64,000 nt of DNA from Pseudanabaena galeata CCNP1313 (GTDB lineage: Bacteria > Cyanobacteriota > Cyanobacteriia > Pseudanabaenales > Pseudanabaenaceae): NCBI RefSeq assembly GCF_029910235.1, contig NZ_CP112874.1, positions 4,454,501 through 4,518,500 of the forward strand. Reading direction: 5' to 3'. The position numbers and the translations under genes are program-made. The notes under the pieces are model-generated. The model saw only the letters and a program-made list of their open reading frames with translations, searched no databases and had not been told where the DNA came from. This document shows positions 1-64,000 of this stretch, piece by piece. Each line of letters begins with the position of its first letter. Within the stretch, counting starts at the first letter, position 1.

Positions 1-243
1 AGGAGTTGCTCGCCCATTGAGAGAACTAGGCTTACGGCGAATTTTTGAGTTGCTATTATGCTCAGGGCGATCGCCTGAAGTATCTTGAATTTGTGCTCTG
101 ATTCCTTCTTGTTGGGTTAGCAGTTCCTGCTGTCTAATCGAGTCACGATGAACCTGTAGAAAACGCTGTTCGATTTCTTCTAAGAGTTCTCTAGTTTCTT
201 TGAGTTGAGCTTCTACATCGCTCCAATCAGAAATTTCTGTCAC
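1..243 (-). CDS. Coiled-coil protein of unknown function, N-terminal part
   Basis: An open frame runs leftward off the window edge from a GTG at 241-243. An in-frame TAG lies four codons upstream of the GTG, and no ATG or TTG sits between, so GTG is the likely start. The 81 visible residues are charged and mostly helical (EAQLKETRELLEEIEQRF), ending in a basic, serine-rich stretch. The codons include HIP1 sequence, as in neighbouring real genes. I do not recognise the family; the look is of a short coiled-coil or adaptor protein. The C-terminus is outside the window. Confidence 0.55.
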   Translation of the reverse strand, partial: MTEISDWSDVEAQLKETRELLEEIEQRFLQVHRDSIRQQELLTQQEGIRAQIQDTSGDRPEHNSNSKIRRKPSSLNGRATP

Positions 244-585
244 AGCATCAATCTAATAAGTGGAATTTTATAAGTAGCTAATCATAATTAAGAAACTGTT
301 TAAGAATTACTTTCTACGGTCAAAGCTTCTAAGAGATCCCCCTCAATCCCCCTTATAAAGGGGGAAGAATTTAATTCTCCCCCCTTTATAAGGGGGGCTG
401 GGGGGATCTAGACAGTTTCTAAAACCCAAAGCCAGATCTCGCCCGCCCACTGCACAGGCAGGGCAAGATTTTCGAGTTTAAGGTTACTTGTGCTTAGCAA
501 TTTAGCAGGGCGTTGCACTACCATAAGTGAATTTTACAGTGATTGTTGCGATCTATAAAAAATGAGATGCGCCGCATCTCATTTT
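244..585. repeat. Gene-free gap with nested repeats
   Basis: The 342 bases hold no convincing gene. A conserved-flank repeat (TAAGTAGCT at 271-279, ending near 505) resembles the element at 10691-10794. It appears split by a second element at 291-420, whose ends are AGAAACTGT and its inverse ACAGTTTCT. That second element contains a C/G-run palindrome at about 335-409 (GATCCCCCT...GGGGGGATC), a dispersed type seen again near 26730-26800. Confidence 0.6.
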
Positions 586-587
586 TT
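557..587. terminator. Hairpin overlapping the kinase stop codon
   Basis: Arms at 557-570 and 574-587 are exact inverses around a three-base loop. The outer part is A6/T6, so leftward transcripts of the kinase gene end in a GC stem plus a U tract. The right arm covers part of the kinase stop codon at 586-588. Confidence 0.7.
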
Positions 588-2241
588 ATAAACATATGGG
601 TTTGGTTCGATTAGCGGCAACCCAACCAGCGATCGGGGCAGAAATTTGGAACCAACCTTGCTTTTCGCTCTGCACAGTAATTTGTGTGCCATTGTCTAGC
701 TTGCCCACGATCGCAAAATCCACTCCCGCACCCTGACGCACATTGATCGGTGGCTGAGGATCGGAGACTAAACGTCTAGTGTAGTCACATTGAGGATTTT
801 GCAAATTGTTGACAGCATTTTGAGAGGAGCTATATTGGGGGGTTGTACGACTTTGGAACTCTCGAATATAGGTAACATTTTGCATTTCTATGGGTGTTAG
901 TAGCTCTTCAGGAAACTGATCAGGTGCATAGAGGGGTTTATACCAAGGCTGGCTGCTGAAATATGACTGCAATTCAGGATCTTGAAAACGGCGACCATAA
1001 CGGGCAAATACTTCATTTCGCATGATATCTATCTCAGGAACACTTTTACCTACCAAATCTTGATCGCTGATCGCCCGTTCTGACAGAAATAAATATGTGG
1101 GTGTGGGACTAGGGGAGGCGGCGGTAATCTTTACATCGTTTTTGAGCGAAGGTGATGGGCGGAGAAACACCACTGCACCCATAACGCTAATTGCCGATAC
1201 AATTCCTAAGGCGATGACCACTAAGCGATTTTTATAAGCAAATTGCAGGCGATCGCTAGGCGAAGCTATGGGCGAAAATTTTGTAGCAACATCATCATTT
1301 GGGTTAAAAGCCGATGTTAATTCTGGAAAATTAGTCTGCACAGTCGTAGATAAAAGCGTTGGGGCGATCGGTATTTTTAATTTTTGTACATCGATCAATA
1401 CAGCTTCGGCAGACTGATAGCGATCGCGAAAGTCATATTTAACTAATTTATCGATGATCCTCGCTAATTCATCACTGACCTGAGCGCGATATTTTAAAGC
1501 CGCATGGTCAGGAGAATGTCGCCAAGCTAATTCGCCCGTTTCTAAATCTTCAGATAATAAATTTGGGGCAACTCCCGTCAGTCCTTGGATGGCGATCGCC
1601 CCAACTGCATAAAGATCACTACAGGGTCTAGGCTTACCGATCGCCTGCTCATTGGGCATATAACCATCTGTGCCGATGGCAACCGTAGAGCCAACCGCCG
1701 AGGCAGCGATCGCCGTTCCCACTTGCTTAACCGCACCAAAATCAATTAAAACTAACCTGCCATCGGTGCGCCGACGCATGAGGTTAGCGGGCTTAATATC
1801 GCGATGGATTGCCCCCTGCTGATGGACAAATGTGAGAATCTCCAGTACATCAATTAAAAAGGCGATCGCCTGTGCTTCATTCATTCGCCCCACTGGATAG
1901 CCATCAGCAGATCGCTCAATCGAAGTAATTTCATTGCTGAGGTCATAGCCTTCGACCAACTCTTGCACCAAATAAAACTCATGCGCCTCTGCAAAATGAG
2001 CTAGCAAACGCGGAATGCGATCGTGACTACCAAGTTTATGTAAAACTCTTGCTTCAGTCTCAAATAAGCGACTAGCAATTTCCCATATAAAATTTTCGTT
2101 AGAGGTCGGTTGTAGTCGTTTGACTACACATTTATGATGGTCTGGCAACTGCAAATCTTCTGCTAAAAAGGTCTGCCCAAATCCTCCACCTCCAAGGCTT
2201 TGGATGATTTGATATCTGCCACTAATCACTTTGCCAATCAT
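586..2241 (-). CDS. Serine/threonine protein kinase with YARHG and SH3-like domains
   Basis: This is a Hanks-type kinase of 551 residues, probably anchored in the plasma membrane. The N-terminal half has the glycine loop (GGGGFG), the ATP lysine in VVKRL near residue 41, the catalytic HRDIKPAN near 146 and DFG near 167. A single membrane segment lies near 340-360, followed by a YARHG domain (FARYGRRF) near 394-440 and a bacterial SH3-like domain at the C-terminus (NVRQGAG...GWV). The sensor part would therefore face the periplasm. I chose the ATG at 2239-2241 (MIGKVISGRYQII), which fits family starts; a TTG five codons earlier is possible. The gene starts 49 bases after the GAF/Hpt-like gene on the same strand, so the two are probably co-transcribed. 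Confidence 0.9.
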   Translation of the reverse strand: MIGKVISGRYQIIQSLGGGGFGQTFLAEDLQLPDHHKCVVKRLQPTSNENFIWEIASRLFETEARVLHKLGSHDRIPRLLAHFAEAHEFYLVQELVEGYDLSNEITSIERSADGYPVGRMNEAQAIAFLIDVLEILTFVHQQGAIHRDIKPANLMRRRTDGRLVLIDFGAVKQVGTAIAASAVGSTVAIGTDGYMPNEQAIGKPRPCSDLYAVGAIAIQGLTGVAPNLLSEDLETGELAWRHSPDHAALKYRAQVSDELARIIDKLVKYDFRDRYQSAEAVLIDVQKLKIPIAPTLLSTTVQTNFPELTSAFNPNDDVATKFSPIASPSDRLQFAYKNRLVVIALGIVSAISVMGAVVFLRPSPSLKNDVKITAASPSPTPTYLFLSERAISDQDLVGKSVPEIDIMRNEVFARYGRRFQDPELQSYFSSQPWYKPLYAPDQFPEELLTPIEMQNVTYIREFQSRTTPQYSSSQNAVNNLQNPQCDYTRRLVSDPQPPINVRQGAGVDFAIVGKLDNGTQITVQSEKQGWFQISAPIAGWVAANRTKPICL

Positions 2242-2290
2242 GTGCAGGTAAACCAATTAAAGTAGAAGGGGCGTGACTTGCTCCTCTACT

Positions 2291-4372
2291 TTATAACTTA
2301 TAGTGCGATCGCGCTATGCGTAATGCATCAGTTGCTCTCTGAGCCTCGATCGCTACCCGTGATAAGCAAGCATAAATCAGCACTACATAATTTGCCCTTA
2401 CTGCTGATTCGAGTTGACGACATTGATGTGAAAGCGTCAATGCACCGATGTAGTCACTACTTGAGCGCAAGGTATTCAAAGTTTGTAATAGTCGGGGTTG
2501 ATCATTCACGGCAAGAGCCTTGTCGATCGCTTGGATGAGTCGAGGTGTATCTTCTAAATAAGAGTCAATCACATTCATTAAGAAATCTTTTGCTTTAAGG
2601 TCATTACCCGCGATCTCTAAAATCGTTTCCATAAACTGTGGCTCGATTGCAGGTTCATCATCATCATGATCCCTATCAAATCCTAAAGTTATATCTACAT
2701 CAATCTGTTGAGTTTCCTGTTGCTCTTCTGGTTGAATAGGCTGTAGTTCAACTGTTTCTGTTTCTGGTTCTGTTAATTGAGACGTGATTGACTCCACAGT
2801 TTCCATCGTATCAAATTCGGCTGTTTCTGGTGCGATCACTTCTGATTCTAGATTTTCTCGCTCTAGATTTTCAGATTCAAGGTTTTCTGACCGAGATAGT
2901 TGGGAATCTGCAATTTCAGTTTCAGCATTTTCTAGAGCGCTTGGCTCAGGTGTAGTGATTTCTGGTTCACTTACTGCTAACTGACTTGTTTCTACCAGAA
3001 CGTTATCCGTCACAACCGAAGTTTCCTCTAATTCCGTTTCTGTAGATTCAACTTCTTCGGATTCTGATTCGTTGACTGAAATCACTTTAAGATTATCAGG
3101 CACAATTACATAGGAGATATCAGCTTTCTCAAACTTGATTGCTGGTTCAACTGGTGTAATATTCTCAGGAATAACAACCTTCTCAAAATCAATCAGTGGT
3201 TCAAATGGGGTAATGTCATCATCTTTCTCGAACTCAATTAACGGTTCCAATGGTGTAATATCAGCAGAGATATCATCTTGATTAGAAGCGATCATTGGTG
3301 GAACTGGTGCATCATCCTCATCTTCAACCTCGGATAGATCGGCATTAGAGTCTGGCGCTAAAAAGAGTGGTGGTAAACCGTTTTGAGAAATTAGTTCGTA
3401 TTCAAAATCTGTATTCTCTTCTGGATTATCATCTATTTCTTCTGATTTATTTTCTTCTAGCTCACTTTCTTCTAGTTCATTTCTTTGATCTTCTATTTGA
3501 TCACCTAAATTCTGATTGGCTAGCCTGATCTTTAGTTCTAAATTATCAGGTTCTAAATTGTTGTCTATAGAATGATCATTCTGAGCATTTTGAGTCGTAC
3601 TCTCCGCTATTGCTGCAACTGTTTGCTGTAAATTGTCTAATTCAACCTGTAAAACTTGTAAATCATCGGTTAGCTCTTGAGACTGTTGACGCAAATTAGT
3701 TAAGGAAATGGCAATTCCAATTTGAGCCGCAATTAATGACAGAGAAGTACGATCGCTATCTGACCAACTGTGATAAGCGCTACCATGAAAAGCCACCAGA
3801 GTTCCCCAGACTTCCTGACCTGCATAGATCTTATTTGCGGCATAGAATGAAATCCCGATCTGTTCGAGTAGCGTCACGATATGAGACGACAAGCTAGAAG
3901 TACGAATGCTATCAATGGTTTGAGCAGAATTTTCTGTATTAGTGGACTCGATCATGTGACGAGCCAATGAAAGCTGTCTTTCGGGCATATCAGCCAAAGA
4001 GGTTTGCCCTGTGGCGATCGCATCAGTCACAAATTCACCCCGTCCATCAGGGTGACAGTGAAAAATCGCGACCCGATCCACCTGCAATAGTTTTTGAGCG
4101 ACTTGGGCGGCAATTTGTAAAACTAGTTCTAAGGATGGCGATCGCTGTATGGCATCCGCAAGTTGGGCAAGCGCCTTTTCCCTAGCAATGATATTTCTAA
4201 AAATATCCGAGGCTGGAGCATCGGTAGACTGTGCTGAGATCAGCTTTTCATAACGCTCTTCCCAGCTAAGTTGATGGACGCGCTCCTGCTGCACCAAGAT
4301 GGCTTTGAGGTGTTCATAGGCGGCGCGATCGCGGCATAGGTGGCGGATTTGATCTAAGAGGGTAGAATCCAT
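2291..4372 (-). CDS. GAF-domain protein with acidic linker and degenerate Hpt domain
   Basis: The 693-residue protein has a helical N-terminus, a GAF domain at about 75-225, a coiled coil, a very acidic low-complexity linker at about 270-580 and a C-terminal four-helix segment resembling a histidine phosphotransfer (Hpt) domain. In active Hpt domains the pattern is A-H-T-L-K-G; here it reads L-N-T-L-R-S around residue 633, so the phosphate-accepting histidine is Asn. The fold may persist as a docking module that cannot carry phosphate. The linker is built of repeated E/S/L units, which suggests fast evolution. No strong ribosome site is visible at the ATG. The Ser/Thr kinase lies directly downstream, which suggests a joint signalling role, but the partner is unknown. 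Confidence 0.75.
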   Translation of the reverse strand: MDSTLLDQIRHLCRDRAAYEHLKAILVQQERVHQLSWEERYEKLISAQSTDAPASDIFRNIIAREKALAQLADAIQRSPSLELVLQIAAQVAQKLLQVDRVAIFHCHPDGRGEFVTDAIATGQTSLADMPERQLSLARHMIESTNTENSAQTIDSIRTSSLSSHIVTLLEQIGISFYAANKIYAGQEVWGTLVAFHGSAYHSWSDSDRTSLSLIAAQIGIAISLTNLRQQSQELTDDLQVLQVELDNLQQTVAAIAESTTQNAQNDHSIDNNLEPDNLELKIRLANQNLGDQIEDQRNELEESELEENKSEEIDDNPEENTDFEYELISQNGLPPLFLAPDSNADLSEVEDEDDAPVPPMIASNQDDISADITPLEPLIEFEKDDDITPFEPLIDFEKVVIPENITPVEPAIKFEKADISYVIVPDNLKVISVNESESEEVESTETELEETSVVTDNVLVETSQLAVSEPEITTPEPSALENAETEIADSQLSRSENLESENLERENLESEVIAPETAEFDTMETVESITSQLTEPETETVELQPIQPEEQQETQQIDVDITLGFDRDHDDDEPAIEPQFMETILEIAGNDLKAKDFLMNVIDSYLEDTPRLIQAIDKALAVNDQPRLLQTLNTLRSSSDYIGALTLSHQCRQLESAVRANYVVLIYACLSRVAIEAQRATDALRIARSHYKL

Positions 4373-4567
4373 GGGTAAGAACGACTATCCCCGAATATGT
4401 TCTAGCGTTACTCAGATAGGAATTAAAAATTAAAACCCTTACGGGTTTTAAAACACAAAACTGCGTAGCCGTTTTGTGTTTTGATGTAATTCTATCTAGA
4501 CAATGAATCTTAGCGGACTTGATTTGGCGATCGCATGAGACACAAAGCGTAACTTTGGGCATAACTT

Positions 4568-4616
4568 TTGTTTTTAGCAAGAGAGTTCGCTATGCGAACT
4601 CTCTTGCTAAAAACAA
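4568..4616. repeat. 23-bp perfect palindrome with TAT loop
   Basis: Arms 4568-4590 and 4594-4616 match exactly. The stem ends in CGC-TAT-GCG, the same GC-NNN-GC apex seen across the window. It sits in a divergent gap and ends no obvious transcript. Confidence 0.75.
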
Positions 4617-4683
4617 GTTAAGATCGTAATTAAACAATTAAAAACAACAAATATAGCTATAGCCACCTGTATCAGGACAAATC

Positions 4684-4738
4684 AAAACCCAAATAGTGTG
4701 ATGCGGTGCTTCGCACCGCATCACACTATTTGGGTTTT
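4684..4738. repeat. 26-bp perfect palindrome, GCTTCGC apex, AAAACCC flank type
   Basis: Arms 4684-4709 and 4713-4738 are exact inverses; the apex is GCTTCGC. The outer arm AAAACCC/GGGTTTT and the nearby GGACA/TGTCC flanks match palindromes at 36206-36260 and, more loosely, 54956-55010, while the inner arms differ. Confidence 0.8.
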
Positions 4739-4836
4739 ATGTCCTAATAAGACTGGCGACAGCTATAGTTTGGGAAAGCCTTGATTTGCCTAGGTTTACC
4801 AATTATTTATTTGCAAACTAATGTAAGTTAAAAAAT

Positions 4837-5478
4837 ATGGCACGCTATACCCTTGCCCAGAGTCCCGAAGTTGTCTTAACCGTTGCAGGCAAAGATTCGC
4901 CAAAAGCTCGTGAGAAGGCGATGGCAGAACTAATGGAACTCATGGACTCAGGCAAACTTGATACCGATCTTGCTGATGGCTTTAGTCCCGACCAATTTAT
5001 CGAAGTGAGAGAACTTTCCATGTCTGAAGATCGTGAAGATCCCATAACTCAAGCGGTGCAAGTCTTAAACAATCTTGCCACCCTCAAAATCAAAGTCCAA
5101 GAACTGCGATCTGATGCGATGCAAGTGCGATCGCAAATTGATATTTTATTTAGCGATGAGATTGTCACTGAGGATCAAATCAATAGTCTTAAGGAAGGTT
5201 TTAAAACCCTCAAAAGCTTTGCTCAGCTTAATATGAAATTTCTGGATGCGCGATCGCAAGCCGAGAATGCACGTCAAGTCCTTGATGAAGCCCTTAAGTC
5301 CCCTAATGCAGAAGTTAAAGCTCCTATAGAAAGTGTAGCTGTAGAGACTTCTGGGGACATTACCGCTGATCCCGAACCTGTTGCAGTGGACGCTGATGCT
5401 GATGAGGAAGAAACTGTAACTGAAATTGAGGATGCGATCGTTGAAGTTCCTGTGAGCAAATCTACCAAAAAGAAATAA
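4837..5478 (+). CDS. Conserved acidic hypothetical protein
   Basis: The 213-residue protein begins MARYTLAQSPEVVLTVAGKD. It has a mostly helical body to about residue 150, including a likely coiled coil (LKIKVQELRSDAMQVRSQID), then an Ala/Glu/Asp-rich tail ending in a basic KSTKKK. There are no cysteines, signal peptide or membrane segments. The composition and HIP1 sites are native. I cannot name a family; cytosolic location and a structural or partner-binding role are only guesses. A hairpin terminator follows two bases after the stop. Confidence 0.8.
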   Translation: MARYTLAQSPEVVLTVAGKDSPKAREKAMAELMELMDSGKLDTDLADGFSPDQFIEVRELSMSEDREDPITQAVQVLNNLATLKIKVQELRSDAMQVRSQIDILFSDEIVTEDQINSLKEGFKTLKSFAQLNMKFLDARSQAENARQVLDEALKSPNAEVKAPIESVAVETSGDITADPEPVAVDADADEEETVTEIEDAIVEVPVSKSTKKK

Positions 5479-5479
5479 T

Positions 5480-5512
5480 GCAAAAAGGCAACGCGAAGCG
5501 TTGCCTTTTTGC
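5480..5512. terminator. Terminator hairpin with GCGAAGC apex
   Basis: Arms 5480-5494 and 5498-5512 are exact inverses around GAA. Transcripts from the left end in a GC stem followed by T5 within the arm; the stem begins two bases after the stop codon of the preceding gene. Confidence 0.8.
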
Positions 5513-5565
5513 GTTTTCGGTGAAGTTAAAATTAAATCTATAACAACTACCTACTGCTGGAAATT

Positions 5566-6144
5566 ATGGTTGCTTTACCCGATCGCTTATTGATGACCTA
5601 CGAAGAATATATCGCTTGGGAATCAACCCAAGAAATGCGCCATGAGTTTTGTGATGGTGAAGTGATCGCCATGGCGGGCGGCACTCGTGACCACAATCGA
5701 GTTTCAGTTAATTTTCTTAAAACATTAGATAACGCCCTCACCGATCGTCCCTGCGAAGTCTATATCGCTGATGTCAAAGTACAGGTAAGACCCAAACGCA
5801 AATATTTTTATCCAGACGTGGTGGTTACCTGTGATGAACGCGATCGCAATGATGCTCTAGTAATTGCTTTTCCTTGTTTGATTATCGAAGTCCTCTCACC
5901 ATCAACCGAAGCCTATGATCGTGGATTCAAGTTTTCGCAATACCGCCAGTTTGAGACTTTGCAAGAATATGTATTAGTGCAAGTCGAGCAACCAATGGTG
6001 GAAGTATTTCAGCGTAATGAGCAAGGGCAATGGGTGCTTTTTGAATATGGTTTGGACGATCGCCTATTTCTCAAATCCGTAAACGTTGAAATAGCCGTTA
6101 GCGATCTATATCAACAAATTCAATTTGAGCAAAAAACAGAATAA
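5566..6144 (+). CDS. Uma2 family (DUF820) putative restriction-fold nuclease
   Basis: The 192-residue protein has the DUF820/Uma2 pattern: N-terminal MTYEEYIAWE, then YFYPDVVVTCD near residues 83-93 and LIIEVLSPST near 105-115, which supply the acidic residues of a PD-(D/E)XK-type core. The family is hugely expanded in cyanobacteria; its biological role is not settled. A second, diverged member lies at 17920-18540. The gene is monocistronic, with hairpins on both sides. Confidence 0.85.
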   Translation: MVALPDRLLMTYEEYIAWESTQEMRHEFCDGEVIAMAGGTRDHNRVSVNFLKTLDNALTDRPCEVYIADVKVQVRPKRKYFYPDVVVTCDERDRNDALVIAFPCLIIEVLSPSTEAYDRGFKFSQYRQFETLQEYVLVQVEQPMVEVFQRNEQGQWVLFEYGLDDRLFLKSVNVEIAVSDLYQQIQFEQKTE

Positions 6145-6170
6145 AGGGGGCGCTTTGCGCCCCCTTTATT
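6140..6170. terminator. Hairpin between convergent genes, TTT loop
   Basis: Arms 6140-6153 and 6157-6170 are exact inverses, apex GCTTTGC. It overlaps the Uma2 stop region and lies just beyond the stop of the LptF/G gene, so it can end transcription in both directions. Confidence 0.75.
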
Positions 6171-6171
6171 C

Positions 6172-7359
6172 TTAGGTAACACGAGTGAGAATAATCATGC
6201 CAGCCGTGATCCCAATTAAATTAGGCATCCATGCAGCAGCGATCGGTGAGAGAAATTCCACCTGACCGAGAGCGCCACAGATAAATAGCAAGAGATAATA
6301 GCCAAAAATAATTAACACGCTCAAGCCAAAACCGATCGCCGCACCAGTGCGCTGAGGACGCATTCCTAGCGATGCACCAACGATCGCAAAGACCACACAG
6401 ATAAACGGCAGAGCATATTTCTGCTCAAGTCTGACTTCTAGCTTACGGATTTCTTTAGTATTGCCAGATTGCTTGAGCAAATCGATATTACGGCGAATAT
6501 CAGCAATATTCATTTCTTCAGCACTACGCTGCTCTTGCGCTACGTCAAGGGGAGCGCGAGGCAGTTGCAGATTTTGATCTTCAAAGCGGAGGATACTGCG
6601 GTAATTGCCATCTGGCCCCACCAAATAGGTTGTACCTTTGCTAAATCTCCAAACATTTTGCTCAGGAATCCAAACCGCAGACTCGGCAGCAAGAATTTGC
6701 TGAAGTTGTCCTTGCGAAAAATCTAAAACCGTTAAGCCACGCATCTCTTTACCATCAAAGCTGCGGGCATAAAAACTCCGCACTAATCCTTGCTTCGATG
6801 TGCCATCTTCCTGTGGCACTTCTCCATATTGCTGATAAAAAATATCTTGGCTTTTAAACTGCACATTCTCTTGATTTAGAGCCGCTCGTAGTGTACTGCG
6901 TGATTGCCAGTTTGCCGCAGGAACGATCGCCTCATTAAATACATAGGTCAGCCCTGTGACAAATAGGCTTAACACCAACGCAGGTAAAACTAAACGGTAA
7001 GCACTTACCCCACAACTGCGTAAAGCCGTTGTCTCACCATCTCCCGACATGCGGCTATAGGAAAGCAATGTTGCTAACAACATCGACATCGGGAATGAGT
7101 ACACCATGAAGCCGGGGATTTGGTAACCAAAAATCTGAAACGCTGTTAATACGCTTAATCCCGCATCAGTAATTAGGCGAATCAGTTCAAATAGAGAGCC
7201 GATCGCTAAAATCACTGAGGAAAATGCACCCACCCCAAACAAGAATGGGGTTAGCATCTGCGTGAATAAATAGCGATCCATGATCGACAATCTCGGTAGC
7301 CATCCTAGCGACACGTTTGTAACTTTTTTCCTTGGTTGAGTCGTTTGTAAGGTTGCCAT
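6172..7359 (-). CDS. lptF: LptF/LptG-type permease of the LPS exporter
   Basis: The 395-residue protein belongs to the YjgP/YjgQ family: inner-membrane subunits that, with the LptB ATPase, pull lipopolysaccharide out of the plasma membrane. It has membrane segments at about 40-60, 75-95 and 120-140 near the N-terminus, a periplasmic jelly-roll-like middle (about 150-300), and three segments at the C-terminus (FICVVFAIVGASLGM, IGFGLSVLIIFGYYLLLF, MPNLIGITAGMIIL). The length is a little over the usual 350-390. Enterobacteria have separate LptF and LptG; only one homologue is visible here, so I cannot say which it represents. It lies 68 bases downstream of lptB, with a palindrome in between. Confidence 0.88.
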   Translation of the reverse strand: MATLQTTQPRKKVTNVSLGWLPRLSIMDRYLFTQMLTPFLFGVGAFSSVILAIGSLFELIRLITDAGLSVLTAFQIFGYQIPGFMVYSFPMSMLLATLLSYSRMSGDGETTALRSCGVSAYRLVLPALVLSLFVTGLTYVFNEAIVPAANWQSRSTLRAALNQENVQFKSQDIFYQQYGEVPQEDGTSKQGLVRSFYARSFDGKEMRGLTVLDFSQGQLQQILAAESAVWIPEQNVWRFSKGTTYLVGPDGNYRSILRFEDQNLQLPRAPLDVAQEQRSAEEMNIADIRRNIDLLKQSGNTKEIRKLEVRLEQKYALPFICVVFAIVGASLGMRPQRTGAAIGFGLSVLIIFGYYLLLFICGALGQVEFLSPIAAAWMPNLIGITAGMIILTRVT

Positions 7360-7389
7360 TTCCTTTATCGAGATTACAGGTTTTTGGGT

Positions 7390-7430
7390 TAATTATTTTT
7401 GCAACACCGTAGGTGTTGCAAAAATAATTA
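7390..7430. terminator. Palindrome inside the lpt run, overlapping the lptB stop
   Basis: Arms 7390-7408 and 7412-7430 are exact inverses with loop GTA. The arm covers the lptB stop codon (7428-7430). Outer A/T runs make it a plausible partial terminator or mRNA 3'-end protector between lptB and lptF/G. Confidence 0.7.
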
Positions 7431-8156
7431 AAAATGAAACTTTTCGCCGAGATAATATTTGCGGACATCAGGATCGTCCGCTAATTCTCGACTAGAGCCG
7501 TCAGCAAAAACTTCCCCTTCACGCATGATATAAGCGCGATCGGTAATTGTTAAAGTCTCGCGAACATTATGATCCGTAATTAACACGCCCATATTGCGAT
7601 CGCGTAGGTTGCTGATGATGGCCTGAATTTCACTAACAGCGATGGGATCGATCCCCGCAAAGGGTTCATCTAGCAAGATAAACTTGGGTCCTTCTTGCCC
7701 AACCGCCAACGCTCTAGCAATTTCAGTACGCCGACGCTCTCCCCCCGACACTTGAATTCCCATCGTATCAGCAATTTTGGTCAGACGAAACTCTTCTAAC
7801 AAAGTACGCAGTCGATGAATCTGTAATTTCTTGGGTACGTTGGTTTGCTGCATCACCAATAGCAAATTATCCCGTACCGATAATTGCCTAAAGATGGTAG
7901 CTTCTTGGGCTAGATACGCCATGCCCATTCGCGCCCGTTTATGAATTGGTAAACGGGTAATGTCTTGTTGATCGAGCCAGACACTGCCACTGTCGGGCTG
8001 AATTAGCCCCGTTGCCATGTAAAACGACGTAGTTTTGCCCGCACCATTTGGCCCCAGCAGTCCAACAATTTCCCCCTGCTTAACGGTGAGGCTCACTTGC
8101 TGAACCACCTGCCGACCACTGTAGTTTTTACTAACGTTATCAAGGGAGATTTGCAT
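7428..8156 (-). CDS. lptB: LptB, ATPase of the LPS export ABC transporter
   Basis: The 242-residue protein is a full-length ABC ATPase. It has Walker A GPNGAGKTT near residue 35-43, the Q-loop in YLAQEATIF, signature VSGGERRR, Walker B FILLDEPFAGID and the switch histidine in TDHNVRE. The ending YYLGEKFHF resembles the LptB C-terminal motif. It energises lipopolysaccharide extraction from the cytoplasmic face together with the LptF/G-type permease downstream. lptA lies upstream, so the neighbourhood confirms the assignment over a branched-chain amino-acid ATPase. Confidence 0.93.
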   Translation of the reverse strand: MQISLDNVSKNYSGRQVVQQVSLTVKQGEIVGLLGPNGAGKTTSFYMATGLIQPDSGSVWLDQQDITRLPIHKRARMGMAYLAQEATIFRQLSVRDNLLLVMQQTNVPKKLQIHRLRTLLEEFRLTKIADTMGIQVSGGERRRTEIARALAVGQEGPKFILLDEPFAGIDPIAVSEIQAIISNLRDRNMGVLITDHNVRETLTITDRAYIMREGEVFADGSSRELADDPDVRKYYLGEKFHF

Positions 8157-8209
8157 TACTTAGTTGATAGTTGGTGGTAATTAATAATTAATAATTCGTA
8201 ATTGATCCT

Positions 8210-8310
8210 AAGTACCTGTGTAGAATAAATTACCCAAACCCGTAAAGTTGCGCCCCGCAGGGGCGCAACTTTACGGGTTTGGGTTTGTAACTAATTATGC
8301 ACAGGTACTT
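8210..8310. repeat. Nested palindrome between lptA and lptB
   Basis: The outer inverted repeat AAGTACCTGTG (8210-8220) / CACAGGTACTT (8300-8310) encloses an exact 25-bp hairpin, arms 8232-8256 and 8260-8284, loop GCA. The core is a sister of the hairpin at 27691-27741, differing at paired positions. The right edge overlaps the lptA stop codon (8309-8311). Confidence 0.8.
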
Positions 8311-8926
8311 ACTTATCATCAGGAATAATTTCTTGTGGTTTTGGTTGTAACTTATCAGGAGGAATTATTGAGGTGGGGGGACTGACCTGCTGTTTTTTAA
8401 AGGCTGGTTTGATTTGCGTGACAGGTGTTGCTGAAGTTGCAGGCGTACTAGCAACATCACGATCTGGAACTACATAAATAGTTTCGACCTGTTGATTAGC
8501 AGGAGGTGACGCGACAAATTTACCTTCACTGACGAGATAGGTGACTGTTTGGGCTTTGATGCTATTGACACCTTCTTGGGTAACAATCACATTGCCTGTT
8601 AAAACTACACGCTGCTCCTTAGAAAAATACTGTGCTTGCTCAGCGATCGCATCAATCTGTCGGGCAGGATAAGTCATTCTGACATTGCCAGTTGCGGTAA
8701 CTACACCTGTGATCGAGTTAGCCTCTTGGACATCAGCTCGGATTGTCAGAGCGGTGTTAGTTTGGGCTTGGGTTGATGGTAGAGAGCTTAAGGCGATCGC
8801 CAAAACTGGAATTGCAATTAAAAACAATTTAGTAATTGGGGATTGGTAATTGGGGATTGGGGATTGGTGCTGATTTTTTCCTTTTTCCTTTTTCCCTTTT
8901 CCTTGAAATCTGCTTAGTGGTGTCAT
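8309..8926 (-). CDS. lptA: LptA/OstA-like periplasmic LPS transport protein
   Basis: The 205-residue protein carries an OstA-like beta domain at about 58-135 (ALTIRADVQEANSITGVVTATGNVRMTYPARQIDAIAEQAQY), the bridge that carries lipopolysaccharide across the periplasm. A signal sequence lies at about 33-54 (LFLIAIPVLAIALSSLPSTQAQ). The first 30 residues are unusual: a Lys/Gly run and a QSPIPNYQSPI stretch encoded by short repeated DNA (8826-8905), extending the n-region beyond the usual size. The ATG shares ATGA with the panC/cmk stop, which supports this start and suggests coupled translation. The C-terminal 70 residues are Pro/Gln-rich and probably disordered. Confidence 0.82.
   Translation of the reverse strand: MTPLSRFQGKGKKEKGKNQHQSPIPNYQSPITKLFLIAIPVLAIALSSLPSTQAQTNTALTIRADVQEANSITGVVTATGNVRMTYPARQIDAIAEQAQYFSKEQRVVLTGNVIVTQEGVNSIKAQTVTYLVSEGKFVASPPANQQVETIYVVPDRDVASTPATSATPVTQIKPAFKKQQVSPPTSIIPPDKLQPKPQEIIPDDK
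8826..8905. repeat. Short tandem-like repeat inside the lptA leader
   Basis: The block has repeated GGGGATTGG units followed by TTTTTCC/TTTCCC units. It encodes the odd lysine-rich and SPIPNYQSPI leader of LptA without breaking the frame. Confidence 0.6.
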
Positions 8927-10500
8927 AGGTTTTGTACCTTTTGTTCATACAAATTTACAATGGCTGCGACCACTTCTTCTATAGTTAGACCATCTGTATT
9001 AACTAAAGTTGCATCGACCGCCTGAGTTAGTGGTGCATAGTCGCGGGTGGAGTCTTTGCGATCGCGTTCTTGGATTTCATGCTTAAGGGTAGCGAGGTCG
9101 GGGGCAACCTGACCTTGAGCGATCAGATCGGCTTGGCGACGTTTGGCTCTCTCTTCTGCTGAAGCAGTCAAAAAGACTTTAACTTCTGCATCAGGGAATA
9201 CATGGGTTCCAATGTCTCTCCCTTCCATCACAACTCCCCCTGTCTGACCGATCAGTTGCTGTTGTTTGACCAAAATTTCACGCACGGCGGTTTGGGCGGC
9301 GATCGCCGATACGTTTGCAGTGACTTCAGGGGTTCGGATCTCCGAGGTGATATCTTCGCCATTAAGCAAAACTTGCATCGGCTTACCTGCGATCGGGTTG
9401 GCAAATAATTGGATTTTTGAATTGGCGGCGATCTCTTTGACTTTGTTTTGCTCGCGTAAATCAATACCTTCGCGTAATACAGCAAGGGTGACACCACGAT
9501 ACATAGCGCCAGTATCTAAAAACAATAAACCTAATTTATTGGCTACCTGTTTGGTAACAGTGGACTTGCCCGCACCTGCGGGACCATCGATCGCAATGAT
9601 CGGTTTTCTAGGGGTGATAGTATGACTCAGCAAAATATTATCAATCAAACGTGTATTTCCAATTCGAGCCGCGATCGCCAGCATTAACTCTGATTTAGAA
9701 GTAATTTGAGTACATGGTTGCAAGGTCTTGGCCTCGACTAACTCAATATACTCTAGATTAATTTCAGGGAGCTTCGCCAAATAATTTTGCGCTGCTTCGA
9801 TAATTTGGGCAGGATAACAAAGTTCATAGCACAGGAAGAATTGCTGCTGAGCTTGTAGTAGACTTTGATAAATATGGGCTGCTAAAACCCGATCTTTGCC
9901 AGATAAGTATTGATTACGGGAACTGTAGGCTAAGCCGCTTGGTTCTCGCACCGTCGGACAGCCAATAATTTCCACAGGCAAGTTTAAATCAACCACTAAG
10001 TTCCGAATAATCGCTAGTTGCTGCCCATCTTTGCAACCAAAGTAGGCCCGATCAGGCTGTACGACATTCAATAGCTTGGTCACGATTGTGGCTACACCTT
10101 GAAAATGACTAACCCGCGATCGCCCACACAAAATATTAGTCATTTCTGGGGGAGGGATGACTTGGGTGAGTTTGTTTATGGCATTTAGCCCCATCTCTTG
10201 CGGATCAGGTGCAAAAATTGCATCAACGCCTGCATTCTCGCAAAGCTGGTGATCAAGTTCTAGAGTACGCGGATATTTAACAAAATCTTCCCCTGCCCCA
10301 AATTGCAAAGGATTGATAAAAATGCTCACAACTACGCAAGCATTTTCAGTTCTAGCCCGATCAATTAGGCTCAAATGTCCAATGTGCAAAGCCCCCATAG
10401 TTGGCACAAGCCCTATGGATACTTGCCCTAATGACTGGTTAAATTTTTGGTCATTTAAGTAATTACGCAGAGCAGCGATCGTAGTAAATAGCTGTGTCAA
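8923..10500 (-). CDS. panC/cmk: Bifunctional pantothenate synthetase / cytidylate kinase
   Basis: This is the cyanobacterial fusion of two enzymes. Residues 1-about 280 are pantothenate synthetase, joining pantoate and beta-alanine with ATP for CoA synthesis; the nucleotidyl-transferase motif is ALHIGHLSLI. Residues about 298-525 are CMP/dCMP kinase, with P-loop GPAGAGKST and the EGRDIGT motif. The start is TTG at 10498-10500, preceded by GAGG eight bases upstream. The fused length of 525 matches the family. The stop overlaps the lptA start by four bases, so a nucleotide/CoA gene is coupled to LPS export genes. Confidence 0.95.
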   Translation of the reverse strand: MTQLFTTIAALRNYLNDQKFNQSLGQVSIGLVPTMGALHIGHLSLIDRARTENACVVVSIFINPLQFGAGEDFVKYPRTLELDHQLCENAGVDAIFAPDPQEMGLNAINKLTQVIPPPEMTNILCGRSRVSHFQGVATIVTKLLNVVQPDRAYFGCKDGQQLAIIRNLVVDLNLPVEIIGCPTVREPSGLAYSSRNQYLSGKDRVLAAHIYQSLLQAQQQFFLCYELCYPAQIIEAAQNYLAKLPEINLEYIELVEAKTLQPCTQITSKSELMLAIAARIGNTRLIDNILLSHTITPRKPIIAIDGPAGAGKSTVTKQVANKLGLLFLDTGAMYRGVTLAVLREGIDLREQNKVKEIAANSKIQLFANPIAGKPMQVLLNGEDITSEIRTPEVTANVSAIAAQTAVREILVKQQQLIGQTGGVVMEGRDIGTHVFPDAEVKVFLTASAEERAKRRQADLIAQGQVAPDLATLKHEIQERDRKDSTRDYAPLTQAVDATLVNTDGLTIEEVVAAIVNLYEQKVQNL

Positions 10501-10618
10501 GTAAACAACCTCAACGAAATCACTATAAAAAGCATAGCTGTCTCAGGTAGAAGATGACTATGCTTTTTATAACGGATCATCCAAAAAGAGAGTGCAAAGC
10601 ACCTTCTTTTTTTATTTG

Positions 10619-10685
10619 ACGTGAGTTCGATATAGCCATTAGCGTCGTGCGAAGCACGACGCTAATGGCTATATCGAACTCACGT
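10619..10685. repeat. 32-bp perfect palindrome, GCGAAGC apex (ACGTGAGTT family)
   Basis: Arms 10619-10650 and 10654-10685 are exact inverses with GAA loop. The outer 22 bases recur at 13683 and, inverted, near 23297, where the inner stem differs and a second hairpin is added. Confidence 0.85.
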
Positions 10686-10690
10686 TTATT

Positions 10691-10794
10691 TAAGTAGCTC
10701 ACCATACTTAAACCCTAAAACCAGAAGCTGTCCTGCCCGCTATGCGAGCAGGACAGCTTTCTAGGTTTTTAGGTTACTTATGCCTAGCTACTTA
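10691..10794. repeat. Conserved-flank repeat (TAAGTAGCT ends) with hairpin core
   Basis: The ends TAAGTAGCT (10691-10699) and AGCTACTTA (10786-10794) are exact inverses. The core hairpin at 10726-10758 has a TAT loop and one mismatch. The flank AGGTTACTT, followed by GCCTAGC, recurs in variant form at about 482-500. Confidence 0.7.
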
Positions 10795-10803
10795 GCTCCA
10801 ATT

Positions 10804-10921
10804 CTCATTATAAAAATCGATTTTTTTGAAAGTCTGCCAGAGTCGGGCTTTCAAAAAAAAACTATATTGGTGTTTCCATTGGCGAAGGCGCTGGAAACAC
10901 CAATATAGTTCTCATAATGAG
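10804..10921. repeat. Composite element: outer inverted repeat with two hairpins
   Basis: Outer CTCATTAT (10804-10811) and ATAATGAG (10914-10921) enclose a hairpin at about 10823-10859 (arms TTTTTTTGAAAG / CTTTCAAAAAAA) and one at 10861-10909 (18-bp arms). This 'outer ends plus two stems' plan matches that at 13682-13796. Confidence 0.65.
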
Positions 10922-10930
10922 GATTTCTAG

Positions 10931-12028
10931 TTATTTAGACAATACTTCAAGTCTGACTGGGGCGACTCCAGAAGAAATTAGCCCAATTACATTAGCGGCG
11001 GCTGTGGAAATGTCGATCACACGACCATGGATATAGGGACCACGATCATTAATTCGCACTACCACTGACTGGTTGTTATCCATGTTCACCACCCTTACCA
11101 AAGTACCAAAGGGCAAACTAGGATGAGCCGCAGTTAACTCACTAGCCCTAAAGATTTCTCCACTAGCACTGTAGTTTCCGTCAAAGCCTGGCCCGTACCA
11201 TGAAGCCATGCCAGACATTACGCCCACAATGCGATTGTTTAATGCTGGGGTCGAGGTGGATCTAGCAGCAATTTTAGGTTTTGGAGCATTGACAACCTCA
11301 ACTACAGGATTAGCACGTCCAAGGAGTCGGCGTAGCAGATTGGCTGACTCTAAAACATCCTGTGTTTGATTTTGCAAAGATCCTGGGAAAACTGCTTGCT
11401 GATCAAATTTCAACATGGCGCGATCGCCTAATTTGATCACGTAGTTGCCATTTTTCCAAGCTGGGATAATCTTATTTGCGTCGAGCCCATCACGATTAAG
11501 TTGATTAATCAGGGCGGCGGCGGCGGTAGCTCTTTCGACAGGGTTAGCTGAAGTTAGCAGGTTTTCAGAACTATCATCTGCTGATTTGGCAGGGCTATCT
11601 GAATTACTAGGTTCTAAGTTAGTAGTACTTGCTGGTAACTTAACTGATTCTGAGTTCTTTTTAGTTTCGCCTTTAGTTTTTAATGAATCTGACGTAGTAT
11701 TTGCAGTATTTTCTGTAGCTGATTTTGCAGATTCTTCAGATTCAATATAAGTAACTACAGGGATACCACGAACATATACCGTGGCAGCATTTTTGCCGTT
11801 TAGTTTGTGGGTATGGATGCGAGCGATCGAGTCATCTTTAGTTCTAGTTAAAGACTGCGATCTCGTTTCTCCAACCTTTAAAGAATTAGAAGAATTAGAT
11901 AGAGAAGTAGATACATTAGTAGCCTTGACTTCTGTTTGAGCCTGTGCGCTATGGCTAGCAAGACTTGAGACGATAGCAAGAGCTACCACTGAGGTAGAGA
12001 GAGTGTAGCTCCAGTTCCAATTAAGCAT
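10931..12028 (-). CDS. rlpA: RlpA-like septal/peptidoglycan-associated protein
   Basis: The 365-residue secreted protein has a signal peptide (cut near SAQAQ, residue 31), a long Ser/Thr/Asn-rich linker, and a C-terminal double-psi beta-barrel at about 268-362. That barrel carries the RlpA hallmarks: ASWYGPGFDG, SGEIF, LTAAHPSLPFGTLVRV, VVVRINDRGPYIHGRVIDIS. RlpA proteins act on naked glycan strands or bind the divisome. No SPOR domain is present, as is common in cyanobacteria. It is monocistronic, followed by several hairpins and preceded by a 750-base AT-rich gap. Confidence 0.85.
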   Translation of the reverse strand: MLNWNWSYTLSTSVVALAIVSSLASHSAQAQTEVKATNVSTSLSNSSNSLKVGETRSQSLTRTKDDSIARIHTHKLNGKNAATVYVRGIPVVTYIESEESAKSATENTANTTSDSLKTKGETKKNSESVKLPASTTNLEPSNSDSPAKSADDSSENLLTSANPVERATAAAALINQLNRDGLDANKIIPAWKNGNYVIKLGDRAMLKFDQQAVFPGSLQNQTQDVLESANLLRRLLGRANPVVEVVNAPKPKIAARSTSTPALNNRIVGVMSGMASWYGPGFDGNYSASGEIFRASELTAAHPSLPFGTLVRVVNMDNNQSVVVRINDRGPYIHGRVIDISTAAANVIGLISSGVAPVRLEVLSK

Positions 12029-12775
12029 AGGTAAAGCAGAAAATGAAGTAAACGACTAAATTATTGATAGAGGCTTGTCTGGGAATGACTTGTAAATGAA
12101 ATCGCCAACAGCAAGTTTCTCAAACTAGTAACAAAACTTTAAATAGTTTCGTTGATGTGATTTAGATTAACATGGTTATTCAAAATGATGATAACTTAGC
12201 CGTCAAACCCTTGCTGTGAGAAGATTTGAACTCTTGTATTTTGTTAAAAATCAAAATTTTGCTTCTCTCTCATTAGAATTCTTTATAAAAATGGAACTTT
12301 GTACTAAAGAACACAAAAAAAGCTCCGCAAAAGTATATCTTTAGGCGTAGGTAATTTTACTCCCAAATAAGTTTTGTATGCTTAAGGGCTCAACACACAA
12401 GAAAATTTCAGTTTTAAAGGTGTTCTGTCTTGAGTTTTGTTCATATGTAAACCTTATGAAGACATACTCTCAGAATGAAAATGTCAAAAATTGCAATAAA
12501 TAAGTCTTAGGATAGATACAAAAAAGAAATTTATAGAAACTATTTTTAAGTATTTTGATGAATATGTTTGATATAGACTGATTTTAGATTTTTGCGTTTA
12601 AAAAAGTCGTTGCTAAAGCAGCATAACTAAGAAGTTAAGCAAAACATTTAAGAACAACACATAAGAATTTCTAATCAATTGACAGAAACTTTTTCACAAG
12701 TCTTGAAAAATTCAGAAAATAAACAAAGAAAAGGAGACTACACATTGTGTAGTCTCCTTTTCTTTGTTTATTGTT
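12029..12775. other. 747-base AT-rich gap
   Basis: I find no gene on either strand. The sequence is AT-rich with no HIP1 site, in contrast to its neighbours. It lies upstream of rlpA, so it probably contains that promoter. The only clear structure is the larE terminator hairpin at 12718-12772. An unannotated small RNA cannot be excluded. Confidence 0.5.
12718..12772. terminator. Terminator hairpin after larE
   Basis: Long inverse arms (about 26 bp) run from 12718 to 12772 around a tiny AT-centred loop. It starts four bases beyond the larE stop in the direction of transcription. Its apex lacks the GC-NNN-GC pattern. Confidence 0.75.
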
Positions 12776-13597
12776 TTATTGCGCGATCGCATCATTCAGT
12801 TTGCCACTGCGAAAGCCTTCTAAATCCAAGGTGATTGAACTAAATCCATATTTACGAAAGGTTTTGGTCAGATCAGCGATCGCTATAAAATTCATAAACT
12901 CATGTAGCCGATCGCTAGGCACTTCGATTTTTGCTGTATCACCCATTGAGCGCACACGGATATCGCCTTTCCAGCCGCGATCGCGCAAATATTGCTCGGC
13001 ATTACCAACGCGCCTTAATTTCTCAATGGTTATTTCTTCACCATAGGGGAACCGTGAGCTTAAGCATGGTTGTGAAGGCTTATCCCACCAAGGCATTCCC
13101 AAATATTGCGATAACATGCGTACTTCGAGTTTGCTAATCCCCACTTCGGCAAGGGGCGATCGCACGCCGCGTTCTTTTGCTGCTTGAATTCCTGGGCGAT
13201 AATCTTGCAAATCATCAGCATTTAAGCCATCAACAACATAGTTATAACCCATGCTTTTAGCCAAGGGCTTAAGTGTGTCGTGCAATTCACTTTTGCAGAA
13301 ATAACAACGATTAATTGGATTAGAGGTGTAGTTGGGATTATTCATCTCATCGGTTTGGACGATTTGATGCTTAAGACCCATAAATTCTGCTTGTATTTGG
13401 GCGGCGGCAAGATCGGCAGGTAATAATGATGGCGAGTTTGCCGTGATCGCTAAGGCACGATCGCCTAAAACATCAAAGGCGACCTTGGCGACAAGGGTGC
13501 TATCAATACCACCTGAGTAAGCTACCAGCACTTGCGATGACTCATTAAATATTTGACGTAAGCGATCGAGCTTGTTGGACAAAGTGGCGTTTAACAT
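12776..13597 (-). CDS. larE: LarE-type ATP-dependent sulfur transferase, three-cysteine form
   Basis: The 273-residue protein has the PP-loop SGGIDS at residues 28-33 and the LarE motif CLSSRFPYG. LarE adds sulfur to pyridinium dicarboxylate mononucleotide during nickel-pincer cofactor synthesis. In the Lactobacillus enzyme one cysteine in this motif is sacrificed; some homologues have three cysteines that hold an iron-sulfur cluster and transfer sulfur catalytically. Here Cys98 and Cys101 (RCYFCK) plus Cys178 match the three-cysteine pattern. No larA, larB or larC lies in the window, so the final cofactor and use are unclear. The start ATG gives a normal length. Confidence 0.88.
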   Translation of the reverse strand: MLNATLSNKLDRLRQIFNESSQVLVAYSGGIDSTLVAKVAFDVLGDRALAITANSPSLLPADLAAAQIQAEFMGLKHQIVQTDEMNNPNYTSNPINRCYFCKSELHDTLKPLAKSMGYNYVVDGLNADDLQDYRPGIQAAKERGVRSPLAEVGISKLEVRMLSQYLGMPWWDKPSQPCLSSRFPYGEEITIEKLRRVGNAEQYLRDRGWKGDIRVRSMGDTAKIEVPSDRLHEFMNFIAIADLTKTFRKYGFSSITLDLEGFRSGKLNDAIAQ

Positions 13598-13681
13598 ACA
13601 GCTATTAGTGAATGTGCAAGGTTTAGGAAGGAGTATTGCCCATGTGAAAATATATGAAAATCATATAGCGTTTCCCATTTT

Positions 13682-13796
13682 AACGTGAGTTCGATATAGC
13701 CATTTGCGGCGTGCGAAGCACGCCGCAAATGGCGAAAAATGGGAAGAATCGCTTAGCAATTCTTCCCATTTTTCGCTTTCGTCGAACTAACGTCAT
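13682..13796. repeat. Two-hairpin composite element, copy 1
   Basis: Outer arms begin AACGTGAGTTCGATATAGCC. Inner hairpin 1 is 13701-13731 (GCGAAGC apex); hairpin 2 is 13732-13776 (GCTTAGC apex). A near-identical copy lies in the opposite orientation at 23184-23298, with paired substitutions in hairpin 2. Confidence 0.85.
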
Positions 13797-13804
13797 TTTA
13801 GAAA

Positions 13805-13849
13805 ATTCCGTATTATTACCTCGCCAAAGGCGAGGCAATAATACGGAAT
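13805..13849. repeat. Hairpin with CC-AAA-GG apex
   Basis: The 21-bp arms 13805-13825 and 13829-13849 differ at one position. The next element begins at its last bases, so the two abut with no spacer. Confidence 0.6.
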
Positions 13850-13886
13850 CACAAAAGTGTTGCTACACTTTCGTGAATTGGTATAA
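13848..13886. repeat. Dispersed element of the CACAAAAGTGT type, copy 1
   Basis: It pairs CACAAAAGTGT with ACACTTTCGTG and is followed by AATTGGTATAA. Related copies are at 29752-29795 and 32811-32849. Confidence 0.7.
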
Positions 13887-13940
13887 GCCCCAAGAATTGA
13901 TTGACGGCGCTCCGCGCCGCCAATCAATTCTTGGGGCTTA
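13884..13940. repeat. Hairpin with TCC loop
   Basis: The arms TAAGCCCCAAGAATTGATTG and their inverse pair almost fully, with loop TCC closed by GCGC. Confidence 0.65.
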
Positions 13941-14235
13941 GGGATTTTCTCGCTTACAGCAATTGCCGAGCAAGCGAGCCACAAGCAGAGACTTAAAAAC
14001 CTGATTGATTGGCAAAACTGTGGAAATTCACATCTTGCCGTAGGGGCAGTTTTTGCTCAAATTTTTGTTGTGACCCAATCACGGAGTTACTAAACCTGCC
14101 CCTAAAAAGATTTGTCAGTCAAGCAGAAACTTAAAAATATTGCTTTGAAACGCTTTTAAGTTTCTGCTCGGTTTGGGTTTGAGCGCAAAGCGCTGTAGAT
14201 ATATTAAGCATTGTAATTGGGATCAAGGTTACCTT

Positions 14236-15813
14236 CTAAGAGTCCCAGAAATACGCGCATAGATAGCTAGTCAAAGCAGGAATTGGGATTCCTGTTCTCT
14301 GTGATTCAGTATTAGAGATTTTGGGCTGCAAAATATTTTGACATTGAGGTAAAAACTTCTGCTTCTCAGGATCTTTAGACTTCAACTGATTAAGCTGATT
14401 CACCGTAGCAGAATTAACTGTACTGGCTACTGTCTCAGCCCTTTGTTGGATCTCTACCCATTTGCTAATTTGCACTAGTTCGGGACGATAAGCTTTAATA
14501 CGTTGTTGAGCATCGCCGTATAACACAGAGTCAGTGGGAATCTCCTCTAACTGCTTTATAGCTTGTTGCCGTTTCTCTTGGGCAGATTTCCACACAGTTG
14601 ACCTATGCGGAGGATTTTGGGTTAACTTCGCCGCCTCAATTGTGCCATTCTTCGCGGACTCTAGATTTTTATTAGCCGTCTGCTCGATATTGATTTTGCG
14701 ATCAAATTCAGCTAATTTTGGACGCAGGGTTGCTAGCTCGGACTGAGCATCCCCATATAGCGAAGCAGGGCGATCAGAAATTCCTTCTAGCTGCGAAATG
14801 ATCGTTTGTAAGCGATTGCGCGTACCAGTGAGAGTTTCTAGCTTCGTAATTTTCTTGGGATTGATATCTTGGTTACTAAAATTCCTTGAATTGGCTAAAT
14901 ATTGTTGCTGATTAGAACGATCCCACACTAGCCAGCCACAAATGCCGACAATGGCGATCGCCACAGCACCAAAAGCCACAGAAAATATTAATGACTTATC
15001 CCTTGGATAGGCGGTTTTAATCGGCTCATGTTCTGTCTCGACAGTAGGGATAGGCTTCTTGGCAGTACGTCTGACAGTAGGCGGCGGTGGAGGTAATGGC
15101 ATTGGTATCGCAGCCACAGTTGGGGAATCAAAGTTAAAGTCTTCATCATGATCTGACCAAGATTCTTTCTGCTCTGAAGGCGATCGCCGTTCCGATTCTT
15201 GTCCATTAACTTCAAAAGGATCTTTGTCAAACGATACTAGCTCAAAAGTATTTTGCGGCAGACTATCTAAGTTAAGTGTTTGCAAGTCGAGATTGCCTAA
15301 ATCAAAATCCTCATTCTTGGTATTGTTGATTTCGTCAGGAGCATGGACATCTTGCACTGCTTTATTAGCAGCTATTTTTAGATCGTTTTCGATACTACTC
15401 TTGAAACTCTTTAAATCATCTTGAATTGGCGATTCAAGATTTGCTGTCTGAATCTCTGTCTCATCGCTGTTAAATGGCAGGTTTTCAATTGCGCCAATAT
15501 CGCCAAATTCTTCTAGTTCTTCAAGATCGAGTTCAATTAATGGCAAAGGTGGCTTAATCTCTGCTGTTTTGTGCCATTCTGGATGCTTGGCTCCAGAAAT
15601 CCTACCATACACAACTAAACTATCCGCCCCCTCGATTGGTAGCTTATCAATACGGCGTTTCACAATATCATAGAGAGAGGCATAGTCAACATCATCACCA
15701 TCTGCTCTAGTGATCAGAACATGTAATTGAGATTCTTTGCGGCGGATTTGGGTTTTTACCTTATAGTTTTGAAGGTCTGCCTCTATCGCATTGACAATGC
15801 TAGCCTCATCCAT
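14236..15813 (-). CDS. Single-pass membrane protein with coiled-coil periplasmic part, unknown
   Basis: The 525-residue protein starts at ATG 15811-15813 (MDEASIVNAIEADL), which has GAGG eight bases upstream; an extended frame of eleven further codons has no such support. The N-terminal 80 residues form a compact alpha/beta segment (VKTQIRRKESQLHVLITRAD...VVYGRISG). An acidic disordered stretch and a proline run PLPPPPPTV follow. One membrane helix (LIFSVAFGAVAIAIVGICGWLVW) lies near 280-302. After it come two similar helical repeats marked by LYGDAQ, at about 355-363 and 445-453. I do not recognise the family. It is divergent from nblS, 92 bases apart, so both may share a control region. Confidence 0.75.
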   Translation of the reverse strand: MDEASIVNAIEADLQNYKVKTQIRRKESQLHVLITRADGDDVDYASLYDIVKRRIDKLPIEGADSLVVYGRISGAKHPEWHKTAEIKPPLPLIELDLEELEEFGDIGAIENLPFNSDETEIQTANLESPIQDDLKSFKSSIENDLKIAANKAVQDVHAPDEINNTKNEDFDLGNLDLQTLNLDSLPQNTFELVSFDKDPFEVNGQESERRSPSEQKESWSDHDEDFNFDSPTVAAIPMPLPPPPPTVRRTAKKPIPTVETEHEPIKTAYPRDKSLIFSVAFGAVAIAIVGICGWLVWDRSNQQQYLANSRNFSNQDINPKKITKLETLTGTRNRLQTIISQLEGISDRPASLYGDAQSELATLRPKLAEFDRKINIEQTANKNLESAKNGTIEAAKLTQNPPHRSTVWKSAQEKRQQAIKQLEEIPTDSVLYGDAQQRIKAYRPELVQISKWVEIQQRAETVASTVNSATVNQLNQLKSKDPEKQKFLPQCQNILQPKISNTESQRTGIPIPALTSYLCAYFWDS

Positions 15814-15905
15814 CTTGAGATCCTCATCCTTGCGTTTCGATCGCACATATTAAACGAAAAGCCATACAAATATCCAACAATATCCAACCAAATGACTACA
15901 AAAAG
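15814..15905. promoter_or_regulatory. Divergent promoter region of nblS and its neighbour
   Basis: The 92 bases separate two divergent starts and must hold promoters for both. I see a GAGG site for the leftward gene but no certain -10/-35 pair or regulator box. Confidence 0.4.
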
Positions 15906-17882
15906 ATGAACTTTTTGCTTCAAATTTACAATATACCCCGACGTTGGTGGACAGAATTTTCATTGCAAACCAAGCTAATGGCTTTGATTACGCTATTAGT
16001 TTCTTTGCTAATGAGTGCTGTCACCTTTTGGGCTGTTAACGATATTCAGACCGATGCTCGCCTCAATGATACGCGCTTTGGCAAAGATTTGGGGTTATTG
16101 CTGGCTGCTAATGTCGCCCCTTTAGTTGCAAAAAATGATCTTCAGGAAGTAACTCGCCTATCTAAAGAATTTTATGATAGTAGCTCTAGCATTCGCTACA
16201 TTCTCTATGCTGATCCTGATGGCGAGATTTTTTACGGGATTCCGTTTAACTCTAATGAAGTTAAAAATTCATTAAGTATTAGACGCAGAATTCAATTGCC
16301 TGAAGATCCTATGATGCGCCCCGATCGCCCTTTGGTCAGGCAGCATATTACGCCACAGGGTGAAGTTACGGACATATTTGTAAATTTGCAGCATGAAGGC
16401 AAATCGTTAGGGATCATTGCGATCGGCATTAATCCTAATCCCACGGCAGTAGCCTCTTCGAGTTTGACGTTAGATGTGACTACGGCTGTATTTGTATCGA
16501 TTTGGGCGATGGTAATTTTGGGGGCAGCATCCAACTCGGTGACGATTACGCGACCACTTCGGGAATTGGTGGCTGGGGTACAAAATATTGCTAGTGGCAA
16601 CTTTAAGCAACGTATCGACTTGCCCTTTGGTGGTGAATTGGGGGAATTAATTCGCAGCTTTAATGACATGGCGCAACGACTCAAAAAGTATGAAGAGCAG
16701 AATATTGAGGAATTGACCGCCGAAAAAGCCAAGCTAGAAACTCTAGTATCGACGATCGCTGATGGAGCATTGTTACTCGACTCCGACATGCGGATCGTGC
16801 TAGCCAATCCTGCGGCGATCAAGATTATGGGCTGGGATCAAGAGCCTGTGAAGGGAGACTGGAAGTGCAAAAGTATTTTGAATATTTTGCCTGAGCGACT
16901 CAGTGCTGATTTAGGGCGATCGCTGATGCAAATTGCCACAGGCGATCGGGAGGGCGGCGAATTTCGGATTATGGCTTCAGGCGATAAGGGTGATTCAGTG
17001 CTAGCCCATGCCTTTCGGATTTGGATTACTAGTGTCTTAAGTTCTAGTAATGCCATTAAGGGGATTGCGATTACGATTCAGGACATCACCCGTGAGGTGG
17101 AGCTAAATGCTGCTCAAAGTCGATTTATCAGCAATGTTAGTCATGAGTTACGCACGCCTTTATTTAATATCAAGTCCTTTATCGAGACTTTGCACGAGTA
17201 TGGTGATGAACTAAGCGAAGATCAGAAAAAAGAATTTCTCGGTACGGCAAATAACGAAACCGATCGCCTCACCCGTCTAGTTAATGATGTGCTGGATCTA
17301 TCTCGATTAGAGTCAGGTCGTCAATATCATTTCTCGGCGATCGATTTATCAGAGACCGTGGAGCAAACGGTCAGAACGTATAAACTCAATGCTTCATCTA
17401 AAGGTATTGAGCTGATTCATGAAATTGAGCCAGATTTGGAGAGAATCTGGGGCAATTACGATTTGATTTTGCAAGTGTTATCTAACTTAGTTGGCAATGC
17501 TCTCAAATTTACGGATATGGGCGGCAAAGTCACGATTCGGATTTATCCTTGGCAAGATCAAACCACCACTCAGCCCCATCGCACCGTCAACTATATCCGT
17601 GTCGAGGTGGAGGATACAGGACATGGTATTCCTGCCGAAGATTGCGATCGCGTGTTTGATCGTTTTTATCGGGTCGAGGATAAAGTGCATACTCTCGAAG
17701 GTACTGGTTTAGGTTTATCGATCGTCCGTAACATTATCGAAAAACATCACAGTGCGATTCATATCAAGAGTGAGGTTGGTGTGGGTACGACTTTCTGGTT
17801 TGACTTAAGCGTGTATCAAGATCGCTGTGAGTTACCAGTTATGGGCGCGATCGCTGCTCCTGTTCAGGCGATGACGGTTTAG
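15906..17882 (+). CDS. nblS: Sensor histidine kinase NblS (Hik33/DspA)
   Basis: The 658-residue kinase has the full NblS layout: membrane segments near 24-44 and 188-208 flanking a periplasmic sensor, HAMP at about 210-262, PAS at about 275-395, then the kinase core. The phospho-histidine is His413 in [17 protein letters not shown]; the ATP site has NLVGNALKF near 527-535, DTGHGIP and GTGLGLSIV. NblS is the conserved cyanobacterial kinase controlling high-light, cold and nutrient-stress genes and phycobilisome breakdown, usually through RpaB. It is 92 bases from a divergent unknown gene. The last 32 bases before its stop are repeated after the following Uma2 gene. Confidence 0.95.
   Translation: MNFLLQIYNIPRRWWTEFSLQTKLMALITLLVSLLMSAVTFWAVNDIQTDARLNDTRFGKDLGLLLAANVAPLVAKNDLQEVTRLSKEFYDSSSSIRYILYADPDGEIFYGIPFNSNEVKNSLSIRRRIQLPEDPMMRPDRPLVRQHITPQGEVTDIFVNLQHEGKSLGIIAIGINPNPTAVASSSLTLDVTTAVFVSIWAMVILGAASNSVTITRPLRELVAGVQNIASGNFKQRIDLPFGGELGELIRSFNDMAQRLKKYEEQNIEELTAEKAKLETLVSTIADGALLLDSDMRIVLANPAAIKIMGWDQEPVKGDWKCKSILNILPERLSADLGRSLMQIATGDREGGEFRIMASGDKGDSVLAHAFRIWITSVLSSSNAIKGIAITIQDITREVELNAAQSRFISNVSHELRTPLFNIKSFIETLHEYGDELSEDQKKEFLGTANNETDRLTRLVNDVLDLSRLESGRQYHFSAIDLSETVEQTVRTYKLNASSKGIELIHEIEPDLERIWGNYDLILQVLSNLVGNALKFTDMGGKVTIRIYPWQDQTTTQPHRTVNYIRVEVEDTGHGIPAEDCDRVFDRFYRVEDKVHTLEGTGLGLSIVRNIIEKHHSAIHIKSEVGVGTTFWFDLSVYQDRCELPVMGAIAAPVQAMTV
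17847..17878 (+). repeat. 32-bp direct repeat, copy in the nblS 3' end
   Basis: Bases 17847-17878 encode the last residues of NblS and recur exactly at 18570-18601. Similarity continues weakly beyond (TTAGGAA versus CTAGTAA). The two copies bracket the Uma2 gene. Confidence 0.9.
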
Positions 17883-17919
17883 GAATTGTGACTAAATGTT
17901 GTTTTAGGAGATTAAGTTG

Positions 17920-18540
17920 ATGATTGCTCAACCACAGTTAATTCAAGAAGATCATCAAATCATCATGTCTGCCGACGAGTATCTTGTTTGGGAAAGGCAG
18001 CAAGAAGAAAAATATGAATATGAAAACGGGAAAATCATTGCGATGACAGGCGGCACAATCCCTCATAGCCAAATTCCTCTTAATTTAGGAGCATTGCTGC
18101 TTGCTCATTTGCGTGGAAAAGGATGCAAGATCTCGATCAGCGATGCTAAAGTTCTTGTTAGATCTCGGAAATATTATTATCCTGATGTGGTTGTGTCCTG
18201 TGACGATCGTGATCGCTTCTCCCGTGATTTTTTGCAATATCCTGTGCTGATTGCGGAAGTTTTATCTCCTACCACCGAAGCACGCGATCGCGGTATTAAG
18301 CAGCAAAGTTATATGGCGATCGATACGCTGCAAGCCTATATCCTGATCGACTCAGAGCGTCCTAGTGTCGAAGTTTATCAAAGACATAGCGATCGTGCTT
18401 GGGAATATCAGTCTATAGCGATCGAGGAGACAACTTTTGAGCAAGATGATCCTCTTATTCATATAACTAGCATCGATCTCCAATTCCCTTTATCTGCCCT
18501 CTACGAAAATGTTGATTTTCTTGATAGCTCGCAACTGTAG
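17920..18540 (+). CDS. Uma2 family (DUF820) putative restriction-fold nuclease
   Basis: The 206-residue protein has the Uma2 pattern MSADEYLVWE, YYYPDVVVSCDD and VLIAEVLSPTTEARDRG. The ATG at 17920 lies nine bases after AGGAG. It is clearly diverged from the copy at 5566-6144. The gene sits between two exact 32-bp repeats of the nblS tail (17847-17878 and 18570-18601), so it probably arrived here as an insertion or by local duplication. Its function is unknown; the family has the PD-(D/E)XK fold. Confidence 0.85.
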   Translation: MIAQPQLIQEDHQIIMSADEYLVWERQQEEKYEYENGKIIAMTGGTIPHSQIPLNLGALLLAHLRGKGCKISISDAKVLVRSRKYYYPDVVVSCDDRDRFSRDFLQYPVLIAEVLSPTTEARDRGIKQQSYMAIDTLQAYILIDSERPSVEVYQRHSDRAWEYQSIAIEETTFEQDDPLIHITSIDLQFPLSALYENVDFLDSSQL

Positions 18541-18569
18541 AGTAGATATATTGTTCGTTAATCAAAATT

Positions 18570-18601
18570 GCGATCGCTGCTCCTGTTCAGGCGATGACGG
18601 T
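18570..18601 (+). repeat. 32-bp direct repeat, downstream copy
   Basis: An exact duplicate of 17847-17878. Here it is non-coding, and marks the right border of the inserted Uma2 segment. Confidence 0.9.
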
Positions 18602-18689
18602 CTAGTAATGTCGCTGTTGCCACAGCGATTATCTCTGGGTTAGAGCATTAGATCATGAAGTAATTCAAAGGTTACTCAGGAGTGAGATC

Positions 18690-18944
18690 ATGGAAGAGTC
18701 AGTAGTTTATCAAGAAATTTTGCGCGAAGGTTTAGCTAAAGGCAAAGCTGAGGGTTTAGCTAAAGGCAAAGCTGAAGGTTTAGCTAAAGGCAAGGTTGAA
18801 GCAACTAACCAAATTGCTATAAATATGTTGCATTCTAATATGTCTCCAGATTTAGTGGCTCAGTTAACTGGGCTAACCCTAAAACAAATCCAAAAACTAC
18901 AAAAAATTTCTACAAAGCAACCTCGGACAAAAAAATCACTTTAG
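18690..18944 (+). CDS. Rpn/DUF4351-like C-terminal fragment with GLAKGKAE repeats
   Basis: The 84-residue product begins MEESVVYQEILREG, then has three tandem GLAKGKAE-like octapeptides encoded by exact 24-base periods (18729-18800), then a helical end (IAINMLHSNMSPDLVAQLTGLTLKQIQKL). This matches the C-terminal tail of cyanobacterial Rpn-type (PD-(D/E)XK) transposase-like proteins; the nuclease domain is absent. AGGAG lies eight bases before the ATG, so it could still be translated. It is best read as a remnant of a longer gene, possibly kept as a small protein. Confidence 0.6.
   Translation: MEESVVYQEILREGLAKGKAEGLAKGKAEGLAKGKVEATNQIAINMLHSNMSPDLVAQLTGLTLKQIQKLQKISTKQPRTKKSL
18729..18800 (+). 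repeat. Three 24-bp tandem repeats in coding frame
   Basis: Units start at 18729, 18753 and 18777 and encode GLAKGKAE-like peptides. Repeat number is likely to vary between strains. Confidence 0.85.
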
Positions 18945-19131
18945 CTTCAACTGCTGAGATATTTTTAGTTCCCGATTTTCTCCGTTGGCGAATTGCTAAT
19001 AGCTCTTGCTGACACTACTTTTTGACTATTTTTCCTGCATCTGGATCTGGCAAAAGGTCTTTTAAGGATTCGATGACGGTTTCACGAATCACAGCTTTTA
19101 GTTCTTCAATTGTGAGATCTTTAACTTGCAT
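18945..19131 (-). pseudogene. Broken cyanobacterial antitoxin gene
   Basis: From ATG 19129-19131 the frame reads MQVKDLTIEELKAVIRETVI and on to a TAG at 19015-19017 after 38 codons. The same frame continues past the stop as QQELLAIRQRRKSGTKNIS, the usual second half of these small cyanobacterial antitoxins, then loses similarity where it meets the end of the Rpn-like fragment. So it is an antitoxin disabled by an internal stop and a lost tail. No partner toxin is adjacent. The 38-residue peptide might still be made. Confidence 0.6.
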
Positions 19132-19238
19132 GGTAGTTATTACACAATTAGGGTTATTATCTGATTATAATCTAATACCTATGCATCTCAACGGTATTAG
19201 CATAGATACCTATAAATGAGTGTTTCTCCACAAATCGA

Positions 19239-19889
19239 ATGAATAAGAGAAGAATTAGAGTGAGTCCCAACTATTTGCTAGAACCAATAAGTGGAGAAGT
19301 TTTCTTTTTTGATAAGGTTCTAGACAAAGAGGTACTTAAGTTTAATTGTCAAGATAAAAAAGGATCTAGATTAATTTTTGAAGATCGGATGCAGGGATGG
19401 TTTTTCGACCCAGCTCTTAACCTTGTTGATGATATCAATTCGTCAGTTGTAGCTGTTCACATTGTAACACCTCTAATTGAAGCTTTAAGGTGCTACATAT
19501 TAGGTAAAAAACCTATTGCAAGAGAATCTAGTACCTTCTTTAAAGAGCAAGCTGACGAAATCTTTCCATTATTACAAAATAATGAAGTTGCTCGAAATCT
19601 TTTGTATAAAGGTGTCCGATGTGGTTTTGCTCATCAAGGTTTTCTCAAAGATGATGACGATGCTTACAATATATTGATTTTATCAGAAGTGTCAGATAAA
19701 CCAATTATATTTGATGGTCAAGTAATGACTATTCATGCTCGCAAGTATGTTGAAAAAATAAATGAGGCTTATCAAAGTTACTTCAATACTCTAGATAGAG
19801 ACGCTGACAAGTTGAACAAGTTTTATGATATGTGGAAACATCAATGGAGAATGAAAAGAAGGCATTTGATTGAAATTTCTGGCACATAA
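19239..19889 (+). CDS. Hypothetical protein, probably acquired
   Basis: The 216-residue protein (MNKRRIRVSPNYLLEPISG) has no domain I recognise. It is soluble, aromatic-rich and mixed alpha/beta, ending in a basic helix (MWKHQWRMKRRHLIE). A conserved-looking patch is YKGVRCGFAHQGFLKDDDD, reminiscent of HEPN-like or abortive-infection proteins in which an Arg/His motif is catalytic, but this is only a resemblance. The gene has no HIP1 octamer and is AT-rich, unlike its surroundings, so recent transfer is likely. The ribosome site is weak. Confidence 0.7.
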   Translation: MNKRRIRVSPNYLLEPISGEVFFFDKVLDKEVLKFNCQDKKGSRLIFEDRMQGWFFDPALNLVDDINSSVVAVHIVTPLIEALRCYILGKKPIARESSTFFKEQADEIFPLLQNNEVARNLLYKGVRCGFAHQGFLKDDDDAYNILILSEVSDKPIIFDGQVMTIHARKYVEKINEAYQSYFNTLDRDADKLNKFYDMWKHQWRMKRRHLIEISGT

Positions 19890-19920
19890 ACTTAATAGAC
19901 AATATTGGAAACTGACTTAT

Positions 19921-20073
19921 ATGGATAAAGATATTATTCTCACTATTATATTCTTAACCATTTTTTTTGCTGTGATTGGAGGCATAATGTTAAGACTTAG
20001 TCTTAGTCCATCTAATTTTTTTATTGGGCTTCTATTTGTTTGCTTTATTTTGACTTTACTAAATCATCGATAA
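19921..20073 (+). CDS. Small two-helix membrane protein
   Basis: From ATG 19921 a 50-residue peptide has two hydrophobic helices (IILTIIFLTIFFAVIGGIML and FFIGLLFVCFILTLL) separated by a short polar loop. It follows the HIP1-free hypothetical gene by 31 bases and shares its AT-rich composition. It might be a small membrane effector of a two-gene unit, but there is no homology evidence. Confidence 0.4.
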   Translation: MDKDIILTIIFLTIFFAVIGGIMLRLSLSPSNFFIGLLFVCFILTLLNHR

Positions 20074-20300
20074 GTTCGCTAAACTTAGTTGAAGCCTCTC
20101 TACAAATTACTTAGGATTGCAATATAAAAACAGCAATTACAAACTCACAATTGTTAGTTTGTAACAGTAAAACTTAGCAATACTTTCTTTGAGATACAAA
20201 TAGAAGAGGAACAGAGGAACTTTAGCAATCGGAATGAGATTTACAAAAAATCCCAAGCTAGGCTCTAGCTAATAAAAAGTAAATATACGGAGGATTTAAG

Positions 20301-20555
20301 ATGGATGCGATGACAACAGAGCAAGCAAGTCATGACTTAGATGGTTTGATCGATCGCGTGATTGATAACGTGCAACCAACAATTATTTGTAATGACAAAG
20401 GCAACAAAGCTATTTTAATTTCGCTAGACGAATTTTCATCATGGCAAGAAACTTTGTATTTATTATCAAATCCTGTTAATGCCAAGCGTCTTCTTGGCTC
20501 AATTCAATCAGCTAAATCTGGCAAAGTTGCTGAGAGAGAACTAATCGCAGAATGA
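20301..20555 (+). CDS. yefM: YefM/Phd-family antitoxin
   Basis: The 84-residue protein has the Phd/YefM pattern MDAMTTEQASHDLDGLIDRV...NKGNKAILISLDEFSSWQETLYLLSNP. GGAGG lies about eight bases before the ATG. Such antitoxins bind their own operator and block an adjacent YoeB RNase toxin. The stop overlaps a new ATG (ATGA, 20552-20555) exactly where yoeB should begin, but the toxin is reduced to 22 codons. The antitoxin itself looks complete. Confidence 0.85.
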   Translation: MDAMTTEQASHDLDGLIDRVIDNVQPTIICNDKGNKAILISLDEFSSWQETLYLLSNPVNAKRLLGSIQSAKSGKVAERELIAE

Positions 20556-20620
20556 AGCTCATATTTACTTCGGCTGACAGTATAGTTATTGTGGGTTGTC
20601 GATTTCATTACAAAGACTAG
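20552..20620 (+). pseudogene. YoeB toxin reduced to its two ends by an in-frame deletion
   Basis: The frame reads MKLIFTSADS then IVIVGCRFHYKD and stops. YoeB toxins begin MKLIFT and end near LLIVSCRYHY, so about 60 internal codons are missing while both ends remain in frame. The catalytic centre is mostly gone, so no toxin activity is expected. The ATGA overlap with yefM is intact, showing the ancestral operon layout. Confidence 0.75.
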
Positions 20621-20692
20621 ACCTTTTCGGGGGTATCGTTTATTAAAGACTCAACTCATCAGATTATTGTCAACTGCTAACTATCGAAATCT

Positions 20693-21457
20693 ATGTCGAT
20701 CGCCCCAATACTTAAAGCTGAAAACATCTCGAAATCCTTTGGCGGCATTCATGCCGTAAGCAATGCCCGCATTGAAGTACCCGCAGGAAGCATTACAGGA
20801 TTAATTGGTCCCAATGGGGCAGGAAAAACCACATTTTTTGGATTGTTATCTAACTTTCTGAAGCCCGATCGCGGCACAGTACAGTTTGACGGAATGCCAA
20901 TTCAAGGCAAACCACCCCATGCGATCGCCAAACTTGGCATGATTCGCACCTTTCAAGTACCGCGAGTCCTGTCGCGATTATCAGTGCTAGAAAATATGTT
21001 GCTAGCCGCACAGAATCAAGTGGGCGAAAAGTTTTGGAATACTTGGTTTCAGGGTCAAAAAATTGCAGTGCAAGAACGGGAAAATCGCGAGAAAGCGAGA
21101 CATATTCTTGAATCAGTCGGCTTAATCAGGATGGCGGATGACTATGCGGGAAGTCTGTCGGGTGGTCAGCGTAAGTTATTAGAAATTGCCCGCGCCTTAA
21201 TGACTGACCCCAAATTAATCTTGCTCGATGAACCTGCGGCGGGGGTCAATCCTGCTTTGATAGAAGAGATTTGTAGCCTGATCCACAAGTTAAATCAAGA
21301 AGGCTTGAGCTTTTTGATTATCGAACACAATATGGATGTGATTATGTCCCTATGCGATCGCGTCTGGGTCTTAGCCGAAGGTCACAATCTCGCTGATGGC
21401 TCACCCGCAGAAATTCAAAGCGATCCTAAAGTTTTAGAAGCATATTTAGGCTCATAG
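20693..21457 (+). CDS. LivG/NatA-like ABC transporter ATPase, orphan
   Basis: The 254-residue ATPase has Walker A GPNGAGKTT, signature LSGGQRKLLEIARAL, Walker B LILLDEPAAGVNP and the switch histidine IIEHNMDVIM. The PAAGVNP form and the ending DPKVLEAYLG are typical of the LivG/BraF branch for branched-chain or neutral amino acids (NatA in cyanobacteria). No permease, binding protein or second ATPase is adjacent, so it must work with subunits encoded elsewhere. It sits between two toxin-antitoxin loci. Confidence 0.85.
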   Translation: MSIAPILKAENISKSFGGIHAVSNARIEVPAGSITGLIGPNGAGKTTFFGLLSNFLKPDRGTVQFDGMPIQGKPPHAIAKLGMIRTFQVPRVLSRLSVLENMLLAAQNQVGEKFWNTWFQGQKIAVQERENREKARHILESVGLIRMADDYAGSLSGGQRKLLEIARALMTDPKLILLDEPAAGVNPALIEEICSLIHKLNQEGLSFLIIEHNMDVIMSLCDRVWVLAEGHNLADGSPAEIQSDPKVLEAYLGS

Positions 21458-21460
21458 CTT

Positions 21461-21718
21461 TTACTGATAAACATCTCTACGATGACCAATTTTTAAGACC
21501 AAAATCAGTAGTTGATTATCCTGAATGCGGTAAATGATGCGATAGTCACCAACTCGAATTCGGTAAAGGTCATCCTCTCCTGATAGTTTGACCACGCCAT
21601 CGGGACGAGGCGAATCGACTAAAGCGTCAATTTTTGATTTTATGCGTTGTTGTTCTTGAGGAGATAAAGCCTTTAACTGCTTAGCGGCTGGCTTAGCAAA
21701 TTCGATGTAATAAGTCAT
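21461..21718 (-). CDS. RelE/ParE-family toxin
   Basis: The 85-residue toxin starts at ATG 21716-21718 (MTYYIEFAKPAAKQLKAL), which overlaps the antitoxin stop by four bases. It has the RelE-type end LYRIRVGDYRIIYRI...LKIGHRRDVY, with basic and tyrosine residues that cleave mRNA in the ribosome. The length is typical and no damage is visible. A longer frame of ten codons upstream lies inside the antitoxin gene and is less likely. Confidence 0.88.
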   Translation of the reverse strand: MTYYIEFAKPAAKQLKALSPQEQQRIKSKIDALVDSPRPDGVVKLSGEDDLYRIRVGDYRIIYRIQDNQLLILVLKIGHRRDVYQ

Positions 21719-21918
21719 ACACCGATTTCCACTTTTAACTCTTCCCAAGAAATAGTGCCTTCAGTCTCAATAGTTGCTAAGGCAGCATTAGCATCTGCGA
21801 TATCTTCATAGTCTTCAAGCTGTTGATTTTTGAGTGCGTGCAGAAAATCAATAACTTTTACAATTAGAGCATCAGGCACTTCACTTAACTCTTCAATTAA
21901 TCGCTCTTTGAGAGTCAT
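21715..21918 (-). CDS. Antitoxin partner of RelE-type toxin
   Basis: The 67-residue acidic protein (MTLKERLIEELSEVPDALIVKVIDFLHALK) precedes and overlaps the toxin gene, the standard order for type II modules. GAGG lies six bases before the ATG. It has the amphipathic helices and acidic tail of this cyanobacterial antitoxin group. It probably represses its own promoter in the short gap to the DUF3326 gene. Confidence 0.82.
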   Translation of the reverse strand: MTLKERLIEELSEVPDALIVKVIDFLHALKNQQLEDYEDIADANAALATIETEGTISWEELKVEIGV

Positions 21919-21963
21919 AGCTTACCTCACCAAAATTACATCTAGGCGCTAATTCTAGCATTC

Positions 21964-23052
21964 ATGAATTTAAAATCCTTGTCTCAATCTTTTAATGTGT
22001 TGCTATTAGTGCCTACTGGCATTAATGCGGCGATCGGTGGTTATGCTGGAGATGCTTTGCCAGTGGCGAGAGCGATCGCATCAGTTGCTGATAACTTAAT
22101 TACGCATCCCAATGTCTTAAACGGCGCGAGTTTATATTGGTCGATGCCCAATGTTTTATACACCGAAGGCTATGCCCTCGATCGCATGGCAAAAGGTGAC
22201 TGGGGATTGCGTCCTGTAAGAGCTAATCGTATTGGCGTAATTCTCGATCGCGGTATGGAATCAGATTTAGAATTGCGTCATCGTCAAGCAATATCAGCAG
22301 CACAGGCTACTTTGGGTTTAAATATTACTGATGTACTAGTTACCGATCGCGATCTGGGTGTAGAACTGCGATCGGGAGATTCGGGTGCAACATGGGGAAC
22401 GATCGCTAATCTCGATAGTTTACTGAGAGCCGCCGAGAAGTTAATTAAAGTTTCTCAAGTAGAAGCGATCGCCGTTGTCGCCAGATTTCCCGATGACCCT
22501 GACAGTGAAGCCTTACAAAACTATCGCCAAGGTAAAGGTGTTGATGCGCTCGCAGGAGCCGAAGCAGTCATCAGTCATGCGATCGTGCGTGAGTTTGCCA
22601 TACCCTGTGCCCATGCACCAGCTTTACAACCTTTGCCCCTCGATCCAAGTGTGTCGCCTCGTGCTGCCGCCGAGGAGTTGGGCTATACCTTTTTACCCTG
22701 TGTGCTAGTCGGGCTAAGTCGTGCGCCAAGGATTATGACATCGCCTAATTTATTTAATGCTGATGATATTACGGCGGATCGGATTGATGCGATCGTTACT
22801 CCCTACAGTGCTTGCGGTGGTGCGGGTCTACTAGCTCTAAATCCACTTCCCCATGTGCAAATTATCTTTGTTAAAGAGAATCAAACAGGGCTAAATGTTA
22901 CACCTGAAATGTTGAGTTTAAGAGGGATTCAAGTTGAGAATTATTGGGAAGCGATCGGGGTTTTAATCGCAATGAAGGCAGGAATTAATCCTCGTAGCTT
23001 ACGGAACTACCCATTCTCATCAAACGACTCGCTTAACTTCTCAAATTCATAA
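21964..23052 (+). CDS. DUF3326 family protein
   Basis: The 362-residue soluble protein matches DUF3326, conserved in cyanobacteria and plastid lineages with no assigned activity. Motifs are LVPTGINAAIGGYAGDA at the start, GASLYWSMPN, PCAHAPAL near 218-226, and the cysteine motif TPYSACGGAGLLAL near 284-297. The conserved Cys/His pairs suggest a metal or covalent centre, but that is a guess. It is monocistronic, with native HIP1-rich codons. Confidence 0.85.
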   Translation: MNLKSLSQSFNVLLLVPTGINAAIGGYAGDALPVARAIASVADNLITHPNVLNGASLYWSMPNVLYTEGYALDRMAKGDWGLRPVRANRIGVILDRGMESDLELRHRQAISAAQATLGLNITDVLVTDRDLGVELRSGDSGATWGTIANLDSLLRAAEKLIKVSQVEAIAVVARFPDDPDSEALQNYRQGKGVDALAGAEAVISHAIVREFAIPCAHAPALQPLPLDPSVSPRAAAEELGYTFLPCVLVGLSRAPRIMTSPNLFNADDITADRIDAIVTPYSACGGAGLLALNPLPHVQIIFVKENQTGLNVTPEMLSLRGIQVENYWEAIGVLIAMKAGINPRSLRNYPFSSNDSLNFSNS

Positions 23053-23378
23053 ACCCCTATAGTCTAGCTTTTACTTTCCTATATAGCGCTTATCAGTCTA
23101 GTGAAGTACGGGTTTGTTTCCCCGCCGAAGGCGGGGAAACAAACCTATCTATCTCTTGCGTTGCTATACAAATCAATATACTTTAACGTCAGTTCGACGA
23201 AAGCGAAAAATGGTAAGAATCGCTTAGCGATTCTTACCATTTTTCGCCATTTGCGGCGTGCTTTGCACGCCGCAAATGGCTATATCGAACTCACGTTACT
23301 ACTCTGACGGGCGTTTCAGTTTGGTATAACGGTCGTGTTGAGCGGACTCAGATCACCATCGAACCTGACGACGAAGAT
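23053..23378. repeat. Gap with hairpin and inverted composite repeat
   Basis: It holds a hairpin at 23111-23145 (16-bp arms, GAA loop in CC-GAA-GG) and the composite at 23184-23298. The remaining bases up to the VOC gene show no gene. Confidence 0.7.
23184..23298. repeat. Two-hairpin composite element, copy 2 (inverted)
   Basis: It is the reverse complement of 13682-13796 with few differences. Stem 2 here pairs GGTAAG with CTTACC, where copy 1 pairs GGGAAG with CTTCCC, a compensated change. The loop of stem 1 reads TTT on this strand (AAA inverted), against GAA in copy 1. Confidence 0.85.
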
Positions 23379-23798
23379 TCATGATTCTGGCAGATGACAC
23401 ACTGCTTCAATGTTGTTGCCCTCTATGTCAATGACGAATGCACCGTAATAATGTGGATGGTAATGGGGGCGCAAACCTGGTGCACCATAATCTTTGCCCC
23501 CAGCAGCAATAGCAGCGTGATAAAACGCATCAACTTGCTCACGGTTCTCTGCCCTCCAGCAAAGATGACAGCTAGTCGTAGCAGAAGCACCTCCATAGGG
23601 TGAGGAACCGTCCACGAACCATACATCAACCTTTTTGCCATCTGGCTCCGTGGCATCTGGATGGGCAAAACCTAGGATATTCATTCCGTCGTAACTACCC
23701 TCAAGACTAAGGCTGTAGCCCAATGGAGCCAAGGTCGCGCTGTAAAATGCTTTAGTACAAGCTATATCACTCACACGAAAGGTCATATGATCGAGCAT
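23379..23798 (-). CDS. VOC (glyoxalase-like) family protein
   Basis: The 139-residue protein starts MLDHMTFRVSDIACTKAFY and ends FVIDIEGNNIEAVCH, the first and last metal-site motifs of the vicinal-oxygen-chelate superfamily. His at position 4 and Glu in NNIEAV are the likely metal ligands. The inserted HYHPHYYGAF segment is common in one bacterial subgroup. The substrate cannot be deduced. Confidence 0.85.
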   Translation of the reverse strand: MLDHMTFRVSDIACTKAFYSATLAPLGYSLSLEGSYDGMNILGFAHPDATEPDGKKVDVWFVDGSSPYGGASATTSCHLCWRAENREQVDAFYHAAIAAGGKDYGAPGLRPHYHPHYYGAFVIDIEGNNIEAVCHLPES

Positions 23799-23881
23799 TA
23801 GATTTTTCCAAAAAAGAGTGGTTTAATCGTACAACAATCATACAGCCTTTTAGGGAACTCCAAGGAAAAAATGTTCCTTAT

Positions 23882-23932
23882 AAACCCAAAAATATTTCGG
23901 CGGGCTACGCCCGCCGAAATACTTTTGGGTTT
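23882..23932. repeat. Palindrome with TAC loop, AAACCC flank type
   Basis: The 24-bp arms 23882-23905 and 23909-23932 have one mismatch; the apex is GGGC-TAC-GCCC. It lies in the divergent gap before the flavin reductase. Confidence 0.75.
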
Positions 23933-24033
23933 TATTAAATTTTTGTTCCTTAGCACCTACGGCGCTAAAAACACCAAAATGGGTTTTGATCTCTGTAACA
24001 TTAATACATAGAGAAACTCCGTCAAGGCAAGAT

Positions 24034-25194
24034 ATGAATTACGATGCGATCGCGATCGGTGCAGGACTATCGGGCTGTAGTGCCGCTATCCAACTAGCAA
24101 AGCTGGGCTATCGCGTCCTACTGCTAGAGCAGAGCCACTATCCGATGCATAAACTTTGTGGCGAGTTTCTTTCCGTTGAAGTAACTGAATCCTTTGAGCA
24201 TCTAGGCATAATGGAACAGGTTCGCAAAGTTGGTGCTCAACCGATTCATCGGGCTTACTTGACTACCTCTGGTGGTGCATCATTTCGGAGCAAGCTTCCA
24301 AGTACTGCTATGGGCTTGAGCCGCTATCAATTAGATTTAATGCTATTTCAAAGAGCGCAAGCGGTGAACGTAACTTGCATTGATAATACTAAAGTTACGG
24401 GCGTGACAGGTAATCTCGCAGAAGGATTTACCGTGAATACTACTAAAGGAGAATTCTCTGGAAGATTAGTATTGGGAGCATTTGGTAAACGTTCTTCCCT
24501 CGATCGCACTCTGAATCGCGCATTTATCCAAAAGCGATCGCCTTGGGTTGCCTATAAAGGACATTTCACAGGTGTGGATATTGCTGACGTGATCGAGCTG
24601 CATAGTTTTCCTAATGGCTATTGTGGACTATCGCAAATCGAAACAGGGGAAATTAATGTTTGTTGGATTGCCCATGAACGGGTGATGAAAGAACCAACGC
24701 ATCCAGAGTTAGATATTCCTGAATCCTTAGCCAAAAATCCTGTGCTCGCCGATCGCTTCCACAATATGCAAAGAGTTTCGCCATCGCTGCAAGGTTTAAG
24801 CCAGATTAGTTTTGCATTGAAAGAGAATTTCTATAACGACATCTGCATGATTGGCGATACGGCGGGAATGATCACGCCGCTTTGTGGCGATGGCATGGCG
24901 ATGGCGTTGCGATCTGCCGAAATAGCAGTTCCCCTAGTTAGTCAGTTTCTGGAACATCAAATCACGGCGATCGCCTTTAAACAACAATATGCGATCGCAT
25001 GGCGTAAAGAATTCCAAACCCGCTTGCAACTAGGGCGGATTATGCATAATTGCTTTGTTCAGCCACCACTGGCGAATGTGGGCGTGAGCCTATGTCAAAT
25101 TGCTCCCGCTCTGGGAAATTGGATTATCGGCGCAACTCGCGGCAAACCCAATCCTCTAGTCAGTAATGACTTTGCCAGTAATGCGCTCTCCTAA
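24034..25194 (+). CDS. FAD-dependent oxidoreductase of the geranylgeranyl-reductase type
   Basis: The 386-residue flavoprotein starts at ATG 24034 (MNYDAIAIGAGLSGCSAA), six bases after AAGG; an earlier ATG would add 16 unlikely residues. It has the N-terminal FAD-binding GAGLSGCSAAIQLAKLGYRVLLLEQ, a CGEFLS motif near 47-52, and the second flavin motif IGDTAGMITPLCGDGMAMAL near 284-303. This layout fits the geranylgeranyl reductase/UbiH-like group, which saturates or hydroxylates isoprenoid or quinone substrates. It is not the usual ChlP. Its 3' end overlaps the convergent MFS gene by 39 bases. Confidence 0.82.
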   Translation: MNYDAIAIGAGLSGCSAAIQLAKLGYRVLLLEQSHYPMHKLCGEFLSVEVTESFEHLGIMEQVRKVGAQPIHRAYLTTSGGASFRSKLPSTAMGLSRYQLDLMLFQRAQAVNVTCIDNTKVTGVTGNLAEGFTVNTTKGEFSGRLVLGAFGKRSSLDRTLNRAFIQKRSPWVAYKGHFTGVDIADVIELHSFPNGYCGLSQIETGEINVCWIAHERVMKEPTHPELDIPESLAKNPVLADRFHNMQRVSPSLQGLSQISFALKENFYNDICMIGDTAGMITPLCGDGMAMALRSAEIAVPLVSQFLEHQITAIAFKQQYAIAWRKEFQTRLQLGRIMHNCFVQPPLANVGVSLCQIAPALGNWIIGATRGKPNPLVSNDFASNALS

Positions 25195-26421
25195 GGCAAT
25201 GCCGACACCTGCAATTAGAAAAGCGATCGCGGTTAACACGATCACATTGGCTGTTGAGAGCATGTCCTCCGCAGGTTTAGGAACTAGATAACCAAAAATT
25301 GCGATCGCCCCCGATAGACCTCCAAAAAATGTGCCAACGGTCAAACCACTCAGAGATTTAGGAACCATTGTGAGGGCAAAAGCAATCATGCCATTGTTCA
25401 CGGCACTGAGGCAGGTGAGCATCAATAGAATGCTGATAATGGCGGCGATCGCGCCATAGCCAAATGATAGAAATGCTAAACCTGCGGCAATTCCACCCAA
25501 GCTAACGATCATGAAGCGCTTGTTATCAATTAGCTTCGAGATTCTACCTGTCAATAGAGCTACTAAACCTTGACCAATAAATGCCGCCCCCATTAACACC
25601 TCAAAAGATAAACCCGTAAACCCTGTAATATCAGCTCTGATCGTGCGTGGTAACACACACCCCATCAGTAAGCGGATGCCTAAACCGATCGCTGCTCCAA
25701 CCAGCAAGACGATTGCTAAGTTGCTCCAGCATTCTCGAATGGGTAGTGGTTCGTTTTTTTCTAATTCGGGATTGAGATTTTTGGGAATGTAGATCATCGC
25801 ACTTCGCAAGCTTGCCACACTGGCAAGTAACACAATCGAGGCGATCGTAAAAGTCACGGGTGCGCCCAGCCCTACAATAAATTTCGTCGCTAAGGGTCTG
25901 ATCGAACCAACAAAACCACCGACTAGGGTTAACACACTGCCTGCAAGCGGTAATTTGGTTGCCCCCGCAAAGATTCCCAGCAGACACATAACTGGACTGC
26001 GAAAAGTCGCCATGACGATCGCCCAGAGAATCGCTATGCTGATCAAAAGTACGCGCGTAATTTCACTTGATCCCCCAAAGATCACAAGGCAGGGTAATCC
26101 GATAAATAAAGCTGTTGAAGCGATCGCTGCGGCAACAATGAAAGGCATTCGGGTGCTATACCAACGCTGCCAGCGATCGGACAGACCACCAAATAATGGC
26201 TCAACGATTACGCCGATCGCGCTTTCGATGACCAGTATCAGTGCTGTTAATTGTTGTGCTTGACTGGTGGGATAGCCAAAAACCTGCTCGATAAACTTTG
26301 GCAAATAAATACCGTAGGCAATCCAAGTTAAAGACATGGCTCCCTGAACTGAGGCTAAACCCCATACTTGGAGCCAACGCACTTGACTTGATGCTTGATC
26401 TGATGGTGGGGCGATCGCCAT
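25156..26421 (-). CDS. MFS transporter
   Basis: The 421-residue protein has about twelve membrane segments and the major-facilitator motif in GGLSDRWQRWYSTRMP between helices 2 and 3. I chose ATG 26419-26421 (MAIAPPSD) because GAGGAG lies six bases upstream; eight further upstream codons lack support. The transported compound is unknown. Its last 39 bases overlap the convergent flavin reductase gene, so the two transcripts are antisense at their ends. Confidence 0.85.
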   Translation of the reverse strand: MAIAPPSDQASSQVRWLQVWGLASVQGAMSLTWIAYGIYLPKFIEQVFGYPTSQAQQLTALILVIESAIGVIVEPLFGGLSDRWQRWYSTRMPFIVAAAIASTALFIGLPCLVIFGGSSEITRVLLISIAILWAIVMATFRSPVMCLLGIFAGATKLPLAGSVLTLVGGFVGSIRPLATKFIVGLGAPVTFTIASIVLLASVASLRSAMIYIPKNLNPELEKNEPLPIRECWSNLAIVLLVGAAIGLGIRLLMGCVLPRTIRADITGFTGLSFEVLMGAAFIGQGLVALLTGRISKLIDNKRFMIVSLGGIAAGLAFLSFGYGAIAAIISILLMLTCLSAVNNGMIAFALTMVPKSLSGLTVGTFFGGLSGAIAIFGYLVPKPAEDMLSTANVIVLTAIAFLIAGVGIALGERITGKVITD

Positions 26422-26443
26422 AAAGCTCTCCTCATTTTGTAGC

Positions 26444-26490
26444 AATTTTAATTAAAGAGAGTCGCATTGCGACTCTCTTTAATTAAAATT
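26444..26490. repeat. 22-bp perfect palindrome at the 5' side of the MFS gene
   Basis: Arms 26444-26465 and 26469-26490 are exact inverses with ATT loop in CGC-ATT-GCG. It lies close upstream of the MFS start, so it cannot be that gene's terminator. Confidence 0.75.
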
Positions 26491-26678
26491 CTTGAGGATA
26501 TGGCACAGCAACATCCTCAAGAATTTTGTGTTTAATTACATCGCAAAGCGATGCAATTAAAATGGGATTAATAACTTAATGCACCAAATTTCTAGCCCCC
26601 CCTCTAACTCCCCCTTTCAAGGGGGAGAACTTAGACCTTCCCTTGGAAAGGAAGAACTTAGACTTCCCCCCTTTCAAG

Positions 26679-26844
26679 GCTACCGTGAACACACAAGTCA
26701 TCAGCTATAGCGTGAGTTACTAATGATCCCCCTCAATCCCCCTTAAAAAGGGGGAAGAAGAAAATTCTCCCCCCTTTTTAAGGGGGGCTGGGGGGGATCT
26801 AAAACCTCAAACGTAGACAGAGAGACTTGTGTGTACACGGTAGC
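26679..26844. mobile_element. MITE-like element with 21-bp terminal inverted repeats
   Basis: Ends at 26679-26699 and 26824-26844 (beginning GCTACCGTG and ending CACGGTAGC) are inverses with one mismatch. Inside lies a GATCCCCCT...GGGGGGATC palindrome like that at 335-409. The element appears to split an older C/G-run repeat (CTTTCAAG on the left, TTCCAAGGGGGG on the right). It has no coding capacity. Confidence 0.7.
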
Positions 26845-26905
26845 TTCCAAGGGGGGACTGAGGGGGGGGGTAAAAACTGACGTAGTGTCAATTACATGAA
26901 CGCTA

Positions 26906-27568
26906 TTAAAATTGGGTGCAACCTTGCATCGAGATCCTGCCATCGGGCATCGTTGCACGACAGAGATTCGCTTGACTCAAATCTACATTAGTTACATTCG
27001 CATTGGTGAGGTCAGCACGATACAAATCTGCACCTCTGAGATTTGCGCCTGTCAAATCTGCGCCATAGAGGCTCGCATTCCGCAAAGAGGCATTAGTAAG
27101 ATTTGCGCCATTGAGCTTAGCGTAGACCAATTCAATATCAATCAAATTGGCATTTTGCAAATTAGCTTCAGTTAAATCAGCATATTTCCAGCGACTATTC
27201 CGCGCATTTGTCCCAGACAAATTTGTTTGGATCAAATCGCTATGAATCAAGAAAGTATTTCGCAAATCCGAGTTGCTGAGATCCGCACCACGAAAATCAG
27301 CATAGTACATGGTGCTAAAAGCCAAAGTTGCACCAGAGAGCATACTTTTTCGTAGATCTGCAACGTCAAGGAATGATTCGCGCAAATTAGCTCCATTTGC
27401 CGCAATACCGCTCAGTTCGCAGCGCTGACAAGTGCGATGTTCTAAAAGAGCTTGAAAATGTTCATTATTTTGAGCTTGTACACTCGATGCGAGTCCAATA
27501 GTCATAACGCTAGTCACAAGAGCGCTAGCGATCGCAGTCACGGTGTGAGTAAAGGCTGTAGACTTCAT
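26906..27568 (-). CDS. Secreted pentapeptide-repeat protein
   Basis: The 220-residue protein has a signal peptide (cut near SVQAQ, residue 33) followed by a CxxC (CQRCEL) and about 26 A(D/N)LXX pentapeptides that form a right-handed square beta helix. It ends in a short tail with one cysteine (MQGCTQF). The C-x2-C preceding pentapeptides is common in cyanobacterial thylakoid-lumen members. The function is unknown; export to lumen or periplasm is inferred from the signal peptide. Confidence 0.88.
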   Translation of the reverse strand: MKSTAFTHTVTAIASALVTSVMTIGLASSVQAQNNEHFQALLEHRTCQRCELSGIAANGANLRESFLDVADLRKSMLSGATLAFSTMYYADFRGADLSNSDLRNTFLIHSDLIQTNLSGTNARNSRWKYADLTEANLQNANLIDIELVYAKLNGANLTNASLRNASLYGADLTGANLRGADLYRADLTNANVTNVDLSQANLCRATMPDGRISMQGCTQF

Positions 27569-27690
27569 AAAAAAGTACCATTATTTAGCAATCCCTCTTT
27601 AATTGTTATCATACGCTCCCTCTTCACAACACCGCAAAATGTAACAAACCATAAAAGTAACAAATGGTGAGTTCTTATCGCGCTTTAACG

Positions 27691-27741
27691 CCCAAAGCCA
27701 TAAAGTTGCGACCCGCAGGGTCGCAACTTTATGGCTTTGGG
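27691..27741. repeat. 24-bp perfect palindrome, GCA loop (sister of 8232-8284)
   Basis: Arms 27691-27714 and 27718-27741 are exact inverses. Compared with 8232-8284, three positions differ and each difference is matched on the other arm. Confidence 0.8.
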
Positions 27742-27819
27742 TAATTTATATATCGGCGCTGGTGTGATGATTTTGTATACTTGTAGTATTTGTTAATGTT
27801 TTGTTATGGATCGTACTGA

Positions 27820-28539
27820 ATGTTCGAGCAGTTTCTAGAGACGAATGATTTTTCTTTTCGACCAGAAGTCATTCCCATTTTGGGGGTACTAATTCTGCTA
27901 GAGGCAATTCTGTCGGCGGATAATGCGATCGCTCTAGCCGCGATCGTGCGGAGTTTGCCAGATCCTAAGCAAGAAGAATGGGCGCTACGCTATGGGTTGA
28001 TCGGGGCTTTTGTGTTGCGGGTCGTGTTGATCTTTACGGCGACATGGGTAATTAAATATTGGCAATTTGAACTAGCTGGTGCTGTATATTTACTCTGGCT
28101 TTCGGGCAAATTCTTCTTAGAAAAAGCCCAAGAAGGGCATGACGCAAAACATCCAGTGCGGATGGCTGATAAATTATGGCAAGTTGTGGCTTTGGTGTCG
28201 CTGACAGACTTGGCTTTTTCGCTAGATAGTGTGACGGCGGCTGTGGCTGTGGCAGAAGAGACTTGGCTCGTACTTATTGGTGGTGTAGCGGGGATCATCA
28301 CCTTACGTTTCTTAGCAGGATTATTTATCAAGTGGTTAGAAGAATTTACCCACCTTGAGTCCGCAGGTTACCTAATCGTGTTGCTGGTAGGTTTGCGCCT
28401 ATTTATCAAAGTATTTTCTGATAGTCTAGTGCCGCCTGAATGGTTGATGCTGACTTGTATTGGACTAATTTTTCTCTGGGGATTTTCTAAGCGTGAGCCA
28501 ATAGATGAGCTTGAATCGATCGCTGAGCAGCCCAAATAA
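27820..28539 (+). CDS. TerC family integral membrane protein
   Basis: The 239-residue protein has about seven membrane helices and the TerC signatures LLEAILSADNAIALAAIV near the start and LTDLAFSLDSVTAAVAVAEE in the middle; the acidic residues inside helices are thought to bind metal. Family members help load manganese or calcium onto exported proteins, or resist tellurite. In cyanobacteria and plastids TerC affects thylakoid assembly. A GDT1-type manganese exporter lies 550 bases downstream on the other strand. Confidence 0.9.
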   Translation: MFEQFLETNDFSFRPEVIPILGVLILLEAILSADNAIALAAIVRSLPDPKQEEWALRYGLIGAFVLRVVLIFTATWVIKYWQFELAGAVYLLWLSGKFFLEKAQEGHDAKHPVRMADKLWQVVALVSLTDLAFSLDSVTAAVAVAEETWLVLIGGVAGIITLRFLAGLFIKWLEEFTHLESAGYLIVLLVGLRLFIKVFSDSLVPPEWLMLTCIGLIFLWGFSKREPIDELESIAEQPK

Positions 28540-28545
28540 TTTATT

Positions 28546-28636
28546 AAGAGGAGCGCGAAGCGCTCCTCTCTTTTGTCTACAATAATTAATTTGTCGAGAG
28601 AAGCGCTTCGCGCTCCTCTCTTTTGTCTACAATAAT
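28546..28636. repeat. Hairpin pair with a 26-bp direct repeat
   Basis: Stem 1 is 28546-28572 (apex GCGAAGC), stem 2 is 28595-28620 (centre GCGCTTCGCG). CGCTCCTCTCTTTTGTCTAC plus AATAAT occurs at 28561-28586 and again at 28611-28636. So a terminator arm and its tail were duplicated with period 50 between terC and gcvH. Confidence 0.8.
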
Positions 28637-28663
28637 CAAGACGGAAAAAGGAAAAATAGCCAG

Positions 28664-29050
28664 ATGTTTGAATATCCTGAAGACCTTAAATACACTAACT
28701 CCCACGAATACATTCGGCTGGAGAATGACACAGCCTTAGTGGGTATTACTGCTTTTGCGATCGATCAGCTAGGTGATATTGTGTTTCTCGATCTTCCTGA
28801 AGTGGGGACAAGGGTAGAAAAAGGTCAAACCTTCGGCACAATCGAATCTGTCAAGGCTGTAGAAGATATCTATTCACCTGTAACAGGCACAGTGATGGAA
28901 GCAAATACGGGCTTAGTGGATGAGCCTGAAAATATTGGCAATGATCCCTATGGTACATCTTGGTTACTTAAGGTAAACCTCGAAGATGTAAGCGAACTAG
29001 ATGGCACGATGTCCGCCAGTGAATATCGCAGTAAGGTAGAAGGTCAATAA
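28664..29050 (+). CDS. gcvH: Glycine cleavage system H protein
   Basis: The 128-residue protein is the lipoyl carrier of the glycine cleavage complex, central to photorespiration. It has the lipoyl motif GTIESVKAVEDIYSPVTG with the target lysine near residue 64, and the typical start YTNSHEYIRLE. Partners GcvP and GcvT are not in the window, which is common in cyanobacteria. It is followed at once by a terminator. Confidence 0.97.
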   Translation: MFEYPEDLKYTNSHEYIRLENDTALVGITAFAIDQLGDIVFLDLPEVGTRVEKGQTFGTIESVKAVEDIYSPVTGTVMEANTGLVDEPENIGNDPYGTSWLLKVNLEDVSELDGTMSASEYRSKVEGQ

Positions 29051-29079
29051 AAAAGGCTGCACGAAGTGCAGCCTTTTTT
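29049..29079. terminator. gcvH terminator with GAA loop
   Basis: Arms 29049-29062 and 29066-29079 are exact inverses ending in A6/T7. The stem begins inside the gcvH stop codon and also faces the end of the convergent GDT1 gene. Confidence 0.85.
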
Positions 29080-29092
29080 TAAGCTTGAAATT

Positions 29093-29761
29093 TTAAGCTT
29101 GAAAATAAGCAGTTACACCAAAAATCAAAAAGAGAACGCCACCGATTCCTGTAATTACACGCTCAGATATGCGTCCTGCCACCATACGACCACCAATCAC
29201 AGCAATCACCGTACAAATGCCATGACCTAAGATTGCCCCCAAGGTCACAAAAACTGGATCGTTCGCAGCAGCCAAAGCGATCGTGCTAATTTGGGTGCGA
29301 TCACCCCATTCTGCCAAGAACGTCATCACAAAAGCCTGTATCCAAATGCCAATCTGTGGATAACGCGCTAACATTTTGCCGAATAGGGGAATCGCAATTT
29401 GATGATCTTGCTCTCTAACTGTTTCTTCTGCTTCTTTGACAACTTCCTCGGTTGCGTTGGGTGACATGCGGATGGCATCGATAATTAGCTTCACCCCAAA
29501 AATCAAGAATAAGGCGATCGCGCCATAATGCGTGTAAGTCTTTGGCAATAAAGATACGGCTTGACCTAACAGAACCGAGAGTACTGTCATCAATGCTAGT
29601 GCTGATAACACTGATGAAAATACGGTGCGGTGGTCATAGCGCATCGATAAGATCACAGCGATAAAAAAAGTTTTATCCCCTAATTCCGAAATAGTAATCA
29701 GCAATAAACTTGCTGTAAAAGCTTGTAACAATCTCTTAATTCTCTCGATAGTTAATACCAA
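29093..29761 (-). CDS. TMEM165/GDT1-family cation exporter (manganese type)
   Basis: The 222-residue, six-helix protein has the two family motifs ELGDKTFF near residue 26-33 and EWGDRTQ near 149-155, which bind the transported cation. Cyanobacterial members (Mnx) export manganese from the cytoplasm to thylakoid lumen or periplasm. The apparent start is TTG at 29759-29761, contributed by a dispersed repeat (29752-29795). A second TTG nine codons later (LLQAFTASLLLI) would begin closer to the first helix. Which is used is uncertain. Confidence 0.87.
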   Translation of the reverse strand: MVLTIERIKRLLQAFTASLLLITISELGDKTFFIAVILSMRYDHRTVFSSVLSALALMTVLSVLLGQAVSLLPKTYTHYGAIALFLIFGVKLIIDAIRMSPNATEEVVKEAEETVREQDHQIAIPLFGKMLARYPQIGIWIQAFVMTFLAEWGDRTQISTIALAAANDPVFVTLGAILGHGICTVIAVIGGRMVAGRISERVITGIGGVLFLIFGVTAYFQA

Positions 29762-29795
29762 TTCACAAAAGTGTTGTCACACTTTCGTAAATTAA
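29752..29795. repeat. Dispersed CACAAAAGTGT element, copy 2
   Basis: It contains TACCAATTCACAAAAGTGTT and the inverse ACACTTTCGT. Its edge supplies the TTG read as the start of the GDT1-type gene. Confidence 0.7.
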
Positions 29796-29806
29796 AAACT
29801 GGTTTT

Positions 29807-29841
29807 CAAGTTAAGAAATGGCGTAGCCATTTCTTAACTTG
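29807..29841. repeat. 16-bp perfect hairpin, GTA loop
   Basis: Arms 29807-29822 and 29826-29841 are exact inverses, apex GGC-GTA-GCC. It lies upstream of the GDT1 gene and well past the end of the sensor kinase gene. Confidence 0.7.
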
Positions 29842-29980
29842 GCATGACTTCGATTATAAGTCTTTTCGAGAGATTTCTTACGCATTTGCTAATAGATAGA
29901 AAGCAATGAAACTACCTTGGCATAAGCATTTCACATAATGAACCAATAATGAATTGATCGTGAATCAATAATGAATTGTC

Positions 29981-30043
29981 ATAATTAGAATTAAGAGAGA
30001 AATGCAGCACTTTGTGCTGCATTTCTCTCTTAATTCTAATTAT
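29981..30043. terminator. 30-bp perfect palindrome over the sensor kinase stop
   Basis: Arms 29981-30010 and 30014-30043 are exact inverses with TTT loop (apex GC(A)C-TTT-GTGC). The arm includes the stop codon of the kinase gene and its last codons, so coding sequence is part of the stem. Confidence 0.8.
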
Positions 30044-32690
30044 CTTTTAATCTTGGTGGTAACTCGATTGTAAAAGTGGAACCTTGATTAACTACACTTT
30101 CTACAGAAATTGTGCCACCCATTAGCAAAACAAGCTGCTCTGTAATCGCTAAACCTAGACCCGTTCCTCCATGCTTACGGGTAGAAGATTGATCGACTTG
30201 ACGGAATTGCTCAAAAATTGTGCGTTGAAACTCGGGCTCAATCCCAATGCCTGTATCGCGAACAGAGATCAGAATATTTGATATTGCGAAAGGAGAAATC
30301 GGTAATTCCTCACTAGATGGATTAATTGTCAAAGTAATAACCTCAGATATAGGCTTATCTATCATTGAATCTAGTGTTTCCGAAGCATATTTCAACTCGA
30401 CACAAACTTCGCCATTATCGGTGAATTTAATTGCATTAGAAACTAAGTTAGTAATAACTTGCTTAATCCGAATCGAGTCATGATAAATGGCACAAGTACC
30501 AATATGATTTTCAAACACAAAATTGAGAGATTTGATATTGGCTAGTGGCTGTAGACTCTCGCAGGTGTGATGAATGAGTTCATCAAGATTAAATATTTCT
30601 GGATGAGCTTCCATTTTTCCTGCTTCAATTTTCGATAGGTCGAGAATATCGTTAATCAAGTCCAGTAGATTTTTGCCATTACGAAGAATGCGCTCTACCA
30701 TATCAATTTGGCTGGTAGAAAGAGCCTCACGACGCTGACGTAATAACACTTGTGAAAAGCCAATAATTGCATTCATGGGTGTTCGTAGTTCATGGCTCAT
30801 ATTCGCAAGGAACTGACTCTTGAGTTGGGTAGCCTCTAGTAACTGAGCATTTTGAGCTTCGATTTGATTGATTAATTGGGCATTGCCGATCGCGATCGCT
30901 GCTTGAACTCCAAAGGAAGCCAATAGATTTAAATCTTCGCGAGAACTAGCTCTCTCTAAATGAAAATGTCCGATCGCTAATACGCCCAAACGCCCAGAGC
31001 GACTAGATTCAATCGGTACACATAAAGCACTTTTAACGGGTAGATCCTCAATTAGATGTGATTCCCCTGCTTTGATTTCAATGGGAATACCTTCTTTAAA
31101 TACCTGTGCAATTAGATTTTGAGCATTCAAGTCAAAGGATTCTTGCAGAGGCAAATCATCGGGTAACCCCTTTGCTGCTGATAGAGTTAGTCGATTCTCC
31201 TTGGGATTGAAAAGGGCAATCACACAAATCTCCGCCCACATAATCGCGTCGCAAGTCGCCTCTACGACTGATTCTAAAAGAACATCAAGATCTTGTAACT
31301 GTTGATTAATTAAGTTGGTGAGCCGTTGCAAAATGCTCATTCGCTTTTGCTGCTCAATCATGATCTTGTTGGTTTCCTGCATCACCTTATCGCGATAGCG
31401 CTGCTCGGTCACATCGCGCAAAATCATCACACTGCCTATTAGCTCTGACTCCGTGCCAACAAGCGGTGCAGCCTTCGTACTAAGAATGATTTCATTGCCT
31501 TCAGGGGGACGCAACACCACTTGATCTTCCACCACTTCGCCTGTGGACATGGCGCGAAATACGACGAGATTCGCTAAATCGACGGGTTCACCATCTTGAT
31601 GTCTGATGTCAAATTGTTTGACGATTTCTTCCATCGATTTGGCAATTACTGGTGATGCAGGTACACCATCATTCACCGCATTGAAACTCAGAATTTTGCG
31701 CCCTGCGGAGTTGATTTTGAGAATGCGTCCCGCAGGATCGCTGAGTAGTACACCATCCGCAAGCTGCTCGAATACCGTAGTTAGTTCTTCACGCTGACGG
31801 GCGATCGTATCAATACTCTGGGCATTGCTAATCGCTGTGGCAAGACGACGACCAATTGATTGGAGAATATTCCGACCGCGATCGGACAGAGGTGTAAGAC
31901 TGCCTAAAAATAGAACGCCCACAAGGCTGCTTCTGAGCATCAGGGGATAGGCGGAAAGACTTTGAGGAAGTAAATCACCAACGGGAGTTCGATAAACCAG
32001 CGTTTGCCCCTTCAGTCGATCGCCTTCCCAAATAATTGCTTCTTGCAGTTGTCCTGCCTGACCGATGATTCCTTCGCCCAGAGAAATTTCTGTCATCGCT
32101 TGACTAGTTTTATAGCCCCATTCCGCCGCTAATAATAGATATCCCTCAGGACGTGAGGTTGAAGTTTCCCAAAGGTAAATGCTTCCAAGTTGTGCGCCCG
32201 TAAGTTTACAAATTTCCTCTAAACTCGCTTTAATCAATTTGTATTGATCGGTAGTATTTACTAGTACGCGATCGAGGGATTGCAGCGCAAATTGGATATC
32301 ACGGGCTTCTAAGGTAGCCGTTTTAATTTCTAGATGCGCCGCCATCCGATTAAAAACCTTGGCAAATTCTCCAATTTCATCAGCGCGATTTAACTGCGAT
32401 CGCGCGGACAAGTTGCCTGTTGATAGTTCTTCGGCTGTTTCTGCTAGCTCTGATAATGGTGGTTGAATACTGCGAATAATGGAAATGGCAACAAATAGCC
32501 CTGAACCTAAACCCGCAGAGAAAATCACGATCGCTAGCCATGTGGTGAAGGCTTCCAATTCGGGTGTGCCTTGCTGGATATGCAATAGCAGGATTAATGT
32601 AGCTGTGGCTAGCAGGGAGGTGCTAGTGGTTAGCCCAAAAATTAAGCGATTGACTAAACTTTCTCGGCGGGGCAGGTTGGCATTGGTCAT
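30036..32690 (-). CDS. Membrane sensor histidine kinase (HAMP-GAF-PAS-GAF)
   Basis: The 884-residue kinase has membrane helices near 15-36 and 51-72 with a very short external loop, HAMP at 73-125, GAF at about 140-290, PAS at about 300-430 and a second GAF at about 455-605. The HisKA domain has His633 in LANMSHELRTPMNAIIGF, and the ATPase has NLVSNAIKF, DTGIGIEPE and GTGLGLAIT. With almost no periplasmic domain, sensing is probably by the GAF/PAS domains. Neither GAF shows an obvious bilin-binding cysteine. No response regulator is adjacent. Confidence 0.9.
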   Translation of the reverse strand: MTNANLPRRESLVNRLIFGLTTSTSLLATATLILLLHIQQGTPELEAFTTWLAIVIFSAGLGSGLFVAISIIRSIQPPLSELAETAEELSTGNLSARSQLNRADEIGEFAKVFNRMAAHLEIKTATLEARDIQFALQSLDRVLVNTTDQYKLIKASLEEICKLTGAQLGSIYLWETSTSRPEGYLLLAAEWGYKTSQAMTEISLGEGIIGQAGQLQEAIIWEGDRLKGQTLVYRTPVGDLLPQSLSAYPLMLRSSLVGVLFLGSLTPLSDRGRNILQSIGRRLATAISNAQSIDTIARQREELTTVFEQLADGVLLSDPAGRILKINSAGRKILSFNAVNDGVPASPVIAKSMEEIVKQFDIRHQDGEPVDLANLVVFRAMSTGEVVEDQVVLRPPEGNEIILSTKAAPLVGTESELIGSVMILRDVTEQRYRDKVMQETNKIMIEQQKRMSILQRLTNLINQQLQDLDVLLESVVEATCDAIMWAEICVIALFNPKENRLTLSAAKGLPDDLPLQESFDLNAQNLIAQVFKEGIPIEIKAGESHLIEDLPVKSALCVPIESSRSGRLGVLAIGHFHLERASSREDLNLLASFGVQAAIAIGNAQLINQIEAQNAQLLEATQLKSQFLANMSHELRTPMNAIIGFSQVLLRQRREALSTSQIDMVERILRNGKNLLDLINDILDLSKIEAGKMEAHPEIFNLDELIHHTCESLQPLANIKSLNFVFENHIGTCAIYHDSIRIKQVITNLVSNAIKFTDNGEVCVELKYASETLDSMIDKPISEVITLTINPSSEELPISPFAISNILISVRDTGIGIEPEFQRTIFEQFRQVDQSSTRKHGGTGLGLAITEQLVLLMGGTISVESVVNQGSTFTIELPPRLKDN

Positions 32691-32740
32691 GGGAATTTAG
32701 TTAGGCGATCTAGTTTGATTTTAGTACTTTTACAAAGTCT

Positions 32741-32791
32741 AGGGTTTTAAAATCACAAAATGACTTAGCCATTTTGTGATTTTAGAACCCT
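32741..32791. repeat. Imperfect hairpin, TTA loop
   Basis: AGGGTTTTAAAATCACAAAA and its near-inverse flank TGACTTAGCCA. It lies in the gap before glcD next to another dispersed element. Confidence 0.6.
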
Positions 32792-32810
32792 CACTAGGTT
32801 TGGTTTTTAA

Positions 32811-32849
32811 TTCATAAAAGTGTTGTCACACTTTCGTGAATTGGTATAA
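32811..32849. repeat. Dispersed CACAAAAGTGT-type element, copy 3
   Basis: TTCATAAAAGTGT pairs imperfectly with ACACTTTCGTGAA, then TTGGTATAA follows as in copy 1. Confidence 0.7.
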
Positions 32850-32946
32850 GGATCTTTTAGTTGTTGATCTGGTGATATTTGCTGATTTTGGCGGCTAAAC
32901 TCCAACTGCGGTAAAATTAGCTTAGTTATTATCTTGTAAATGCAGC

Positions 32947-34449
32947 ATGACCGCGATCGCCCCTATCTCTTATATTCCCTCAGCACAAACACAGGCTATT
33001 GATTGGCAAGCGATCGCCCATGATTTGATTGCCATCGTCGGCGATCGCTACGTGGTGCGTACTCGCGAAGAATTACTCGCCTATGAGTGCGATGGACTCA
33101 CTAGTTATAAGCAACAACCTGCGATCGTCGTGCTGCCCCTGACCACTGAGGAAGTATCGGCAGTCGTGAAAGTATGCGCGAGTTACAAAGTTGCTTTTGT
33201 GGCTCGCGGATCGGGGACAGGCTTATCGGGTGGCGCTTTGCCATTGCCTGACTCAGTACTAATCGTCACAGCCCGCATGAAAAAAATTCTCGAAGTTGAT
33301 TTTGAGAATCAGCGCGTTGTCGTCCAACCTGGAGTAATTAATAACTGGGTGACCCAAGCCGTAAGCGGTGCAGGCTTCTACTACGCCCCCGATCCTTCGA
33401 GTCAAATCATCTGCTCTATCGGTGGCAATGTCGCTGAAAACTCAGGGGGTGTGCATTGTCTCAAATATGGAGTCACTACAAACCACGTTCTCGGAGCCAA
33501 GATTGTTCTGCCCGATGGCTCGATCAAAGATATTGGCAGCAAAATCCCTGAAAGTCCAGGTTACGATCTCACTGGTATTTTTGTCGGTTCTGAAGGAACC
33601 CTTGGCATTGCCACTGAAGTAACTCTCAAGATTCTTAAATCGGCTGAATCGATCCAAGTCCTCTTAGCCGATTTCACTACCATGGAAGCCGCAGGATCAA
33701 CGGTTTCCGATGTCATCAGTGCTGGTATTATTCCGGGGGGAATGGAAATCATGGATAACATGAGTATTAATGCGGTCGAGGATACAGTAGCTACAAATTG
33801 TTATCCGCGTGATGCGGCTTCGATTTTGCTGATTGAAATAGATGGATTAGAAATAGAAGTTGCTGAAAGTGCTAAACGAGTTGAAGCAATTTGTTATAAA
33901 AATGGGGCGCGAAATGTGACCACTGCAACCGATCCCGAACAACGTCTCAGGTTATGGAAAGGAAGAAAGGCAGCTTTTGCGGCAATGGGTCGCCTTAGCC
34001 CTGATTACTATGTGCAGGATGGAGTGATTCCGCGTACTAAGCTTACCTATGTGTTGCAGGAGATTGAGAAACTGAGTGAGAAGTATGGCTACCATGTTGC
34101 CAATGTCTTCCATGCTGGGGATGGCAATCTGCATCCATTGATTCTATATAACAATGCGGAAACTGGCGCTCTAGAAACGGTGGAGGAACTAGGCGGTGAA
34201 ATCCTTAAGCTCTGTGTGCGTGTTGGTGGTAGCATTTCTGGTGAGCATGGTATTGGTGCGGATAAGAAGTGCTATATGCCTGAGATGTTTAGCGAAACTG
34301 ATTTAGAAACGATGCGATGGATTCGCGATGTTTTTGATCCCCAAGGAATTGCGAATCCAACCAAGATTTTGCCGACTCCACGTACTTGTGGTGAAGGAGC
34401 AAAGCCTAGTCATAGCGATGCTAAGTTTAAGTTAGTAGAGAGATTTTAG
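32947..34449 (+). CDS. glcD: Glycolate dehydrogenase FAD-binding subunit
   Basis: The 500-residue flavoprotein has the FAD-linked oxidase domain: VVLPLTTEEVSAVVKVC, GSGTGLSGGALPL near 94-106, and GGNVAENSGGVHCLKYG near 158-174. Its C-terminal cap carries VFHAGDGNLHPL near 396-407 and GSISGEHGIGADK near 425-437. It oxidises glycolate to glyoxylate in photorespiration, or D-lactate in some relatives. GlcE and GlcF are absent here. Gene spacing suggests a single-gene transcript. Confidence 0.92.
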   Translation: MTAIAPISYIPSAQTQAIDWQAIAHDLIAIVGDRYVVRTREELLAYECDGLTSYKQQPAIVVLPLTTEEVSAVVKVCASYKVAFVARGSGTGLSGGALPLPDSVLIVTARMKKILEVDFENQRVVVQPGVINNWVTQAVSGAGFYYAPDPSSQIICSIGGNVAENSGGVHCLKYGVTTNHVLGAKIVLPDGSIKDIGSKIPESPGYDLTGIFVGSEGTLGIATEVTLKILKSAESIQVLLADFTTMEAAGSTVSDVISAGIIPGGMEIMDNMSINAVEDTVATNCYPRDAASILLIEIDGLEIEVAESAKRVEAICYKNGARNVTTATDPEQRLRLWKGRKAAFAAMGRLSPDYYVQDGVIPRTKLTYVLQEIEKLSEKYGYHVANVFHAGDGNLHPLILYNNAETGALETVEELGGEILKLCVRVGGSISGEHGIGADKKCYMPEMFSETDLETMRWIRDVFDPQGIANPTKILPTPRTCGEGAKPSHSDAKFKLVERF

Positions 34450-34470
34450 AGCGATTTTACATTTTGACAA

Positions 34471-34578
34471 TTAGGCTTTTGGCGATCGCTTTGTTTTTGT
34501 TGATTTCGTGGGCTTAGGTTGTTTTGCGGAAGGTTTTTGTAGCTTTGGGACTTGTTTGGGTAAATTGGGCGACGAGTT
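34471..34578 (-). pseudogene. Possible Lys/Pro-rich coding remnant
   Basis: Between a TAG and a TAA one frame reads NLPKQVPKLQKPSAKQPKPT and then STKTKRSPKA, a sequence typical of a basic protein tail and without a start codon. It might be the decayed end of a gene, or chance in lysine-rich codons. Support is composition only. Confidence 0.2.
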
Positions 34579-34609
34579 CTAGGAAAATATTGGAACGCAA
34601 CGTGTTTCC

Positions 34610-34664
34610 AAAACCCAAGAAGTGAGGGGCGGCACAAAGCGCCGCCCCTCACTTCTTGGGTTTT
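34610..34664. repeat. 24-bp perfect palindrome, AAAACCCAAGAAG flank type
   Basis: Arms 34610-34633 and 34641-34664 are exact inverses around ACAAAGC. The outer 13 bases recur at 36206-36260, while inner bases differ. Confidence 0.75.
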
Positions 34665-34690
34665 ATGGTAATTTTCAGGGTATAAAAATA

Positions 34691-35089
34691 ATGAAATGGA
34701 TAATGAAATATTTTCGAGATATCAAACTCAACAAATTGATTTTATGGTGCTATTTAATTTGGTATTTAGTAATCATCATTTTTTATTTTGACCCGACACC
34801 TAAAATATGGATAAATGCCATAGGAATCAGTGTAGTAATTGGCACTGCTCTGATATTAAGCGTCTCTGCTAGCAATAGCAAAGTAGATTATTGGCAAACA
34901 TTTCGACTGTATTTAATGCCATTCTGTGTGTCTAGCTTTTCGTCATTGATTAAAGATAAAGGATTTATGGTAATTATTTCCCCCAAGCCACAGGAAACAA
35001 TATTAGCGATCTTAAGCTGTGGTATTTTCTTGTCGATTGTTGGAGGGATTAAATTCGCTCATAGAGCGATTAGCCCAAAAAACAGCTAA
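34691..35089 (+). CDS. Small multi-pass membrane protein, unknown
   Basis: From ATG 34691 the product has 132 residues with about four hydrophobic helices (LILWCYLIWYLVIIIFYF, INAIGISVVIGTALILSV, LYLMPFCVSSFSSLI, ILAILSCGIFLSIVGGI). An upstream in-frame ATG lies inside the palindrome arm and is unlikely to be used. It has no HIP1 site and is AT-rich. I do not recognise the family. dapB starts 46 bases downstream, so they could share a transcript. Confidence 0.6.
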   Translation: MKWIMKYFRDIKLNKLILWCYLIWYLVIIIFYFDPTPKIWINAIGISVVIGTALILSVSASNSKVDYWQTFRLYLMPFCVSSFSSLIKDKGFMVIISPKPQETILAILSCGIFLSIVGGIKFAHRAISPKNS

Positions 35090-35135
35090 CTTGTAAGCTA
35101 AGCTCGTAAAACATATTGCTTTCCAGTTTTAATCC

Positions 35136-35957
35136 ATGACCAATAATGCACAAATCCCTGTTGTTGTCTCTGGGGCAACAGGCAAAATGGGGCGCGAAAT
35201 AATCAAAGCGATCGCCCAAGCACCAGACATGTCCCTAGTTGGAGCGATCGGTCGCAAACACATCGGCGAAGATATCGGTGAAGTGATTGGTATTGGTGAA
35301 TTAGAGATACCTGTGACTGACAATCTCGAAGTCGTGCTTGCCCAAGCCTCTCAAGAGTCGCAATTACCCGTAATGGTTGATGTCACACATCCCAGCATTA
35401 TTTATGACAATATTCGCTCAGCGATCGCCTATGGTGTGCGTCCCGTTGTCGGCACAACAGGTTTAAGCGAACAACAAATTGCCGACCTTGCCATTTTCGC
35501 AGACAAGGCAAGTACAGGCTGTATCATTGCCCCAAATTTTTCCGTCGGGGTGATTTTGATGCAACAGGCGGCGATCGCTGCTGCTAAATATTTCCAGCAT
35601 GTGGAAATTATCGAATTGCACCACAATCAAAAAGCTGATGCGCCTAGTGGCACTGCTATCAAAACCGCCCAAATGCTCTCAGAGCTAGGTCAATCCTTTA
35701 ATCCTGCTCTTGTTGATGAAAAAGAACATCTCACTGGCGCAAGGGGCGCGACCTATGGCGAGAACATTCGCATTCACAGTGTGCGTGTACCAGGGCTAGT
35801 TGCGCGTCAAGAAGTGATTTTTGGGGCGATGGGTGAAACTCTCAAAATTGAACATAATGCTAGCGATCGCACTTGTTACATGGCAGGTATGTTGCTCTGT
35901 GTCCGCAAAGTACTTGCGCTCAAGTCCCTTATTTACGGCTTAGAAAAATTACTATAA
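35136..35957 (+). CDS. dapB: 4-hydroxy-tetrahydrodipicolinate reductase
   Basis: The 273-residue enzyme performs the NAD(P)H-dependent second step of the diaminopimelate/lysine route. It has the nucleotide motif [12 protein letters not shown] near 11-22, the catalytic [15 protein letters not shown] near 166-180 (second histidine and lysine), and [10 protein letters not shown] near 107-116. The length is typical. It ends before a bidirectional terminator shared with tRNA-Glu. Confidence 0.96.
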
Positions 35958-35979
35958 AGTTCTCGTGTATATCGCGCAA

Positions 35980-36028
35980 TTGAACAACAAAAAAGCACTT
36001 GCAATGCAAGTGCTTTTTTGTTGTTCAA
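35980..36028. terminator. Bidirectional terminator between dapB and tRNA-Glu
   Basis: Arms 35980-36002 and 36006-36028 are exact inverses with AAT loop (GC-AAT-GC). A6/T6 runs in the arms serve both the rightward dapB transcript and the leftward tRNA, which ends four bases away. Confidence 0.85.
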
Positions 36029-36031
36029 GAA

Positions 36032-36104
36032 TACCCCCAGGGGAATTCGAATCCCCGTCGCATCCGTGAAAGGGATGTGTCCTAGGCCTCTAGACGATGG
36101 GGGC
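36032..36104 (-). tRNA. tRNA-Glu (UUC)
   Basis: The 73 bases read leftward fold as a cloverleaf: acceptor GCCCCCA with UGGGGGU, anticodon stem CAUCC/GGAUG with loop CUUUCAC giving anticodon UUC, and T-loop GTTCGAATC-like (GATTCGAATCC). The discriminator is A; CCA is not encoded. G1 pairs with U72, as in other cyanobacterial tRNA-Glu genes. Besides translation it is the substrate for tetrapyrrole synthesis (glutamyl-tRNA reductase). Confidence 0.96.
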
Positions 36105-36205
36105 GTGTTCTTGACCTTTATTAAGATACATACATGACTGAACCTTTGTCAACACTTAAAGCAAACTTTTTTGCTATATAGCTGTTGCCAAGTGTATGAG
36201 GACAT

Positions 36206-36260
36206 AAAACCCAAGAAGAGAATGGCGGCGCTTCGCGCCGCCATTCTCTTCTTGGGTTTT
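36206..36260. repeat. 26-bp perfect palindrome, GCTTCGC apex, GGACAT/TGTCC flanks
   Basis: Arms 36206-36231 and 36235-36260 are exact inverses. The flanks AGGACAT and TTGTCCT form a further outer inverted repeat shared with the copy at 4684-4738. Confidence 0.85.
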
Positions 36261-36324
36261 GATTTTGTCCTAACACAATCGACGGTAGCTACATAGCACA
36301 AATCCAGAACTTTGTGGATTTGTG

Positions 36325-36753
36325 CTATAGCTTGGGGCGAATACCATAGTTGCGATAGCGCCAATAATCTTGCAGGATTTGAGCATGGTCGAAACATAAC
36401 TGGCTAGGTATTTCCCAAGCCGTAAAACAACCAACAGACTTAGCATCATCATCAGCCTTTGGTTCGCCCACTGCCTCAGCCATATACACCGCACTAATCG
36501 TATGGAGACGCTCATCTCGACTAGGATCTGAATAAAGCCCTAGCAAGTCGATTAACTCCACCTGTAGCCCTGTTTCTTCCTGAGCCTCTCGCCTCGCGGC
36601 ATCTTCGAGACGTTCGCCATAATCAACAAATCCACCCACGATCGCCCAGCCGTGAGGTGGATTCAGCCGCTCAATTAGGACAATCGGTTGATGGGGGCGA
36701 TCGCGCAGGGCAATAATAATATCAACCGTGGGAACAGGATTTCGATAAGTCAC
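36325..36753 (-). CDS. NUDIX hydrolase
   Basis: The 142-residue protein contains a full Nudix box, [19 protein letters not shown] followed by EETGL, at about 41-64, which binds metal and cleaves nucleoside diphosphates linked to another group. The size and sequence resemble ADP-ribose or NADH-type pyrophosphatases. The substrate is not predictable from the box. It stands alone. Confidence 0.9.
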
Positions 36754-36789
36754 TGGATTGGTAAAGTTGTTGTAAGTAAAGAAAAACCC

Positions 36790-36850
36790 GTTTGTTGATG
36801 GTGCGGCGAAGCCGCACCATCAACAAACAGTTCCTTATTTTACGGTGAAG
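36790..36850. repeat. Family with TTATTTTACGGTGAAG tail, copy 1
   Basis: Hairpin 36790-36828 (apex GCGAAGC) is followed by TTCCTTATTTTACGGTGAAG. The same tail follows the hairpins at 49514, 57553 and 58480. Confidence 0.8.
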
Positions 36851-36960
36851 TCTTAATGAGTTAGAAAGTTCAACATTATTGTGAACTATAAGGTGTAAGA
36901 CAGCGCCTTTCGTGGTCTAGAGGGTAATTACAGCTACAAAATATGGCATGACACTAAGTT

Positions 36961-37806
36961 ATGATCCAATTTCATAATCCGAGAGCTATAGGCATTACTC
37001 GGCAGGAGAGTATTTCTTTGATTCCAATCAGCATAGAAATTGTAGAAGGTAATCCGAATCTTGCCTCTCTCTTGGGTTGGCATTTGCAGCAGATTGGCTA
37101 TTCGGTATTTCAGGCAGTAAGTTGTCAGCAAGCAAAGCTGGTATTTCAAAAACAGCAGCCGAGCTTGGTCATCTTAAGTACCGATCTGCCTGATGGGGAT
37201 GGTATCGAGTTATGTCGTTGGCTTCATAAGCAAAGAAGTTCCTTAATATTCGTGATTTCATCACGCACCAATGAATCTGACATTGTGGAAGGTTTAAAGG
37301 CGGGTGCGGATGACTATTTGACTAAGCCTTTCGGGATGCAGGAATTTCTAGCAAGAGTGGAAGCCTTGACCCGCAGATTACGCACATCTGCGCCCCCCGC
37401 TTGCTTAGACTACGGTGTACTGAAGATCGATCTGGTACAACGACAAGTAAGGCTCAAAGGCAATGCGATCGACTTAACGCCTCAAGAATTTAGTTTGTTG
37501 TATGTACTCGCGCAATCTGAAGGATTAGCCCTTAGTCGTGCTGAACTTCTGCAACGGGCTTGGCCAGATGAGATTAATAATCCTCGGACTGTGGATACCC
37601 ATGTTTTATCGTTACGCAAAAAACTAGAGGTTGATCCACAACAGCCCAATCTAATCCAAACAGTCCGCAATATTGGCTATCGATTTAATCCTGAAGCGTT
37701 AATGCGATCGCCTTTACGTCCAAATTCTCAAAATTTAAATAACTCCAATAGCGATCGCCCCCCACAATTTACGGCTCCGCCCAGTCGGTCGTTTGCTAAA
37801 TATTAG
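36961..37806 (+). CDS. OmpR-type response regulator with atypical receiver
   Basis: The 281-residue protein has a receiver domain (about 23-138) and an OmpR winged helix (about 148-232, LTPQEFSLLYVLAQ...VDTHVLSLRKKL...VRNIGYRF). The receiver is abnormal: the acidic pair of beta1 reads VEGNP instead of D-D, and the phospho-Asp position after beta3 reads LVILS (Ser73), with the nearest Asp two residues later. The conserved lysine in LTKPF remains. It is therefore unlikely to be switched by ordinary phosphorylation, a trait known for some cyanobacterial regulators such as NblR. Whether it is NblR is uncertain. Confidence 0.82.
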   Translation: MIQFHNPRAIGITRQESISLIPISIEIVEGNPNLASLLGWHLQQIGYSVFQAVSCQQAKLVFQKQQPSLVILSTDLPDGDGIELCRWLHKQRSSLIFVISSRTNESDIVEGLKAGADDYLTKPFGMQEFLARVEALTRRLRTSAPPACLDYGVLKIDLVQRQVRLKGNAIDLTPQEFSLLYVLAQSEGLALSRAELLQRAWPDEINNPRTVDTHVLSLRKKLEVDPQQPNLIQTVRNIGYRFNPEALMRSPLRPNSQNLNNSNSDRPPQFTAPPSRSFAKY

Positions 37807-37809
37807 GGC

Positions 37810-37848
37810 AATAAATAAAAGCGGCGCAAAGCGCCGCCTTTATTTATT
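37810..37848. terminator. Terminator between convergent regulator and kinase genes
   Basis: The 18-bp arms 37810-37827 and 37831-37848 have one mismatch and AAA loop (GC-AAA-GC). It serves both the regulator gene and the hybrid kinase gene. Confidence 0.75.
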
Positions 37849-37857
37849 TGATTATTG

Positions 37858-40842
37858 CTATTGGTCAGCAATTAATAAAAAGCGAATATGTTCCATATTT
37901 TGCTCAGCACGGAGAGCCTGTACCTGCTCTGCTAACTTGGTGCTAGCGATAATTACATCAGGTTGAGATGCGATCGCACTGGCGCGTAAATCATCGTGAG
38001 GAGAGATTTTAGATGGTAAGAAACCTTGATTTTGCAACATTTCTATCAATAGCTCGATCGAGCCAAAGTTATCTTCAACCACGAGAATCTTTTTGCCCGT
38101 AGAAGCTTTACTAGATAAAAGAATATCTACCTCACGCAACAATATCGCCATATCTAGGGGTTTCGTCACATAACTATCAATACCTAGATGGCGACCCTTG
38201 TTTTTGTCATCTAATACAGAAACAATGATAATCGGAATATCTAATGTCGCAGGATCAGATTTGAGGATCGCGGCTACATCGTAGCCACTAATACCCTCCA
38301 TCACAATATCAAGGGTAATCAGATCAGGGCGACTTTCTCGTACTTTGGCGATCGCATCTTGTCCACTTCCTGCTTCGCGCACAACATATCCTTTGGCTTC
38401 CAATTCCTGTCTGAGGAGATTACGGATGCTAGGATCATCATCAATAACAAGAATATTTTTGGGATGATCAATTGCACTTGGGCTGTCAGTTGGAGGTTGA
38501 CCATCAGACACAACTCTTTTCTTGAGTTGCTCAATGAGAATATCAAAATTAATAGAAGGAAGTTGTTCGGCTCCTGTACTAATCGGCAAAGTGAAAGAGA
38601 ATGTACTACCTTTGCCAACTTCACTTTCTACCCAAATTTTGCCGCCGTGATGGGCGACGATTTCCTTGGAAATTGGTAGTCCTAGACCTGTTCCTTGAGG
38701 CTTATCCGTCAGCGTATCGCCAACTTGCTTAAACTTCTCAAATACTTTCGGCTGATCGGATTCTGAAATGCCTACGCCTTGATCGACAACACTGACCACA
38801 ATAAATTGATTGTCTTGTCTAACTCGGCAGGTGATACAGCCTTGCTCAGTAAACTTCACAGCATTAGAAATGAGATTAATTACAACTTGGATCAGGCGAT
38901 CCTTATCTCCATAGACATCTGGCAAATCCACTTCAATTTCCCGTACTGGGGCTAATCCCTTCTGTTCAAAAAGGGCTGAAGTTGCCGAAAAAGCCCGATC
39001 AATTACTTCCGTAATTGCCATTGGTTGCATATTCCATTGCATTTTACCAGCTTCGATTTTGGCAACATCTAGAACTTCGTTAATTAGCTTGGTGAGACGC
39101 GTTCCCTCAGATACAATAATCTCAATATTTTCACTGACTTGACGCACACTTCGATTCACTTTCTTGTCATCGGTCTGGATTAGAGGAAATATGGACTCTT
39201 CCAGCTTTTTCTGAATCAATTTAGCAAATCCCAGTACCGAAGTAAGAGGTGTTCGTAACTCATGGGATACTGTGGAAATGAAGTCTGTCTTCATCCGATC
39301 TACTTCTTTCTCGGCAGTAATATCGCGAATGAGAATTACCGTACCTAAATAATTTGTTCCCAAAGGAGTTTGTTCTGAGCTATGTTCTTCGCCAAAAATC
39401 GAAGTGGCAACTGCTTTACCAATACGTCGGTCAGGTAAAGAGAACTCATCACTAAAGACTTGTTTGGGATTTTCTCTCGTATTTGTCACTAGATTAGTGA
39501 TTTCTTCCGCTTTAAATATTTCTTTATAACTTGCAGCCTTAGAAATAGCTTTACTGCTGATCCCGATCATGCCTGCAAGCGCTGGGTTAAATTGGGTAAT
39601 TTGATCTTCACTATTAACTACCACCAATCCATCTACCATGTTGTCAATGATCGCTTTGATCTCGCTGGTGCGCTGCTCGACTTTCTGCTCTAGGGTCCGA
39701 CTGTAATCAGCTAATTGTTCTCCAGAAGCCTTAAGTTGAGATGTCATTTGATTAAACGCGATCGCCAAAATCCCAATTTCATCTTCAGTTAATACAGGCG
39801 CTTGGGAATTAAGATTACCTCCAGAGACTTGGTTGGCGGCATCGGCGATCGCTAAAATTGGTTGAGAAATTCTTCTCGCAATCAAGTAAACAGCCGTCAA
39901 TAAGATGCCTGCGGAGCTTAATCCAATCAGCAAAATATCACGAGCTAGGCGATCGGCTGGCTCAAAGGCTTCTGATTGTGAGATTTCTGCAAGTAAGGCC
40001 AGATTAAGGTTGTCAATCCAAATAAAACTACCCAGTACAGGAACAGTTTTATAGTTTTTATACAATCCTTCCCCATCTTTTCCTAATGCGGCGGCGGCAA
40101 TACCTTCACTTGTGATATCTTTGGTAAGTTGCTGATTATCTGCTCCTGCCCCTGAAATCAGAACATTTCTAGCGGTCAGTCTCCCTACTAAATAGGTTTC
40201 ACCACTCGCACCTAGTCCAGTACGTTCGCGAATGATATCATCCACCCCTTGCAAATCTAGATCAACGGCGACGACACCAATGCGATCTCCTAATTTATTA
40301 ATTAAGGGCGCAGCAAAAGTCATCGCCGCCTTGCCTGAAATTGGCGATATATAGAAGTTAGGAACAATAACGCGGGATTGGTCGCGAGTAAAGTAAGTAG
40401 TGGTATTGCCGAGAGGCTGATATTTTCCTTCTTTTTGTTTGTCGGTGGAAACAATTGTAATCCCATTATTTGTTAGGATCGAAATCTGACGAATATTTGG
40501 TTTGACTGAGGATACATCCGCCATAAACTTTTGGAGAGATTCCACAGCCGCTTTAAACTCTGGAGATTCGCGATCTTTCGTAAAAGTGATTTCAGAATTA
40601 ACGATCAGGTCTGGTAACTGCGTCATCAAAATTACATCACGCCGTTGATTATCAACCCATTGATTTACTTGAGCTTCCTTTAACGATGTGGCTACTGCGA
40701 GTCTATCAATTACTGATTTCCTCAGAGCATCACGACTGCGCGTATTTGCACTTACAGCAACGACTAAAACTGTGACAATCGACAGAACTGAAAAATATGC
40801 CACAAGTTGCAGCAGCAAGCGTTTCTTAAATTGGTTGATCAT
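37858..40842 (-). CDS. Hybrid sensor kinase: Cache-HAMP-PAS-HisKA-HATPase-REC-degenerate REC
   Basis: The 994-residue kinase has membrane helices near 12-32 and 303-323 enclosing a large Cache-type sensor, HAMP at 325-378, PAS at about 390-510, and the kinase core with His527 ([18 protein letters not shown]), [16 protein letters not shown] and GTGLGLPIS. The first receiver (about 796-912) is intact with Asp845. The second (about 918-994) lacks the acceptor (DVIIAST, Ala966) and stops before its last helix, so it is truncated and inactive. A sugar-type binding lipoprotein gene lies 72 bases upstream on the same strand, suggesting a joint sensing unit. Confidence 0.9.
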
Positions 40843-40914
40843 CTTCTATACTCACTTTACTAACGATTCAGAAGGGGATGATAAGCGGAGCGAAGCACCA
40901 CTTAATCATTCAGA

Positions 40915-42324
40915 TCATTTCCACTGGGTGAAAATATTCTTAATTTGGGCGATCGCTTCATTGGCGGCTTGCTCAGGCGTATTCGCACCTGTCGCTACAG
41001 ATTTGATGGTTTTCCCCCATATTTGCTTTGCGCCTACTTCTGAATAAGCAGGATTCTGCGATGTATAGAAAGATTTTGTATTCTGAAATTGCTTAGTTGC
41101 TGCCAAAATATGGGGGTCTTTGGAATCTTTATAATAGGGATCTTCCAATAATTTGGGCATGGTCGGAAAATACCTTCCTCCTGCACCCTTCAAATAGGTG
41201 AGTAAATTATCAGGTTGGATAATGTGGGACAACAAATTTTTGGCAAGATCTTGCCTTGCTTTTTCCTTAGCAATATCATCCTTGTTGTCTCCAACGTTAG
41301 CACCAGCAAATATAACTGCTTGCTTCACGGCAACTAAATAGTTGAGAGGTTTGCCATCGGGTGCAAGTGACCATTCTGTTGTTACTAATTTTTTGTTGTA
41401 GACCTCCTGATCGAACTGCTGAGAAGCAGGAATAGACAAACCTGGGTTGGTAGTCATGAATGAATTGCGACTTAGAAATACTTGATTATTGTCAGCATCT
41501 GTCCATTGCACAGCCGTGGGCGGAACATGTTTACTCTTGTAAAATCCCGCATATTTTGTTAATGCGTCGATAATGCCTTGGCGATTTTTGGGATTATCAA
41601 CTTGCAATTGTCCATTGTCATCCAGTAACTCAACCCCATAAGCAGTGAGAAACTGCTCAAACATGAAGATCACATCCGTACCTTCCGCAGACATGGGTAG
41701 CCCAATCCCATAGAGATCTTTTTTACCTTTGTTGTTAGCGCGGTCTTGGGCTGTTTGCCAGAACTTCCAAAATCCATCCCAATCCTTAGGAATACTAGTG
41801 TCATTCATTCCGACATCAGCAAGGAGGTCGCGCCAATAATGTAAGCCAGCCGCTAATTGGGCGATCGGTACTGCATAGTAAGCAGGCTTAGGGTTGGCAC
41901 TATTCTTATAGGCAACAGCTTTAAGGGCGATCGGGCTAAATAAGTCTTTAACAGGTTCGACAACATCGGAAACATCTACTAATTTATTTTGCCATGCCAA
42001 TTTTGGATAGAGGGCAAACTCGGCGGTATTACTAAATAAGATATCGGGCGGATTTCCGTTTTCAAGGGCATTTTCAGCATCACGGTTGATCGAGCCATCA
42101 TTATAAAAAGTGATCTCTACCTTTGTATTATTCTTTTTTTCCCACTCCGCCACAATTTGTGAAAGAGCCTCTGTCTCAGCAGGATAGAAACTTTGAATCC
42201 ACCAAACCCGAAATTTAGAACTTTTTTCGGGAGTTCGATAGTTTAAAACTGTGGAATCACTACAGGCTGCCAAACCCAAACCTGCTAGAGACAGAGATAA
42301 TCGATTAAACTGACGACGAAGCAT
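40915..42324 (-). CDS. Extracellular solute-binding lipoprotein (family 1)
   Basis: The 469-residue protein has a lipoprotein signal (LGLAAC, lipid Cys at residue 22), preceded by a twin-arginine-like RRQFN. The mature part is a family 1 periplasmic binding protein for sugars or sugar-like compounds: FRVWWIQSFYPAETEALSQI, GNPPDILFSNTAE, DGFWKFWQTAQ. No permease or ATPase gene is near. The next gene in the direction of transcription is the Cache-domain kinase, so this protein may present ligand to the kinase rather than feed an importer. Ligand unknown. Confidence 0.87.
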   Translation of the reverse strand: MLRRQFNRLSLSLAGLGLAACSDSTVLNYRTPEKSSKFRVWWIQSFYPAETEALSQIVAEWEKKNNTKVEITFYNDGSINRDAENALENGNPPDILFSNTAEFALYPKLAWQNKLVDVSDVVEPVKDLFSPIALKAVAYKNSANPKPAYYAVPIAQLAAGLHYWRDLLADVGMNDTSIPKDWDGFWKFWQTAQDRANNKGKKDLYGIGLPMSAEGTDVIFMFEQFLTAYGVELLDDNGQLQVDNPKNRQGIIDALTKYAGFYKSKHVPPTAVQWTDADNNQVFLSRNSFMTTNPGLSIPASQQFDQEVYNKKLVTTEWSLAPDGKPLNYLVAVKQAVIFAGANVGDNKDDIAKEKARQDLAKNLLSHIIQPDNLLTYLKGAGGRYFPTMPKLLEDPYYKDSKDPHILAATKQFQNTKSFYTSQNPAYSEVGAKQIWGKTIKSVATGANTPEQAANEAIAQIKNIFTQWK

Positions 42325-42366
42325 AGGTTTTTAAGATAAAAATCAAGCAAAACTGGAAATCTCAGA

Positions 42367-42405
42367 ATTCAACATAAACATCGTAAAGCAATGTTTATGT
42401 TGAAT
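42367..42405. terminator. Hairpin at the end of the HAD gene
   Basis: The 15-bp arms 42367-42381 and 42391-42405 enclose CGTAAAGCA. It lies two bases after the HAD stop in the leftward direction and before the binding-protein gene. Confidence 0.6.
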
Positions 42406-42406
42406 T

Positions 42407-43084
42407 TTATATGACTAGTTCAACAAGGTCTGGGAGAACTATTGTCCCTATAGGAAAGGGAGCAGTTTTAGGATATTGCATCACCCTGCCTATAAATTTT
42501 ACACCCGCAGCGATCGCACCTTCATAATCAGCGATCGCATCGCCAACCATCAATACGCGATCAGGCGCGAAATCATATTTCGACAAAATCCTTTGAATAA
42601 TATCTCCTTTTTGGTCTGGAGAACCATGCACAGACACAAAATAATGGCTCATATTCCGACGTGACACAATCCTTTTTAACTCTTGATCGGGAGTTCCTGA
42701 CGCTACAAATAGCGGGATAGATTGATAAGTATTTTCTAAAAAATCATAGGCTCCTGACACATAAACTGCATCTACTACTGCATCTTCGACATATTGCGAA
42801 AATAGATTTCCCAGTCTCAGTTCCTCTTCTTGGGTTAAAGTTTTACCCAGCAAAACTTCGTGATAATACCGAAACTTGTCAAACCTTGACACGCCTCCAT
42901 GAAGTAGATGATAGGCTTTCACCTGCTCGACAATGCGATCGCCATATTCTGCGTATAAAGCACCAAAAGCTTGAGTTTTGACATCTACTGACTCCACAAG
43001 GACTCCATCAAAATCAAATACGATCGCTTCATATTTTTTAGGGATGCTTTTAGTCATGATTTCGGTCATGGTATTTTGAATCAC
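42407..43084 (-). CDS. HAD-superfamily phosphatase
   Basis: The 225-residue protein has HAD motif I VFDFDGVLVES, motif II FVASGT, motif III lysine in GSPDQKGD, and motif IV VGDAIADYEGA, with a helical cap between motifs I and II. It is predicted to hydrolyse a phosphate ester, substrate unknown. The start shown is GTG 43082-43084, overlapping the stop of the 2-hydroxyacid dehydrogenase gene by four bases; ATGs five and nine codons later are alternatives. The overlap suggests the two enzymes act in one pathway. Confidence 0.87.
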   Translation of the reverse strand: MIQNTMTEIMTKSIPKKYEAIVFDFDGVLVESVDVKTQAFGALYAEYGDRIVEQVKAYHLLHGGVSRFDKFRYYHEVLLGKTLTQEEELRLGNLFSQYVEDAVVDAVYVSGAYDFLENTYQSIPLFVASGTPDQELKRIVSRRNMSHYFVSVHGSPDQKGDIIQRILSKYDFAPDRVLMVGDAIADYEGAIAAGVKFIGRVMQYPKTAPFPIGTIVLPDLVELVI

Positions 43085-44019
43085 TTGGCTAAACCTAGAT
43101 TTACGAGGCTGTCAAACAGATTTTGAGAAGCTTCTTGTTCCATCTGAGTTCTCGCTTCTTTGGCGTAGGAACCCATATGAGGAGTCAAGACAACTTGAGG
43201 AAGAGAGAGTAGCTTGCCAGAATATGGTTCTTCTTCAAAAACATCAAGGGCGGCTCCCGCTAAATGACCTGACACCAAAGCCTCGTATAAAGCTTCCTCA
43301 TCAACTAACCCTCCCCTAGATGCATTCACAAAAATACTGCCAGAAGGCATTTTTTGAATAAAATCGCGATTCACTAAATGATGGTTTTCGGCACTGTAGG
43401 GAATATGCAAGGTGACAACGGTTGCTCTCTCAAGAAGTTCATCTAACGATGGCAAACACATAGTATCCGCAAATAGAGAATTGCAAAAAATATCATAAGC
43501 GATTGTCTGCGCCCCAAAAGCTCCTAAAAGCTGCCCCACTCGCTTCCCAACCCTTCCGTACCCCACAATCCCTACAACTTGAGCCGCTAATAGTTTACCC
43601 ATAAGAGGTTTCCAAATCCCTTGTCTCAAGCTCTGATCAGCCTCTGAAGTGCGTCTCAAAGTTGAAAGAATCAAACTCACTGTTAACTCAGCCACTGCAA
43701 TCACAGGAGCGGTAGGGGTAATGTGAACTGGAATCCCCAATTCTTCAGCCGCCACGAGATCTACACTATCGGTTCCAATTCCACACCGTGAAATTACCTT
43801 TAGAGATTTTGTTGATTTTAGAACATTACGAGTCAGCGGTTCAACACCTGCGATCATGCCAACAATAGCGTCATCACTCAGTAGCTCTAAAACCTCTGTT
43901 TCCTTGAGCTTTCTACCATAGGGATTTAAAACAATTTCAAAGCCTTGGGCTTGTAAACTTTGCAATACCTGATTGCTTTTTACATCAAAAGACGAAGTAC
44001 TGATTAGTAGTTTAGGCAT
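43081..44019 (-). CDS. D-2-hydroxyacid dehydrogenase (phosphoglycerate dehydrogenase-like)
   Basis: The 312-residue enzyme has the NAD motif VGIVGYGRVGKRVG near 148-161, the catalytic arginine region FVNASRGGLVDEEAL, the glutamate in DVFEEEP and the histidine in LTPHMGSYA. It is short, without the regulatory ACT domain of SerA, so it probably reduces a 2-keto acid in a dedicated pathway. The HAD phosphatase gene follows with a four-base overlap. Confidence 0.9.
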   Translation of the reverse strand: MPKLLISTSSFDVKSNQVLQSLQAQGFEIVLNPYGRKLKETEVLELLSDDAIVGMIAGVEPLTRNVLKSTKSLKVISRCGIGTDSVDLVAAEELGIPVHITPTAPVIAVAELTVSLILSTLRRTSEADQSLRQGIWKPLMGKLLAAQVVGIVGYGRVGKRVGQLLGAFGAQTIAYDIFCNSLFADTMCLPSLDELLERATVVTLHIPYSAENHHLVNRDFIQKMPSGSIFVNASRGGLVDEEALYEALVSGHLAGAALDVFEEEPYSGKLLSLPQVVLTPHMGSYAKEARTQMEQEASQNLFDSLVNLGLAK

Positions 44020-44208
44020 GTTTTTATTGCTTTCTAGATTGGTCTTATCAATTCTGTCAAGAATTTTCCAGTAAGTCTACATAACTATGGCTGATATATT
44101 CAACTATTTTTCACGCAAAGATTAGATTAAACTAATGATTTTTGTTTATGGATTACATAAAAATATACCTAAAATTAAATTTTATATAGCTGAAGCCAAA
44201 GGTGGATT

Positions 44209-45231
44209 TTATGAAAATAGCCATAACCAAATGGGTATGGTGAACAATAAAAGAACTACTCCAAAAGCTAAGGTGGTAACCGTTAGATCGCGATCAAGAT
44301 TATAGGCTTGGGCAATTACAAGGGTCGAGAAAGCTGGGGGCATGGCCATTTGTAAAACCATTGCCATCCGAGGTTCTCCCGTTACCCCAAAAAACATTAG
44401 CCCTGTACCAACCACTAATGGGGTAAATAGCATCTTAATGGATAGGCAAGTTAAGGCTCTTTTGACGTTGCGGAGAGTCTTTAATTGACTTAGCTGCATC
44501 CCAATCATCACAAGGGACAAAGTTACTGTTGTCCAAGCGATCGTACTCATCCCCGATGTAACTACTGTAGGTAAAGGGATAAATCGCATTCCCACCCCAA
44601 TTGGTAAGCTCCATAAAGCGGGTGTCTTTGCCATTGACACAAATGGATTTGGTGTCTTTTGACCGCCAGACATGCTGCCATAGCGACTAGCCAGAGCGAT
44701 CCCCACCGAATAAGCCGCGATCGTGGAGCCAATCAGATCATAAAACAGTGACCAAGCAAAATATTGTGGTCCCACCAGAGCCAGACTGACGGGATATCCC
44801 ATAAAAGCAGTATTTCCCAAAGTCATCGCAAGTAAGAAACTCCCCTGTGTTGCCCCTGACCACGAAGTTTCATGCTCTATGGTTGCATCCATACTAGGAC
44901 TTGTTTCCACATTCTTTTCTCTAGAAGTAATCCCCCTTGATAACTTACTAAATCTTTCGTCACTTACACCAAGATCGATCCAAATCCAAGCTAGTCCTGC
45001 ACCGACTAAAATTGCTACCCAAGCTGTAGTTGGAGCAATCACGATCCATCCCGATAGATCCGCTTGACGCAGAAAAGAAATAATACTGATCGGAACACCC
45101 ACAAACAGTAAAGCCTTACCGAGATAAGTAGTAAAGATTTTGGGGAGGAGCTTTCCTAAGACATAGCCTAAGAGAGTCCATCCAATTAATCTCACGTAGA
45201 GCATGACGAGAGGGTTTTCTAACGTGAACAT
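44209..45231 (-). CDS. AEC-family permease (auxin efflux carrier type)
   Basis: The 340-residue membrane protein has about ten helices in two inverted halves with a charged central loop (SKLSRGITSREKNVE), and the AEC motifs GNTAFMGYPVSLAL and AMPPAFSTLVIAQAY. Bacterial AEC proteins carry small organic acids such as malate or malonate. Its place between the SDR and the hydroxyacid dehydrogenase suits transport of an organic acid, but this is inference. Confidence 0.87.
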   Translation of the reverse strand: MFTLENPLVMLYVRLIGWTLLGYVLGKLLPKIFTTYLGKALLFVGVPISIISFLRQADLSGWIVIAPTTAWVAILVGAGLAWIWIDLGVSDERFSKLSRGITSREKNVETSPSMDATIEHETSWSGATQGSFLLAMTLGNTAFMGYPVSLALVGPQYFAWSLFYDLIGSTIAAYSVGIALASRYGSMSGGQKTPNPFVSMAKTPALWSLPIGVGMRFIPLPTVVTSGMSTIAWTTVTLSLVMIGMQLSQLKTLRNVKRALTCLSIKMLFTPLVVGTGLMFFGVTGEPRMAMVLQMAMPPAFSTLVIAQAYNLDRDLTVTTLAFGVVLLLFTIPIWLWLFS

Positions 45232-45281
45232 AAAATTTCAACCATAAGAAATAAATTAAAGGGCTATTTTAGATTTTAGAG

Positions 45282-45314
45282 AATTGGTGGGGCGGCAAAG
45301 CCGCCCCACCAATT
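45282..45314. terminator. 15-bp perfect hairpin after the SDR gene
   Basis: Arms 45282-45296 and 45300-45314 are exact inverses, apex GGC-AAA-GCC. It lies seven bases after the SDR stop and upstream of the AEC gene. Confidence 0.7.
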
Positions 45315-45320
45315 TTGGTT

Positions 45321-46082
45321 TTATAACTGTCCCCCGTTTACATCAACGATCGCACCTGTCATGTAACTAGATAGCTGCGAAGCTAGAAATAGAATGACAT
45401 TGACCTGTTCTTCCATTGAGGCAATTCTACCTAGGGGAATGGAGTCGATCAATTTTTGTTCTGCTTCAGGTGGTAAAGTTGCGGCTAGCATTGGTGTGTA
45501 GGTTTGACTGGGACAAACCACATTGACATTAATTTGAAAAGGGGCTAGCTCGTAAGCAAGCTGTCTTGTAAAGCCAATTACTCCTGCTTTTGAGGTAACG
45601 TAATGAATTCCTGACAATTTACTGCGAAAATGCCCCGCGATCGAGGAAACATTGATGATTTTGCCGCTTTGTTGTTGCTTCATGATTGGCACTACATGTT
45701 TGCAACAGAGAAACTGACTCGTGAGATTTGTTGCCATAACGTTGTTCCAATCTTCGAGGGAAATATCCTCAATCTTGGCAACTTGGTTAATTGCAGCATT
45801 ATTAATCAAGATATCAATCTGTCCATAGGTCTGAAAGACTGTGGCGATCGCTTGTTTAACTTGATCTTCATCAGAAACATCACAGGGAATCGACAATGCT
45901 GATTTACCCGTTGCATTTAGTTCTGAAGCGATCGCCTCTGCACCACTACGCGAGATAAACACAGTATGCGCTCCGTAAAGCGCGATCGCTTCAGCCACTG
46001 CCAGACCGATGCCACTACTTGCCCCAGTAATAATAGCCACTTTCCCCTTAAAATCGTGGGGAAATTCATGGGGTTTAGTCAT
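45321..46082 (-). CDS. Short-chain dehydrogenase/reductase
   Basis: The 253-residue enzyme has TGASSGIG near 20-27, NNAAIN near 93-98, catalytic serine in NVSSIAG, and YVTSK with the active Tyr and Lys. The C-terminus IVDVNGGQL is typical of the FabG-like classical group. It would oxidise a hydroxyl or reduce a keto group using NAD(P). Neighbouring transporter, hydroxyacid dehydrogenase and cupin point to a small-molecule pathway. Confidence 0.9.
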   Translation of the reverse strand: MTKPHEFPHDFKGKVAIITGASSGIGLAVAEAIALYGAHTVFISRSGAEAIASELNATGKSALSIPCDVSDEDQVKQAIATVFQTYGQIDILINNAAINQVAKIEDISLEDWNNVMATNLTSQFLCCKHVVPIMKQQQSGKIINVSSIAGHFRSKLSGIHYVTSKAGVIGFTRQLAYELAPFQINVNVVCPSQTYTPMLAATLPPEAEQKLIDSIPLGRIASMEEQVNVILFLASQLSSYMTGAIVDVNGGQL

Positions 46083-46110
46083 AAGCTGAATTAACTAATT
46101 TTTTAAATGT

Positions 46111-46161
46111 TTTTTGAGTAATGAATTGCTGCGCTTAGCGCAGCAATTCATTACTCAAAAA
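46111..46161. terminator. Palindrome overlapping the cupin stop, TTA loop
   Basis: The stem around GCGC-TTA-GCGC includes the cupin stop codon (46151-46153) and its last three codons in the right arm. Confidence 0.75.
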
Positions 46162-46594
46162 CATGATCTTCCACAAAAATATGATTTACATCAGGTTTGC
46201 CGATCGCCAAACGGATTGAAGGTTTATCACCAACAACGCGAATATTATGGATTACCTTGCGCGGCACAAAAATGATGTCATCCTTGGTAGCATGGTAAGC
46301 TCCATGTCCATCCACATCCCACTCTAACTCGCCTTCCATGATTACCCACCACTCATCTTCGTTGGCATGATAGTGAGTACGATTACTTTCACCAGGTTTT
46401 TGACAAATCATAACCGCACTCATCATGTCGGTATAAATGAGACGTACCGACCAAGATGGTTCACCCATCTCTTTTTTGATGTCTTCTAAACGATTAAAAA
46501 TACGGTTGATGCTGTCATGGGTATTCGCTTTGGCAACACCATCATCTTTCATTACCGTAGCAAGGTCGCGGTCTTGTTTGGCGATCGTGGTCAT
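46151..46594 (-). CDS. Cupin-domain protein
   Basis: The 147-residue protein starts at ATG 46592-46594 (MTTIAKQDRDL), ten bases after GGAG; a longer frame of 13 codons is less supported. A single cupin barrel carries the metal motif THYHANEDEWWVIMEGELEWDVDG and the second motif FVPRKVIHNI. It may bind a sugar or small acid. It is first in the leftward metabolic run after the porin terminator. Confidence 0.85.
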   Translation of the reverse strand: MTTIAKQDRDLATVMKDDGVAKANTHDSINRIFNRLEDIKKEMGEPSWSVRLIYTDMMSAVMICQKPGESNRTHYHANEDEWWVIMEGELEWDVDGHGAYHATKDDIIFVPRKVIHNIRVVGDKPSIRLAIGKPDVNHIFVEDHVFE

Positions 46595-46633
46595 AGCTGA
46601 ATTACTCCATTTAACTTTCATGAAAATTATCAT

Positions 46634-46674
46634 AATAAATATAAAGGCACGCTTAGCGTGCCTTTATATTTATT
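46634..46674. terminator. Terminator of the porin gene
   Basis: The 19-bp exact arms 46634-46652 and 46656-46674 have TTA loop (CGC-TTA-GCG). The right arm overlaps the porin stop codon. Confidence 0.8.
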
Positions 46675-48310
46675 AGAACGAGAACGTTGTGCGAATTACA
46701 CCAACAGTTGCAGTTGGGTTAGTACTCACACCTTCAGGATTAAACACCCAGAAAACTCCAGGGGTGATGCTGATATTCCTGCTGAGACGATAACGATAGA
46801 ACAGTTCTAAATGATAGGGAGTCGAATTAACTGCTCCCAAATTTGCCAAGCCACCAACTGATGAGCGGTTAATCGGCTGTCCAAATAGAACACTTCCCAT
46901 ACTACCTTCGCTAAATAAATCATTGAAGGTTAAACCTGCGATCCAACTGGTGAAGGTGGTTGAAGCGGAAGTGTTAACGGCATCAGCAAAAATCACGGTT
47001 CCCCAAGTATGGAAAGAGATTTTTGGGGTGATTTTCCAAGCTAAGTTGCCTGCGATCGAGTTAGCTCTAGTTGAACCAGCTACAGCATTAATCCCATCAG
47101 TAGTAATAGATTCTGAGTTAGTTAGCCCAGTTCCCAAAGAACTTCTGCCATTACCTGCAAACTGATGGTAAGTATTTGCGTAGGTGACGGAAGCATCTAG
47201 ATTTTCAGCAGGTTTGAACAAAAGCTGAACTAGAGCAATGGTTGATCCACCAAACAAACCACCCTGTCCACCAGGTGCAGGCGAAGCTGTGTTGGATGCA
47301 CCGTAACCTGCTTGAATCTTAAATTGGTCGGAAACTTTCCAATCAAAGGCAAATAGAGAAGATGTGCCAGCAATACGCATCAGGGGATCAAAGCGACCGA
47401 ACCGAGAAATTGAACCTTGACCATTACTAGCTACAGGTGAAAGTACGGTGAAGAACTCATCTGGGAAGCTGATGGGAGCAACATAAAGAGTTAACTTGTC
47501 AGAGACAGGAAACTTGTAATCAAGAAGGTTTAATACAAATGAGTTGTCTGTAGTGGAAGACCCAGGACCAATTCTGGCAGTGTTAGTTCCTAGCAAGTTG
47601 GCGAGACTATTTCCGCCGCCAGTGCCTGCGAGGTTGTTACCTGCTTCCAAGCGAGTTCGGAGTGAGTCTTTACCTGTAAAGCTGGTATTGAGGACAAGGC
47701 GAGTACGATTGCCTAAAGTGACATTGGATCTGGCATCCGCAGGTCCACCGCTACCTGCGGTTAGTGAGAAGATTGCTTCGCCAGTGAGTTTTGTCGTGGT
47801 GGAAAACTGTTGTGCTTCTAGCTTGGCAGTTTTGGCATCAAGGGCATCAACACGACCACGTAAAGTAGCAAGCTCTGCGGCAAACTCTTCCTGTAGCTTT
47901 TGTAGGGTAGCTAAGTCTTCTTTGCTAACTTTGTCAGCTAAGCCAGCCGAGATGATTTCATTGATTTTGTCAAGACAAGCATTCAGCCCTGCGGCAAATT
48001 CGTAACGGCTAGTAGCTTGTTTGCCACGATAAGTACTATCTGGGTAGCCTGCAATACATCCGTAGCGCTCAACCAGAGATTGCAATGCGGTGAAAGCCCA
48101 GTCGGTTGGTCTTACATCACTAAGCTGAGATACAGATGTAACATTTTGCGCTTGAGTGGTTAAAGGGTCTAGTGGTATAGCTTTATAACTGTCAGTCTTG
48201 ATAGGCGATGTCGGTGTTTCTGCATGTGCAAGATGCGGTGACATAGACAAAGCTGTTAAAAAAGACAAGCACGCTACAGTACGAGCAGAAGAACTTTTTA
48301 CCTTAAACAT
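46673..48310 (-). CDS. SLH-OprB outer-membrane porin
   Basis: The 545-residue protein starts at ATG 48308-48310 (MFKVKSSSARTVACLSF), with a signal peptide cut near AHAET. An SLH domain follows (VSQLSDVRPTDWAFTALQSLVERYGCIAGYPDSTYRG), then a coiled coil (EDLATLQKLQEEFAAELATLRGRVDALDA), then an OprB-type beta barrel ending in phenylalanine (IRTTFSF). These are the main cyanobacterial porins; some take up iron or small inorganic ions. The upstream gap to the pentapeptide gene should contain its promoter. Confidence 0.92.
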   Translation of the reverse strand: MFKVKSSSARTVACLSFLTALSMSPHLAHAETPTSPIKTDSYKAIPLDPLTTQAQNVTSVSQLSDVRPTDWAFTALQSLVERYGCIAGYPDSTYRGKQATSRYEFAAGLNACLDKINEIISAGLADKVSKEDLATLQKLQEEFAAELATLRGRVDALDAKTAKLEAQQFSTTTKLTGEAIFSLTAGSGGPADARSNVTLGNRTRLVLNTSFTGKDSLRTRLEAGNNLAGTGGGNSLANLLGTNTARIGPGSSTTDNSFVLNLLDYKFPVSDKLTLYVAPISFPDEFFTVLSPVASNGQGSISRFGRFDPLMRIAGTSSLFAFDWKVSDQFKIQAGYGASNTASPAPGGQGGLFGGSTIALVQLLFKPAENLDASVTYANTYHQFAGNGRSSLGTGLTNSESITTDGINAVAGSTRANSIAGNLAWKITPKISFHTWGTVIFADAVNTSASTTFTSWIAGLTFNDLFSEGSMGSVLFGQPINRSSVGGLANLGAVNSTPYHLELFYRYRLSRNISITPGVFWVFNPEGVSTNPTATVGVIRTTFSF

Positions 48311-48438
48311 CCTAAAGATTATCCTCTTGGTACACCTATATATAAGGTTAAACTTCTTAGCCTTGGATGTCAAAGGCATATTTGGCTGATATTTTAAAGC
48401 AGATAAATAATGATGGCGAGCAATGCACCCTCACAAAT

Positions 48439-49227
48439 CTATCTGCTTAAGCTGGCTAATGTGGTCTTGAGTGTCAATTGATTAAGAGTATTTAGCTCTT
48501 GTTGAGGGTGACTGAGTAGACGCGATCGCATCTCATCACACAAACCCTGAACATTAGTAAAATCTGCACCTGCGATACTTTCAAATCTCTCAAAATCAGC
48601 ATCAGTGAGATCGGCGGCACGGAGATCAACTCCCGCCAAATTTGCCCCATTTAATCGAGCTTTGCGTAAATAAGCGCCAGTCAAAACGGCTTTGCGTAAA
48701 TCCGCTTGCACTAATCGCGCTCCCGCCAAATTTGCACCCGTCAGATCGGCTCCACCCAGATAAGCACCGATCAAATTTGCATTTTGTAAATCTGCATCTT
48801 TGAGATTAGCTGTATTTAGTGGCGCACCATTCAGACTTGCATTTGGTCCGATCGCCCCTGAAGTCTTGTAGGCGAAATTTTCAGGAAAAATAGTTTGACT
48901 GTTATACCTTGCCCCTTGCAATTTAGCATCGGTCAAATTTGCCCCGCTTAAATCAGCACCACTGAAATCAACTCGATACAGATAAGCACCTTGAAGATTA
49001 GCTCTTTTTAGTATGGCTTGACGGAGATTTGAACTACGGAGATCAGCCTTACAGAGATTAGCTTCACTTAAATTTGTCAAACTTAAATTCGCCCTAATTA
49101 GGATTGCCTCTTGGAGGTCGGCTTTTTGCAAATCACATTCACTTAAGTTAATCTGATATAAGTCTTCTCTGGTTAATGTAATCCCAGCTTTGATCGCAGC
49201 TACAACTTGTTGGGCGCTTTTTGACAT
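48439..49227 (-). CDS. Cytosolic pentapeptide-repeat protein
   Basis: The 262-residue protein lacks a signal peptide. After a short helical start (MSKSAQQVVAAIKAGITLTRED) it has two blocks of A(D/N)LXX repeats, at about 27-110 and 140-215, separated by a 30-residue insert (YNSQTIFPENFAYKTSGAIG) that recurs in many cyanobacterial members. It ends in a helical tail. The biochemical role is unknown. Confidence 0.88.
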   Translation of the reverse strand: MSKSAQQVVAAIKAGITLTREDLYQINLSECDLQKADLQEAILIRANLSLTNLSEANLCKADLRSSNLRQAILKRANLQGAYLYRVDFSGADLSGANLTDAKLQGARYNSQTIFPENFAYKTSGAIGPNASLNGAPLNTANLKDADLQNANLIGAYLGGADLTGANLAGARLVQADLRKAVLTGAYLRKARLNGANLAGVDLRAADLTDADFERFESIAGADFTNVQGLCDEMRSRLLSHPQQELNTLNQLTLKTTLASLSR

Positions 49228-49637
49228 AACTATATGATTTGATTGAAACTATTGCGATGTAATTGCGTTGCGGGCACTTTTTACCCACAAAAAAAATTAC
49301 AAAAAATTACTTTGCAACACTACCAAATTTTTGGTGTCACTTTGTTGAGTTAGGTGGCGCGAATTGCTGCCTAACCTAATAAAGCGATCATAGGCTTCTT
49401 TCCAGTTTTAAGCAAAAATCTGGGTTTAGCGATCGCACTTTACGGTAACTTTCCTTAAGTAAGTAATCCTAAATAATTTTCACAAAGTGTTGTTAAGTGT
49501 TATGCAATTTAATAAAGAAACAGATTTTTGATGGTGCGGTTTCGCAGAACCATCAAAAATCTGTTTCTTTACTTTACGGAGAAGCCCTAAGCAACATTTT
49601 GTGAAAATTATTTGTTTTGAGATAAGGAGTTTTCACA
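49228..49637. repeat. 410-base gap with a composite repeat
   Basis: The first 240 bases show no feature beyond AT richness. A composite element occupies 49471-49613. The ribosome site of the lyase gene (GGAG at 49626-49629) ends the gap. Confidence 0.6.
49471..49613. repeat. Composite element with 22-bp outer repeats and inner hairpin
   Basis: Outer arms 49471-49492 and 49592-49613 are inverses with one mismatch. Inside, arms 49514-49535 and 49549-49570 form a hairpin, followed by TACTTTACGGAGAAGCCCTA, the tail shared with copies at 36828, 57611 and 58535. Confidence 0.8.
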
Positions 49638-50216
49638 GTGCTTGTTCCGCCGATGACAATGATGGACTTTTTCAAAAAAAGTGAAGGAGTTTGGTTTATT
49701 CATCGCACCGTACATCATTTTGATAGTGTCGCCGATGAATCTGGGGAATCGAAAATCCATGTCAATTTTGTTGCTAAGAACGATACCAGAGTCCAAACAA
49801 TCTGCACATCGCAAGGTGTTGATTTGGCGATCGCCTCCTGTGGTGCAAGTTTTATGTGGCAACCCCATGAAGAGGGCGGGGCGGAGCCAAATCCTGACCA
49901 TGCCGCAGTTTTAGTGGATGTACCAGACGATCAAACAGGGCGATCGGGCAAATTATTACGAAATCAAGGATATGTCGAAAAAATACCTGTGGTTAGCCGC
50001 TATTGGTTTGGTAACGATGGTATTTTGACTATTGATACAGAATATGACAATAATCAGGGGCAAGAACGCTGTTGGTTTATCACCGATGATTTTCGCGTGC
50101 GGGCGAGTACTGTACTTATGAATAATGGCGTTTATTTGATGACTTACTGCTCTGAGCGCCGATGTGTGGGTGATGCAGATTTAGAGATGATGGTGCAGCG
50201 TAATAAAATGTTGTAA
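49638..50216 (+). CDS. cpcS: CpcS/CpeS-family phycobiliprotein lyase
   Basis: The 192-residue protein has the CpcS/CpeS layout: FFKKSEGVWFIHRTVHHF at the start, VSRYWFGNDGILTIDTEY in the middle and YCSERRC near the end. These lipocalin-like lyases attach phycocyanobilin (or other bilins) to cysteine 84-type sites of phycobiliproteins. The start is GTG 49638-49640, eight bases after GGAG; internal ATGs have no such site. Distinguishing CpcS, CpcU and CpeS needs a tree. Confidence 0.88.
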   Translation: MLVPPMTMMDFFKKSEGVWFIHRTVHHFDSVADESGESKIHVNFVAKNDTRVQTICTSQGVDLAIASCGASFMWQPHEEGGAEPNPDHAAVLVDVPDDQTGRSGKLLRNQGYVEKIPVVSRYWFGNDGILTIDTEYDNNQGQERCWFITDDFRVRASTVLMNNGVYLMTYCSERRCVGDADLEMMVQRNKML

Positions 50217-50258
50217 AGACAGAGAGAAGCGCTATCTTGACAAAATTAGTGGGATTTT

Positions 50259-51101
50259 ATGCTCGAAAATCATCTTCAACAATGGCTACAATTAGCACGA
50301 CAAGAAGCCATTAGGGGAAAGCTGCCAAGTTATATTCCTTTGCTGGCTAAGGCTGATCCAGCTTTGATCGCGATCGCGATTCAGCAGGTACAAGGCGATC
50401 TCATCATGGCTGGTGACAGCGCCACAACTTTTTCGTTGATGAGCATAATCAAGCCATTTTTGTTACTTTATTTGCTGGAAAATCTTGGTAGAGATGCAGT
50501 TTTTCAGATAGTTGACTATCAACCGAGTAACGATCCGTTTAATGCAATTCCTGATGACAAGCCCAAAAATCCGATGATTAATAGTGGTGCGATCGCACTT
50601 TCTTCACTATTAAGCTCCTGTGATACTTTACAAAATTGGCTCAATCAACGCTCTGGAGCAAATCTGGTGATCGATTTAGCCATGTTAGATTCTGTGCGAT
50701 CAGTGCCTAATCGACGGAACTTAGCGATCGCCGATCAACTTCAATATTTGGGAATAATTGCGAATCCTAGTCAAGCCCTTACAGTTTATGAAGAAATTTG
50801 TTGTTTGCGCGGTAATGTTCAAGATCTGGCGCAAATAGGCACTTTATTAGTTAGTGCTGAGCGATCGCCACATATCCCCATAGTTTTAGAAATCATGTCT
50901 CAATGTGGCATGTATGAGTCATCAGCAGACTTTGCCAAAGATCTGGGATTACCTTCAAAGTCCAGTATTAGTGGGGCTTTGTTATCAATTATTGTTGATA
51001 AAGCGGCGATCGCCTGCTATAGCCCTGCTCTTGATGACTTTGGAAATTCCGTTGCGGGAGTATTTCTAGTTCGACAGGTTAAAAGTTATAGTCAATCTTA
51101 A
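50259..51101 (+). CDS. glsA: Glutaminase
   Basis: The 280-residue protein matches serine-dependent glutaminases, which turn glutamine into glutamate and ammonia. It has the catalytic Ser-x-x-Lys in FSLMSIIKPF, the PMINSGAIAL motif, RRNLAIADQL and CGMYESSADFAKDLGLPSKS. It is shorter than the usual ~305 residues and some motifs are relaxed, so activity should not be assumed. It follows the lyase gene by 42 bases. Confidence 0.83.
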   Translation: MLENHLQQWLQLARQEAIRGKLPSYIPLLAKADPALIAIAIQQVQGDLIMAGDSATTFSLMSIIKPFLLLYLLENLGRDAVFQIVDYQPSNDPFNAIPDDKPKNPMINSGAIALSSLLSSCDTLQNWLNQRSGANLVIDLAMLDSVRSVPNRRNLAIADQLQYLGIIANPSQALTVYEEICCLRGNVQDLAQIGTLLVSAERSPHIPIVLEIMSQCGMYESSADFAKDLGLPSKSSISGALLSIIVDKAAIACYSPALDDFGNSVAGVFLVRQVKSYSQS

Positions 51102-51272
51102 ATTTAGTAGTGCGTGGCTTCGCTGCACAATACTGAATTATAAATAGCCCTAAATATTCGCTAAAAAATTGAATTTTTCGATAGTTATTTGCGATCGTGT
51201 ATATACAGCTACCTTTATCCGATAAAATTAAAAACGCTAAAAAGTTTTTGGTAGTAAGCAGAGAATAAGTAA

Positions 51273-51509
51273 ATGAGTACCTTTGAGCAAGTTCAAGAAA
51301 TCGTTGCATCCCAATTAGGCGTTGATAAAGCCGAAGTTAAGCCTGAAGCTAGCTTTGCGAACGACCTTGGCGCTGACTCTCTCGATACTGTCGAATTGGT
51401 TATGGCCTTAGAAGAAAAATTCGGCGTTGAAATCCCCGACGAAGACGCAGAAAAAATTGCCACCGTGCAGAACGCCGTTGATTACATTGACAGCAAGCAA
51501 GCTGCCTAG
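51273..51509 (+). CDS. acpP: Acyl carrier protein
   Basis: The 78-residue acidic protein carries the phosphopantetheine serine in GADSLDTVE. It shuttles acyl chains in fatty-acid synthesis. fabF follows 62 bases later on the same strand, the usual arrangement. Confidence 0.98.
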
Positions 51510-51571
51510 TGAAATATGAGGGTTGCTTGGCAACTCTCATATTTCGTAAACTCTATCCAAATCATTACGAA

Positions 51572-52825
51572 ATGCAAAACCCTCAGCCCCTCTCTCGCGT
51601 CGTTGTCACTGGACTAGGTGCAATCACACCGATCGGTAACACGGTCGAAGAATACTGGCAAGGTCTAGTTGATGGCAAAAACGGGATTACCGAAATTACG
51701 CGCTTTGATACTACCGATCATGAATGTCGAGTTGGTGGTGAAGTAAAAGATTTTGATCCTCTTGCTTATGTCCCAGCCAAAGAAGCGCGACGTATGGATC
51801 GCTTTGCTCAATTTGGTGTGAGTGCCAGTATCCAAGCTTTGCGCGATGCAAATCTAGAAATAACGCCTCTTAATGCTCCTCAGATTGGGGTTTTGCTAGG
51901 TACTGGCATTGGCGGATTACAAGTACTCGAAGATCAGCATGAAATTATCCGCACCAAAGGACCTAGTCGTTGCAGTCCATTTATGATTCCGATGATGATC
52001 GGTAATATGGCCGCAGGTTTGACGGCAATTCATACGGGCGCACAGGGACCAAATTCCTGCACGGTGACTGCTTGTGCGGCGGGTTCCAATGCGATCGGCG
52101 ATGCATTTCGTTTAGTACAGAGTGGATTTGCCCAAGCAATGATCTGTGGTGGTACTGAAGCGGCGATTACACCACTCGGCTTTGCAGGTTTTGCCTCAGC
52201 AAGAGCCATGTCTCGTCGCAATGACGATCCTGCCCATGCTTCCCGTCCCTTTGATAAAGATCGCGATGGCTTTGTGATGGGCGAAGGCGCAGGAATTTTG
52301 ATTATTGAAAATCTCGAACATGCTCTAGCGCGTGGAGCAAAAATCTATGCCGAAATCGTGGGCTATGGTTGTACCTGCGATGCCTACCACATGACCTCAC
52401 CTTCTCCCAATGGTGAAGGTGCAGTCAGAGCTATGTCCCTAGCTCTTAAGGATGGTGATATTGAACCTGAGATGGTGGACTATATCAATGCCCACGGTAC
52501 AAGTACCTCGGCAAATGATAGTACTGAAACGAAAGCCATCAAGAAAGTTTTGGGCGATCATGCCTATAAGGTTGCCGTTAGTTCCACTAAGTCGATGACG
52601 GGGCATTTGCTGGGCGGCTCTGGTGGCATTGAGGCTGTAGCAACAGTTTTGGCAGTGAAAAATGATATTGCACCGCCAACGATGAACCTAGAAAATCCTG
52701 ATCCTGATTGCGATTTAGACTATGTGCCTAACAAGTCTCGTCCGATGACGATTAATGTGGCGACTTCTAACTCCTTTGGATTTGGTGGTCATAATGTCAC
52801 TCTAGTGTTCAAAAAATATCAATAG
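51572..52825 (+). CDS. fabF: 3-oxoacyl-ACP synthase II
   Basis: The 417-residue condensing enzyme starts at ATG 51572 ([23 protein letters not shown]). It has the active cysteine in [14 protein letters not shown] and the two histidines in [11 protein letters not shown] and [15 protein letters not shown], plus the C-terminal [14 protein letters not shown] extends acyl-ACP chains, setting C18 supply and cold response. It forms a unit with acpP. Confidence 0.96.
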
Positions 52826-52850
52826 GCTCAATATAGCGAGCGTCAGTCTT

Positions 52851-52897
52851 GTTAAAAAGTGAGGGGCGGCGCTTCGCGCCGCCCCTCACTTTTTAAC
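52851..52897. terminator. fabF terminator with GCTTCGC apex
   Basis: The 22-bp exact arms 52851-52872 and 52876-52897 lie 25 bases after the fabF stop, with A5/T5 in the outer arms. Confidence 0.8.
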
Positions 52898-52898
52898 T

Positions 52899-52933
52899 AA
52901 AAAAGCTGCCGTGCTTTGCACGGCAGCTTTTTT
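52899..52933. terminator. Second terminator, between convergent fabF and Rieske genes
   Basis: The 16-bp exact arms 52899-52914 and 52918-52933 have TTT loop. A6/T6 outer runs allow termination in both directions. Confidence 0.8.
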
Positions 52934-52941
52934 GTTTTTTA

Positions 52942-53307
52942 TTATGCATCAATAAATAGATCGGAACCTTCTTGAGTGACGGTAAAACTTTTCACATCAG
53001 TAGAAGTTTTGCCCATCGCGATCATTTTCTTGGCAACATTAGGTAAAGGAATCCCGACAAAAGATTCTACCCATTCAGTATTCTTGCCAGTACAAACTTC
53101 AAACTTGGAACCGTGGAAAGGACAAGTAATTACACCATTTTCAAACTTGCCTTTGGCTAGGGGTAGTCCAAAGTGAGGGCATTTATTTGCGATCGCGCAA
53201 TATTTATCACCAACTTTTGCAACGATGACAGATTGTCCATTGGCGCTAGTTTTCAGAACTTTATCAGAACTGACATCAGTAGCGGAGGCAATTTTGACTT
53301 TAGCCAT
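52942..53307 (-). CDS. Rieske [2Fe-2S] ferredoxin-like protein
   Basis: The 121-residue soluble protein has both Rieske cluster motifs: CPHFGLPLA near 43-51 and CPFHGSKFE near 62-70, giving the two Cys and two His ligands. There is no membrane anchor, so it differs from PetC. Such small Rieske proteins feed electrons to oxygenases or act in redox sensing. No partner oxygenase is adjacent. A 50-residue C-terminal extension follows the cluster domain. Confidence 0.9.
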   Translation of the reverse strand: MAKVKIASATDVSSDKVLKTSANGQSVIVAKVGDKYCAIANKCPHFGLPLAKGKFENGVITCPFHGSKFEVCTGKNTEWVESFVGIPLPNVAKKMIAMGKTSTDVKSFTVTQEGSDLFIDA

Positions 53308-53373
53308 TTGTTTTATTAATTAATGAATTTAGTAATGTAAGACACCAAAAAACTATATCACAAGGCACATTTA

Positions 53374-53420
53374 CCCTAACAGAGAATGGCAACGCAAAGC
53401 GCTGCCATTCTCTGTTAGGG
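53374..53420. terminator. Hairpin at the end of the LivK-like gene, AAA loop
   Basis: The 22-bp arms 53374-53395 and 53399-53420 have one mismatch and the apex CGC-AAA-GCG. It lies directly beyond the stop at 53422. Confidence 0.75.
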
Positions 53421-53421
53421 C

Positions 53422-54822
53422 TTAACGCAGTGGCACAAAGTCATAGCCAACGCCTGAGCGATCGCCTTTACTCACTTTTACTAAAATCGAAGGATTTGCC
53501 CGATCGCCTGATGGCTGAAAGGAAATTTTTCCTGCGGCTCCTTCGAGTTCAAAGGTATTACTAGATAGAGTTTGTTGTAGTCCTGCACGGGTAGCATTTT
53601 GGCGAAGTCCGCCTGCGATCGCCAATGTCGCATCGTAACTAGTCGCACTGCGCCAATTTACATCGCCGCCCCACAGTTTTACCGCATTATCCGCAAAGGG
53701 ATTATTAGCTAAAAACTCAGGATGCCAAGGTACAGTTAGCACCATGTCGGCGATCGCCCCTTGTCCGAGTTGCAAAGTTTTAAAAGTATACAAAGTTCCG
53801 TCACCTAGCAATAACAGGCGATTTCTGGCAATAACGGCAATTTCGATCCCCTTTTCGATCTTTTCGACACCCGGAGATAGTAACAATGCATCGACGCGAT
53901 CGCTCAACATCTCCTCAATGACCTTATCGGCATTAAAGTTGGGATTCGATAAATCACAATTTACACGGCTGATTTTTGAGCCATCCGAAAATACAGCGGC
54001 AGTAAATTCTTCTTGCAGGGACTGACTAGCCTTTGCAGAAGCATTAAAGCAAATACCAATATTTTTCTTGTTTTGCTGTTTAACAACATATTGAGATAGC
54101 GCATTGGCTTGAAACCTCACACTTGGCACTGACCGAAAAATATGGCTTCCTGCCCCTGAAAGCTCTTTAGCTGTGCTAGTCGATGACATCATAACTAGTC
54201 CTCCAGCTTGATAGGTTGGGACAGTGGCGATGGAAACCTCACTGGAGTTATGTCCGATCACGGCAAGAATACTTTGATCTTGGACTAACGCTTGGGCAAC
54301 TTTTGTGCCAATGTCGATTTTATTGTCGTCATTAACGATCACAATTTTTAAGGGTATGCCATTAATACCGCCCTGACTGTTTATCTCAATTTGCGCTTGG
54401 GCAACACCACGCAAAATCTCTTTAGCCACATTGAGATTGCCACCAATCGGCACACTTACCGCGATTGTCAAGGATTTTTGATCGCCAATTTTGGCGTTAT
54501 TTAGATAAATAACTGCTTCAGGATCGCTACGCTGTTTACTGAGCGAGGCTTCCCATTTGGTAATTGCGGTGGCGTAATCTTTTTTGGCGATCGCGGCGAT
54601 CGCCTGTTCCTTGTCTGAATTAATTTCAGATGTTATCAGTATTTTTTCGCCTTCACTTTTGCGTGATGCTAAGTCGAAGTTCGTATTGCTAGCTGTGGTA
54701 TTGCTATCAATAGCGATCGGGGTTTGGTTTTTCGTAAAGAATAAAATACCAGCAGCAGCCAGTCCACCACAGATAGCCAAGGTTAGCCCTAACACCAATA
54801 CTTCTTTCTTGTTGTTTGCCAT
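53422..54822 (-). CDS. Membrane-tethered LivK-like binding protein with TPR-like segment
   Basis: The 466-residue protein starts at ATG 54820-54822 (MANNKKEVLVLGL). An uncleaved-looking membrane helix (VLGLTLAICGGLAAAGILFF) is followed by a helix-turn-helix segment resembling one tetratricopeptide unit (AIAKKDYATAITKWEASL...DPEAVIYLNNAK). Then comes a type I periplasmic binding domain (LTIAVSVPIGG...GVAQAQIEINSQGGINGIPLKIVIVNDDN). This layout, common in cyanobacteria and sometimes fused to Ser/Thr kinases, suggests sensing more than import. No ABC partners are near; the LivG-like ATPase at 20693 is far away. Confidence 0.85.
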   Translation of the reverse strand: MANNKKEVLVLGLTLAICGGLAAAGILFFTKNQTPIAIDSNTTASNTNFDLASRKSEGEKILITSEINSDKEQAIAAIAKKDYATAITKWEASLSKQRSDPEAVIYLNNAKIGDQKSLTIAVSVPIGGNLNVAKEILRGVAQAQIEINSQGGINGIPLKIVIVNDDNKIDIGTKVAQALVQDQSILAVIGHNSSEVSIATVPTYQAGGLVMMSSTSTAKELSGAGSHIFRSVPSVRFQANALSQYVVKQQNKKNIGICFNASAKASQSLQEEFTAAVFSDGSKISRVNCDLSNPNFNADKVIEEMLSDRVDALLLSPGVEKIEKGIEIAVIARNRLLLLGDGTLYTFKTLQLGQGAIADMVLTVPWHPEFLANNPFADNAVKLWGGDVNWRSATSYDATLAIAGGLRQNATRAGLQQTLSSNTFELEGAAGKISFQPSGDRANPSILVKVSKGDRSGVGYDFVPLR

Positions 54823-55609
54823 ATTTCTCACAGGAAGTTAAAAAGGATATTTTCCCTGATTTCTGTGCAAATATGTAAGCTCAAAAATAGGGGAGGCGTT
54901 TAGCACCTCCCCTATTTTTGAGCTTATATAGCAATGTAAGTTTTGCTTAGGACATAAAACCAAAAAGATGAGTGGCGGCGCGAAGCGCCGCCACTCATCT
55001 TTTTGGTTTTGTCAGAAAATGCTAGAAAAAAAGACCAGACTTTTTCTGTTCCAAGAACTTGCTTGTTAATGTCTTGATTGATGTCATCAAATATCAGCAT
55101 TTTTATCGTTAAAAACAAGTTTGAGGCTGATAGAGAAAATGCCAGAATTCCTGAGAACCTTGCTAATAAATGTTTTTGAGGCTTTCATCTATACAATTAC
55201 CTTACATAACCAGTTTAAATAAACTGTGCTAACTTAGCTGTGTCAATCAGAACAACATACAAAATATTTTGTTTTCTACGTTGTTATCTGTATTGATTTT
55301 TGGATTAATCTCTAATATTTTCTAGCGAGTCTAACGGATGGGTGTTGGGCAATTGTAAATTGATTAAGAAATTCTAATCATTGAATTGGGAAATTAGTTG
55401 GCAAAGGTATTTGTAAATGTGTTGAGTACAAACTATTTGTTTGTTTGCCTGATCAAGCCTATTTATGTCTAATTAGATGGAGATTTAATTAGAAAGTTCC
55501 CAATTTAATATCAAGATTTAGAATCAGAATATTATAAAAAACATTTTGACTCGCTAATTTTTGCAGAGATTATCTAAATACAAATAATTAGTGAAATGTG
55601 AGGAAAACC
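54823..55609. other. 787-base gap with two hairpins and a long AT-rich leader
   Basis: Hairpins lie at 54876-54926 (about 21-bp arms) and 54956-55010. From 55011 to 55609 the sequence is AT-rich with no HIP1 site and no convincing frame. It must include the promoter of the HTH gene and perhaps a long 5' leader or an RNA gene. Confidence 0.5.
54956..55010. repeat. 26-bp perfect palindrome, GCGAAGC apex, GGACAT flank
   Basis: Arms 54956-54981 and 54985-55010 are exact inverses. The left flank AGGACATAAAACC matches the left side of the copy at 36199-36211. Confidence 0.85.
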
Positions 55610-56143
55610 ATGACTATTGAAGACGCACTCAATATCGTAGATTCTGTTTTGGGAAATAAGAGCCTCAGTACAATTCAAGAGGCAATTTTTCGTCAAACTT
55701 GGGAGGGTAAGACCTATTCAGAAATTGCTGAAAAAGCTGGTTATGATGCGGCTTATATTCGTGATGTTGGTTATAAACTATGGCAATTACTGTCAGAAGC
55801 TTTTGGCGATCGCGTAACTAAAAATAATTTACAAGTGGTTTTGCGTCGTTATAGCAATCGTGCATTAACTACTAATCCGAATATTAGTAACACTTACCAA
55901 TCTGCAATCAATTCGCAAATGGTTAGCGCAACTACATCACCTGTGAATTTGCCGATGGCTACAGAGTCATTTAGTCAAGAGATTAGTAATGGTGCTTCTA
56001 AGCTTTTGCAACTTCTAGCAAGGGTTTTGACCGAGCCGATTGGCGATCGCCCGATTAATCATCATTGGCAGCAAATCCATGACTCAAATACCGATTCTTC
56101 TTTGAAATTAACGATTACCGTAAATCTCAGTATGGCTGATTAA
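55610..56143 (+). CDS. HTH-domain protein resembling the vWA-MoxR-associated N-terminal domain
   Basis: The 177-residue protein starts at ATG 55610 (MTIEDALNIVDSVLGNKSLS), six bases after GAGG. Its first ~80 residues (QEAIFRQTWEGKTYSEIAEKAGYDAAYIRDVGYKLWQLLSEAFGDRVTKNNLQVVLRR) match the HTH module that heads many cyanobacterial NTPase and conflict-type proteins. Here no NTPase follows, only a serine/threonine-rich linker and a short tail ending LKLTITVNLSMAD. It might be a stand-alone regulator or a truncated form. A long AT-rich gap precedes it. Confidence 0.75.
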   Translation: MTIEDALNIVDSVLGNKSLSTIQEAIFRQTWEGKTYSEIAEKAGYDAAYIRDVGYKLWQLLSEAFGDRVTKNNLQVVLRRYSNRALTTNPNISNTYQSAINSQMVSATTSPVNLPMATESFSQEISNGASKLLQLLARVLTEPIGDRPINHHWQQIHDSNTDSSLKLTITVNLSMAD

Positions 56144-56182
56144 ATTAAAAGCCCGCGCTATGCGCGGGCTTTTAATTTAATC
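56138..56182. terminator. Bidirectional terminator overlapping two stop codons
   Basis: The 21-bp exact arms 56138-56158 and 56162-56182, loop TAT, cover the stop of the HTH gene (56141-56143) and that of purD (56177-56179). Confidence 0.85.
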
Positions 56183-57451
56183 GATGGCTTTGCTGGCAAT
56201 ATCCTTGCGGTAATACATCCCGTCGTAAGCAACAAACTCAATGGCGCTATAAACATTGGTGATAGCATTACGAATGTCATCACCCAAAGCCGTTACCCCA
56301 AGCACGCGACCGCCATTGGTCACGATGGCATTGTTCTTGAGTTTCGTTCCTGATTGAAACACAAATGCACCTAAGTCTTCAGCTTTACCGATACCCGTAA
56401 TAAACTGCCCCGTCTCTACTTTATCTGGATAACCACCTGCGGCCATCACCACACATACGGATGACTGCTTTTTCCATCGAATAGGCGGGAAGTTAGCGAG
56501 GTTACCTTCGACGCAAGCCATGAGCAAATCATCCAGATTTGTATCCAGTAATGGTAAGACTGCTTGGGTCTCAGGATCGCCCAAACGACAGTTAAACTCC
56601 ACAACTTTTGGCTCGCCTTCGGGAGTAATCATTAACCCCGCATAGAGACAACCTCGATAATCAATGCCTCTAGCATTTAAAGCGGCGATCGCAGGTTCTA
56701 AAACTTGAGTCTGCACTTTTGCCATCAACTCAGGCGTAGCGATCGGCGCGGGTGCATAGGCTCCCATCCCGCCTGTGTTTGGTCCTGTATCACCATCACC
56801 GAGACGTTTGTGATCTTGGGCAGGACTGAGGGGGCGAATGGTTTTACCATCGGTGACCGCAAGGACAGATACTTCTTGCCCTGTCATAAATTCTTCGATG
56901 ACTACGGTTTCTCCTGCGGAGCCGAACTGTCCTGCAAAAATGCGATCGAGCGCTTCAGTGGCTTCTTCGATAGTCATCGCTACGGTGACACCTTTACCGC
57001 TAGCTAGACCATCAGCCTTAATCACAATGGGTGCGCCTTGTTGCTGCACATAGGCTTGAGCCGCATCGAGACTCTGAAAAGTAGCACTGGCAGCAGTAGG
57101 AATATTCGCTTCTTGCATGAGCGTCTTTGCCCAAGACTTGCTAGATTCAATCTTTGCCCCCTCTTGAGTTGGACCAAAAATCAATGCTTCGGCTGCTTGA
57201 AAATAATCAACAATGCCAAGTGCTAGGGGCAGTTCGGGCCCAACAATCGTAAAACCAACACCTTGCACTTGGGCAAACCTTAAAATTCCCTCAAAATCAT
57301 CAATGCTAAGGGAAACGTTCTGGCAATTGGACATGGTTGCCGTACCGCCATTTCCGGGGATGCAAAAGACGCGATCTATATTGGGAGATTGCAGAAGTTT
57401 CCAAGCTAAGGCGTGTTCTCTGCCGCCACTGCCAACTACGAGGACTTTCAA
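56177..57451 (-). CDS. purD: Phosphoribosylamine-glycine ligase
   Basis: The 424-residue ATP-grasp enzyme joins phosphoribosylamine and glycine in purine synthesis. Motifs are LVVGSGGREHALAWKL at the start, the grasp loop DGLASGKGV near 147-155, the QDHKRLGDGDTGPNTGGMGAY motif (read in two overlapping parts) and FNCRLGDPETQ near 278-288. The start is TTG 57449-57451, preceded by AAAGGTG four bases upstream. It is monocistronic. Confidence 0.96.
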   Translation of the reverse strand: MKVLVVGSGGREHALAWKLLQSPNIDRVFCIPGNGGTATMSNCQNVSLSIDDFEGILRFAQVQGVGFTIVGPELPLALGIVDYFQAAEALIFGPTQEGAKIESSKSWAKTLMQEANIPTAASATFQSLDAAQAYVQQQGAPIVIKADGLASGKGVTVAMTIEEATEALDRIFAGQFGSAGETVVIEEFMTGQEVSVLAVTDGKTIRPLSPAQDHKRLGDGDTGPNTGGMGAYAPAPIATPELMAKVQTQVLEPAIAALNARGIDYRGCLYAGLMITPEGEPKVVEFNCRLGDPETQAVLPLLDTNLDDLLMACVEGNLANFPPIRWKKQSSVCVVMAAGGYPDKVETGQFITGIGKAEDLGAFVFQSGTKLKNNAIVTNGGRVLGVTALGDDIRNAITNVYSAIEFVAYDGMYYRKDIASKAID

Positions 57452-57761
57452 ATTACACCTTTAATACTCACACTAGTTTTGCTTTCTGCTTTACCGCACT
57501 TTACGATTTGAGCAAATCCCAATAAAAGTTTGAGCAGCTTTACTAAGGGTTCAAAGAACCCGATTTTTTTGTGGCGCAGCGAAGCCGCGCCACAAAAAAA
57601 TCGGTTCTTTATTTTACTGTATGCCCCTAAGCAAAGCTTTTAAAACATTATTTAGCATTTAGTCAATGGCAAATTGCGATGTAGAAAGCTCTGATTGGTC
57701 AGATTGTGGGAAATCATGTACCGATTTGACCAGTATTTAGATGTCCCAAAACTCTAATTTA
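57452..57761. repeat. Gap with one hairpin of the TTATTTTAC-tail family
   Basis: The hairpin is 57553-57610 (arms beginning AAAGAACCCGATTTTTTTG, centre GCAGCGAAGC), followed by ATTTTACTGTATGCCCCTAA, a diverged tail. Nothing else is seen. Confidence 0.65.
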
Positions 57762-58397
57762 TCAGGAAGCTATTATACCTTGAGGAGTAGAACCTAGGGA
57801 AATTTCGTCGCCAAAGCTGACTTTTTTGGTAAATTGAAAGGCTCCTGCGATCGAACCCCACACCCGCTCATTGGTTACTATGTCATATCCACGATCAAGG
57901 CTGCTATAGGTATTTTCAGTCACTTCAAACTCAATCGAGAGGTAAGTATCAACACCCTTGCGATTAATGCAACATTTTTTCCCAGATTCGACAGCGCCTT
58001 TAAAAGTATGCCGATCGGCGCGATACACCCATTGCGTACAGCCTTCTAATTTGACGATCGCATTAATATCCAGCACCTTCAGCCGATCTTGATCGCGACT
58101 AGCACCAAAGAATTTTTCGGCTTCTGTGAGGCGATAGTTGATCATTTCAATGCGATCGTTTTGAAAGATCAGGTGTAAGACGGCTGTGCGATAGGGATGA
58201 TGTAGCTCATAGTCGTAAGCTTGTTCGAGAAATAGCCATACGCCTTCCTCCGTAATTGGGTTGGGCAAGGGACGAATACCAACGCGGATATGGGCAAAAA
58301 ATGGGGGGTTGTCGATCGCTTGTTCCCAATTACTATGATCGCCTGCTAGCCATTGAGCAAGGATATATACATCGTTGGGATGGGTAAGTACTGTCAT
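57762..58397 (-). CDS. cpcT: CpcT/CpeT-family phycobiliprotein lyase
   Basis: The 211-residue protein has the CpcT/CpeT pattern LAQWLAGDHSNWEQAIDNPP near 13-32, HIRVGIRPLP, FLEQAYDYELHHPYRTAVLHL and GCTQWVYRADRHTFKGAV. CpcT attaches phycocyanobilin to Cys153-type sites of beta-phycocyanin. Together with the CpcS-type gene 8 kb away it would cover both main bilin sites on phycocyanin. CpeT cannot be excluded without knowing whether phycoerythrin is present. Confidence 0.88.
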   Translation of the reverse strand: MTVLTHPNDVYILAQWLAGDHSNWEQAIDNPPFFAHIRVGIRPLPNPITEEGVWLFLEQAYDYELHHPYRTAVLHLIFQNDRIEMINYRLTEAEKFFGASRDQDRLKVLDINAIVKLEGCTQWVYRADRHTFKGAVESGKKCCINRKGVDTYLSIEFEVTENTYSSLDRGYDIVTNERVWGSIAGAFQFTKKVSFGDEISLGSTPQGIIAS

Positions 58398-58479
58398 AGA
58401 TTATTAAATTAAGATAATTAAACGAATTAAATATTAAGTAAAAGAGATGTGAATAGAGCTTAGGGTTCTGCAATTTATT

Positions 58480-58534
58480 AAGGAACCGATTTTTGATGGC
58501 GCGGCGAAGCCGCGCCATCAAAAATCGGTTCCTT
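58480..58534. repeat. 26-bp perfect palindrome, TTATTTTACGGTGAAG-tail family
   Basis: Arms 58480-58505 and 58509-58534 are exact inverses (GAA loop), followed by ATTTTACGGTGAAGCCCTTAG and preceded by CTTAGGGTTCTGCAATTTAT. The flanks also pair partly (CTTAGGG / CCCTTAG). Confidence 0.85.
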
Positions 58535-58537
58535 ATT

Positions 58538-58630
58538 TTACGGTGAAGCCCTTAGAGCAAGCACAATCAAAATAATTGATCCTGCTAATGATCCTAAAAG
58601 TGAGCCTTTGACACGAGTTAACTCTGGCAT
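58538..58630 (-). CDS. Possible 30-residue single-helix membrane peptide
   Basis: From ATG 58628-58630 the frame reads MPELTRVKGSLLGSLAGSII then LIVLALRASP and stops. A charged start followed by one hydrophobic helix resembles small cyanobacterial membrane subunits, but I cannot match it to a known one. The stop codon lies in the tail of the adjacent repeat, so the repeat may have trimmed a longer frame. There is no clear ribosome site. Confidence 0.25.
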   Translation of the reverse strand: MPELTRVKGSLLGSLAGSIILIVLALRASP

Positions 58631-58633
58631 CTT

Positions 58634-58668
58634 TATGTTGTGAGGTGGCTTTGCCGCTTCACAACATA
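58634..58668. repeat. Hairpin upstream of the desaturase gene, TTT loop
   Basis: The 16-bp arms 58634-58649 and 58653-58668 have one mismatch and the apex GGC-TTT-GCC. It lies 27 bases before the desaturase ATG and could affect its expression. Confidence 0.65.
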
Positions 58669-58694
58669 TTGGCTCTTAGCGATCGCAATTATAT

Positions 58695-59717
58695 ATGACC
58701 TACTCTGTGGGAATCCCTAAGTCTATGAAAACACAACAATTCTCAGACAAGGACAATTTTAAACTTGAGCAAACCGCTCCTTCTGTCGAAAAAGCAAAGC
58801 CCAAACTCACGCCCGAATTGCTTAAACAATTACATAGCCTCGATCAACATCCGCATCGTTTGCCCATTTTCATTGCGTTGTATATGGTGTCGGCATTGGC
58901 TGCCTATGAGTTAGTACAGGCGATCGCGACACCTTGGGTATATCTCCTCTGTTTTCCCTTGTATCTTTTGGCAGCAGCTTCTTTGCATGGTATTAGCCTG
59001 TTTACCCATGAGGGAGTGCATGGTGTACTTAGTCGCAATCTGCAATGGAATCGGTGGCTCAGTATTCTTTGTGCTTTACCCGTTGGGCAAAATTTTTCCG
59101 CTTATAAAGTCTTACATCTCAAGCATCATCAACACTTAGGTGTAGAGGGAGATCCCGATCATTACAAAAACTATACAAAATGGAACTGGTTAACCTTTTT
59201 GATGCATTGGGGAAGATTGATAATTGGTTATCCTGTCTATATTGTCGCGATTCCGATTCTTGGCTTTTGGCAGGGAAATCATAGCGATCGCCTATGGATT
59301 GCGATCGAAGTGGGCTTGTTGGGCTTACTCGTTACGGCAGTCATACTGTCACCGCTACCTCCAGCTTTGCTAATTCATGGTTGGCTAATTCCGATGCTGT
59401 GGATTAACACGATGGTGAATATTCGCGGCATGAGTCAGCACACACTGCTCGAACATGAAGCTGATTTAGTTCGCGGAACCCGCACGATTTTGACAGTTCC
59501 CTTAGTGAGATTCTTTATGTGTAATGAGAACTATCATCTAGAACATCATCTCTATCCAGCCGTGCCTTGGTATCATTTACCACGCCTACATCAAGAGTTG
59601 AAGTCAGATCTGCTCCAACAGGGCGCACCTTATATTCCTTCCTATTTTTCTTTTGTCCAAGATTTTGTCGCGGCAAGCTTACAGCGTCGGCAGGTCGGTT
59701 CTGTTGTGATTAATTGA
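58695..59717 (+). CDS. Membrane fatty-acid desaturase/hydroxylase family protein
   Basis: The 340-residue membrane protein has the three histidine clusters that hold two irons: HEGVH at 105-109, HLKHHQH at 141-147 and HLEHH at 281-285, with an extra His249. Two helical pairs surround the clusters. Members insert double bonds or hydroxyls into lipids, carotenoids or other hydrophobic chains using O2 and ferredoxin. It does not look like DesA, DesB, DesC or CrtR in its motifs. It lies 189 bases upstream of the three-gene oxidase/transferase operon on the same strand, so it may supply or modify the same product. Confidence 0.85.
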   Translation: MTYSVGIPKSMKTQQFSDKDNFKLEQTAPSVEKAKPKLTPELLKQLHSLDQHPHRLPIFIALYMVSALAAYELVQAIATPWVYLLCFPLYLLAAASLHGISLFTHEGVHGVLSRNLQWNRWLSILCALPVGQNFSAYKVLHLKHHQHLGVEGDPDHYKNYTKWNWLTFLMHWGRLIIGYPVYIVAIPILGFWQGNHSDRLWIAIEVGLLGLLVTAVILSPLPPALLIHGWLIPMLWINTMVNIRGMSQHTLLEHEADLVRGTRTILTVPLVRFFMCNENYHLEHHLYPAVPWYHLPRLHQELKSDLLQQGAPYIPSYFSFVQDFVAASLQRRQVGSVVIN

Positions 59718-59770
59718 TGTTACGTAGAACTCAGATGGTGAATCTCTTGCTAGTAGAGAAGCAGGGCAAC

Positions 59771-59830
59771 CACGGGGGGATTGCCCCTACCCCAAAATTC
59801 AAAGATTTCCGTAGGGGCTGTGCCCCCGTG
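59771..59830. repeat. Inverted repeat CACGGGGGGATTGCCCCTAC type
   Basis: CACGGGGGGATTGCCCCTAC (59771-59790) pairs imperfectly with GTAGGGGCTGTGCCCCCGTG (59811-59830). It lies between the desaturase and the oxidase genes. Repeats of this style are common in cyanobacterial gaps. Confidence 0.65.
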
Positions 59831-59906
59831 CCAGCCCCCAACCTATGCTATTGCAGGAATTCCTTCCATGTAACGTCAGTGATTAATTAAGTAGAGAGAG
59901 AAAAAG

Positions 59907-60641
59907 ATGCAAACTTTAATTAGAAAGCCGATCGCTAATCCTAGAATTCGGCACTATCCTGAACTGTCTATAGCAGAGTTGAGCAAATTACCATCTTTGC
60001 AGTCAGTAGTTTCACATGTAGCGGCAGTCTATGACTTTAATTACCATCCCTATATCCTTTGGATGGAAGATCCTCTGACCGATCGCGAGGCTTTTCGGCA
60101 AAGTCAAGTTCCCTTTCGATTTGCGGTGGAGTCATTCTCTCAGCCATTGGCGGCGGTATTAGCTAGGACAGCAACCCTAGAATCTCGCTTGCCTCTGCTT
60201 GCAAATATTACTGAAGAACATGGTCATGGCGATCGTTGGCGATCGCATAAATATACGTTTCAGCAGTATCTTCGCGCCTTGGGCGCAACCGATCGCGAAC
60301 TAGAGGCTCCCTGCACAATGCCAGTATTAGCCTTTAACCAATCGATTTTGACCTATTGCTTGATGCAGTCGGGTGAATCAGGCGCGGCGATGCTTGGCAT
60401 GATCGAGTATCTCTATGTCGGGATTAGCACAGCGATCGCTAGGACTTTGCAGCAACGTGGTTGGACGGCTGTTGGCAGTCAGTCCCACTATGCAGTGCAT
60501 GAGAAACTAGATACCGAACATGCCAGAGACTTGCTGCACTTAGCAGAAATGGGTTGGATTAATCCCTGTTCTCGTGAGCAAGTTGTCCAAGGATTAGCAC
60601 TGGGTGCTCACTATTTTTGGAGTTTGTATCGTGATTTGTAA
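59907..60641 (+). CDS. Haem-oxygenase-like diiron protein (HDO/TENA-like fold)
   Basis: The 244-residue protein has the helical haem-oxygenase-like pattern with a candidate diiron set: E104-x2-H107 in ITEEHGHGD, E167 in GMIEYLY, H198 in YAVHEK and D202-x2-H205 in LDTEHARD. UndA, BesC and SznF-type enzymes use such ligands to desaturate, hydroxylate or fragment fatty acids and amino acids with O2. The sequence does not look like haem oxygenase itself. A GAGAG purine run precedes the ATG. The next gene starts 11 bases before this one ends, so they are translationally linked. Substrate unknown. Confidence 0.75.
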   Translation: MQTLIRKPIANPRIRHYPELSIAELSKLPSLQSVVSHVAAVYDFNYHPYILWMEDPLTDREAFRQSQVPFRFAVESFSQPLAAVLARTATLESRLPLLANITEEHGHGDRWRSHKYTFQQYLRALGATDRELEAPCTMPVLAFNQSILTYCLMQSGESGAAMLGMIEYLYVGISTAIARTLQQRGWTAVGSQSHYAVHEKLDTEHARDLLHLAEMGWINPCSREQVVQGLALGAHYFWSLYRDL

Positions 60642-61725
60642 CTTGAAGGCTAGCCCCGTCTCAGAAATTGCATTCTCACAAGTACGCGAAGATCCTTGCA
60701 TTGAGTTACGGGTAGTCCAAGAACTAGCCAAGCATCAGCGACCACTGAGAATTCTTTTAGTGGCTTCAGGTGGTTGTACTGCCCTCAGTTTATTGACTAG
60801 CCCTGCGATCGCCAAAATCGAAGCCATAGATCTCAATCCCGCCCAACTGCATCTTGTGGAATTGCGCCGACAAGCCCTATTGCATCTGTCTATAGCTGAA
60901 CAATTACGATTGATTGGCGCAGATCAAGTTGCTAGCGATCGAGATCGCCTTAGCATCTATGCCAACTTACGCACCTATTTACCGCAACCCACCCAAGCAT
61001 TTTGGGATGCTAGACAGGAGCAAATCGCCTTTGGGGTCAATCGAGTCGGACGATTTGAGCAGCTATTTCGCGAACTTGCTGCAAAATTTGCTCAGCTTGG
61101 GATTGCTCCTTTAAAAGAACCCTTAACTGTGATTCAGCATCCGCAATGGCGCAATCTGTTTGAGCAGGTATTTGAACGTGAGAGGCTTGTCCAAACTTTT
61201 GGGGAAGCGGCGGTTAACTATTCAATGGATCGCAGTTTTGGCGAACATTTTGCCGATGTATTTGCCCAAGCATTACAGCGCTTTCATCCCAATGAGAATT
61301 ATTTTTTGACCCAAGTCTGGGGCGATCGCTACACCGATGATCTTGGAGGCGAAGGATTGCCTCTCTATCTCCAAGACTCTGCTCAGAAGGATATTCGTGC
61401 TTTAGGTGTAGAGAGATTGCAATTACATCAGGGTGCTTTTGTCGATCGCCTTCAGCAACTTGCCGAAGTGGAAAAATTCGATTTGATTCAGTTTTCTAAT
61501 ATTTCCGACTGGATGCCTTTGAGCGATCTCCATCAAATGCTGACGGATGCGATCGCTTGCTTGAAATCAGGAGGAGCAATCATTGGGCGGCGACTCAATG
61601 GTGATCATCATTTAGCCGCAATTATGGCGAAACATATAGCTGTTGATCACCATCTTAGTCAGGAATTATTAGCAAGCGATCGCTCATTTTTCTATCGTGA
61701 AGTCGTGGTAGGTTTTCGGTCATGA
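60631..61725 (+). CDS. DUF3419 (BtaA-like) aminocarboxypropyl transferase
   Basis: The 364-residue protein has the SAM-binding start ILLVASGGCTALSLLTS followed by IEAIDLNPAQLHLVELRRQAL and the late motif DLIQFSNISDWM, all typical of DUF3419. BtaA, the known member, moves the 3-amino-3-carboxypropyl group of SAM to diacylglycerol for betaine lipids. BtaB, the methyltransferase partner, is absent here. I chose GTG 60631, eight bases after GGAG and overlapping the oxidase gene by 11 bases; a start 27 bases earlier is less likely. Its stop overlaps the next ATG by four bases. Confidence 0.78.
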   Translation: MICNLKASPVSEIAFSQVREDPCIELRVVQELAKHQRPLRILLVASGGCTALSLLTSPAIAKIEAIDLNPAQLHLVELRRQALLHLSIAEQLRLIGADQVASDRDRLSIYANLRTYLPQPTQAFWDARQEQIAFGVNRVGRFEQLFRELAAKFAQLGIAPLKEPLTVIQHPQWRNLFEQVFERERLVQTFGEAAVNYSMDRSFGEHFADVFAQALQRFHPNENYFLTQVWGDRYTDDLGGEGLPLYLQDSAQKDIRALGVERLQLHQGAFVDRLQQLAEVEKFDLIQFSNISDWMPLSDLHQMLTDAIACLKSGGAIIGRRLNGDHHLAAIMAKHIAVDHHLSQELLASDRSFFYREVVVGFRS

Positions 61726-62525
61726 AATTTCATCGGATTGAATTTGCCGAGCGTTCTATATTTCAAGTCGGCATTGAGGCGATTGAACAGACTGCGTTTT
61801 ATCCATTAGGAAATGATTCTTTTCAAATTGATCATGGTGATAACTACTTTGCCTTCTTTGATCGCCTTGGCGATGTCAGTTATTTTGTTGCCTTAGATGG
61901 TGAGAGGGTTGCCGCAGTTGGCGCAGGTATCCTTCGAGAAGTGCCTGATTGTCAAGGAGAACCATTGCGTTTAGCTTGGTATTTATGCGATTTAAAAGTA
62001 CATCCAGACTATCAAAGACAACATCTTTCGATGAGGCTCCTGCATTATGCTTTACAGTCCTGTGTGAGTAAATGCGATCGCGGCTATACGATTTCGATGA
62101 ACGCCAGCGATGGCAAGCCCAATCGGTTGGTGCGTATTTATGAGAAGTTTAACCTTTTGCGATTCCGATGCTCATCAATATTAGGAATCTACAGCGTAGA
62201 TGCGGAAGTAATGCGATCGCTGGAACCGATACTCATGAAATATCGTGGCAAGATTTCCTATTTATCTCTACAAGGAATTAAGGACTTAAAACTCCAAAGT
62301 AATGGGAAAATGCTGCCATTGCTGCATGTGCAGTGGGGCGAAAACATGCCCATAGGGATTGAAACTCCACTAGCTGGATATAGTCATATGTTTTGTGTGC
62401 CTAATGGTGATGAATTAGCGATCGCGCTTCAGTCAAAAGGGATTTCCCCCAAGGCGACAGCTAGTTTGGTCAGTCATGGGATGGATCAAAGTGATTGGCG
62501 ATTTATCTTAACTAGCGATATTTAA
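61722..62525 (+). CDS. GNAT-family N-acyltransferase with C-terminal extension
   Basis: The 267-residue protein has a GNAT fold at about 45-160, with the acyl-CoA motif LCDLKVHPDYQRQHLSMRLL (R/Q-x-x-G/S-like loop) and the later RIYEKFNLLRFR. The C-terminal 100 residues are a separate unknown part. The ATG shares ATGA with the DUF3419 stop, so translation is coupled. In this operon it may acylate the amino group introduced by the DUF3419 enzyme; that is inference. Confidence 0.8.
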   Translation: MKFHRIEFAERSIFQVGIEAIEQTAFYPLGNDSFQIDHGDNYFAFFDRLGDVSYFVALDGERVAAVGAGILREVPDCQGEPLRLAWYLCDLKVHPDYQRQHLSMRLLHYALQSCVSKCDRGYTISMNASDGKPNRLVRIYEKFNLLRFRCSSILGIYSVDAEVMRSLEPILMKYRGKISYLSLQGIKDLKLQSNGKMLPLLHVQWGENMPIGIETPLAGYSHMFCVPNGDELAIALQSKGISPKATASLVSHGMDQSDWRFILTSDI

Positions 62526-62536
62526 CAGCACAAACA

Positions 62537-63844
62537 TTAGCAATCTAAAGTATTTTCTAGTTCCCAAGGACTAATGCGAGTACTGAAATCATTCCATTCG
62601 CGTTGCTTTAACTTTATATAGGATTGCACAAACTCTGAGCCTAAAGACTCTGGCAAAATCGTATTTGCTTGCAAACATCGCAGCGCATCTAAAAGATTAG
62701 CTGGCAACTGCTTCACCGTGCCAAAGGGAAGCGGATCGGTGTAGGAATTATTGTCATAGCGTTGACCTGCTTCGCGTTGGTGTTTGATGCCATCGAGACC
62801 ACTGGCGATGAGGGCAGCAGGGAGGAGATAGGGATTAGCGGCTCCATCGGCGAGACGGAACTCAAAGCGACCTGCTTCGGGAATGCGGATCATGTGGGTG
62901 CGATTGTTGCCTGTGTAGCTGATTGTGTTGGGTGACCATGTTGCGCCAGAGTTAGTGACGGGGGCATTAATCCGCTTGTAGGAATTGACGGTGGGATTGG
63001 TGAAGGCACAGACGGATTCGGCGGAATGCAATACGCCACCGATAAATTGATAGGCTAAGCTCGATAAACCGAGTTCTCCTTTTGCGTCGTCAAAGAGATT
63101 CGTATTTCCCTCTAAATCCCAAATGGAGAGATGGGTATGACAGCCGTTGCCCGTTAGATGTGGGAATGGTTTGGGCATGAAGGTGGCGCGGAAACCGTAC
63201 TTTTCAGCGATCGCCTTAACCATATATTTAAAAAAGGCATGGCGATCGGCTGTGACCAAAGCATCGGCATAAGTCCAGTTCATCTCAAATTGACCATTCG
63301 CATCTTCATGATCGTTCTGATAGGCTCCCCAACCCATCTCTAACATGGCATCGCAGATTTCGGCAATGATATCGAAGCGGCGCATCAGGGCTTGTTGATC
63401 GTAACAGGGCTTGCTAGCGCGATCGCTTAAATCAGAAATATCCGTACCATCAGCAGAGAGTAGGAAATATTCGCATTCCACACCAGTTTTGACGCGATAA
63501 CCGAGGGCTTCGGCTTGACTGAGGGCTTGCTTGAGAACATAACGCGGGGCTTGTTTGACAGGTTCGCCATTCATGTAGAGATCGGCGGGCATCCAGCCAA
63601 TTTCGGGTTGCCAAGGTAAGGGGAAAAGACTATGGCGATCGGGAATAGCGAAGATATCGGGATCGGCGGGTGTCATGTCAAGCCATGTGGCAAATCCTGC
63701 AAATCCTGCGCCATTGGCTTCCATCGAGTCGATCGCTGCGGTTGGCACTAATTTAGCGCGTTGCACGCCAAAGAGGTCAGTGAAGGAAATGAGAAAGTAG
63801 CGAATCCCTTTTTCTTGAGCAATTTCCGATAGAGCCTTAGTCAT
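62537..63844 (-). CDS. glnT: GlnT-type (type III annotated) glutamine synthetase
   Basis: The 435-residue protein starts at ATG 63842-63844 (MTKALSEIAQEKGIRYFLIS). It has the GS active-site motifs VECEYF, NDHEDANGQFEMNW, GNGCHTHLSIWD, the NRTHMIRIP ATP/glutamate region and GRFEFRLADGAANPY, and ends TPWELENTLDC-like. It resembles the GlnT branch, not cyanobacterial GlnA (type I) or the large GlnN. Some relatives ligate amines rather than ammonia. It converges on the oxidase/transferase operon, 11 bases apart, with no hairpin between. Confidence 0.9.
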   Translation of the reverse strand: MTKALSEIAQEKGIRYFLISFTDLFGVQRAKLVPTAAIDSMEANGAGFAGFATWLDMTPADPDIFAIPDRHSLFPLPWQPEIGWMPADLYMNGEPVKQAPRYVLKQALSQAEALGYRVKTGVECEYFLLSADGTDISDLSDRASKPCYDQQALMRRFDIIAEICDAMLEMGWGAYQNDHEDANGQFEMNWTYADALVTADRHAFFKYMVKAIAEKYGFRATFMPKPFPHLTGNGCHTHLSIWDLEGNTNLFDDAKGELGLSSLAYQFIGGVLHSAESVCAFTNPTVNSYKRINAPVTNSGATWSPNTISYTGNNRTHMIRIPEAGRFEFRLADGAANPYLLPAALIASGLDGIKHQREAGQRYDNNSYTDPLPFGTVKQLPANLLDALRCLQANTILPESLGSEFVQSYIKLKQREWNDFSTRISPWELENTLDC

Positions 63845-63929
63845 AATCCCGTAATCACAATGTTTATCTCTCAGCAAACGGGATTATCGCTCAAATTAAA
63901 AAGCAGTCTAGTATCAATCTTGTCAATAT

Positions 63930-64000
63930 TCACCAAGTCTTTGCTACAAAACTCTGATCGTTGACGATCGCCACCGTATCTCCTGAAGGTTTAATCAGAA
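63930..64000 (-). CDS. C-terminal end of a leftward gene
   Basis: A frame entering from the right edge reads LIKPSGDTVAIVNDQSFVAK then TW and stops at TGA 63930-63932. The codons look coding and include a HIP1-like GCGATCG. Only 23 codons are visible, too few to name the protein. It would precede glnT in the same direction by 85 bases. Confidence 0.4.
   Translation of the reverse strand, partial: LIKPSGDTVAIVNDQSFVAKTW

Follow-up and report, generated by a model that had tools for sequence, protein, structure and literature searches.

An intact YefM-family antitoxin beside a collapsed yoeB frame in Pseudanabaena galeata

How did an intact YefM-family antitoxin gene of Pseudanabaena galeata come to be followed by a frame of only 22 codons, and has the antitoxin acquired a new role since? 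We studied this locus within a window of 64,000 nucleotides (the whole stretch of DNA that was analysed) and in the genomes of its relatives. Our reading, held with a probability of about 0.87, is that a yefM-yoeB type II toxin-antitoxin (TA) operon has decayed here: the YoeB body was lost in frame, and the antitoxin was left intact and without a new role. The initial annotation had named the locus a YefM antitoxin with a fossil YoeB toxin and had placed it at coordinates that proved exact; full-length syntenic relatives bear out the name. The features of the locus are as follows.

20256–20270, no strand: weak operator-like palindrome AGCTA-N5-TAGCT, 31–45 nt upstream of the antitoxin
20289–20294, plus strand: putative Shine-Dalgarno-like GGAGGA ahead of the antitoxin ATG, read from the sequence
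20301–20555, plus strand: Phd/YefM-family antitoxin, 84 aa, frame intact (Pfam PF02604, PDB 2a6q_A, orthologues)
20552–20620, plus strand: fossil yoeB, a 22-codon frame, formerly 86 codons (alignment to syntenic yoeB of G012, G003 and G019)
20552–20568, plus strand: left remnant, yoeB start, overlapping the antitoxin stop (ATGA); 16/17 nt identical to G012
20569–20575, plus strand: junction of 7 bp, neither deletion side confidently matched (in G012, G003 and G010, BLAST alignment stops at 20568 and restarts at 20576)
20576–20620, plus strand: right remnant, final 14 yoeB codons and stop; 45/45 nt identical to G012
20693–21457, plus strand: ABC-transporter ATPase gene, the downstream synteny anchor (Pfam ABC_tran; present in 25/26 genus genomes)

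The antitoxin and what is left of its toxin

The antitoxin is intact over its 84 codons, as had been annotated, and scores 46.6 bits against Pfam PhdYeFM_antitox (PF02604), for which the cut-off is 29.8. Its best solved relative is E. coli YefM (PDB 2a6q_A), which it matches over residues 6–82 with an E value of 4.7e-14, and in the E. coli YefM-YoeB system (2A6Q) the toxin likewise comes after the antitoxin; the difference is that the P. galeata toxin has collapsed to 22 codons and has lost residues 46 and 65. Antitoxin orthologues with at least 80% identity number 13 copies in 12 of the 26 genus genomes, P. galeata included, and a full 86-aa YoeB follows the same 4-base overlap in 8 of these 13. 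The nearest point of comparison is Phormidium tenue FACHB-1050 (G012; L010, L134), which shares with P. galeata the overlap, an antitoxin of 95% identity, the 3′ end of yoeB and the downstream ABC-ATPase gene in synteny; unlike P. galeata, it has an intact 86-aa toxin.

The ATGA at 20552–20555 is the overlap of antitoxin stop and toxin start, the same as in intact relatives, and both YoeB ends, which the initial annotation had already recognised, align to the gene of P. tenue. For the final 45 nt of that gene, the best match elsewhere in the window reaches only 26/45 on the plus strand and 27/45 on the minus strand. Between the two matched blocks lie 199 bp in P. tenue and 7 bp in P. galeata; hence the net loss is 192 bp, or 64 codons, in frame, so that the annotated in-frame loss stands and its count of about 60 codons is revised to 64. 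What is left of yoeB is codons 1 to 7 or 8 together with codons 73–86. The 7 junction bases match either side poorly, so the loss need not have been one clean deletion. Joining of the remnants by recombination between paralogues was also considered and was rejected, as a search across the P. galeata genome found no other copy of the remnant.

The 86-aa YoeB of P. tenue and E. coli YoeB give a gapless alignment that spans all 84 residues of the latter (E 4.4e-37); it places residues 46 and 65 in the lost part, while residues 83–84 are kept. We take E46, R65, H83 and Y84 to be the catalytic residues of YoeB, and since two of these are gone, the anatomy of the remnant would exclude an active YoeB, and RNase activity has presumably been lost. 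The 22-aa peptide searched alone against Pfam matched no family. It is very improbable that a full-length yoeB is really present and was missed through a sequencing or assembly artefact. The deletion is seen in one genome only, and a search for the same deletion in a second strain among the relatives found none, which by comparison alone leaves room for an assembly error; however, the stretch is single-copy in the P. galeata genome, the assembly of 6 contigs is listed as 100% complete, and the same class of decay occurs in relatives.

Repeated decay of the module in relatives

With the P. tenue antitoxin as query (E 1e-22) we searched 388 genomes of the class and classified each locus by reading, which gave 26 subfamily copies in 25 genomes. 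Both genes are intact in 11 of the 26 (G012, G010, G019, G020 contig 51, G006, G021, G013, G011, G061, G341 and G241), and the full-length versions that the initial annotation had suggested looking for in close strains were thus found, with an 86-codon YoeB, in Pseudanabaena relatives. A further 7 copies combine a full-length antitoxin with a broken toxin: besides the P. galeata locus (G000), yoeB has a stop in codon 72 in G003 and in codon 15 in G126, about 35 codons remain in G196, homology ends at codon 71 in G068 and at codon 55 in G056, and in P. mucicola FACHB-723 (G018; L013, L137) the gene has collapsed in frame to 9 codons, with codons 1–5 joined to codons 83–86. The antitoxin C-terminus is damaged or replaced and the toxin lost or broken in another 7 (G020 contig 3, G001, G347, G265, G037, G219 and G093), and in one copy (G031) an open toxin stands beside an antitoxin with a stop, which counts against a strict toxin-first rule. 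Outside the 26-copy set, Dolichospermum UHCC 0259 (L139) has an 84-aa antitoxin and a yoeB reduced to a short start. As a separate observation, the antitoxin of Anabaena UHCC 0187 (L141), whose sequence is the same as that of G219 (L158), has an internal in-frame loss, keeps the ALIEE tail and the ATGA overlap, and is followed by 14 recognisable yoeB codons.

The count of 7 toxin-only against 1 antitoxin-only losses (two-sided p = 0.07) makes an excess of toxin-only losses suggestive, and this asymmetry is biased because the copies were collected with an antitoxin query. In a reverse toxin search of the 26 genus genomes, 9 of the matches listed had at least 81% identity and each lies beside an antitoxin.

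The copy of P. mucicola FACHB-723 closely resembles that of P. galeata in kind, since there too an orphan antitoxin stands in synteny beside a yoeB that collapsed in frame, and differs in its breakpoints and in having only 9 codons left; these differences, with 5 + 4 codons kept, indicate a collapse independent of that in P. galeata. Its junction shows, by eye, an ATTT common to both sides in comparison with G019. This second in-frame collapse, along with the in-frame loss and the keeping of both ends in P. galeata, is what might favour a functional microprotein made from two YoeB ends, for example as a decoy ligand of the antitoxin. We consider this barely credible, because an in-frame outcome is expected one third of the time, the two remnants have almost nothing in common, and the other broken copies show stops or truncations instead of collapses.

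The antitoxin of P. galeata differs from that of P. tenue by 19 synonymous and 4 nonsynonymous changes (dS 0.467 and dN 0.021, both pairwise values only). One of the nonsynonymous changes lies in residues 1–58 and three in residues 59–84. Continuing selection on the antitoxin could explain this strong synonymous bias; nevertheless, most of the divergence may predate the deletion, and the bias may mostly reflect the era when the toxin was present. The C-terminal half of YefM is the toxin-binding part; in passages of one report the toxin-binding region of E. coli YefM is given as residues 51–89 (PMC7354431). The tail of the P. galeata antitoxin carries E83A, at a position that is otherwise invariant among 10 other comparable genus copies, and within the genus changes at the otherwise invariant residues 83 (P. 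galeata) and 84 (G003) occur in toxin-broken copies only. Of 11 intact pairs, 10 retain the EE tail, as do 4 of the 7 full-length antitoxins whose toxin is broken; this comparison took in 18 of the 26 copies, with the 8 damaged or replaced antitoxins and L139 omitted. Drift of the antitoxin tail after toxin loss was dropped as an explanation, since this wider set gave no significant difference (Fisher p = 0.25).

Possible roles of the remaining antitoxin

The initial annotation had proposed that the antitoxin may now act as an orphan repressor or may counter a distant toxin, and neither proposal gained support. That the antitoxin now serves solely to bind DNA and repress promoters, its own or others, is unlikely, although its N-terminal half is highly conserved, as the single nonsynonymous change over residues 1–58 indicates, and the palindrome stands upstream. 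The class of this palindrome, which is the sole operator-like one there, occurs 13 times in the genome compared with 12 times for the reversed control and is therefore not above chance; only 3 of the 13 genus copies, P. galeata included, have the palindrome in exact form, and the upstream regions vary among genomes. The operator search upstream of the 13 copies together with the genome-wide count yielded no signal over the control. Moreover, YoeB normally strengthens DNA binding by YefM, and hence a lone antitoxin would be a weak repressor.

For the distant toxin, at least 8 other YoeB frames above the family cut-off and without internal stops are present in P. galeata. The intact YoeB closest to the lost cognate is 62% identical to it and comes with an antitoxin of its own, the nearest antitoxin paralogue is only 40% identical, and a close cognate toxin sought elsewhere in the P. 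galeata genome was not found. With partners this distant, the sequences do not suggest cross-neutralisation. Two other loci of the same genome lie outside the window. At G000:C1:4402077-4402577 an intact 88-aa PhdYeFM antitoxin is accompanied by a YoeB that is split between reading frames, and at G000:C1:1980343-1980549 a YoeB frame without its N-terminus lies, by eye, beside transposase-like sequence, with no antitoxin seen upstream.

The toxin to be countered could also come from outside: as an anti-addiction guard, the antitoxin would have been kept to neutralise related YoeB toxins circulating among cyanobacteria and so to block post-segregational killing. Such a role is discussed for orphan antitoxins in parts of two reports (PMC7192599, PMC7354431). 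Several Pseudanabaena species carry intact pairs of this subfamily, some of them at non-syntenic places, and a close relative of the antitoxin occurs in Dolichospermum, which together indicate that the module moves; in G020, moreover, an antitoxin without an adjacent toxin coexists with an intact pair. Nonetheless we judge a guard role quite unlikely. Among 72,556 plasmid records the antitoxin is absent at 60% identity or above, and the YoeB relatives there reach at most 70.7% identity among the matches listed, those being non-cyanobacterial; phage relatives of the toxin stay below 60%, a search of plasmid DNA with the locus gave zero matches, and none was found in viral contigs. Furthermore, the antitoxin is damaged alongside the toxin in 7 of the 26 copies, as plain decay predicts. 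The wider form of the idea is that toxin loss recurs in this YefM subfamily in cyanobacteria and that the surviving antitoxin is selected as immunity when further copies of that mobile module arrive. In our view this is distinctly improbable; if true, lineages with an orphan antitoxin and lineages with the intact module would persist side by side within one genus, as a toxin/immunity polymorphism.

The locus lies between a sensor kinase gene (product assigned by eye), which ends at 17882, and the ABC-ATPase gene at 20693. What this gap contains varies greatly among relatives: the sequences homologous to 17882 and 20704 are separated by only about 126 bp in G014. An Rpn-like fragment lies upstream of the antitoxin in P. 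galeata and downstream of it in G019 and G020. The gap of 17882–20693 looks like a hot spot at which small modules (Uma2, the Rpn fragment and TA) insert. The fragment in P. galeata, named Rpn-like by eye, is C-terminal and lies at 18690–18944; a 281-aa Rpn-like version directly follows the antitoxin of G020 contig 3 (L034/L140), whose own C-terminus is replaced. The gap also holds a 216-aa ORF at 19239–19889 with zero Pfam matches at E 10. Beyond the ABC-ATPase gene, on the minus strand at 21461–21918, we observed a ParE toxin (56.7 bits) and, upstream of it, a 67-aa partner for which no Pfam family scored above cut-off; G012 and G002 have another YefM-YoeB at the position of this pair.

In-place loss of the toxin and its meaning

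In the explanation that we prefer, 64 codons were lost in frame from within yoeB, in one event or in several steps with an equal net result, which removed the YoeB body and left the first 7–8 codons and the last 14 codons with the stop. The yoeB start codon is kept because it overlaps the antitoxin stop. Translation of the antitoxin probably continues, perhaps under weak autoregulation, and it has no working cognate toxin in the genome. Most likely, loss of the toxin was neutral or mildly favoured and the antitoxin is a temporary survivor heading for decay. A new role for it is possible but unsupported, and we infer that there is none.

With an intact frame, an adjacent toxin degraded in place and no close cognate in the genome, the antitoxin has the marks of an orphan type II antitoxin. 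Orphan antitoxins are abundant: in Klebsiella they number 2253 occurrences (PMC7192599) across 259 genomes (PMC7354431), about 39% of them in the same toxin-side context as a valid pair (PMC7192599), and in E. coli, too, they are a common finding (PMC10790755). Anti-addiction, cross-talk and regulation have been proposed as their roles. The P. galeata antitoxin shares with orphans described for Klebsiella (PMC7192599) and E. coli (PMC10790755) the original gene context and the want of a functional toxin, and differs from them in its cyanobacterial host and in a short toxin remnant with both ends recognisable. In literature on orphan antitoxins, YefM/YoeB, and cyanobacterial and Pseudanabaena TA systems, judged by titles, no title describes this locus.

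Taken alone, the P. galeata locus alters no view of toxin-antitoxin biology: it is ordinary toxin pseudogenisation in place, one of many cases in this YefM subfamily. It provides a clean, synteny-backed example of in-place toxin loss, and it belongs with its relatives to a small series for comparison, 11 copies intact and 15 decayed, that could serve to test what becomes of orphan antitoxins.
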